Source of the DNA: Pseudobutyrivibrio sp.
GTDB taxonomy: Bacteria; Bacillota; Clostridia; Lachnospirales; Lachnospiraceae
DNA length: 33,686 nucleotides
Direction of reading: 5' to 3'
Assembly: GCA_021442555.1 (NCBI GenBank)
Contig: JABUSV010000148.1
Location: 1-33,686 of the forward strand
A program made the position numbers and the translations under genes. Shown here piece after piece: positions 1-33,686 of the stretch. Position 1 is the first letter of the stretch. Each line of letters begins with the position of its first letter. The notes beneath the pieces were generated by a model. That model had not been told where the DNA came from, searched no databases, and worked only from the letters and a program-made list of their open reading frames with translations.

Positions 1-1028
1 CGCTGCTGCATGAGAGCCTCACCGCTTACTACAATAAAAAGCTCCCACTTGCTGTGGTGCCAGTGTTGTCCCTTGGTGATGCCTGGTTTGCTGACGTTTA
101 CAGAAAACTGGCCGCCTGAGACGGTGTGTATAAGCTCTGTAAAGCTTCCTCTTGCATCTACATTGGTCTTGAATTCATAGCTTATCTTATCCTCTGGAAG
201 GTAAGACAGATATGTGCTGTATAGTTTTTTTGCAAAGCTGCCTGCAGGAATACATGGCATGTCATGGGTAGACTCTTGTGCTACAAATTCATCCAACAGG
301 TCTACTATCTCACCTAATGTCACATTGTCTGTAACAGGCACATGGCAGTATCTTCCGTTTACATCAGGTACTGCTCCGTTACCATCGAATTCACAGCGAC
401 TAGGAGTGTCATTTAGTGCTCTAAACATCTCATCTATGAGATCGTCTATGTATACCAGTTCAAGCTCTGTGCTTCTGTCATTTACTGTTATTGGAAGGCC
501 ACAGGCCTTGTTATTGCAAAATGTAGCTACTGCCGAATTATAGTTAGGTCTGCACCACTTACCATAGAGGTTTTGGAATCTGTAAACATATACCTTGGCA
601 TCAGTAGCCTTACCATATTCTTCAAACAGCTCCTCACCAGCCAACTTGCTCTTTCCATAGTCACTATCAGCATATCTGCCAAGCAGTGATGCCTGTATAG
701 AGCTTGAGAGCATGACAGGGCATGTGTTGTTATACTTTTTAAGAGTATCAAGAAGTTTTGTGGCAAATCCAAAGTTGCCCTTCATAAATTCTTCTGGATT
801 CTTAGGTCTGTTTACACCAGCCAGATTGTATACAAAATCTGCCTGCTGACAATATTGTTCCAACTCCTCTTCTGTGGAGTCGATATCATATTCAAAAATC
901 TCTAGGTCAGATGGATTGGATAGTCCTGCAATCTTGTGATTCGAATCCTTGCCATCTCGCACTGCCTCAAGGGTTGTTACCAGATTCCTGCCCACAAATC
1001 CCTTGGCACCAGTGATTAATATTTTCAT
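1..1028 (-). CDS. capF: CapF/FnlB/WbjC-like bifunctional NAD-dependent reductase with C-terminal cupin domain (partial, runs off left edge)
   Basis: ATG at 1028-1026 (minus): MKILITGAKGFVGRNLVTTLE...; C-terminal cupin-type stretch DARGSFTELIHTVSGGQFSVNVSKPGITKGQHWHHSKWELFIVVSGEA is characteristic of CapF. No stop in the window, so absent from the ORF track. Confidence 0.85.
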   Translation of the reverse strand, partial: MKILITGAKGFVGRNLVTTLEAVRDGKDSNHKIAGLSNPSDLEIFEYDIDSTEEELEQYCQQADFVYNLAGVNRPKNPEEFMKGNFGFATKLLDTLKKYNNTCPVMLSSSIQASLLGRYADSDYGKSKLAGEELFEEYGKATDAKVYVYRFQNLYGKWCRPNYNSAVATFCNNKACGLPITVNDRSTELELVYIDDLIDEMFRALNDTPSRCEFDGNGAVPDVNGRYCHVPVTDNVTLGEIVDLLDEFVAQESTHDMPCIPAGSFAKKLYSTYLSYLPEDKISYEFKTNVDARGSFTELIHTVSGGQFSVNVSKPGITKGQHWHHSKWELFIVVSGEALMQQ

Positions 1029-1762
1029 TATTTTGCACCGCCTGTTAATACAATATTTGCGCCTGACATGGAATCTGTGGCATCTGACAACAGATACTCA
1101 ATAGTTGGCACCACGTCCTCTACAGTCAGATTGCGGCCCAACGCACTTCCCAAAGCTCCCTGTTCAACAATCTGAGTCGGTAATTCTGACAAGAATCTCG
1201 TCTCTATCATATCTGGAGACAATCCATTAACCGTGACTCCCTTGTCTGCATATTCCACTGCAAGAGACTTCATTAACCCTAAAAGCGCATATTTGTTTGT
1301 GGTATATGCTGATTGAAATTTGGCTGGATTTCCAACCACATTGGCTGTCAGCATAAAAACAACCTTGCCATATTTTTGTTTGGCCATATTGGGCATAAAA
1401 GCCTTTAATATCTGCACAATAGAAAGAACGGAGGTCTGATAATCAGATTCAAATGACTCCACCGATTCCTTTCTAAACTGCAAGACCTGCATCTTTCGAG
1501 CAGACAAATGAAGAATATGATCTGGCAACAAATCTCTGGAAGTAATATCCTCTATCATAGCCGCTATACTGTCGGTACTGGAAAAATCAGCCTGAACCGG
1601 TATGACTTTTTCTCCTAATTCTTCTGCCAACTGATCAACAACTATCCTTGAGGAATTGTAATGAGCAAGAATGTGTGTATAATTACATGCTATTTTTCTA
1701 ATAAGCGCACTTCCTACATCTGAGGATGCACCAGTTATCAAAATTATCTTGTTATCTTTCAT
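1028..1762 (-). CDS. SDR family oxidoreductase (FabG-like)
   Basis: ILITGASSDVGSALI Rossmann motif, AYTTNK (YxxxK) and ADKGVTVNGLSPDMIETRF; 244 aa; TAATG overlap with capF-like start. Confidence 0.85.
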   Translation of the reverse strand: MKDNKIILITGASSDVGSALIRKIACNYTHILAHYNSSRIVVDQLAEELGEKVIPVQADFSSTDSIAAMIEDITSRDLLPDHILHLSARKMQVLQFRKESVESFESDYQTSVLSIVQILKAFMPNMAKQKYGKVVFMLTANVVGNPAKFQSAYTTNKYALLGLMKSLAVEYADKGVTVNGLSPDMIETRFLSELPTQIVEQGALGSALGRNLTVEDVVPTIEYLLSDATDSMSGANIVLTGGAK

Positions 1763-2174
1763 GCAAAAAGCCTATATTCATGGTACCTTTAAGCACCTTC
1801 TTTTGGTTTTGATTAGTGATAGTAACATCTATCTCCATGGTCTCAACTGACTCGTGAAGTTCTTTAACTTTACCTGTGATAGTAAGTTCATCTCCAATAT
1901 ATACTGGATTCTTTAGCTTTGTCTCAACAGAATGAATGAGACTATATCTGCCTGGCAGATATACTCCGGCAAGTGTAGACAAAAATGCTGATGTAAGCAT
2001 GCCATACACAACCCTGCCTGGATGTCCCACTTCATGCGCAAAATCCTCATCCATGTGAAGTGGATTGTTGTCCCCTGTGATTGCATAGAATTGACTTAGC
2101 ATTTCCTCTTTTACAACTACTGTAAAGGACTCCGTTAAACCAACTTTTATATCCTGAAAACTATAAGTGTTCAT
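1752..2174 (-). CDS. MaoC family (R)-specific enoyl hydratase-like hot-dog protein
   Basis: Motif FYAITGDNNPLHMDEDFAHEVGHPGRVVYGMLTSAFLSTLAGVYLPG typical of MaoC/PhaJ hydratases. Confidence 0.88.
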   Translation of the reverse strand: MNTYSFQDIKVGLTESFTVVVKEEMLSQFYAITGDNNPLHMDEDFAHEVGHPGRVVYGMLTSAFLSTLAGVYLPGRYSLIHSVETKLKNPVYIGDELTITGKVKELHESVETMEIDVTITNQNQKKVLKGTMNIGFLHER

Positions 2175-2176
2175 GG

Positions 2177-2416
2177 CTATACTCTTGCTATGATTGCATC
2201 TACCATTTCACCAACATTTTTAAAGCTGTTTACTTCTCCCATATTAAACTTAATACCAAAAGCCTTTTCTACAGCTACCACCAGGTTGATGTGTTCCAAT
2301 GAGTCCCAGTCTTCAATATCGTCTGAGTTTGTCGATTCTGTAACAACGATATCATCGTCGTCAAAAATGTCCTTAAATATAGGATTGAGTTTTTCGATTG
2401 CTTCTGCTTTTGTCAT
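2177..2416 (-). CDS. Acyl carrier protein (operon A)
   Basis: 79 aa, acidic, phosphopantetheine-site motif DWDSLEHINLVVAVEKAFGIKF. Confidence 0.88.
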   Translation of the reverse strand: MTKAEAIEKLNPIFKDIFDDDDIVVTESTNSDDIEDWDSLEHINLVVAVEKAFGIKFNMGEVNSFKNVGEMVDAIIARV

Positions 2417-2417
2417 T

Positions 2418-3461
2418 TTATTTCTCCCAATTTGCTAATGCTTCCTGCACGTAATCTGCGGTCAATATCTTTTCTACAGTGCCGGCCACGTCAAGTCTTC
2501 TGGTGTTATGTGAGTTGTAGGCTTCTGGAGCCATGGTCTGTACTTCACCATTTACAAAAAACTTATCGTAGTTGAGGTCTCTTCCATCAGGAAGAACTCT
2601 GTAGTAGTTGCCCATATCAATACTTCTTATGCACTCTTCGTTGGTCATAAGAGTCTCAAAAAGCTTTTCTCCGTGACGGGTTCCGATAATATTTGTTCCT
2701 GTATCTCCGAAAAGCTGCTGAACTGCCTTGGCCAAATCTCCAATGGTAGAAGCATCTGATTTTTGAACAAAAAGGTCTCCTGGCTCACCGTGCTCAAAGG
2801 CAAACATAACAAGAGCTACCGCTTCATCCAGGTTCATAAGGAATCTTGTCATGTTAGGGTCTGTGATTGTAATAGGATTGCCCGCCTTAATCTGGTCGAT
2901 AAAAAGTGGAATAACCGACCCGCGGGAACACATGACATTGCCATAACGGGTACAGCAGATTGTAGTCTTGCCAGCTGCTACTCTGGCGTTGGCATATATT
3001 ACACGCTCCATCATAGCCTTTGAGATACCCATTGCATTGATAGGATATGCCGCCTTGTCAGTAGACAGACATACCACTCTCTCTACTCCTGCGGCCACTG
3101 CTGCATGAAGTACATTGTCTGTTCCCTCCACGTTGGTTCTTACAGCCTCCATTGGGAAGAATTCACAGGAAGGAACCTGCTTTAATGCTGCTGCATGGAA
3201 CAGAAAATCCACTCCCTGAATAGCATCCTCTATGGACTGCTTATTGCGAACATCTCCTATGTAAAACTTAACCTTGCTGGCATTTTTAGGGTCCTTTGCC
3301 TGCAGTTCATGTCTCATATCATCCTGCTTCTTTTCATCACGGGAAAAAATACGAATCTCCTTCAGGTCTGAATCTAAAAAATGCTTGAGAACAGTCGAAC
3401 CAAAAGAACCGGTTCCTCCTGTTATCATAAGTGTCTTGTCTTTAAAAAACTTGGTTTCCAT
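2418..3461 (-). CDS. capE: CapE/FnlA/WbjB-like UDP-GlcNAc 4,6-dehydratase (5-inverting)
   Basis: TGGTGSFGSTVLKHFL, RIFSRDEKKQDDMRHEL, FHAAALKQVPSCEFFPMEAVRTNVEGT, STDKAAYPINAMGISKAMMERV. Confidence 0.87.
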   Translation of the reverse strand: METKFFKDKTLMITGGTGSFGSTVLKHFLDSDLKEIRIFSRDEKKQDDMRHELQAKDPKNASKVKFYIGDVRNKQSIEDAIQGVDFLFHAAALKQVPSCEFFPMEAVRTNVEGTDNVLHAAVAAGVERVVCLSTDKAAYPINAMGISKAMMERVIYANARVAAGKTTICCTRYGNVMCSRGSVIPLFIDQIKAGNPITITDPNMTRFLMNLDEAVALVMFAFEHGEPGDLFVQKSDASTIGDLAKAVQQLFGDTGTNIIGTRHGEKLFETLMTNEECIRSIDMGNYYRVLPDGRDLNYDKFFVNGEVQTMAPEAYNSHNTRRLDVAGTVEKILTADYVQEALANWEK

Positions 3462-4642
3462 TATAAAAATGCCTCCAACTTATCTATTATCTGATGTTTA
3501 TCAAAATGCTCCCTGTTGTAGTTAAGAGCATTGTCACCCATTTTATCAAGCTCTGCAGAAGTCTTGTCTCTAAGAGCTCTGATCGCAGATTCTATGGCAT
3601 CAATATTATCCTGCGCCACACATATACCACACTTAGCCTCTTCTATGATGGCTCTGGTCTCACCAGAAGCTATTGCAAAAAGAGGAACCTGACATGCCAT
3701 GTAGCTCTGCAGCTTGGCAGGAATATACAAATCATATGTAGGGTCTGCTGCATATATAATCAGTGCCGCATCGGCTGCTGCCATATATTCAGGAATCTTT
3801 GCCGCAGGCTGTCTGTCTATTAATTCAAATCTGTCTGATACATCAAGCTCAGTAATCTGTCTTATAAGAGCCTCCTTGGCGCTGCCATCTCCTATTATGG
3901 TAAACCTGATATCAGTATCTCCAAGTCTTGCAGCAAGCTGTGGCAGTATCTCGAGGCCCTGTGCTTGTCCCACATTGCCTGCAAAAACTATGTTAAAGCC
4001 TTCGTGACTGACCTTGGGAAATGGCTTATATATCTCCTCCGCATACTGCGGGAGATAATGTACCTTGTCCTTATCTGTACAACGCTGCTGTATTCTGCCT
4101 ACCATGCTTGGGCTGGTCCCAAGAATAGTACTGCAGCCCTTGTATATGTTCTCCACCATCCTGATGATTGGTCTGATGACAACGGGTGTATCTACTCCTG
4201 TCACCTGAATAAAATTCTCAGGCCACAAATCCTGCACATACATGGTGCATGGCACCTTGTGCTTTTTAGCGTATCTGACAGCCACCTTACACTGATTGAT
4301 AGGTGAGGTATCCACTGTTAGTACTGTATCAGCCTCAATCCTGGTAAAAATATTCCAAAAGAAGCCTGATATTGGAAAGCTGATGTAGTTGAGGATAAGC
4401 ATAAGCTTGTTATGTCCTCTTGGAATCAATGGAATCCTGATAATGTCGATTCCCTCCCAGGTCTCTGTTCTTTTCTTAAATAACCCGTATCCAGGATAGA
4501 ACTTTCCATGAGGATAATTGGGAATACCTGTAAGCACAGTAACCCTGTGGCCTCTTTTAACCAGCTCTCTGGCTATATCGTTGGTCCGAAACTGCTCTGG
4601 GTAGAAGAACTGATAGACCAACAGTATGTGTTTACTTTCCAT
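3461..4642 (-). CDS. Glycosyltransferase family 4 (WbuB-like)
   Basis: HILLVYQFFYPEQFRTNDIARELVKRGHRVTVLTGIPNYPHGKFYPGYG...; VFAGNVGQAQGLEILPQLA; position next to CapE-like gene. Confidence 0.85.
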   Translation of the reverse strand: MESKHILLVYQFFYPEQFRTNDIARELVKRGHRVTVLTGIPNYPHGKFYPGYGLFKKRTETWEGIDIIRIPLIPRGHNKLMLILNYISFPISGFFWNIFTRIEADTVLTVDTSPINQCKVAVRYAKKHKVPCTMYVQDLWPENFIQVTGVDTPVVIRPIIRMVENIYKGCSTILGTSPSMVGRIQQRCTDKDKVHYLPQYAEEIYKPFPKVSHEGFNIVFAGNVGQAQGLEILPQLAARLGDTDIRFTIIGDGSAKEALIRQITELDVSDRFELIDRQPAAKIPEYMAAADAALIIYAADPTYDLYIPAKLQSYMACQVPLFAIASGETRAIIEEAKCGICVAQDNIDAIESAIRALRDKTSAELDKMGDNALNYNREHFDKHQIIDKLEAFL

Positions 4643-6065
4643 CTGAAAGGTCTCCTAATATTTCTTCTGCACTTAGCACCTTGTCAAACCCTTCGGTACT
4701 CTCCTTCTTAAACAGAATACGAATGGTCATAAGGATTATCTTGATATCAAGTAGCAGTGTGTAGTTCTCTATATACATTAGGTCAAGTCTTAGCTTGTCG
4801 TAAGCTGTGGTATTGTACTTACCAAATATCTGTGCGTAGCCTGTCAGACCTCCCTTGACCTTGTACCTGAATACAAACTCAGGAATAGCAGCAGAATACT
4901 CCTGCACATTTTCTACTCTCTCAGGGCGTGGGCCCACAAGACTCATATCACCTCTGATGATATTAAAAAGCTGTGGCAGCTCATCTATACGGGTAGCTCT
5001 TATAAAATGCCCTACTCTTGTAATACGACTGTCCCCATCAACCGCTGCCTGAGCTCCGTTTTTCTCAGCATCCACTATCATGCTGCGAAACTTTAGAATA
5101 TCAAACTCTCTCATGTCTTTGGTGATACGGCGTTGTCTGTAGAACACCGGCCCGTGGTCCTCTAACTTAATAGCCAAAGACACAACAAGAAGCAGTGGCG
5201 ATAATATAACCACCGCTATGAGACTGAGTACTATGTCAAAAAATCTCTTTATAAGCTCTTCCTCTACACTGATTCCCGTACTCTTAATCTCTACAAGAGG
5301 AGAATCAAAGAGGTGTATTCTGTCTCCGCCACCGATAATGACATCAGATATCTTGGGAGTAAGGAAGGTTCTTATCTCGTTTAGATACAGATATTTAAGT
5401 AAATCATTACGCTGTCTGGCATCTACATCACATATTACAACAGCATCATATTTGTCTGCTCTGGCGCATATCTCGTCCAAGCCTACATCTATGGATACAA
5501 GTTCCTGCACTCTGTAGCGGTCGCTTATATCATCAAGCTTGGTCTTGAGCACGACGCTACCCTTGTTGCCATATACCATAAGTACAGAGCTTGGGACTGC
5601 TATCCTATTATATATTCGACTATAGATGGCAATAATTACAGAAGATACCACAATGTCTGCTACCATCATCAGAAGAACAGGCACAGCATCTATCATTACA
5701 TTGGCCATAAGACACAGCTGCAGATATGTAATCACATCAGTGATAATCAGCGCTATCCACTGAGAAAACATGATGTCAGTAAGCTTAAGCTGTCCTAACT
5801 TAAATCCATCGCACAGCCCTATTAGTACCGCTGCAATCAGGCCATACACTGCAAGAAGTATGTACTTACCACGACCTAAAAACGGATCAAACAGTTCCCA
5901 GCTAAATATCATATTTCGCCAGAACCACAGATATACAATGGCTAATACTATTATCTCCAGCACAATAACTGTCTTCTGGGTTATTTCGATTTTCTTTTGA
6001 TTGTTTATTTTTTTCATAATAGGTATATTACGCTTGTATTCTGCCTCAAGGCATACTACGAGCAT
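4632..6065 (-). CDS. Polyprenyl-phosphate sugar phosphotransferase (bacterial sugar transferase domain), operon A
   Basis: N-terminal TM segments; C-terminal GPVFYRQRRITKDMREFDILKFRSM...RATRIDELPQLFNIIRGDMSLVGPRPE...KGGLTGYAQIFGKYNT. True start may be the internal Met at 6017. Confidence 0.9.
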   Translation of the reverse strand: MLVVCLEAEYKRNIPIMKKINNQKKIEITQKTVIVLEIIVLAIVYLWFWRNMIFSWELFDPFLGRGKYILLAVYGLIAAVLIGLCDGFKLGQLKLTDIMFSQWIALIITDVITYLQLCLMANVMIDAVPVLLMMVADIVVSSVIIAIYSRIYNRIAVPSSVLMVYGNKGSVVLKTKLDDISDRYRVQELVSIDVGLDEICARADKYDAVVICDVDARQRNDLLKYLYLNEIRTFLTPKISDVIIGGGDRIHLFDSPLVEIKSTGISVEEELIKRFFDIVLSLIAVVILSPLLLVVSLAIKLEDHGPVFYRQRRITKDMREFDILKFRSMIVDAEKNGAQAAVDGDSRITRVGHFIRATRIDELPQLFNIIRGDMSLVGPRPERVENVQEYSAAIPEFVFRYKVKGGLTGYAQIFGKYNTTAYDKLRLDLMYIENYTLLLDIKIILMTIRILFKKESTEGFDKVLSAEEILGDLSDGK

Positions 6066-6084
6066 TTTGATTTTTAATATTTCT

Positions 6085-6113
6085 ATTATGCATTATTTTT
6101 ATAATATGTACAA
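6085..6113 (-). promoter_or_regulatory. Putative sigma70-type promoter for operon A
   Basis: Minus strand TTGTAC (6113-6108), 17-bp spacer, CATAAT (6090-6085); AT-rich surroundings; followed by the sugar-transferase ORF. Confidence 0.4.
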
Positions 6114-6121
6114 GTCTGCGG

Positions 6122-6157
6122 TTCTTTAGAAAATCTTAAGATTCTTTATAGAATCTT
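6122..6157. promoter_or_regulatory. Putative operator: two 16-bp direct repeats at 20-bp pitch plus nested palindromes
   Basis: TTCTTTAGAAAATCTT (6122-6137) and TTCTTTATAGAATCTT (6142-6157), 14/16 identical; perfect palindrome AATCTTAAGATT (6132-6143); inverted repeat AAGATTC/GAATCTT (6138-6144/6151-6157). Confidence 0.4.
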
Positions 6158-6160
6158 TGG

Positions 6161-6189
6161 TTGATATTTTTCTTGACCAAACTTAATAT
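6161..6189 (+). promoter_or_regulatory. Putative sigma70-type promoter for the SGNH hydrolase gene
   Basis: TTGATA (6161-6166), 17-bp spacer, TAATAT (6184-6189); downstream SD GGAGG at 6210-6214 before ATG 6220. Confidence 0.5.
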
Positions 6190-6219
6190 ACAAGATGTAC
6201 AACGAAATGGAGGTAATTT

Positions 6220-7419
6220 ATGCAGAAAAATTTATTACTAAAAATACTATTCTTGTGCCTGGGTATTACCGCTGTTACAGCTTTTATGGTGCTTTTCCTT
6301 TCAAAGAATATAGAATCCACTGAGGAGGATGAAATCCCAACGGCAGTTGTTTCCGAAGCAGACAATACTGTTTCTGCCTCATCCGCCACAGTTAACAAAC
6401 CCAACGCAGATGCTACCAAAAAAGAAGCAGGCAATGGCCAACCAGCCATTATGATTACACCTGCTGACGACAGTTCTACTGATTTTGATGAATCTACCTT
6501 AAGACCTGTTCCTGGTTCTGACTCAACATATACTCCTGACAGAGCAGAGATGCCTGGTATTATGTGTTGGGGTGATTCCCTTACTGTAGGTTATCTGGGT
6601 ACTCATTCTTATCCTTCTCTTTTGAACCAGTGGCTGGCTCAGGACGGATACAAATGCGATGTAGTCAACATGGGGGCTACTGGTGAAGATTCACGAGCTA
6701 TCGCAGCAAGAGCAGGCGGAATACCTATGCTTTTGAAGGGAGAATGTATCATACAAGGTGACCGTGAGCCTTCAGATGCTGTTTTTGTAGATCCAAATGG
6801 CAAAGAGATTCATATTCAGCTCTATGACAGTGTTGGTGTTAATCCTGCCTATGTAACCGACGAAGACGGTAATACTGTTGAGGTAGAGATTTACAACAAC
6901 GATATCTATACAGGCTATGCCAACTATACAGTAAAGGCCTACGAAGAGGGACATCTGATTCCTATGAAGGCAGGCGACGAAATCATCCCTTACGGTGCCA
7001 AGATTCATCCTGATTATCTCAAAATAATATATTCTGGTAACAACGGTGGTTTCTCAGATATGCAGGAATACATAGACCAGATTGACAGCATTATCAATCA
7101 CTCTGGATACAAAGAGTTCTACATAGTAATCGGCATTACAGTTCCTGGTATCGTAGACTTTGACGAATATGACAAGGTAATGGAAGCAGCTTATGGCAAC
7201 CACTACCTCAACTTCAGAAAATACCTGGCCGAATATGACTATACTGAGTTGGGCTATGCGCCTTCAGAGTCTGACAGAAACTGCTATCTCCACGGCGATT
7301 ATTCACCTTGGATGATGTCTGATGAGCTTCACTTTAACGACACCAACTATTCTATTTTAGCTCAGGCAGTATATGAAAAAATATATGAGCTTGGTTACAA
7401 CGAAGGCTTTTACGAATAA
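6220..7419 (+). CDS. Membrane-anchored SGNH/GDSL hydrolase family protein
   Basis: N-terminal hydrophobic anchor (LLLKILFLCLGITAVTAFMVLFL); block I CWGDSLTVGYLG; block V-like SDELHFNDTNYSILA; only long plus-strand gene, with SD and promoter-like sequence. Confidence 0.78.
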   Translation: MQKNLLLKILFLCLGITAVTAFMVLFLSKNIESTEEDEIPTAVVSEADNTVSASSATVNKPNADATKKEAGNGQPAIMITPADDSSTDFDESTLRPVPGSDSTYTPDRAEMPGIMCWGDSLTVGYLGTHSYPSLLNQWLAQDGYKCDVVNMGATGEDSRAIAARAGGIPMLLKGECIIQGDREPSDAVFVDPNGKEIHIQLYDSVGVNPAYVTDEDGNTVEVEIYNNDIYTGYANYTVKAYEEGHLIPMKAGDEIIPYGAKIHPDYLKIIYSGNNGGFSDMQEYIDQIDSIINHSGYKEFYIVIGITVPGIVDFDEYDKVMEAAYGNHYLNFRKYLAEYDYTELGYAPSESDRNCYLHGDYSPWMMSDELHFNDTNYSILAQAVYEKIYELGYNEGFYE

Positions 7420-7430
7420 ATGATTACATT

Positions 7431-7462
7431 AAAAATGGGTGCTGCGAAAAGCACCCATTTTT
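7431..7462. terminator. Bidirectional rho-independent terminator between convergent genes
   Basis: Perfect 13-bp stem AAAAATGGGTGCT (7431-7443) / AGCACCCATTTTT (7450-7462), loop GCGAAA, A-tract and T-tract on opposite sides. Confidence 0.9.
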
Positions 7463-8400
7463 TACAAACCTCTTAACTTTAATTTTGATGGCAGACATCT
7501 GAATACCACGGTCTTGTGGAATCCTACAATCTCTCCATCTGCATGAACACACATAGGTCTGTCCATGACAATGTTCATTACGTGAAAATCAAAAAAATCT
7601 ATTCCCCGGCAGCCTCTGTGCTTACCCTTGATCAGCTTGAGCAACATCTCAAAGCAAAAGATTCTTGGGATATCGTGAGCTACTACAGCAGACAGCTGAC
7701 TGGAGGTTGGCTTGGCATATGGAACCATAGGGATTCCGCCTCCCTCATAAGCTCCATTCATGGCGGCAGCAAAGATTACACCTCTTACAGGTGACACATG
7801 TCCGTTGTAAGTGATGGTGGCATCAGCAAAGGGCATGGTAAAGATATCACCTACCGTTGTGATTCCGTAGGCTGCAGAACCTGCGTTAAACCTGTTGAGT
7901 AACTTTTTGAGCCTGCCCTCGTCTACCTGCTTGCACACCAAGGCATCCACTCCTATTCCAGAGCTGACACAAAACAGTCTGCTTCTTCCATCATCCGTGT
8001 CTACCTGGCCTAAGTCCACTCTAACACATCTGTCGTTTTCTAAAATTCTGTTTAGGATATCTTCATGACTACCTATTAGCCCAACACCTCTGGAAAAATC
8101 GTTAGCTGAGCCTGATGGAATATAACCTAACTCTACCCGCTCAAAATCTCTGATTCCATTGATCACTTCGTTGAGAGTACCATCTCCACCAAACACCACA
8201 AGCTTGATATCTTCATCAACAGATGTAATATCATGAGCCAGCTTGGTGGCATGTCCTACTCGTTCTGTTACGTGCAAATTATACTCTACATTTTTGGTCT
8301 TAAGAAGTGACTCTAACTCATCCCACGCTGCTGCAGCCGCGCCAGAGCCTGAATTCTTGTTTACGATAAACTCAAACATCATTCTTCTCCCATTGGCCAT
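7462..8400 (-). CDS. Diacylglycerol kinase family (YegS/BmrU-like lipid kinase)
   Basis: FIVNKNSGSGAAA..., LVVFGGDGTLNEVINGI, LGYIPSGSANDFSRGVG. Likely start is 8382 or 8379 (MMFEFIVNKN) behind SD GGGAGAAG. Confidence 0.88.
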   Translation of the reverse strand: MANGRRMMFEFIVNKNSGSGAAAAAWDELESLLKTKNVEYNLHVTERVGHATKLAHDITSVDEDIKLVVFGGDGTLNEVINGIRDFERVELGYIPSGSANDFSRGVGLIGSHEDILNRILENDRCVRVDLGQVDTDDGRSRLFCVSSGIGVDALVCKQVDEGRLKKLLNRFNAGSAAYGITTVGDIFTMPFADATITYNGHVSPVRGVIFAAAMNGAYEGGGIPMVPYAKPTSSQLSAVVAHDIPRIFCFEMLLKLIKGKHRGCRGIDFFDFHVMNIVMDRPMCVHADGEIVGFHKTVVFRCLPSKLKLRGL

Positions 8401-9962
8401 GAATGTCTCCAGCGGTCATACCAGACTACATCCACATCATTTTTCCTAAGATACTTCGACAAATCCTTGGCTGTATAGTCTTCGCCTGTCATCAGCCACT
8501 CAGGGGCGTCAAATATAGCAACCTCTGGATCTACCAGTTCATAAAAACCTGTATTGGTTGGAATAGAATTATTTCCATGATGCGCCACCTGAAGATACTT
8601 GGCGGATAACTCATCACCATACATATCCATCATAAGCTGTGCCATCTTTTCAGTATGGCAATCGCTCATAAATAGCAAATCATCCTCACCTATCTGAAGC
8701 TTAAACACCAATGAACAGGTATTACCTATATCGTCCCAGCCATTTTCTATAGTTTTATCATCATAGGTATTAAAGAACTTGATATTTACATCATTATCGA
8801 TGGTTATCTCTTCGCCTCTTGTTACATGATGATATTCACTAACATATTTTTGTTCCTTGGCTATTTTTTCATAAGCCAGGAAATAATCTACATCATCCCA
8901 TTCGTATGCTTTCTCCAGAAAATAATCTCTGTCAAGAGGTGTATCATATACCACATCAACAGTGATATCATCACACTCTGTCATAATGTAGTTGAAAGCA
9001 CCAACATGATCCTGGTGATAATGGGTGATAATCCAGGCATCTACATGAGCTCCCATGGCTCTGATGTCGCTGGCGATGGAAGGACCATTTTTTGCAGTAC
9101 CACCATCAATAACTATCAGAGTGCCATCCTCATTGTTTTTAAGAAAATAACAGTTACCCTGATCATTGGATTCATCCTGATACTGCATCAGTACCCATTT
9201 AGGCTGATCCACCTTCAGGATGGCGTAGTTTCCAACTGTGCCTATTGTCTTGAATCTGTCATCTCTGTTATATGGCTTGACAGTACTTGCTGAAGCACTG
9301 ACCATGGCGTAATCCATGTCATAGCCAATAGCAGTCTCGTATACATAGTCTATATCTGGCTCTTTGCTTATAAGATAATCTGAGGTATGTTGCCAGTCAT
9401 AGCGACTGTACTGCTGCTTGAAGCCCGGTTCTATCTGTCTGAGATACACACTGTAATCCAAGGGAACCATGATTCCCACTCTGTCATCATCAGCCTTGGC
9501 CTGTTTTAGCTCCTTGGAAAAAAAGTCCTGAAGCTGATATATCTCCTGGGGAACCTTGGCAAGATTGTCTGCCTTTTGAAACCACAGTTCTCTGTAGACG
9601 GTATGCCCACAGATAACCATAACACCCATAAGACCAACAGCTATCAAAATCTTCTTAACCCCAGTCTGAGTGTTAATAAGGAGCACCAGTCCATATCCAA
9701 TAACCACCACTACAGGTACAAGATTAAACAGCTTGAGATAATAGCTGGTAAACATATCCTCGTAGAGGAATTTTCTTGCCACCCAAAGCATAACAGGGTT
9801 GTAGATGAATGCAAAAATCAGTACAGTATACCACAGAAACGCTGTGCGTTTAATCTTGTCTGTTGCCATGGCAAAAATAATAGCCAGACTCATGAAAAAG
9901 AATACGCAGTACCCAAAGTCACCCCACAGAGTCTCGGTAAGTGTCTTAAAAAACGAAAACAT
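8379..9962 (-). CDS. Membrane protein with C-terminal ComEC-like metallo-beta-lactamase-fold domain
   Basis: N-terminal TM segments; then IDGGTAKNGPSIASDIRAMGAHVDAWIITHYHQDHVGAF (THxHxDH), LLFMSDCH, LQVAHHGNNSIPTNTGFYELVDPEVAIFDAP. Confidence 0.82.
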   Translation of the reverse strand: MFSFFKTLTETLWGDFGYCVFFFMSLAIIFAMATDKIKRTAFLWYTVLIFAFIYNPVMLWVARKFLYEDMFTSYYLKLFNLVPVVVVIGYGLVLLINTQTGVKKILIAVGLMGVMVICGHTVYRELWFQKADNLAKVPQEIYQLQDFFSKELKQAKADDDRVGIMVPLDYSVYLRQIEPGFKQQYSRYDWQHTSDYLISKEPDIDYVYETAIGYDMDYAMVSASASTVKPYNRDDRFKTIGTVGNYAILKVDQPKWVLMQYQDESNDQGNCYFLKNNEDGTLIVIDGGTAKNGPSIASDIRAMGAHVDAWIITHYHQDHVGAFNYIMTECDDITVDVVYDTPLDRDYFLEKAYEWDDVDYFLAYEKIAKEQKYVSEYHHVTRGEEITIDNDVNIKFFNTYDDKTIENGWDDIGNTCSLVFKLQIGEDDLLFMSDCHTEKMAQLMMDMYGDELSAKYLQVAHHGNNSIPTNTGFYELVDPEVAIFDAPEWLMTGEDYTAKDLSKYLRKNDVDVVWYDRWRHSWPMGEE

Positions 9963-11005
9963 CAGGTCACCAATCCCCCATAAATCTTATAACTTAACAA
10001 CACGTACATCATAACCTGTACCAACGCAGGAAGTATACACACTGCAACATATTTCAGGCTTACTGATTTTTTTCTGTACAGACTCATTACTATATACATG
10101 GAAGCGCACAATATCAGCATAAGCCCTGTGCCAAGCATGGTAAAAGTAACTCCGCTTAGCGATATTATTAACAAAAGCAACAGCTGCTTTTTTTCATAAT
10201 TTTCTGAGAAAATGCGAGCCATCTCCAAAATAGCAAAAGGAATAACAACAGCCGCCAGAACAGCCTTGCCCTGCCATGCAGTAGCCAGCAGTCTGAATGA
10301 TATGGCATTATGACTGTATGAGCCAAATATTACAGCAATGGATACGATATCCATAAAAATCAGTCTGTTTTCTTCTGAATCTAAAAACAAAAAACTGGCG
10401 ATCAAATAAAAAACAATATATGCAAATACAAGAAATGCCACCGATAGAACAGTATGGCATACAACCGGTACTGACAGTCCACTTGTCTTGGCAAGATAAG
10501 CTGTATACGTAGACCAGGAATTCATGGAGGACTTTGGGATTACTCCTCTATATGTACCATCCAAGCTATAGCTTGCATTGATACGGTCAGATGTAATGGT
10601 ATCAACAGCACTTACCACATATTCATAGTCGTCGTAGGTCTGATTGGTAGCAGTATAAAATATGGCAAAGTACAGCTGTAATACAGCCAGTACTACAAAG
10701 ATTCCAAAATAAACCCACTCTGTCCTCCACTGAGGCAGTCGAATCTCAGGAGCTTTAAGTGGAACAGGTGATTTGATTAAAGACATAGCACACAATGCCA
10801 GTATAATTACACTGTACACAACGCACAGCACTGTAAAGCTGGCCTCAAAAGCCATAAGTGGAATATATACAACAAAAAAAATGGCCATACCAGACAGCAG
10901 GCCATAAACAATGTGCACTAATCCCCACTTATCACCGCTAACATATGCGATTAATCTGCCAAGCAAAAGTGGCACCACCACCAGGTGGATTAACATCATA
11001 ATCAT
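9962..11005 (-). CDS. Polytopic membrane protein (resembles N-terminal half of a DUF6077/GT-C-like protein)
   Basis: 347 aa, many predicted TM helices, extracytoplasmic-type loop TATNQTYDDYEYVVSAVDTI; TGATG junction with the following ORF. Confidence 0.6.
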   Translation of the reverse strand: MIMMLIHLVVVPLLLGRLIAYVSGDKWGLVHIVYGLLSGMAIFFVVYIPLMAFEASFTVLCVVYSVIILALCAMSLIKSPVPLKAPEIRLPQWRTEWVYFGIFVVLAVLQLYFAIFYTATNQTYDDYEYVVSAVDTITSDRINASYSLDGTYRGVIPKSSMNSWSTYTAYLAKTSGLSVPVVCHTVLSVAFLVFAYIVFYLIASFLFLDSEENRLIFMDIVSIAVIFGSYSHNAISFRLLATAWQGKAVLAAVVIPFAILEMARIFSENYEKKQLLLLLIISLSGVTFTMLGTGLMLILCASMYIVMSLYRKKSVSLKYVAVCILPALVQVMMYVLLSYKIYGGLVT

Positions 11006-11006
11006 A

Positions 11007-11234
11007 TTACTGATACTTTTCTACTAGACTAACAAGTGAAGCAATAGTGCTAAGGTTCTCTACCAAGAGGTCTTCGTCATCAACAGCGATGCCAAACGCC
11101 TCCTCCAGGCTAACAACAACCTCTACTGAAGACATGGAATCAAGTCCTATCTCCTTGAGATCAAAATCATCAGCATAGTCTGCTGCATCTACACTGAAAA
11201 CATCTGAAATAATCTGCTTAATCTGCTCTTTCAT
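11007..11234 (-). CDS. Acyl carrier protein (operon B; BtrI-like by context)
   Basis: 75 aa, DFDLKEIGLDSMSSVEVVVSLEEAFGIAVDDEDL with Ppant Ser in DSM. Confidence 0.88.
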   Translation of the reverse strand: MKEQIKQIISDVFSVDAADYADDFDLKEIGLDSMSSVEVVVSLEEAFGIAVDDEDLLVENLSTIASLVSLVEKYQ

Positions 11235-12520
11235 TATAAAATCTCCAAAATCTTATTATATTTTTCTTCAACCTGGGCTGCATCCTCTGCAACCAGATAT
11301 ATAAACACTCGACCTGCATCTCCTACACGTGCTCCTCTGATAGTCTCTGAGGTATATACGTGAGCGTCTTCATCAAGAGTTGATACAGCTTTGCTTACCT
11401 TGGCAAAACAATCCATATCTTCTGTCATGGCAAGCTTATGATAGAAGCTGAATAGTTGTTTACCTGGATGTCTGTCTGGTAAAAACGAAATATAAGTAGA
11501 CAGAGTATGTCTGCCGTTAATCTCTATAATAGGAATCAGGGTACCGTCCTTCAAAATCATGGCATCTATTCCAAGGATACCTACATATCCCATGTCATAG
11601 AGACCTTTACCTATGATCTCACCGCACTTAACGCACTCATCCTGAAGCTCCTTGGAAAAACGTGGCGGCATAACAGACCCGATATATACTACATCGTTGC
11701 ACATCTGCTCCTTGATGGAGAATACCTCTACAGTGCCATCAGCACCTACATATACCTGATAGTTAAGGTCGCAGAGCTTATCACACCACTGTTCCACCAG
11801 CCACTGTCTGTCTGTAGCATCCTTGAAAAATCTCTTGATGACCATCATGGTAGTCTTGAGCTTGCGCTCACTGTCCACAATCCAAAGACCTTTGCCGGAT
11901 GCGCCACAAGGCTCTTTGATAATAATACGACCATATTTTGCCAGATAATCAGATGCTACTGCTTCAAGCTCCTCCAAAGAAGAGACAATCTGTCCTGCTG
12001 ATACTGCCATGCCGTGTTCTATAGCAAATTTTCTTGAAAAAATCTTGTCGTTAATCGCCTTGTTGATATCATTAGGGCTGCCAAAAAGTGTAAGGCCAAG
12101 CTTTTTTGCAATACCTTCTTCAATAGTTGTTACACCATATGGTACAAATATCTTATCCTCTGTATCAGCTAACAAAGTCTTAATCTGTGCGATAAGATTA
12201 TCATCTTCTTCTACCAGATAGGAGATACCTCTAGTCTCGTCCTCTATACCAGGTGTAAGTATTGTAGGCAATGTAAAGCCCTGTGCCTCAAGTTCATCTA
12301 AGTAGGCCTGATCTGGCATGGTTCTTAGAATCATTATATCCTGTGGTCTGGTAATGAGAAGGTTCATCTCTTCCATGTGGTTTACAACCACGTCCCCTTT
12401 ACTATCCTTGATAGTAGCCTGTTCACCGTTCCAGTATGCCTCAAGTCCTATATTAAAAAGCCAGACTACTCTGGTAGAGTCAAGACCTCTTATATGTGAT
12501 AGTAGATTGAATGTCTTCAT
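11234..12520 (-). CDS. ATP-grasp ligase (BtrJ-like amino acid:ACP ligase by context)
   Basis: YGRIIIKEPCGASGKGLWIVD nucleotide-binding loop, QWLVEQWCDK, GILGIDAMILKDGTLIPIIEINGRHT metal-binding motif; stop overlaps the ACP start. Confidence 0.75.
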   Translation of the reverse strand: MKTFNLLSHIRGLDSTRVVWLFNIGLEAYWNGEQATIKDSKGDVVVNHMEEMNLLITRPQDIMILRTMPDQAYLDELEAQGFTLPTILTPGIEDETRGISYLVEEDDNLIAQIKTLLADTEDKIFVPYGVTTIEEGIAKKLGLTLFGSPNDINKAINDKIFSRKFAIEHGMAVSAGQIVSSLEELEAVASDYLAKYGRIIIKEPCGASGKGLWIVDSERKLKTTMMVIKRFFKDATDRQWLVEQWCDKLCDLNYQVYVGADGTVEVFSIKEQMCNDVVYIGSVMPPRFSKELQDECVKCGEIIGKGLYDMGYVGILGIDAMILKDGTLIPIIEINGRHTLSTYISFLPDRHPGKQLFSFYHKLAMTEDMDCFAKVSKAVSTLDEDAHVYTSETIRGARVGDAGRVFIYLVAEDAAQVEEKYNKILEIL

Positions 12521-13758
12521 AATGTATGCTGACCTCTAAGTAAAATATCTGCATCCTGGGATTCCCTAAGTACGATGACATCTTCGCCATCTATAAGGAC
12601 TTCAGCTGGAAGCTCATGTCCCAAGAAAAATACAGGGCTGTAGGTTAAACCATACGCACCAGAATTCTCGATTACTACATAATCGTCAGGGGCTATATTA
12701 GCATTAATCTCCACCTTTTGTCCAATAACGTCAAGAGGTGTACACAGTGGTCCTGTGATTGTAGTAACAGTCTTCTCCTCACCTTCTGGAAAAACATGAA
12801 GTGGAAAATTATTTCTTACAAAACGACCTAAAAATGCCGATGCTGAGTGGAAGGAAGAACCTCCATCACACACTACATACTTGGTTCCCTTGGACTCCTT
12901 GACATATAACACTCTGGTTATATACTCACCTGCAGTGGCAGTAAGGAAACGTCCACTCTCAAAAATAACCTCTGTATCTGCCAACACCTCTGCATAGGTT
13001 GCCTTAAGCTCCTTCATGGCAGCTGCTAAGGCATCTGTATCCAGTGGTGACTCGTTAGGGAAGTATTTTACTCCAAAGCCACCACCTACATTGAGGTATT
13101 TTAATCTAAAATCAAACTTCTCTGCCATGGCAGTGGCAAGTTTGATGCCATATTCTGTGTTAGATACTGCATCCTCATACATAAGAATCTCTGTACCCAT
13201 GTACATCTGAACGCCAATAAGCGTAACATGATTAAGCGCTAGAATCTCAGGAATTGCTGTGTCGATATCGGCCTCTTCTATTCCAAACTGTGAGCTGACA
13301 CCTGCCATCTTAATCTTGGCGTTGGAATAGCTTATAGCCGGGTTGATACGTACAGCTATAGGATAATTAACACCACGTTCTGATGCAATGGCATCTATAA
13401 GCTGTGCTTCTGCAACAGTCTCCACATTGATGACCTTGACTCCAATCTCCATGGCAAGACTTATCTCAGCTGCTGTCTTACCTGGGCTGGTAAACACAAT
13501 ATCCTGCCCTTCAAAGCCAGCCTTTACCGCTGTCTTAAGCTCTCCTGCTGATGCACACTCGATACCAAGTCCCTTGTTCCTAAAAATCTGGCATACTCCA
13601 ACTAATGGATTGGCCTTGATAGAATAGAATAATCTGGCGCCTGGTAGAATAGTGTTAAGCAAAATATCTGCATTTTTTTCAAATATCTGACGATTATATA
13701 CGTACAGCGGAGTGCCATACTTTTCTGCCAGTGTTGTAATTGTATTGTAATCTGTCAT
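12517..13758 (-). CDS. Fold type III PLP-dependent decarboxylase (BtrK-like; DAPDC/ODC superfamily)
   Basis: ARLFYSIKANPL (PLP Lys), GLGIECASAGEL, YLNVGGGFGVKYFP, FESGRFLTATAGEYITRVLYVKESKG, GPLCTPLDVIGQ; N-terminal alanine-racemase-like barrel. Confidence 0.85.
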   Translation of the reverse strand: MTDYNTITTLAEKYGTPLYVYNRQIFEKNADILLNTILPGARLFYSIKANPLVGVCQIFRNKGLGIECASAGELKTAVKAGFEGQDIVFTSPGKTAAEISLAMEIGVKVINVETVAEAQLIDAIASERGVNYPIAVRINPAISYSNAKIKMAGVSSQFGIEEADIDTAIPEILALNHVTLIGVQMYMGTEILMYEDAVSNTEYGIKLATAMAEKFDFRLKYLNVGGGFGVKYFPNESPLDTDALAAAMKELKATYAEVLADTEVIFESGRFLTATAGEYITRVLYVKESKGTKYVVCDGGSSFHSASAFLGRFVRNNFPLHVFPEGEEKTVTTITGPLCTPLDVIGQKVEINANIAPDDYVVIENSGAYGLTYSPVFFLGHELPAEVLIDGEDVIVLRESQDADILLRGQHTL

Positions 13759-13763
13759 AGCTC

Positions 13764-14552
13764 TTACTTTTCTATATGATTGAAGTCATAGAGATGTGCA
13801 CTGTCGTTGTTAATAATATCCATACACACTATCTCATAGACCTGCTTGGTATCCACAACCGTAAATCTTATATTGTTGATGAAATAATCCTTGGCAACAC
13901 CCAATTCTCTAAGTATAGGATTAAGCAGTCCCGACTTGTCCTTTGGATCCGCCTCGTAGTCTCGTACATACAGGCTGTAAGTACGGGTAGACTCATTGCC
14001 CTGTTCATCGATATACTGCCCTGTAAAGGCCTTGTCCAATCTGTAAGGCACACCTAATACCTGCTCTGCGTGATGCATTATGGTCATGCGAAGCATGGTA
14101 TCTTCAATGTCAATAACCAATACCTTGACATTCATCTTGAGAAAATCTTCAAAAATAGACCCCTCTCCAAAGGCATTCTTGTAATCCTTGGATGCAAAAA
14201 ACTGCTGATATTTGCCCCATACTGCAAAGGAATGTGTAGGACTGCTGGTTCGAATAAAGTCATTACGAACTCTGGCCGCATTGCCAAGTACTCCTACAGT
14301 GCCTGGAGTGTTTTTTATATCAAAAGTCTCTCCACTGCAGAATCCATAACAAAAAGTCGGAAATAAAAGTGTTCCCTCTGGACCTACCTTTTTTTGCATG
14401 GCTGTGATAAATGCATCTGGATCAAACTTCTCGTGAGCTCTTAGGGCTCCTCTTGTTAATCTGGTTATATCCGAAATTATATGATAGGTCCCTCCCTCTT
14501 CAAGAAAATCCATGAAGGAAGGAATATCGTTAAATCTTACTTGTTCTTCCAT
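13764..14552 (-). CDS. Aminoglycoside N3-acetyltransferase (AAC(3)/Antibiotic_NAT) fold acyltransferase
   Basis: VGPEGTLLFPTFCYGF, NTPGTVGVLGNAARVRNDFIRTSSPTHSFAVWGKYQQ, IMHHAEQVLGVPYR. Confidence 0.78.
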   Translation of the reverse strand: MEEQVRFNDIPSFMDFLEEGGTYHIISDITRLTRGALRAHEKFDPDAFITAMQKKVGPEGTLLFPTFCYGFCSGETFDIKNTPGTVGVLGNAARVRNDFIRTSSPTHSFAVWGKYQQFFASKDYKNAFGEGSIFEDFLKMNVKVLVIDIEDTMLRMTIMHHAEQVLGVPYRLDKAFTGQYIDEQGNESTRTYSLYVRDYEADPKDKSGLLNPILRELGVAKDYFINNIRFTVVDTKQVYEIVCMDIINNDSAHLYDFNHIEK

Positions 14553-15991
14553 TTGACGTAAATAATAGCATAACTGCCCAGCACAGTAAACACAGACAGA
14601 ATCAGTGCCACCATAAAGCTAGGTATTATAAAATAAAATAGTATTCCTGGAATAACCACCATAAGAAGTGGCATCCAGCTCTTTTTTAACAGTTTTACAA
14701 CCGAATATCCAAATCTCTTGTTGAGCTTGAATATCAATAGCAGCGAATACAAAGCATAGCTTATTCCTGTACCCACCGCAACCATCTCTATAGTTCTATC
14801 CACCAACAGTACCAGGCCTGTTGAGAATGCTATGTTGAAAATGCACAGATAGATGGAGTTCATTATCAGTGAAATATTAAGCTTGAGCACACTGAAAATG
14901 TTGCCCAGTATCATGGTTGTTGAATAGATTGCTACACCAATGATAAGAATCTGGGATGCCGCATTACCATCTGTATATTTTGGCATGAATATCTGCACAA
15001 AAAGTGGCAATAGGTAAAACACACCTACACAGGCTCCACCAGTGAGAGTAGACACGATTCCTGTGTATTTTGCCGCCTCATCCAAAAGCTGCATCTCATC
15101 TCCTGTAGCCCCATACAGTCGACTAATCTTGTTATAAAATACACCCGATATAGTCTGAGGTATAAGCACCATGGTAGTAAAGCCCATAATAGGTACTGAA
15201 TACACACCCAGGTCGTATCTTGTCATGAATATCAGAATGACAAACTTGTCTACTGACGATACCAGTGTCCAAATCAAGGACTCAAACAGTAGTGGCAGAC
15301 CGCCTAATATCATACCCTTGATATAGGAAAAGTCAAGCTGAAAGTGCACATGCCTTATTGCATATTTTCCAAAGAAAATAATACCCAGCACTGCTGATGC
15401 AAAAGGCATCACATATAATCCGTAGTAACCCCACAGATTAATAGCCACAACACCCAATGCCATGGCTATACAGGTCCTTAAAAAGCCTGCTCCTGCAGAG
15501 TAGTTGTATTTGCCCTGTATTCTAGCTGTGCTGACACTGCAGTCATCTAAACACTTGACCAGAAGAATAACTGGCACTACTAGATACCCAAAGGCATAAT
15601 AATCTGACATATTGCCATGATAGATGATAGCAACAGCTACATCCACTACAAGCGTCACTATAAGGAACATACTGATAAGATATGAGAAAACACTGTTGCG
15701 CATCTTATCTGCATCCTCATAGTCCTTTCGTCCCAAGGCCTGTGGATAATCCCTGTTATATGAATTAAGAACACCAAGCTGTGCATATGTCAGATATGTC
15801 TGAAGCAACAGACAGGTAGAATAGATACCCATGTTATCTGGATTGACCAGCGATCTGGCATATACGTTAAATATAAAGGACATGGCCGAGCACACAACTG
15901 TGCTGGCTGTGACCAGGATAAAATCATATTTAGTTAGTAATGACCTTATTTTTGAAAACAAAATCAAAAACCCTTTTAGAAATCTTCCCAC
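14537..15991 (-). CDS. Oligosaccharide flippase (Wzx-like, MATE/polysaccharide transport superfamily)
   Basis: 484 aa polytopic; FNVYARSLVNPDNMGIYSTCLLLQTYLTYAQLGVLN, SVDKFVILIFMTRYDLGVYSVPIMGFTTMVLIPQTISGVFYNKIS. Confidence 0.85.
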   Translation of the reverse strand: MGRFLKGFLILFSKIRSLLTKYDFILVTASTVVCSAMSFIFNVYARSLVNPDNMGIYSTCLLLQTYLTYAQLGVLNSYNRDYPQALGRKDYEDADKMRNSVFSYLISMFLIVTLVVDVAVAIIYHGNMSDYYAFGYLVVPVILLVKCLDDCSVSTARIQGKYNYSAGAGFLRTCIAMALGVVAINLWGYYGLYVMPFASAVLGIIFFGKYAIRHVHFQLDFSYIKGMILGGLPLLFESLIWTLVSSVDKFVILIFMTRYDLGVYSVPIMGFTTMVLIPQTISGVFYNKISRLYGATGDEMQLLDEAAKYTGIVSTLTGGACVGVFYLLPLFVQIFMPKYTDGNAASQILIIGVAIYSTTMILGNIFSVLKLNISLIMNSIYLCIFNIAFSTGLVLLVDRTIEMVAVGTGISYALYSLLLIFKLNKRFGYSVVKLLKKSWMPLLMVVIPGILFYFIIPSFMVALILSVFTVLGSYAIIYVKWKNK

Positions 15992-17052
15992 TGAATAAGC
16001 TCGTCTGCGTCGATATCACGCTTGAGCGTCTTACCAATGAGGATCTCATAATATTTAGGTGGAATACCTGTACCAGGACGTTTGTAGTCTAGGTCATCCT
16101 CTGTGATTACATGTCCTGCTTTGAGGTCCTTTGAAGTGATGATACTTCTAAGAAATGCATCTCTTCTCTCCTGCGACTCTACTACCACCTTGCGGTATGA
16201 GCCCATCATCTTGTAGCCCTGCTCTGCTGCATCGCAGATAATCTTCATCTCCTCTGGATTGGCAGAAATCTTGTGGTCCCAGCCTACCATTTCCTTGTCC
16301 ATGGTGAAGTGCTTTTCGATGATACATACATTTTTTGCAAGAGACATAATAGGTGCTACTGTGCCAAATGTATGATCAGAATATCCTGTTGGATAGCCAA
16401 AGTTCATACGAAGCATATCGATGTTGTTGAGGTTAACCTGAGTATCCTCTGGTGGGTAGATTGATACGCAGTGAAGTACTACTATCTCCTTGCATCCGCC
16501 CTGTTCTAACGCTTCGATTGCAAGCACTATGTCATCCAAGCCACGAAGACCTGTAGAGATAACTACTGGCTTGCCCTTGGATGCGATGTATTTCAAAAAT
16601 GGGATGTTATCAATATCCATAGAGGCAACCTTGATAAAAGGCACATCAAGGTCCACAAGCATATCTACCTCATCATGAGTGAATGGTGTAGATGAAAAAT
16701 CTATCTCAAGTTCATCACAATATGCCTTGAGTTCCTCGTGCTGAGCACGGTCAAGAGCATATTTTTCGATAATAGTCTCTAAAGTATAGTCTGTACGATT
16801 ACGATAATCATCATTAAGGAAATAATTGTCCTCGAATACCTTCTTTGAAAAAATAGAATGGGTGCCAAAGCTCTGAAGCTTAACGCAGTCAGCGCCGCAT
16901 TCCTTTGCTGTTTTGATCATGGTTTTGGCCAAATCCATATCACCGTTGTGATTGGCGCCAAGCTCTGCGATAACATATGGCTTGCATCCACCTGCTACCA
17001 TCTGCTGATAGTTAAATCTCATTATTGTTCCTCCATTTTGATGCTGTCCCAC
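15976..17052 (-). CDS. N-acetylneuraminate/legionaminate synthase family (NeuB-like) with C-terminal SAF domain
   Basis: YVIAELGANHNGDMDLAKTMIKTAKECGADCVKLQSF, STPFTHDEVDML, GYSDHTFGTVAPIM, IIEKHFTMDKEMVGWDHKISANPEEM, SIITSKDLKAGHVITEDDLDYKRPGTGIPP. Likely start 17022 (MRFNYQQM). Confidence 0.88.
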   Translation of the reverse strand: MGQHQNGGTIMRFNYQQMVAGGCKPYVIAELGANHNGDMDLAKTMIKTAKECGADCVKLQSFGTHSIFSKKVFEDNYFLNDDYRNRTDYTLETIIEKYALDRAQHEELKAYCDELEIDFSSTPFTHDEVDMLVDLDVPFIKVASMDIDNIPFLKYIASKGKPVVISTGLRGLDDIVLAIEALEQGGCKEIVVLHCVSIYPPEDTQVNLNNIDMLRMNFGYPTGYSDHTFGTVAPIMSLAKNVCIIEKHFTMDKEMVGWDHKISANPEEMKIICDAAEQGYKMMGSYRKVVVESQERRDAFLRSIITSKDLKAGHVITEDDLDYKRPGTGIPPKYYEILIGKTLKRDIDADELIQWEDF

Positions 17053-17816
17053 CAGTATCCATTGCCCGATGGATTGACAGTATATTCTTTTGATATTAAC
17101 TGCTTATATAGCTTGTCAAAATATGTATAACGTTTTCCCAGGTTGGCATAGTGTGTAAGCTTTACCTGATACTCACGGTCTGTATCTATTTTTATTCCCA
17201 CCTCGTTGGCATCATGGATTCGATATATTGTAGCTGCACCTGGGACATATATGGCATGTCCAAAATCCGCCAGAAGCCTGGTGTAGAGATACCAGTCAAA
17301 TATAACCGTATCTCCCTCGTACAGCGTATCTATCCACTCTAAGGTGATGTATTTCATATTGATGGCTGTAGTGGACATCCCAAGGAAATTTCCCTGAGCG
17401 ATCTGCCTGACATCCTCTAACCTGTCTGGCATATGCAAAAATATATGCTCACCGTTACCGGCTACCAGGTCATTATAATAAAAGGCTGCATCCCTATCCT
17501 TCTCATAGGCAGCTATTATACTCTCAATCCGACTGTTAGAAAAGGTGTCATCTGCATCTCCTATTATCAGAAGGTCTGTACCAGTTTTTATAGCCTCCTT
17601 GAGAAGCTCTATTCGAAGCAGCTGGGGAGTCAGATTCTTGCCATAGCAACTAACCCATGTGACAGGCACCCCAGGATTAACATCTGGCAGAGTCTCATAG
17701 TTGTCATTTAAAAACAGACAATTAAAGTCTCTGGTAGTCTGGGAGGCTACAGAGGCTATGAAATCCAGGAGATATTCAGATGCCTGAGTGTATAGTACTG
17801 ATGCAAATGTAATCAT
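17022..17816 (-). CDS. Glycosyltransferase family 2-like
   Basis: MITFASVLYTQASEYLLDFIASVASQTTRDFNCLFLND..., DLLIIGDADDTFSNSRIESII (DxD-type), FDWYLYTRLL. Confidence 0.8.
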   Translation of the reverse strand: MITFASVLYTQASEYLLDFIASVASQTTRDFNCLFLNDNYETLPDVNPGVPVTWVSCYGKNLTPQLLRIELLKEAIKTGTDLLIIGDADDTFSNSRIESIIAAYEKDRDAAFYYNDLVAGNGEHIFLHMPDRLEDVRQIAQGNFLGMSTTAINMKYITLEWIDTLYEGDTVIFDWYLYTRLLADFGHAIYVPGAATIYRIHDANEVGIKIDTDREYQVKLTHYANLGKRYTYFDKLYKQLISKEYTVNPSGNGYWWDSIKMEEQ

Positions 17817-17821
17817 TAATT

Positions 17822-18022
17822 ACTCCCTCCGGCCCTGCGGGCCACCTCCCTCTGAGAGGGAGGCTTGTAATTGGGCTCCCTGCGGGCCAGCTCCCTCTGA
17901 GAGGGAGGCTTGTAATTGAGCTCCCTGCGGGCCACCTCCCTCCAAGAAGGAGGCTTCTACTACGGCTCCCTCTCAGAGGGAGCTGTCTTCGTCCGATGGA
18001 GTCGGGCGAAGACTGAGGGAGT
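17822..18022. repeat. ~201-bp palindromic (MITE/REP-like) repeat element with terminal inverted repeats and internal 45-bp tandem units
   Basis: Ends ACTCCCTC (17822-17829) / GAGGGAGT (18015-18022); three 45-bp units at 17833, 17878 and 17923 (CCCTGCGGGCCACCTCCCTCTGAGAGGGAGGCTTGTAATTGGGCT); hairpins GCTCCCTCT-C-AGAGGGAGC (17965-17983) and GTCTTCGTCCGA-TGGAG-TCGGGCGAAGAC (17985-18013). Confidence 0.85.
17823..17830 (-). promoter_or_regulatory. Shine-Dalgarno for the GT2 gene, contained in the repeat element's terminus
   Basis: Minus strand GGAGGGAG-TAATTA-ATG(17816); GGAGGGAG overlaps the terminal inverted repeat. Confidence 0.6.
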
Positions 18023-18025
18023 CTA

Positions 18026-19306
18026 CTATAACAGCGCCTCTATAGTATGGGTGTCAAACACTGGACACCCACAGTTTTCTGCCACTTCTTTGCGCTCCCC
18101 GTAGGAATCGTCGATAAATACAGGCTTTTCCCCAGTCACATATTTGTACTTTGGAATCCCTCTATTTATATGAATTATTTCATCAAAAATCTGTGTAAGA
18201 CGATATTTATTCAATAACGGCTGAAGCTCTCCGTCGTGATGTGTAAGCAGCACCAGTCTCTTGCCTTCGTTGAAGCACTTATATAAAAAGGTAATCATCT
18301 CAAGATTTACCTGATTATCTACCACCATGGTGTCGTCATAATCTACGTATACATCAGTGTAGTCTAAGTCTACTCTAAATGAGTTACCCAAGGCTCTGTC
18401 AAGCTCGATGTCATAGTCGTTGATAATGACACTATCTACATCTATGCCATTGAATATATTTGCGGTAAGCAGCGGCAAATTCACTCCTGTTGCTCTGGTG
18501 ATTCCGCTGGTTCCTGCTATTCTGCTGGCCACCTCCAACAGTTTCAGGCTGCCATCTGCAGCCTCTTTTAGCTGGAAAAACCAGCCTCCAACCTGTGGAA
18601 GAGCCTCGTTGATACGCTTGGCAATCTCAAAAAACTCAGGTCTGTCTACAAAAACAGCATTAACAGATATTCCACCCTTGATACGTCTTCTGCCTCTTGC
18701 TCTGGCGTAAACCAGTTCACCCCTCCTGTTAGTCAAACAGTCGATAGTATACTCCTCACCTGGCATATATTCAAGAACCATGCTTTTGCCATCTGTAAAA
18801 AATGAATCCAAAAGCTCTGTCTCATCATTTATCTTCATGGCACCAGATGAGCCCTGGCCTACATCTGGCTTTTTAAATACAGGATATTCTGTAATCTCTG
18901 CCTTGAAATTGTATACCTTGGGAGTTGCCACAACATCTCCAAGCTTCTCATAGGTCTTGCGCTTTGAGCGAGTAATCTCCGTAGCTGAGTAATCAGAAGC
19001 TATAACTACAGGGGTAAGACAGTCTCTGTACTTACTAAACACAGTAATAACTCCATCCATGACAGGATAGATAAAATCAAAGCCATAGTCTTTTATTTTT
19101 TCATCAAATTCTCTTATCTCATCAGCATTAGATCTGTCTGTGATAAAAGGCAGATCATCTATGTGATTTTCAAATACAAATCGTCCATGGTCATAGCTGC
19201 AAGATCCCCCCCACAGTTCATAATGAGTGGAGTATCGCAGGCTTCGATAGACCTCTAGTCCAATCTCTGTACCACAAGGATACACTAGTATTTTTTTCTT
19301 ACTCAT
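18026..19306 (-). CDS. ATP-grasp ligase fused to a C-terminal HAD-superfamily domain
   Basis: ATP-grasp: YPVFKKPDVGQGSSGAMKI, MVLEYMPGEEYTIDCL, LKLLEVASRIAGTSG. HAD: VYVDYDDTMVV (DxDxT), RLVLLTHH, KYKYV, PVFIDDSYGE. Confidence 0.8.
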   Translation of the reverse strand: MSKKKILVYPCGTEIGLEVYRSLRYSTHYELWGGSCSYDHGRFVFENHIDDLPFITDRSNADEIREFDEKIKDYGFDFIYPVMDGVITVFSKYRDCLTPVVIASDYSATEITRSKRKTYEKLGDVVATPKVYNFKAEITEYPVFKKPDVGQGSSGAMKINDETELLDSFFTDGKSMVLEYMPGEEYTIDCLTNRRGELVYARARGRRRIKGGISVNAVFVDRPEFFEIAKRINEALPQVGGWFFQLKEAADGSLKLLEVASRIAGTSGITRATGVNLPLLTANIFNGIDVDSVIINDYDIELDRALGNSFRVDLDYTDVYVDYDDTMVVDNQVNLEMITFLYKCFNEGKRLVLLTHHDGELQPLLNKYRLTQIFDEIIHINRGIPKYKYVTGEKPVFIDDSYGERKEVAENCGCPVFDTHTIEALL

Positions 19307-20384
19307 TCTTTAATCGAGCCTCCATCTTCTGCAGCTCGTCCATCTGTCCCATGTCCATCCATGCGCTCTCGTTGATTGGATATACGCCGACTCTGCCGCC
19401 CTTATCCTTGATTCGCTGGATTACATCAGGAAAACCTATAAACTCGCCTTCGGCTATCTCATCAATAACCTCTGGCTCAACAATGTAGCTTCCTGTGTTG
19501 GTGAAAAACGAAAACTCAGGTTTTTCTTTCATGGCTTCTATCTCACCATGCTCACCTATCTCTACAACACCGTAGGCTACTTGAAAATTCCTAAGAGAGG
19601 CTACCATGGTAACCTTATTCTTGGATTCTGCGTGATGCTTGTATATTTTTTCGAAATCCTCTTCTATAAGGATGTCGCAATTAGTCAGAATAAAAGGTGT
19701 CTTTATCTTTCCAGACAGTAATTTGAGGCCTCCTCCTGTCCCAAGTGGCACGTCCTCATCAGCATATTTGATGGAATATTCCTTGGAAGTCTCATTGAAA
19801 TATGCCTTAATCATATTTTTTTTGTGGTTAACTATGAGATAAAAATCATCAACGCCGCTCTCATGGAACTTATCCATGATAATCTCAGCTATTGGCTGCT
19901 CACCTACAGGAATCAGTGGCTTGGGCAATATCTTGGTGTAAGGATACAGTCTTGTGCCCTTGCCCCCTGCCATCATAACTACTGGGATATTGAGCTGTCC
20001 CTTTTCTCTGTTAATCTCACTCCAGAAACGAATCTCCACAACCTGATTGCTGTCATTTACTACAGGAATACCCTGAATATTGCGCTTGCGCATTACACGG
20101 GCAGCATCCTCAGCCTCTGCTTCAGTAAGACTCATAGGATTGTAGTTGGCTACGGTCTTTACAGGTTCTGTAAGAGCTCCCGCTGATAATATCCATCTAC
20201 GAATATCACCCTCGGATACTGCAGCCTTAAGACAATTGTTTTCATCAACCACAAAAAGCACATGAACGCCATTGGCATCCATCTGCTGCAGTGCCTGAAG
20301 CTGTGTACTGTCTTCAGTAATCAGATATTTAGATATTTGTGCTTGTCCTCTTAATAAGTCCATTCTCTTCCAATTTCTCCACAA
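19299..20384 (-). CDS. CBS-domain nucleotidyltransferase (PtmE-like sugar-1-P nucleotidyltransferase)
   Basis: Two N-terminal CBS-type segments (VLFVVDENNCLKAAVSEGDIRRWIL; RKRNIQGIPVVND) then VVMMAGGKGTRLYPYTKILPKPLIPVGEQPIAEIIM. Likely start 20363 (MDLLRGQ) with upstream GGAAGAG. Confidence 0.87.
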   Translation of the reverse strand: MWRNWKRMDLLRGQAQISKYLITEDSTQLQALQQMDANGVHVLFVVDENNCLKAAVSEGDIRRWILSAGALTEPVKTVANYNPMSLTEAEAEDAARVMRKRNIQGIPVVNDSNQVVEIRFWSEINREKGQLNIPVVMMAGGKGTRLYPYTKILPKPLIPVGEQPIAEIIMDKFHESGVDDFYLIVNHKKNMIKAYFNETSKEYSIKYADEDVPLGTGGGLKLLSGKIKTPFILTNCDILIEEDFEKIYKHHAESKNKVTMVASLRNFQVAYGVVEIGEHGEIEAMKEKPEFSFFTNTGSYIVEPEVIDEIAEGEFIGFPDVIQRIKDKGGRVGVYPINESAWMDMGQMDELQKMEARLKNE

Positions 20385-21615
20385 TAGGAATCAATTCTTT
20401 TATTGGAACGTCAATTATATTGCTGATGTCAATGAGGTCATTGGTGCCATCAGCATAGGCGATAAGATTGATCATAGACTGAATCTCATCATATACACCC
20501 TTTTTGCTAACGGTAGGATATAAGCCCCTCTTGCCAAGTCTTGGCTCACAGATAGTAGTCACCTGGTAATACCAGTTGTATTCCATGGCATCCACTATTT
20601 GCTTGTATACATCCAACGCACCCTCTAAGCCCTTCTGTGATATGCAGTCAAGATTATCGGCAGAGGTGTGATATTCCGGATAATCATGGAACTTTGATCT
20701 GGCTATTGAAGCCAATGGAATATCCACTCCTGGAGCACAGTACTGACGCTCATCAGAGCCTCTTTTCATAAAATCACAGCTCTTAAATCCTGGATAATGA
20801 AACTTAAGTACGTTTACAGCCAGCTTGTCAGCCAGCGTGTTTCCATATCTGCTGGCAAGGTATGTATAGGTCCTGTCATCACCGACACATGCTACGTTGT
20901 AGCCCGCCTTCACATGAGCTTTCATGTGCTGCAGGTTTTCGCTAAGATACGCAATCGCTCCAATAGTCTCAGGTGCAAAAGTGATACGATATGTATAGTG
21001 TCTGTGCTTTAGTCCACGAATATACTCTATTAACGCAGCAAGCATTACAGGCCCGGAAAGCTGATCATTGCACATGCTTGGATGACAGATATATGTGGAA
21101 AAGAATATCTCATCCTCTGTTTCACCTGGTATAATCACATCACCGTAGGTAAGACTTCCATCCTCGATAAACTTGCTCTTGATTACTGCATGATATCTTC
21201 CCTGTGGAAGCTTATTGAGTTCGTTATAGCTCATGCAAAAACCACTGCGTGGATTGTAGTAAGAAGTAACATATGGGATTACATCTGGCTGCTCCTCCAG
21301 CGTAAAGACAATCTTTTTAAGCTCGTCCAGTTCCATCCACTCATCCATGGGATAAGAATATCCTACAACAGACAGGTTGGTTTTCTTAAAATCGATAACC
21401 CTGACACCCGCTTCATTTTCTACATAAGCATCCTCGATATTCCATTCTGCTGGAATAGTCCAGTCAAATACGTCTGTACCAGATGGCACCTCATGTATAT
21501 TAAGCTCTGGAATCTCTCTTTGTAATATTCTTAAAGTCTGGCGATTACCCTCTCCAGTAAGAGAACGGCATATAGGAAATAGCTCCTTAGCTAATTCATA
21601 CATTGATTTAGTCAT
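20329..21615 (-). CDS. DUF4910-like Zn-aminopeptidase-fold protein (M28-like) with C-terminal winged-helix segment
   Basis: ELFPICRSLTGEGNRQTL; metal-ligand-like motifs TYICHPSMCNDQLSG, FAPETIGAIAYL, SDERQYCAPGVDIPLASI, DYPEYHTSADN. Confidence 0.75.
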   Translation of the reverse strand: MTKSMYELAKELFPICRSLTGEGNRQTLRILQREIPELNIHEVPSGTDVFDWTIPAEWNIEDAYVENEAGVRVIDFKKTNLSVVGYSYPMDEWMELDELKKIVFTLEEQPDVIPYVTSYYNPRSGFCMSYNELNKLPQGRYHAVIKSKFIEDGSLTYGDVIIPGETEDEIFFSTYICHPSMCNDQLSGPVMLAALIEYIRGLKHRHYTYRITFAPETIGAIAYLSENLQHMKAHVKAGYNVACVGDDRTYTYLASRYGNTLADKLAVNVLKFHYPGFKSCDFMKRGSDERQYCAPGVDIPLASIARSKFHDYPEYHTSADNLDCISQKGLEGALDVYKQIVDAMEYNWYYQVTTICEPRLGKRGLYPTVSKKGVYDEIQSMINLIAYADGTNDLIDISNIIDVPIKELIPIVEKLEENGLIKRTSTNI

Positions 21616-22765
21616 TGATTATAACCTCTATTACTCTCTCACAGTCTTCTGCTGTAAGGTTGGTTGAGCATGGTACATTAACTACTCTGCGCCAGTACCA
21701 AGGTGCTTTTTCCAATTCAAATGTACGGCTGCCCTCGTATGGAAGCTGGTCTGATATAAGTCCCCAGATAGGTCGTGACTGGATATCGTTGTCTGACAGC
21801 TTTTTGATGAGGTCATCTCTGCTGTGGTCCCCCTCTTCAAAAAGCACAGAATAAAACCAATAGTTGGTTCTGATTCCCTCCCTGAATGGAATAACAGACA
21901 TACCATCTACTCCATCAAGAGCATCCTTGTACATATTATAATTGCGGGTCTTAATCGCAATAAAATCCTCTAACTGTTCCAACTGAGCCAGACCCATAGC
22001 AGCCTGAAGGTTGGTCATACGATAGTTGTATCCTATATCATCATGGATAAAATTAACCTGATCAGCCTTGGCCTGAGTAGTCAAATGCTTCGCCTTGGCT
22101 AAAAGAGCCTCGTCGTTGGATACAATCATGCCGCCACCACCAGTGGTGATAATCTTGTTGCCGTTGAAGGAATATGCTCCAATATCACCCATTGTACCGG
22201 CATATTTGCCCTTATATTCACCCTCAGTATAATATGTGCCAAGAGCCTCTGTAGCATCCTCTACAACCTTGATGTTATACTGGCGAGCGATAGGAAGAAT
22301 GGAAACCATATCTGCCATATTGCCAAATACGTGAACTACAACCATAGCCTTCACATGACGGCCAGTGGCTCTGTCAATAAGCTTGCCATCCACGTAGTCG
22401 CACTCTGTCTCGCAATATTTTTTCAGCTTAACAGGGTCCATGCAAAGACTGTCATCACAGTCCATAAATACAGGTTCAGCGCCGATGTATTTTACAGGAT
22501 TGACTGCTGCAATAAAAGTAAGAGTAGGCACAATCACAGCATCCTCTCTGGTAACTCCCATAAGCATGAGAGATATGTGAAGTGCTGAAGTACCGTTCTG
22601 ACAGCTGACTGCTGCAGGAACATGCACATACTCTGCTATCTTTTTTTCAAAATCATTAACATATGGTCCGGCAGTAGATACCCACTCGGTCTCAACTGCA
22701 TCTGTTACATATTTTAATTCATTACCCTTTAGGTTAGGTACTGAAAGAGGAATAAATCTAGACAT
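21608..22765 (-). CDS. legC: LegC-family DegT/DnrJ/EryC1/StrS aminotransferase
   Basis: FIPLSVPNLKGNELKYVTDAVETEWVSTAGPYVNDFE, VVEDATEALGTYY, IGAYSFNGNKIITTGGGGMIVSND (PLP Lys). Confidence 0.87.
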   Translation of the reverse strand: MSRFIPLSVPNLKGNELKYVTDAVETEWVSTAGPYVNDFEKKIAEYVHVPAAVSCQNGTSALHISLMLMGVTREDAVIVPTLTFIAAVNPVKYIGAEPVFMDCDDSLCMDPVKLKKYCETECDYVDGKLIDRATGRHVKAMVVVHVFGNMADMVSILPIARQYNIKVVEDATEALGTYYTEGEYKGKYAGTMGDIGAYSFNGNKIITTGGGGMIVSNDEALLAKAKHLTTQAKADQVNFIHDDIGYNYRMTNLQAAMGLAQLEQLEDFIAIKTRNYNMYKDALDGVDGMSVIPFREGIRTNYWFYSVLFEEGDHSRDDLIKKLSDNDIQSRPIWGLISDQLPYEGSRTFELEKAPWYWRRVVNVPCSTNLTAEDCERVIEVIIND

Positions 22766-23759
22766 TGTAAATATCCACCTTATATTTGTCCATGTTGTTA
22801 CGTAAAAATTCTATAGTCTCTGCCAAGCCCTGTTCAAAGGTATATTGCATCTTCCAGTCTGTAAGCTCTAGAATCTTGGCGTTGGAACCAAGAAGTCTGT
22901 TAACCTCACTCTTTTCAGGTCGAAGTCTTTGCTCCTCACAGATAATCTTGGCTGCAGGATTGATCTGTCTTATAAGCTCCTCAGCCAGCTGTCCAATAGA
23001 TATCTCCTGCTGAGTTGCAATATTAATCTCCTGTCCAATAGTCTTATCTGACTCATACATAGCTATAAAGCCTGCTGCTGTATCCTTAACATAATTGAAA
23101 TCTCTGGTAGGTGTAAGGCTACCCAGCTTAATCTCAGTCTTTCCAGCCAGAAGTTGTGTAATAATCGTAGGTATAACTGCACGTGCCGACTGACGTGGTC
23201 CATAGGTGTTAAATGGGCGCACGATAGTAACAGGCAACTCAAAGGAACGATAAAAGCTCTCTGCCAGTCTGTCTGCCCCAATCTTGGTAGCAGAATATGG
23301 TGACTGTCCCTGATATGGGTGCTTCTCATCGATAGGCACATACTGAGCTGTTCCGTATACCTCTGAGGTAGAGGTAACAAGAACACGGCTGGTTCCCAAG
23401 TCTCTTGCCGCCTGAAGCACGTTAAGAGTACCCTTGATATTGGTATCTACATAAGCATCGGGGCTGTGATATGAAAAAGGAATGGCAATAAGTGCAGCCA
23501 GATGAAACACTGCATCGCATCCCTTCATGGCTTCTCTGACTCCGTGAGGATCGCGTATATCACCTGCGAATACCTCTACGTGATCCATTACTGACTTAGG
23601 AAGAGTATCTAACCATCCCCAGTTGTTAAAGCTGTTGTAATATACAAATGCTCTTACCTCATAGCCGCGCTTAACCAACTCTTCTGTAAGGTGTGAGCCT
23701 ATAAATCCATCTGAACCTGTAACTAATACTTTTGCCATATTATTACTCCATAATCTCAC
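22758..23759 (-). CDS. legB: LegB-family NAD-dependent UDP-GlcNAc 4,6-dehydratase
   Basis: KVLVTGSDGFIGSHLTEELVKRGYEVRAFVYYNSFNNWGWLDTLP, STSEVYGTAQYVPIDEKHPYQGQSPYSATKIGADRLAESF. Likely start 23738 (MAKVLVTG). Confidence 0.88.
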   Translation of the reverse strand: MRLWSNNMAKVLVTGSDGFIGSHLTEELVKRGYEVRAFVYYNSFNNWGWLDTLPKSVMDHVEVFAGDIRDPHGVREAMKGCDAVFHLAALIAIPFSYHSPDAYVDTNIKGTLNVLQAARDLGTSRVLVTSTSEVYGTAQYVPIDEKHPYQGQSPYSATKIGADRLAESFYRSFELPVTIVRPFNTYGPRQSARAVIPTIITQLLAGKTEIKLGSLTPTRDFNYVKDTAAGFIAMYESDKTIGQEINIATQQEISIGQLAEELIRQINPAAKIICEEQRLRPEKSEVNRLLGSNAKILELTDWKMQYTFEQGLAETIEFLRNNMDKYKVDIYNV

Positions 23760-24564
23760 TTATCTTATTGTTGTTTCCCCATACTGCCTTCGAGTCATAT
23801 GGACGGTCTGGGAACTTACCATAATCTAGTATTATATCATAATTATTCTCTTTAATAAATTGCTCCACTCTCTCGGCCAGCTTCATAGGATGTCCCGAAC
23901 AACAGTTGATGATGCCAGTAACCTTGGTCTGCAAGGCTGTAGCTGCAATCTGGTCGCAGAACAAATCATAGTCTATAAAATCAAACTGGTTCTGTCCTGA
24001 TGTAAATGGAAAATGAGTCTCTCCTGCATCTGCTGCCTGAGTTATCTTTGAAAAAATAGAGCAGCCAAACCTGGTATTACCCACGATGTAATATCCTCTC
24101 AGCCACTGATATACAAAATCATAATCCTTCTGTAGCAGCTCCACACTGTGTCTTAGAGCATTTTTTGCAATACCATATAAGGACTGTGGATGGCAAGGGC
24201 TATTTTCATCGATGCTGCCTTCGTAAAAACCCACTTCATGCATGGTACCCATAACTACCATCTGTTTGATGCCAGAAGATGCCATTTTTTCCAGAAAAGC
24301 ATAGTGCAATGGCAGATCATTGATGTGATTGATGGATGCGTGCTTGAAGCCATCCCTCCATGCCAGATGAATGATACAGTCCGGCTTGCCAAAATATTCA
24401 TACGGATTCTCCACCTCAAACAGATTACATGGCAATAAAGTCGCCGCCTCATTTACATGGTCGCAGGCAAAGTCTGTAGCCACAACCTTGGCACCTCTAT
24501 TTAATAAAGCATTTACAACACCCTGGCCCACATAGCCATTGGCACCTGTAACTAATATCTTCAT
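23743..24564 (-). CDS. NAD(P)-dependent epimerase/dehydratase (extended SDR)
   Basis: MKILVTGANGYVGQGVVNALLNRGAKVVATDF, DCIIHLAWRDGFKH, SLYGIAKNALRHSV. Confidence 0.82.
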   Translation of the reverse strand: MKILVTGANGYVGQGVVNALLNRGAKVVATDFACDHVNEAATLLPCNLFEVENPYEYFGKPDCIIHLAWRDGFKHASINHINDLPLHYAFLEKMASSGIKQMVVMGTMHEVGFYEGSIDENSPCHPQSLYGIAKNALRHSVELLQKDYDFVYQWLRGYYIVGNTRFGCSIFSKITQAADAGETHFPFTSGQNQFDFIDYDLFCDQIAATALQTKVTGIINCCSGHPMKLAERVEQFIKENNYDIILDYGKFPDRPYDSKAVWGNNNKISEIME

Positions 24565-24567
24565 AAT

Positions 24568-26151
24568 CTACGCTCCATAAGTTATTAAATATCTTAACAC
24601 GTCGCACATCACCAATACATACACCAGATTCTGGGCATAGAGCATAGTAAGAGCGAGCTTGTTTTCCTTTTTATCTGTACCTAAAAATACCATAGATAAT
24701 ACAAATATAGGAACATAATATCTGGCAGACACCTGAAGTCTGTCAGTGCCATCAGTTGGTGTAAATCTAACCAGACACCCTGCAATGATGGCTCCTAACA
24801 CTAGAAAGGCAGTAAGCAAAAACCACAGGAACTGTTTTTTCCCAATCCATCTGCCTCTGCCTAGTACCAATCCAAGTATCACAATAATAATCAGTGCCAC
24901 AATAAGGCCTGTAGCCACATATACTATGAGAATATGGCTTCCCAACTGCTCTCCAAATATAGCCCGGACATCTTCCCATGCGTAATATCTAAAGGTATCC
25001 CAGAGAAGCTTTAACACTTCAAGAGGATGTTTGATCATATAGCCTATGGTAAAGGCTGGTCTGGCCGCCTGCTCGATGGAAGAGCCTTCATCCTTGGTGA
25101 TAATCTCCATGGAGATTCTTGTCCACTTGAAGAAGTCAAAATACACCACCGCTGCCGCATATATTCCATATATAACAGTTGTGACAGCTGTCTTTTTGTT
25201 TTTTTCTGAAAAAAGTCCCTTCCACTTATTCATTGGAATCATAAATACCATCGGAAGGAAAAGTACATACACTATCTTGTTAGGGATAAGTACAGCATAA
25301 ATTGTTGTCAGGATAAACAAGTCCCTGAACCTAAATGTTGTATCCTCTAAGGAATAGTGCATACACAGCACTGCAAAAAGCAGTGACATAAGAATACTCA
25401 GATTGTCGTAAGAATAACTGTTACACAGCTCCATAATAAGAGGAAGCATGGTTAGTCCTACAATCTGTGCTTTGCCCACTGGGGCAAACTTCACACACAG
25501 ATATCCTAATATGATAAATGCCAGTGTATTCATAAATCGTCCGGCATATAACAATCCAACACAACCGAGATTAAGCAGTCTTGCCAGTGCAATACCTACA
25601 CTGGAAAACGGATATCTGTACCATAATACTGTAATCTCAGGATTAGTGGTCAAGCCTTCAAAGCCTGGTGTTATTCCAAACCAGCTGCCATCTGCCAACA
25701 ACTGATATTCATCAGGAAAATTTTCATGATACTGAGGATATTGAGTATCCTCTATTCTAAACCACCACTTGCCTGCAAAGCCCCAGTCGTTGGTGAACAT
25801 CACAACATTGCTGCCATGATATGCTGCAAGATAATGAGTGTTTTCGTCAGGGCCAGAAAGAGGTGGCATCACAATCTGCATAACAATGCCCCAGCATATT
25901 GCAAGAACCACAAAAAGCTGCTCATATCTGAATTCTTTTTTCCTAAGAAGCAGCCATAGAAAATATGCTGTAGCCACAAACATGCATACCAGTGGAATAG
26001 CCATAAACAGGTTGTATCTTACAGATAATGCACCGTCAAATACAGTAGCTGTAAAAAACAAGCCTGCTCTTGCAAGCACCACTACTGCAGCAAAAACAGC
26101 TGTTATCTTTAATGCTATTTGAACCTTTTTATTAGTAAATATCTCAGTCAC
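24568..26151 (-). CDS. DUF2142-like polytopic membrane protein (GT-C-like), copy 1
   Basis: 527 aa; MPPLSGPDENTHYLAAYHGSNV motif; multiple TM helices; collinear with 28164-29765 product. Confidence 0.75.
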   Translation of the reverse strand: MTEIFTNKKVQIALKITAVFAAVVVLARAGLFFTATVFDGALSVRYNLFMAIPLVCMFVATAYFLWLLLRKKEFRYEQLFVVLAICWGIVMQIVMPPLSGPDENTHYLAAYHGSNVVMFTNDWGFAGKWWFRIEDTQYPQYHENFPDEYQLLADGSWFGITPGFEGLTTNPEITVLWYRYPFSSVGIALARLLNLGCVGLLYAGRFMNTLAFIILGYLCVKFAPVGKAQIVGLTMLPLIMELCNSYSYDNLSILMSLLFAVLCMHYSLEDTTFRFRDLFILTTIYAVLIPNKIVYVLFLPMVFMIPMNKWKGLFSEKNKKTAVTTVIYGIYAAAVVYFDFFKWTRISMEIITKDEGSSIEQAARPAFTIGYMIKHPLEVLKLLWDTFRYYAWEDVRAIFGEQLGSHILIVYVATGLIVALIIIVILGLVLGRGRWIGKKQFLWFLLTAFLVLGAIIAGCLVRFTPTDGTDRLQVSARYYVPIFVLSMVFLGTDKKENKLALTMLYAQNLVYVLVMCDVLRYLITYGA

Positions 26152-27161
26152 TATAAGTTCACTTTCCTAAGAATATATCTCTTACCCAGACATATCAGTG
26201 TGTATTCAACCATAATAATGATAAACACAAAATACCAGGTGACCTGGCCTAAAAGAAAACACACTGCATACGCCACTTCCATCATTAACAGATTAAAGCC
26301 CATTCCTATGAGGGTATTTTGTCCCCATAGAGTCAAAACTCGGCTTTTCAAATTAACATATTTAAAAACAATCATCAAGCTGGCTGCTCCAGAAAATGCT
26401 CCCAGATAAAACACCAACGGCTCACCAATCTCCAATTCATTAAGGCTGACACAAATATCATTGATATCTGTGAGATACATACTGATTCTCATTAAAATCA
26501 AAGCAACAACAATCGACAACACAGCTTTATATTTATGTGCTGTAAACGCCCTGTCTACCTTGGCAAGAAGCACCTTAAGACTCGTTCCCATGGCCATAAA
26601 TGTAATACCACATGGTACAATCTGCATGTAAAAAGGTAGCTGAGTATCCACACTGTTAAGAAGAATATATGTGGAACCAAATGCTATGACTATGTATAAG
26701 GTCCTGCAAAACATACATGTTATTCTGTGCCATATGGCAAAAAACACATAGGAAGCAAAAAAGCATGGTAAAAACCACAGTGTAGCACAGTTAGGCATGC
26801 TTTTTGAAAGAACATATAATGAGCCACATATCCATCTGGCTATCTGAATAAGCAGACCCTCAGGTCCCTGATTCAACAGTTGAATCAATATGGCAATAAT
26901 GATGTTTATACCCACCATTATTATATATGGCAATAAATACTGTTTAGCCTTTTGCCTAATCTGTTGCTCTAATGGTATCTGATTATATTTTTCTGCATCG
27001 TATATGTATCCTGCCAATACAAAAAACAGGGGTACATGAAATGTGTACAGATATAGCCTGAAAGAAGAGCCAGTCTCCCCAATATGGCCTAAGAATACTA
27101 GTATTATTCCAAGACCTTTAAGAGCGTCTATCCAATTAGCCTCTCTAACATTATTCTTCAA
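26151..27161 (-). CDS. Acyltransferase family 3 (OafA-like integral membrane acyltransferase)
   Basis: REANWIDALKGLGIILVFLGHIGETGSSFRLYLYTFHVPLFFVLAGYIYD; ~10 TM helices. Confidence 0.82.
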   Translation of the reverse strand: MKNNVREANWIDALKGLGIILVFLGHIGETGSSFRLYLYTFHVPLFFVLAGYIYDAEKYNQIPLEQQIRQKAKQYLLPYIIMVGINIIIAILIQLLNQGPEGLLIQIARWICGSLYVLSKSMPNCATLWFLPCFFASYVFFAIWHRITCMFCRTLYIVIAFGSTYILLNSVDTQLPFYMQIVPCGITFMAMGTSLKVLLAKVDRAFTAHKYKAVLSIVVALILMRISMYLTDINDICVSLNELEIGEPLVFYLGAFSGAASLMIVFKYVNLKSRVLTLWGQNTLIGMGFNLLMMEVAYAVCFLLGQVTWYFVFIIIMVEYTLICLGKRYILRKVNL

Positions 27162-28164
27162 AGAAAATCTCCTGCAGCCAGCACTTTAGAGAATATTTGT
27201 TATAAACATTCTCAGGCAAGTCCTGATAATTTCTGTGTACAAATTCTTCCAGTCCCTCAAAGTTGTAATCCTTAATAAGCAGATAATTATGCTCATTATA
27301 GAAATCATAATCAGCTATATCATAATTGGTGGTTGCCAATTTTTCACAAGCACCAATACATTCAATAGTTCTCATGGTAAGACCAGACTGAGCACTGTGA
27401 CTACAGTCAAACATTACCTTGGAATGTGCCATTTTTTCCTGGATGATGTGTGCCGGAATGCTCTTAAAGGTCAGCACTGACTCATCCAAAGGCTTATATT
27501 CCTCGTAGTTTTTCTGAAGATTCCATACAAACCTTCTGATATAAAACTTTGCATACAAAGATATTCCATGAGCCTCACAATAATCCTTGAGTCTGGTGTA
27601 ATACACGGCCCTTTCCCTGGACAGAGTGGCAATATAGATAATATCTACGTCCTTGTCAGGATTTTTGTTGATGCCTGCATAGCCTGGAATGTAAAACAGA
27701 GGACGAAATCTCCAGCCTTCTGACTTATAAGCCTCATAATCAGCCTTGTCAAAGGTAGACACCAGATCAAAATATCTGGCTCTGTCATGAGCGCCTCTCA
27801 TTCTCTTGCAGCTGTCCCAGTAATGCAGTATATACCTGGCTTGTGGTATCTGCTCCTTGAGATATGTAAGCACTTTATCAGAAAATAAATCTATTCTAAG
27901 GCAGAAAACAAAATCATAGTCTTTGCTTTTCAACTCATCTATTTTTTTTATAAAATATTTATCTCTGGCGTTGGATTGAATATTAGATGGCATGCGGTTG
28001 ATTATCAAAAACTTTAAGGTAGTGGCATCTACATTTTCCTGAATAAATGTAACTGTAGCCCCTGCCCGCTGCAATTCCTCAATAATCTCAACCTCATAGT
28101 TAAAATATACTGGTCCTATAAAAAGTATCTTTTTCCCAGAGACGATATTGTTTAATTCTTTCAT
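27151..28164 (-). CDS. Glycosyltransferase-like protein (CgeB/Eps11J-like)
   Basis: KILFIGPVYFNYEVEIIEELQRAGATVTFI, YDFVFCLRIDLFSDKVLTYLK, SGLTMRTIECIGACEKLATTNYDIADYDFYNEHNYLLI. Confidence 0.65.
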   Translation of the reverse strand: MKELNNIVSGKKILFIGPVYFNYEVEIIEELQRAGATVTFIQENVDATTLKFLIINRMPSNIQSNARDKYFIKKIDELKSKDYDFVFCLRIDLFSDKVLTYLKEQIPQARYILHYWDSCKRMRGAHDRARYFDLVSTFDKADYEAYKSEGWRFRPLFYIPGYAGINKNPDKDVDIIYIATLSRERAVYYTRLKDYCEAHGISLYAKFYIRRFVWNLQKNYEEYKPLDESVLTFKSIPAHIIQEKMAHSKVMFDCSHSAQSGLTMRTIECIGACEKLATTNYDIADYDFYNEHNYLLIKDYNFEGLEEFVHRNYQDLPENVYNKYSLKCWLQEIFFEE

Positions 28165-29765
28165 TATTTTGTCAAATTAAGTAAAAATACTAACACACTG
28201 ATAATATATGGAATCAACAGCAGATTCTGAAGATATAAAAGCTTTAGCATCCACTGGCTTTCCTTGGCACGGGTACCAGTAACCATAATACCAGCCATAA
28301 ATATTGGTATGTAGTATCTGGATGCAATCTGGACTCTTTCACCATCTATTGGTGTAAATCTGATAAGACATCCATAGACTATGATAACCATTGTGGCAAA
28401 GGTTGTAACAAGCCAAATGATATATCTTCTCTTATCCAGGCTCTCCCCGCGGTTAAATACCAATGTTGCAATAAAAACTATTGTCATCAGTACAAATATC
28501 CAAAGCGGAACCAACAGAGTAATACTGTGGTGCATTGGATCTCGTCCCAACAGCGCCTGAAAATCCAACCACCAATACTCCTTGAAGGTATGACCTATCA
28601 ATCTAATGATCTGTCCTGGATGGTTGGTAATGTATTCAAAATTATATGCCGGACGTCCTTCGTACTGCTCTATGCTATTGCCGCTAAGTGTAAATACCTT
28701 CCACACATAGCCCTGAACCAGATCAAAGAGGTATCTCTTGTAGACAACGATAAAGCCTGCTACCATTGCCACAAGAATTCCAATATTAACCGGATTTTTG
28801 CGGGCAATCATTTTACCCCATTTTTTAAACGGAATACAAAACATCATCAGCATATAGGCCATATAGCAACCCTTATTAGGTGCTATAAGAACAAATACTA
28901 TACCAAGTATCAAAAAGTCTATAGCCTTAAAATCTATGTCAGGCTCGCTATAATATAGGCACAGAGCCACTGACAGAATACAAAGTGATATGCTCATTAC
29001 ATCATACGAATATGAACTGCAAAGCTCGATAACATGAGGAATCATGGCTCCCATACATACCTGAGCCTTGCCTACAGGTGTCACCTTGATGGCAAAATAT
29101 CCACACAATACGTAAAATAATGTGTTGGTGATACGACCAAAATACATCAGTGCCACCAGACCTGCTCCAAGCTTTCTCGCCAGCATAATGGCAAGACCTG
29201 ATGGTATATATCTAAACCAGGCTCCGGCTATCATGTTAACTTCCATAAGCGCAGCTTCATCATCAGATACTCCAAACATATCTGCATCTGCTGTCAGCCA
29301 GTAGCTGTCTGGAAAATTGACATCATACAGCCAAAACTGAGTGTCGCATTCTCTCATTAAAAACGAAGTATTATCCTCCACATTGTCGCTTGAGGTTCCA
29401 AGAAATACGTTGGAGGTGTTATATGCAGAAAAAAAGTGGTTAGCCTCGTCTGGTCCTGACAGAGCTGGCATGGCCAGCTGGAATACCATTCCCCAGCACA
29501 GGGCGATAACCAGATACAGGTGTTCATATTTGAACTCTTTTTTCAGGGTCATGTGATATATAAAATATCCAGTAGGAACCAACACTAATACAAAAAGTAA
29601 TACAAAATACAGATTGTATCGCATTGATTTGGTGCCATCAAAGGCTTCCAATATTAAAGTAGTCAATAGAGCAAGACATCCGGCCACACCAAGTACTATT
29701 GCAATTATAGTAGTGATATTATTGGCTCTTTGGTTGTCCTCACTCCAGTGAAAAAATCTATTCAT
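28164..29765 (-). CDS. DUF2142-like polytopic membrane protein (GT-C-like), copy 2
   Basis: 533 aa; MPALSGPDEANHFFSAYNTSNVFLG; clear paralogue of 24568-26151 product. Confidence 0.75.
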   Translation of the reverse strand: MNRFFHWSEDNQRANNITTIIAIVLGVAGCLALLTTLILEAFDGTKSMRYNLYFVLLFVLVLVPTGYFIYHMTLKKEFKYEHLYLVIALCWGMVFQLAMPALSGPDEANHFFSAYNTSNVFLGTSSDNVEDNTSFLMRECDTQFWLYDVNFPDSYWLTADADMFGVSDDEAALMEVNMIAGAWFRYIPSGLAIMLARKLGAGLVALMYFGRITNTLFYVLCGYFAIKVTPVGKAQVCMGAMIPHVIELCSSYSYDVMSISLCILSVALCLYYSEPDIDFKAIDFLILGIVFVLIAPNKGCYMAYMLMMFCIPFKKWGKMIARKNPVNIGILVAMVAGFIVVYKRYLFDLVQGYVWKVFTLSGNSIEQYEGRPAYNFEYITNHPGQIIRLIGHTFKEYWWLDFQALLGRDPMHHSITLLVPLWIFVLMTIVFIATLVFNRGESLDKRRYIIWLVTTFATMVIIVYGCLIRFTPIDGERVQIASRYYIPIFMAGIMVTGTRAKESQWMLKLLYLQNLLLIPYIISVLVFLLNLTK

Positions 29766-29770
29766 TGTCT

Positions 29771-30955
29771 CTATACCAATTCTTCATACAGTTGTCTCAT
29801 TGATGCATTGACTGTGTCCTTGTCAAAGGACTGCATAGTATCAATATTGACTTGTCCCATCTCGATTCTGTCCTGCTGACTGAGTTCTAATCCCTTAAGC
29901 AATGCATCTGTTAGAGATTCTACATCATGAGAATCAAATAAATATCCTCCCTGTCCATCTGAAAGCAAATCAACATTGCCACGAATCTCACTGGCTATAC
30001 ATGGCATACCTACAGACATAGCTTCCATAAGCGCCACAGGAAGACCCTCCTGATGGGAAGGAAATACATATAAATCACAGGCAGCAAATACATCTGCCAC
30101 ATCTCTTCTGAATCCTAGCATGTACGCTACATCGCCAAGTCCCAAAGCCCTGATTTCATCCTGTAAATCAGCTTCAATTCTGCCGCGTCCTGCAATAAAA
30201 TATTTAACCTTTGGCTTACCTTCTACATTAATAAGCCCTCTTGATTGCATATTCGCCAAAGCCCTGAGTACCAATATATGGTTCTTTCTGGGAATAAGTT
30301 CTCCTACTGATAAAAGTGCTACCGCATCCTTATCAAGACCAAGTTCCTGCCTCACTCGTACTCTGGCATCCTCTGTGGCCCGGAACTTGTGGGTATCTAC
30401 ACCTACTCCAGGCACATAGACCACCTTTTTTGCATGTAAGTTCTTGTTGGCAGCCCTGAAGTCTTCCTGGTTAATGGTAACTTGAAGATCTGTGAATCTG
30501 GAACAGAATTTCTCTGCGTTGTAATATATGAGCCAGTTTTTCTTTGGAGCTCCCTCAAAAAAATGAAAGCCATGAGCTTCGTACATGACTTTGGTTCCGA
30601 ATCTTTTACGCGCTCGTCGCGCTGCAAGTCTGCAGATTACGCCACCAATAGGAGACTGAGTATGTATTATGGCATACTTTTCTGTTTCAATAGCTTTTTT
30701 GAGAATCCTGTAGGATTTTAGCAATTCTCCAATATCATATATTTTTCTAAGGGATGCAGTTTCAATAATGTTGCATCCCATATCTTCAAGTTTGATTCTT
30801 GCCGCCTGCATCGCCTCTGCAGACAATGCGCTGTCGTCATCATTCCAACAGCAGGCAACATCCACCTCATAGCCTAAGCTTTGAAGTATCTTGATATTAT
30901 CTATATTAAATTGAGTAACCATGTATGCCGTGTGGGCATGCATTAGTGCTTTCAT
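29771..30955 (-). CDS. Glycosyltransferase family 4
   Basis: EAHGFHFFEGAPKKNWLIYYNAEK, LLSVGELIPRKNHILVLRAL, DVFAACDLYVFPSHQEGLPVALMEAMSVGMPCIAS. Confidence 0.9.
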   Translation of the reverse strand: MKALMHAHTAYMVTQFNIDNIKILQSLGYEVDVACCWNDDDSALSAEAMQAARIKLEDMGCNIIETASLRKIYDIGELLKSYRILKKAIETEKYAIIHTQSPIGGVICRLAARRARKRFGTKVMYEAHGFHFFEGAPKKNWLIYYNAEKFCSRFTDLQVTINQEDFRAANKNLHAKKVVYVPGVGVDTHKFRATEDARVRVRQELGLDKDAVALLSVGELIPRKNHILVLRALANMQSRGLINVEGKPKVKYFIAGRGRIEADLQDEIRALGLGDVAYMLGFRRDVADVFAACDLYVFPSHQEGLPVALMEAMSVGMPCIASEIRGNVDLLSDGQGGYLFDSHDVESLTDALLKGLELSQQDRIEMGQVNIDTMQSFDKDTVNASMRQLYEELV

Positions 30956-30956
30956 A

Positions 30957-32327
30957 TTATACTCCTGCGTTAGTCTTGCCTTCCTCTACGCCCTCAGTGG
31001 CATCCTTGGTAAGGATTACTCTAAGAGTCATAAGAATCAGCTGAATATCCAGTAAAACTGAGCATTTCTCCACGTAGATCATATCAAGCTTAAGCTTATC
31101 GTAGCTGGTAGTGTTGTATTTGCCATACACCTGTGCATAACCAGTAAGACCAGCCTTTACACGCATTCTGTAGGCAAATTCCGGAACAGTCTTGACATAT
31201 TCTGCTATTATCTCAGGACGCTCTGGTCTAGGGCCCACTACAGACATCTCACCCTTGAGAATATTGAAAAACTGTGGCAGCTCGTCAATACGGGTAGCTC
31301 TGATAAAATGTCCAACAGGAGTGATTCTGTCATCATTTTCAGCAGCAAGTCTCGCCTTGCCATCAGCCTCTGCATTGGTAATCATACTCCTGAATTTCAT
31401 TATCTGATATTCTTTGCCATCCTTGGTACAACGAGTCTGCTTGTAAAAGACAGGTCCATTGTCATATTTGTGAATAGCGATGGCTGTAATCAGCATTACA
31501 GGTGATGTGAGAATAATTCCTATGAGAGAGATAATAATATCTCCCAATCTCTTAACAAATGCCTGAAATACAGATAATCCAGTATTACGGCACAGATAAA
31601 GCGGTGTATCAAACAGATTAATCTCATCCGAGCCCTGAATAATGATATCTGAAATCTTAGGAGTAAAATATACTCTCACCCCTGCATCAAAGCAAACCTT
31701 GAGGATATCGTTACGCTGCTTTGATGGAACATCGTTAATCAATACAGCATCAAATTTATGAATAAGATCAGCTATTTTTTCCACAGGTTCAAAACAGCTT
31801 ATCTCTTCCTTGATACGGTACTTGTCAGTTCTTCTGTTCATTTTTTCCACAAGATTATTCTCGTGATCACCACGAATATGCAATACCTCAAAAGGCGGGA
31901 AAAAGTACCTGTAAAGCTTGGTCTCAACCCAAACCACCGTAAGCACCAATACACACTGAACCAGTGTAAGAATAAAATATAGCCCCAAAGTAGCCCATAC
32001 ATATTCCTTTACTCTGGTCATAAGTATAGTGATAATGGCCATCAGAATATTGACTATTCCCATGGCAATGGCTTGAGACATACACAGTATGGAAATACGT
32101 TGCATGCCTATCATAAAACCTTTGAAGGTATTGATCATAACTATGGTAAGCACCGCATATATACCAATCATCAGGTAGTTACCTATGGTCAAAAAATGAT
32201 ACTGCATCAATCCTAATATCTTAAAATACCAAAGCAGAGCATAGGATATGCTAAGAACTACGATAAGAATAGAATTGCTTATTAACCTGTATGCTATTTT
32301 TTCTGATTCTATTTTCTTTTGATTCAT
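30957..32327 (-). CDS. Polyprenyl-phosphate sugar phosphotransferase (operon B)
   Basis: GPVFYKQTRCTKDGKEYQIMKFRSM, RATRIDELPQFFNILKGEMSVVGPRPERPEI, KAGLTGYAQVYGKYNTTSYDKLKLDM; paralogue of 4632-6065 product. Confidence 0.92.
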   Translation of the reverse strand: MNQKKIESEKIAYRLISNSILIVVLSISYALLWYFKILGLMQYHFLTIGNYLMIGIYAVLTIVMINTFKGFMIGMQRISILCMSQAIAMGIVNILMAIITILMTRVKEYVWATLGLYFILTLVQCVLVLTVVWVETKLYRYFFPPFEVLHIRGDHENNLVEKMNRRTDKYRIKEEISCFEPVEKIADLIHKFDAVLINDVPSKQRNDILKVCFDAGVRVYFTPKISDIIIQGSDEINLFDTPLYLCRNTGLSVFQAFVKRLGDIIISLIGIILTSPVMLITAIAIHKYDNGPVFYKQTRCTKDGKEYQIMKFRSMITNAEADGKARLAAENDDRITPVGHFIRATRIDELPQFFNILKGEMSVVGPRPERPEIIAEYVKTVPEFAYRMRVKAGLTGYAQVYGKYNTTSYDKLKLDMIYVEKCSVLLDIQLILMTLRVILTKDATEGVEEGKTNAGV

Positions 32328-32328
32328 A

Positions 32329-33686
32329 TTAGTTTGTGCGGTTCATGTCAACATTACCCTTGATACCAGGTACTGTTCCTTTGCTTGAATATTGCCACAT
32401 ATTGTATCTGCCACTGTAACCCAAGGTTGTGTTATATCTGGCAATCCATATATTGTAGCTTGAAGGAATATCTCCTACGTTTATCTTTTTGCTAAACCAT
32501 TGATAGTTAGCATATACACCTGTTCTATAGCCTGAGTTTGAAACTGTAGAACAGAATGCGTTAATAATATTAGTGCGCTGTTCGTTGGTAAGTCCTGCCT
32601 GAAGCGAATCCTCCATATCAATGTAGATAGGAAGACTACAGCCTCCCGCCTTGTTAGCCATGGAAACAGCAAGAGATGCCTCTTCTACTGCCATGTATTC
32701 GTTAACAGCTGTAGAGTAGAAATAAATACCTACTGGTATTCCCTGCCCCTTGGCTCCTGACATATTGGCATAGAACTTTGGATCCTCGTACAGTCCTCTT
32801 GATTCCTTGTAGCGTCCTCCGCATCTGATGATGGCGTAGGATACAGATCCCTTTACCTGGGCCCAGTCGATATTACCCTGGAACTTGGATACATCTATAC
32901 CAGTTCCCTGGTTTTGAAGTACACCGTTACCATCAAATGTGTAACTTGCACCGTTTATTACCTGTTCTCCTGTTACGTATTTTCCATCAGCGTTGTAATA
33001 ATATGTAGCTCCGTTGATGTTCTGCCATCCGTAGTATGTATAGCTGCTTTGCTTGGTATAGCAGGTCATGCCATCCTTATAATCTGTATTGTAAGCAGGC
33101 TTTGTGCACTCAGCATCTAAAAAGAGCTCGTTGCCCTTGTTGTCCTTAAGAGGCTGTTTTGCACTCTCATCAGCAGCAACAGTATATGTAACACTAAGAT
33201 TCTTGGTTGTTTTATCTGAGGCAGTAGCCGTGGCTGTTAACGTATATGTACCCGCTGCAGTTATCCTGTAGTTATTACCACTTACTGCAGTGTTATTGAT
33301 ACAGATATTACTTACATTACCATTGGAAGTAATGGTAAATGTATCGCCACTAAGGCTCATGTCTATACTGGCGGTCTCTTCCTTGTATTGCTGTTCGGTA
33401 TTGGCAGCAGACATAAACATCTTAAGAGCCACTGGTCTTACTGTTGCCATGGCACCAGGCATCTTAACCCATCCTGACTGTACCCCTTCTGTTGGGGTTG
33501 GTGAAGTTGTAGTTGTCTGCTCCTCTGTTTTATTCTCTGTATTGTTTGGCTGTTGGTTTGCATCTGGCACCTCTGTTGGATCTGGAGTAGCCGATGGTGT
33601 GACAGATGGTGTAGCAGAAGGTGTATTGGTCGGAGTCACACTTGGTGTTGATGTAGGTGTTGCACTTGGTGTTGATGTAGGTGTTG
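32329..33686 (-). CDS. GH25 muramidase with cell-wall-binding-like repeat and Thr/Pro/Ser-rich linker (partial, runs off right edge)
   Basis: GTGIDVSKFQGNIDWAQVKGSVSYAIIRCGGRYK..., LPIYIDMED, NIWIARYN...YNMWQYSSKGTVPGIKGNVDMN; NGATYYYNADGKYVTGEQVINGASYTFDGNG repeats; frame remains open to the edge (TPTSTPSATPTSTPSVTPTNTPS). Confidence 0.9.
   Translation of the reverse strand, partial: TPTSTPSATPTSTPSVTPTNTPSATPSVTPSATPDPTEVPDANQQPNNTENKTEEQTTTTSPTPTEGVQSGWVKMPGAMATVRPVALKMFMSAANTEQQYKEETASIDMSLSGDTFTITSNGNVSNICINNTAVSGNNYRITAAGTYTLTATATASDKTTKNLSVTYTVAADESAKQPLKDNKGNELFLDAECTKPAYNTDYKDGMTCYTKQSSYTYYGWQNINGATYYYNADGKYVTGEQVINGASYTFDGNGVLQNQGTGIDVSKFQGNIDWAQVKGSVSYAIIRCGGRYKESRGLYEDPKFYANMSGAKGQGIPVGIYFYSTAVNEYMAVEEASLAVSMANKAGGCSLPIYIDMEDSLQAGLTNEQRTNIINAFCSTVSNSGYRTGVYANYQWFSKKINVGDIPSSYNIWIARYNTTLGYSGRYNMWQYSSKGTVPGIKGNVDMNRTN
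33639..33686. repeat. 24-bp tandem repeat (two exact copies, reaching the window end) coding TPTSTPSA/V-type linker
   Basis: CACTTGGTGTTGATGTAGGTGTTG at 33639-33662 and 33663-33686, identical. Confidence 0.9.

Follow-up and report, generated by a model that had tools for sequence, protein, structure and literature searches.

Four contiguous genes of a Pseudobutyrivibrio contig (JABUSV010000148.1; minus strand, 11007-14552 of the 33,686-nt stretch analyzed, hereafter the window) probably form an acyl carrier protein (ACP)-based N-acylation module of a surface-sugar operon, in which a loader of natural-product type has been recruited to give an omega-aminoacyl amino sugar. Judged from sequence, this suggests that a short group bearing an amine is added to a sugar of the cell. 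In transcription order, the genes encode an AAC(3)-fold N-acyltransferase (13764-14552; 262 aa; PF02522 Antibiotic_NAT, 95 bits), a fold type III PLP decarboxylase of the BtrK/CtaF type (12517-13758; 413 aa; PF02784, 143 bits, with PF00278), an ATP-grasp amino-acid ligase that is the proposed ACP loader (11234-12520; 428 aa; PF02222 with the pre-ATP-grasp domain PF18604), and a dedicated ACP (11007-11234; 75 aa; PF00550, 51 bits). The original prediction of four co-directional genes with tight junctions was borne out by ORF calls, Pfam families and a spacing of -4 to +5 bp (AAC3/decarboxylase, +5; decarboxylase/ATP-grasp, -4; ATP-grasp/ACP, -1), and the flanking junctions measure -16 (Wzx/AAC3) and +1 (ACP/DUF6077).

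The cassette shares an operon with the LegB, LegC, and NeuB genes, all on the minus strand. Upstream of it are a Wzx-type flippase (14537-15991; PF13440/PF01943), which overlaps the start of the AAC(3)-like gene by 16 bp, and a NeuB-type nonulosonate synthase with a SAF domain (15976-17052; PF03102, 261 bits; TIGR03569, 335 bits, below the cut-off of 400). Further genes encode a PtmE/LegX-like CBS and nucleotidyltransferase protein for sugar-nucleotide formation (19299-20384; PF00483, PF00571), a DUF4910/DUF2172/HTH_47 protein (20329-21615; PF16254, 337 bits), the LegC aminotransferase, proposed as the source of the sugar amine (21608-22765; TIGR04181, 487 bits against a cut-off of 420), and the LegB 4,6-dehydratase (22758-23759; TIGR04180, 521 bits against 475). 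The label of a Leg-type operon thus holds in part: LegB and LegC exceed their cut-offs and a NeuB is encoded, whereas the window contains no LegH, LegG, or LegF. Profile searches, for the window genes they covered, also gave no hexapeptide or GNAT acetyltransferase of the LegH type. As LegG and LegF are missing from the window, only part of the sugar pathway is in view, and pieces may be missing since the source genome is 84% complete. Epimerase_2 and CTP_transf_3 proteins, which carry no Leg assignment, are encoded on other contigs of that genome.

Profile, fold, and motif place the AAC(3)-like protein in the Antibiotic_NAT family. Its AlphaFold2 model (pLDDT 85.5) gave AAC(3)-Xa (E 1e-17), AAC-IIIb, and FrbF as best Foldseek matches, and H160 and E163 of the HHAE motif are invariant in the alignment. 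An aminoglycoside resistance enzyme was rejected as its identity (NCBIfam AAC_3, 39.9 bits against a cut-off of 270). The solved AAC(3)-fold structures that matched belong to enzymes of the acetyl-CoA type, and it is conceivable, though unlikely, that the window enzyme uses acetyl-CoA to acetylate the LegC amine as a substitute for LegH, while the other three genes feed another acyltransferase or make a separate small molecule. Consistent with this, no ACP accompanies L097 and L099, the nearest two stand-alone AAC3 relatives, and the AAC(3)-like enzyme thus need not use one; the closest relatives of the ATP-grasp/decarboxylase/ACP trio are found in natural-product-like clusters with BtrH-type transferases. 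Against it, the AAC3 gene directly precedes the trio, the junctions spanning only a few bases, and the window shows no transferase that evidently uses an ACP, be it of the BtrH, NRPS, or another type. The AAC3 clade, one of sugar operons, also argues for an ACP-borne donor, as had been predicted for the window enzyme: eight of ten other loci of the clade carry a same-strand ACP close by together with a DUF4910 gene, which adjoins AAC3 or lies within 3 kb of it, compared to none of nine distant AAC3 homologues. The loaders in these relatives vary, being probably FkbH or AMP-ligase. AAC3, ACP, and FkbH versions occur in five same-genus loci, and an AAC3-family gene is accompanied by decarboxylase, ACP, and AMP-ligase genes in five same-genus loci resembling envelope-glycan loci (L095, L096, L129, L130, L131).

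The fold and neighbors of the ligase are consistent with its proposed role as loader of the ACP. The ligase model (pLDDT 86) was matched best by ATP-grasp peptide ligases (8ynd, BesA, PGM1), which supports an ATP-grasp fold of the ACP-linked, peptide-ligase type, as does the presence of an ACP near the ATP-grasp homologue in 29 of 30 loci from many taxa. The window ACP retains its phosphopantetheine serine (GLDSMSS), and among NCBIfam profiles it is matched best by that of the cispentacin ACP AmcB, with a score below cut-off. In a sample of ~1,560 of 98,500 whole genomes, the trio, with the decarboxylase adjacent to the ligase, recurred in 21 of the 30 other loci found with ATP-grasp (20 of 29 when L008 and L017, which are one contig, are counted once), so the gene neighborhood reflects more than chance. 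One of these, L051, matches the closthioamide cluster ctaA-ctaK in gene order and families. A plasmid search with the ATP-grasp protein returned three Streptomyces records, and a pattern scan with N-terminal ATP-grasp patterns returned Paenibacillus matches only. AAC3, NeuB, LegB, LegC, and DUF4910 genes were found in none of the 30 ATP-grasp loci, and no homologous locus among those surveyed had all four cassette genes. The expected co-occurrence of the four genes therefore stands for the trio but not for the AAC3-like gene, which joins it in the window only, the five same-genus analogues using AMP-ligase.

Assignment of the decarboxylase to the ACP-tethered BtrK type, also foreseen, follows from three lines of evidence. 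Its best match among solved structures is BtrK (2j66/7ru7; 291 bits), ~130 bits above LysA structures (≤162 bits). Its loop GPLCTPLD contains a CTPxD pattern that recurs in nearly all ACP-linked relatives aligned, including BtrK, CtaF, and proteins of the exosortase-A type, whereas LysA proteins have CExxD at this position (CESGD/CETGD/CENxD); we read the loop as a probable diagnostic of ACP-tethered decarboxylases. In the tree, where a grouping with lysA was looked for and not seen, the protein groups with BtrK and with CtaF of closthioamide biosynthesis (support 97/96), apart from LysA; the only member labeled LysA inside this clade (L059) is itself ACP-linked. The enzyme would thus act on an aminoacyl-ACP, as in BtrK. 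On-carrier decarboxylation is described for BtrK and VinO and proposed for BolN (PMC7756342). The best NCBIfam match is TIGR03099 (exosortase-A-associated; 327 bits), under its cut-off of 478.

The family accepts several acyl groups, with iso-Glu for BtrK, beta-methyl-iso-Asp for VinO, and Asp for CtaF/BolN (PMC7756342, PMC6772006), and the window enzyme shows similar identity to BtrK (37%) and CtaF (34%), so that sequence does not tell Glu from Asp. The same two observations leave some room for a ligase that loads something other than side-chain-linked Glu or Asp, and for a product that is neither GABA nor beta-alanine but, for example, a peptide assembled on the ACP or an amine that is longer or methylated. 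We regard this as doubtful, as the members described in these reports use dicarboxylic amino acids or methyl derivatives of them (PMC7756342, PMC6772006). It is very improbable that the decarboxylase works on free amino acids as an ordinary enzyme of the LysA or polyamine type, present in the operon by chance, despite a TIGR01048 (lysA) match of 271.5 bits (cut-off 297.9) and no convincing LysA elsewhere in the 84% complete genome, as scores, loop motif, and tree all reject a LysA or SpeA identity, the linkage to ATP-grasp and ACP is kept in many taxa, and same-genus LysA-type proteins (L053, L054) fall in a separate clade at 22% identity. Another decarboxylase match in the source genome (contig C84) lies among probable polyamine genes, and its sequence is not that of a LysA.

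The most probable reading remains that of stepwise N-acylation. The ATP-grasp ligase would place a dicarboxylic amino acid (Glu or Asp) on the ACP via its side-chain carboxyl, and the BtrK-type decarboxylase would strip the free alpha-carboxyl on the carrier to give 4-aminobutyryl-ACP or beta-alanyl-ACP; we infer these two steps from the protein families and the conserved linkage of their genes. Next, the AAC(3)-fold enzyme would move the omega-aminoacyl group to a sugar amine, as the ACP association of the AAC3 clade and the parallel same-genus sets suggest. The acceptor would most likely be the 4-amine derived from LegB/LegC, with the AAC(3)-fold enzyme in LegH's place, and the glycan, flipped and exported, would carry a positively charged amide group.

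Two of the closest known systems are natural-product clusters. In the butirosin side-chain (AHBA) system, an ACP (BtrI), an ATP-grasp ligase (BtrJ), and a decarboxylase (BtrK) are likewise encoded together, and the acyl group ends on an aminosugar-type amine; BtrJ and the window ligase are likened here at the level of the ATP-grasp family. However, the product there is an antibiotic, in contrast to the exported-glycan context of the window, whose transferase is AAC(3)-fold and in which genes for BtrO/BtrV hydroxylation, BtrG deprotection, and the BtrH transferase were not found (no Pfam match for BtrH, BtrG cyclotransferase, or BtrO monooxygenase among the window genes searched). The closthioamide cluster of Ruminiclostridium cellulolyticum also has contiguous ATP-grasp, carrier protein, and BtrK-type decarboxylase genes (ctaD/ctaE/ctaF), with CtaD predicted to load the carrier CtaE and CtaF predicted to make beta-alanine from Asp (PMC6772006). 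It differs in its poly-beta-alanine thioamide product, its lack of sugar genes, and the 34% identity of CtaF to the window enzyme.

Other related systems concern glycans. TIGR03099 polysaccharide loci of Aureimonas and Sinorhizobium combine a decarboxylase of the same broad clade as the window enzyme with an AMP-ligase in a glycan cluster, with an ACP in Aureimonas, but the AMP-ligase replaces ATP-grasp and no AAC3-like gene is annotated in the stretches read; we found no functional description of these loci. Among DUF4910 sugar operons, CA_C2186-2199 of Clostridium acetobutylicum brings NeuB, ATP-grasp, nucleotidyltransferase, DUF4910, aminosugar N-acetyltransferase, and ACP genes together in one operon (PMC4000134), although the loader is apparently of the HAD/FkbH type and a BtrK-type decarboxylase is not listed. 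In the Clostridium botulinum flagellar sugar Leg5GluNMe7Ac, a legionaminic-type sugar is N-acylated via the side-chain carboxyl of a glutamate derivative (cited in PMC5207245), but the alpha-carboxyl is retained, so that a decarboxylase would not be needed. The five same-genus YfhO/GT loci with an AMP-ligase share with the window an AAC3-family gene, an ACP-type decarboxylase, an ACP, and a loader in an envelope-glycan-like locus; however, their decarboxylases are 26-28% and their AAC3 proteins about 22% identical to those of the window, and 3-5 kb separate AAC3 from the decarboxylase gene, whereas the two adjoin in the window. A literature search found no report of GABA- or beta-alanine-acylated bacterial sugars, which is weak evidence of absence.

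The loader is thus of a known kind, and its combination with an AAC3-like gene in a sugar operon is a variant met only in the window among the loci surveyed. The evidence is evenly balanced on a wider proposal, that N-acylation of Clostridia surface glycans draws on exchangeable cassettes for ACP loading (FkbH, AMP-ligase, or ATP-grasp with decarboxylase) served by one acyl-ACP-using AAC(3)-fold clade, the window being the first with ATP-grasp-loaded, on-carrier decarboxylation leading to a cationic omega-aminoacyl sugar. The matched combinations of AAC3, ACP, and loader form a natural set for probing how donor choice is encoded. If the proposed module is real, a loader known from antibiotic biosynthesis would be at work on an exported sugar, AAC(3)-fold proteins of sugar operons would gain a biochemical role with acyl-ACP in place of acetyl-CoA as donor, and a specific cationic group, searchable by mass spectrometry, would be predicted at the cell surface.

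The four cassette genes lie on the minus strand and encode, in transcription order, an AAC(3)-like (AAC3) protein (14552-13764), a type III PLP decarboxylase (13758-12517), an ATP-grasp ligase (12520-11234), and an ACP (11234-11007), with junctions of +5, -4, and -1 bp; a Wzx-type flippase gene overlaps the AAC3 start by 16 bp. Because minus-strand genes from 33684 down to 7462 are separated by only a few bases, with a single exception of 209 bp, the cassette appears to share one operon with LegB and LegC (both exceeding curated cut-offs), DUF4910, CBS/nucleotidyltransferase, a second ATP-grasp, a glycosyltransferase, and NeuB. Two DUF2142 membrane proteins (24568-26151 and 28164-29765) are encoded in one operon, with acyltransferase_3 and a WaaS/CpsH-type glycosyltransferase gene between them. 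A second ACP set (1028-2416), consisting of a FabG-like SDR, a MaoC dehydratase, and an ACP, adjoins FnlA/WbjC-like sugar genes; this ACP resembles FkbH-linked ACPs from same-genus AAC3 operons (71-77 bits).

The original prediction of a butirosin-like ACP-loading cassette stands at its core. By its sequence, the decarboxylase belongs with the ACP-tethered enzymes. BtrK was its top match among all solved structures (291 bits, against at most 162 bits for LysA proteins). When the window enzyme was aligned with ACP-linked relatives, with BtrK and the closthioamide enzyme, and with LysA proteins, it shared with nearly all of the ACP-linked group a CTPxD loop at the position where LysA proteins have CExxD. 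A maximum-likelihood tree placed the window enzyme in a clade with 97/96 support together with BtrK, CtaF, the exosortase-A type, and relatives from Paenibacillus, Streptomyces, and Clostridia, with LysA outside. Scores, loop, and clade together reject a lysA grouping, which had been named as one outcome that would overturn the prediction. One row inside this clade had earlier been labelled LysA (L059), but its locus carries an ACP and an AMP-ligase and it is therefore ACP-linked as well. An iso-glutamyl-ACP thioester is the substrate that BtrK decarboxylates, with VinO acting in a similar way on a beta-methyl-isoaspartyl carrier (PMC7756342). The search of the window's genome (84% complete) turned up no convincing LysA; the sole other match (contig C84, L119) lies among probable polyamine genes.

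The trio of ATP-grasp, decarboxylase, and ACP genes forms a genuine unit. ATP-grasp homologues were drawn from Paenibacillus, one phylum sample, one class sample, the family, and plasmids; 29 of the 30 loci read had an ACP nearby, and in 21 the decarboxylase was adjacent on the same strand (20/29 distinct, since L008 and L017 are one contig). The predicted co-occurrence of all four genes thus held for the trio but not for AAC3, which, like NeuB, LegB, LegC, and DUF4910, was found in 0/30 of these loci, mostly read for ~10 kb per side. Ligase matches were confined to the window genome among 145 near relatives and to four genomes, two of them strong, among 397 in the family. The ligase's predicted model (pLDDT 86) best matched ATP-grasp peptide ligases. 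Five more distant homologues (L009, L011, L041, L111, L112) sit directly beside an ACP without a decarboxylase, and are possible amino-acid-loading systems lacking the decarboxylation step.

Some relatives of the trio lie in natural-product-like loci. The families and gene order of one locus, L051 (chorismate lyase, aminotransferase, AANH-type, ATP-grasp, carrier, decarboxylase, C39-like, carrier, AMP-ligase, transglutaminase, reductase), are those of closthioamide ctaA to ctaK, in which CtaD is predicted to load the carrier CtaE and CtaF to make beta-alanine from aspartate (PMC6772006). Further loci, with genes for BtrH-type proteins, thioesterases, and AMP-ligases, have the appearance of natural-product clusters not yet characterised. 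Five natural-product-like loci from Clostridia (L040, L043-L046) combine the trio with a BtrH-type transferase, thioesterase, NTP_transf_5, and AMP-ligase; this cluster type also occurs, as a second trio, in the closthioamide-bearing genome.

From the observed family identities and gene linkage we infer all catalytic steps. The ligase would load Glu or Asp onto the ACP through the side-chain carboxyl, giving a species that the decarboxylase would convert to GABA- or beta-alanyl-ACP. Transfer of the aminoacyl group by the AAC(3)-fold enzyme would follow, with the LegC amine as the probable acceptor on the sugar and the enzyme standing in for LegH. This transfer draws its best support from five same-genus envelope-glycan-like loci (L095, L096, L129, L130, L131) with a glycosyltransferase, a different AAC3-family gene, YfhO, an ACP-type decarboxylase (loop CTTAD in L095 and L096), an ACP, and an AMP-ligase, apparently an envelope-glycan counterpart of the window's cassette that has not been described before. 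The sugar acceptor is the weakest point, because LegG, LegF, and LegH are absent from the window; Epimerase_2 and CTP_transf_3 family proteins occur on other contigs of the genome without Leg assignment. A separate nonulosonate cluster (L115, contig C127) of this genome encodes a LegC/PseC-like aminotransferase and a CMP-sugar transferase, together with a NeuB-type synthase truncated where the contig ends. A precedent for glutamate-derived acyl groups on such sugars is Leg5GluNMe7Ac, a flagellar sugar of Clostridium botulinum (cited in PMC5207245).

The AAC3-like protein falls in a clade of probable glycan-acylation enzymes. Structure prediction (pLDDT 85.5) gave matches to AAC(3) enzymes and FrbF, and the HHAE motif is retained; the protein scores far below resistance-enzyme cut-offs. 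Homologues occurred in 19 other genomes (195 relatives searched), and the window protein fell in an 11-row clade (support 97/93). Two close homologues (L097, L099; 35-36% identity) are stand-alone genes without an ACP, and their neighbours are type II secretion genes and an ATP synthase operon. In 8/10 other clade members a same-strand ACP and a homologue of the window's DUF4910/DUF2172 protein (20329-21615) are nearby, the latter next to the AAC3-like gene or no more than 3 kb from it; none of the nine distant homologues had a same-strand ACP, DUF4910, or the loaders described below. A role for DUF4910 in sugar acyl transfer has been suggested, and an aminosugar N-acetyltransferase, ACP, and HAD/acetyltransferase protein were already listed for a Clostridium acetobutylicum DUF4910/NeuB operon (PMC4000134).

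The single parts are already known. To our knowledge, no LegB/LegC operon has been described before in which a BtrK-type loader joins an AAC3 sugar-acylation module, and none was found elsewhere in ~1,560 genomes sampled. The probable acyl source in the eight ACP-linked AAC3 loci is FkbH (5), AMP-ligase with cyclase and HMGL-like (2), or AMP-ligase with radical SAM (1); since these loci pair AAC3 and ACP with differing loaders, the transferase looks to be the constant element and the acyl-ACP loader the variable one.
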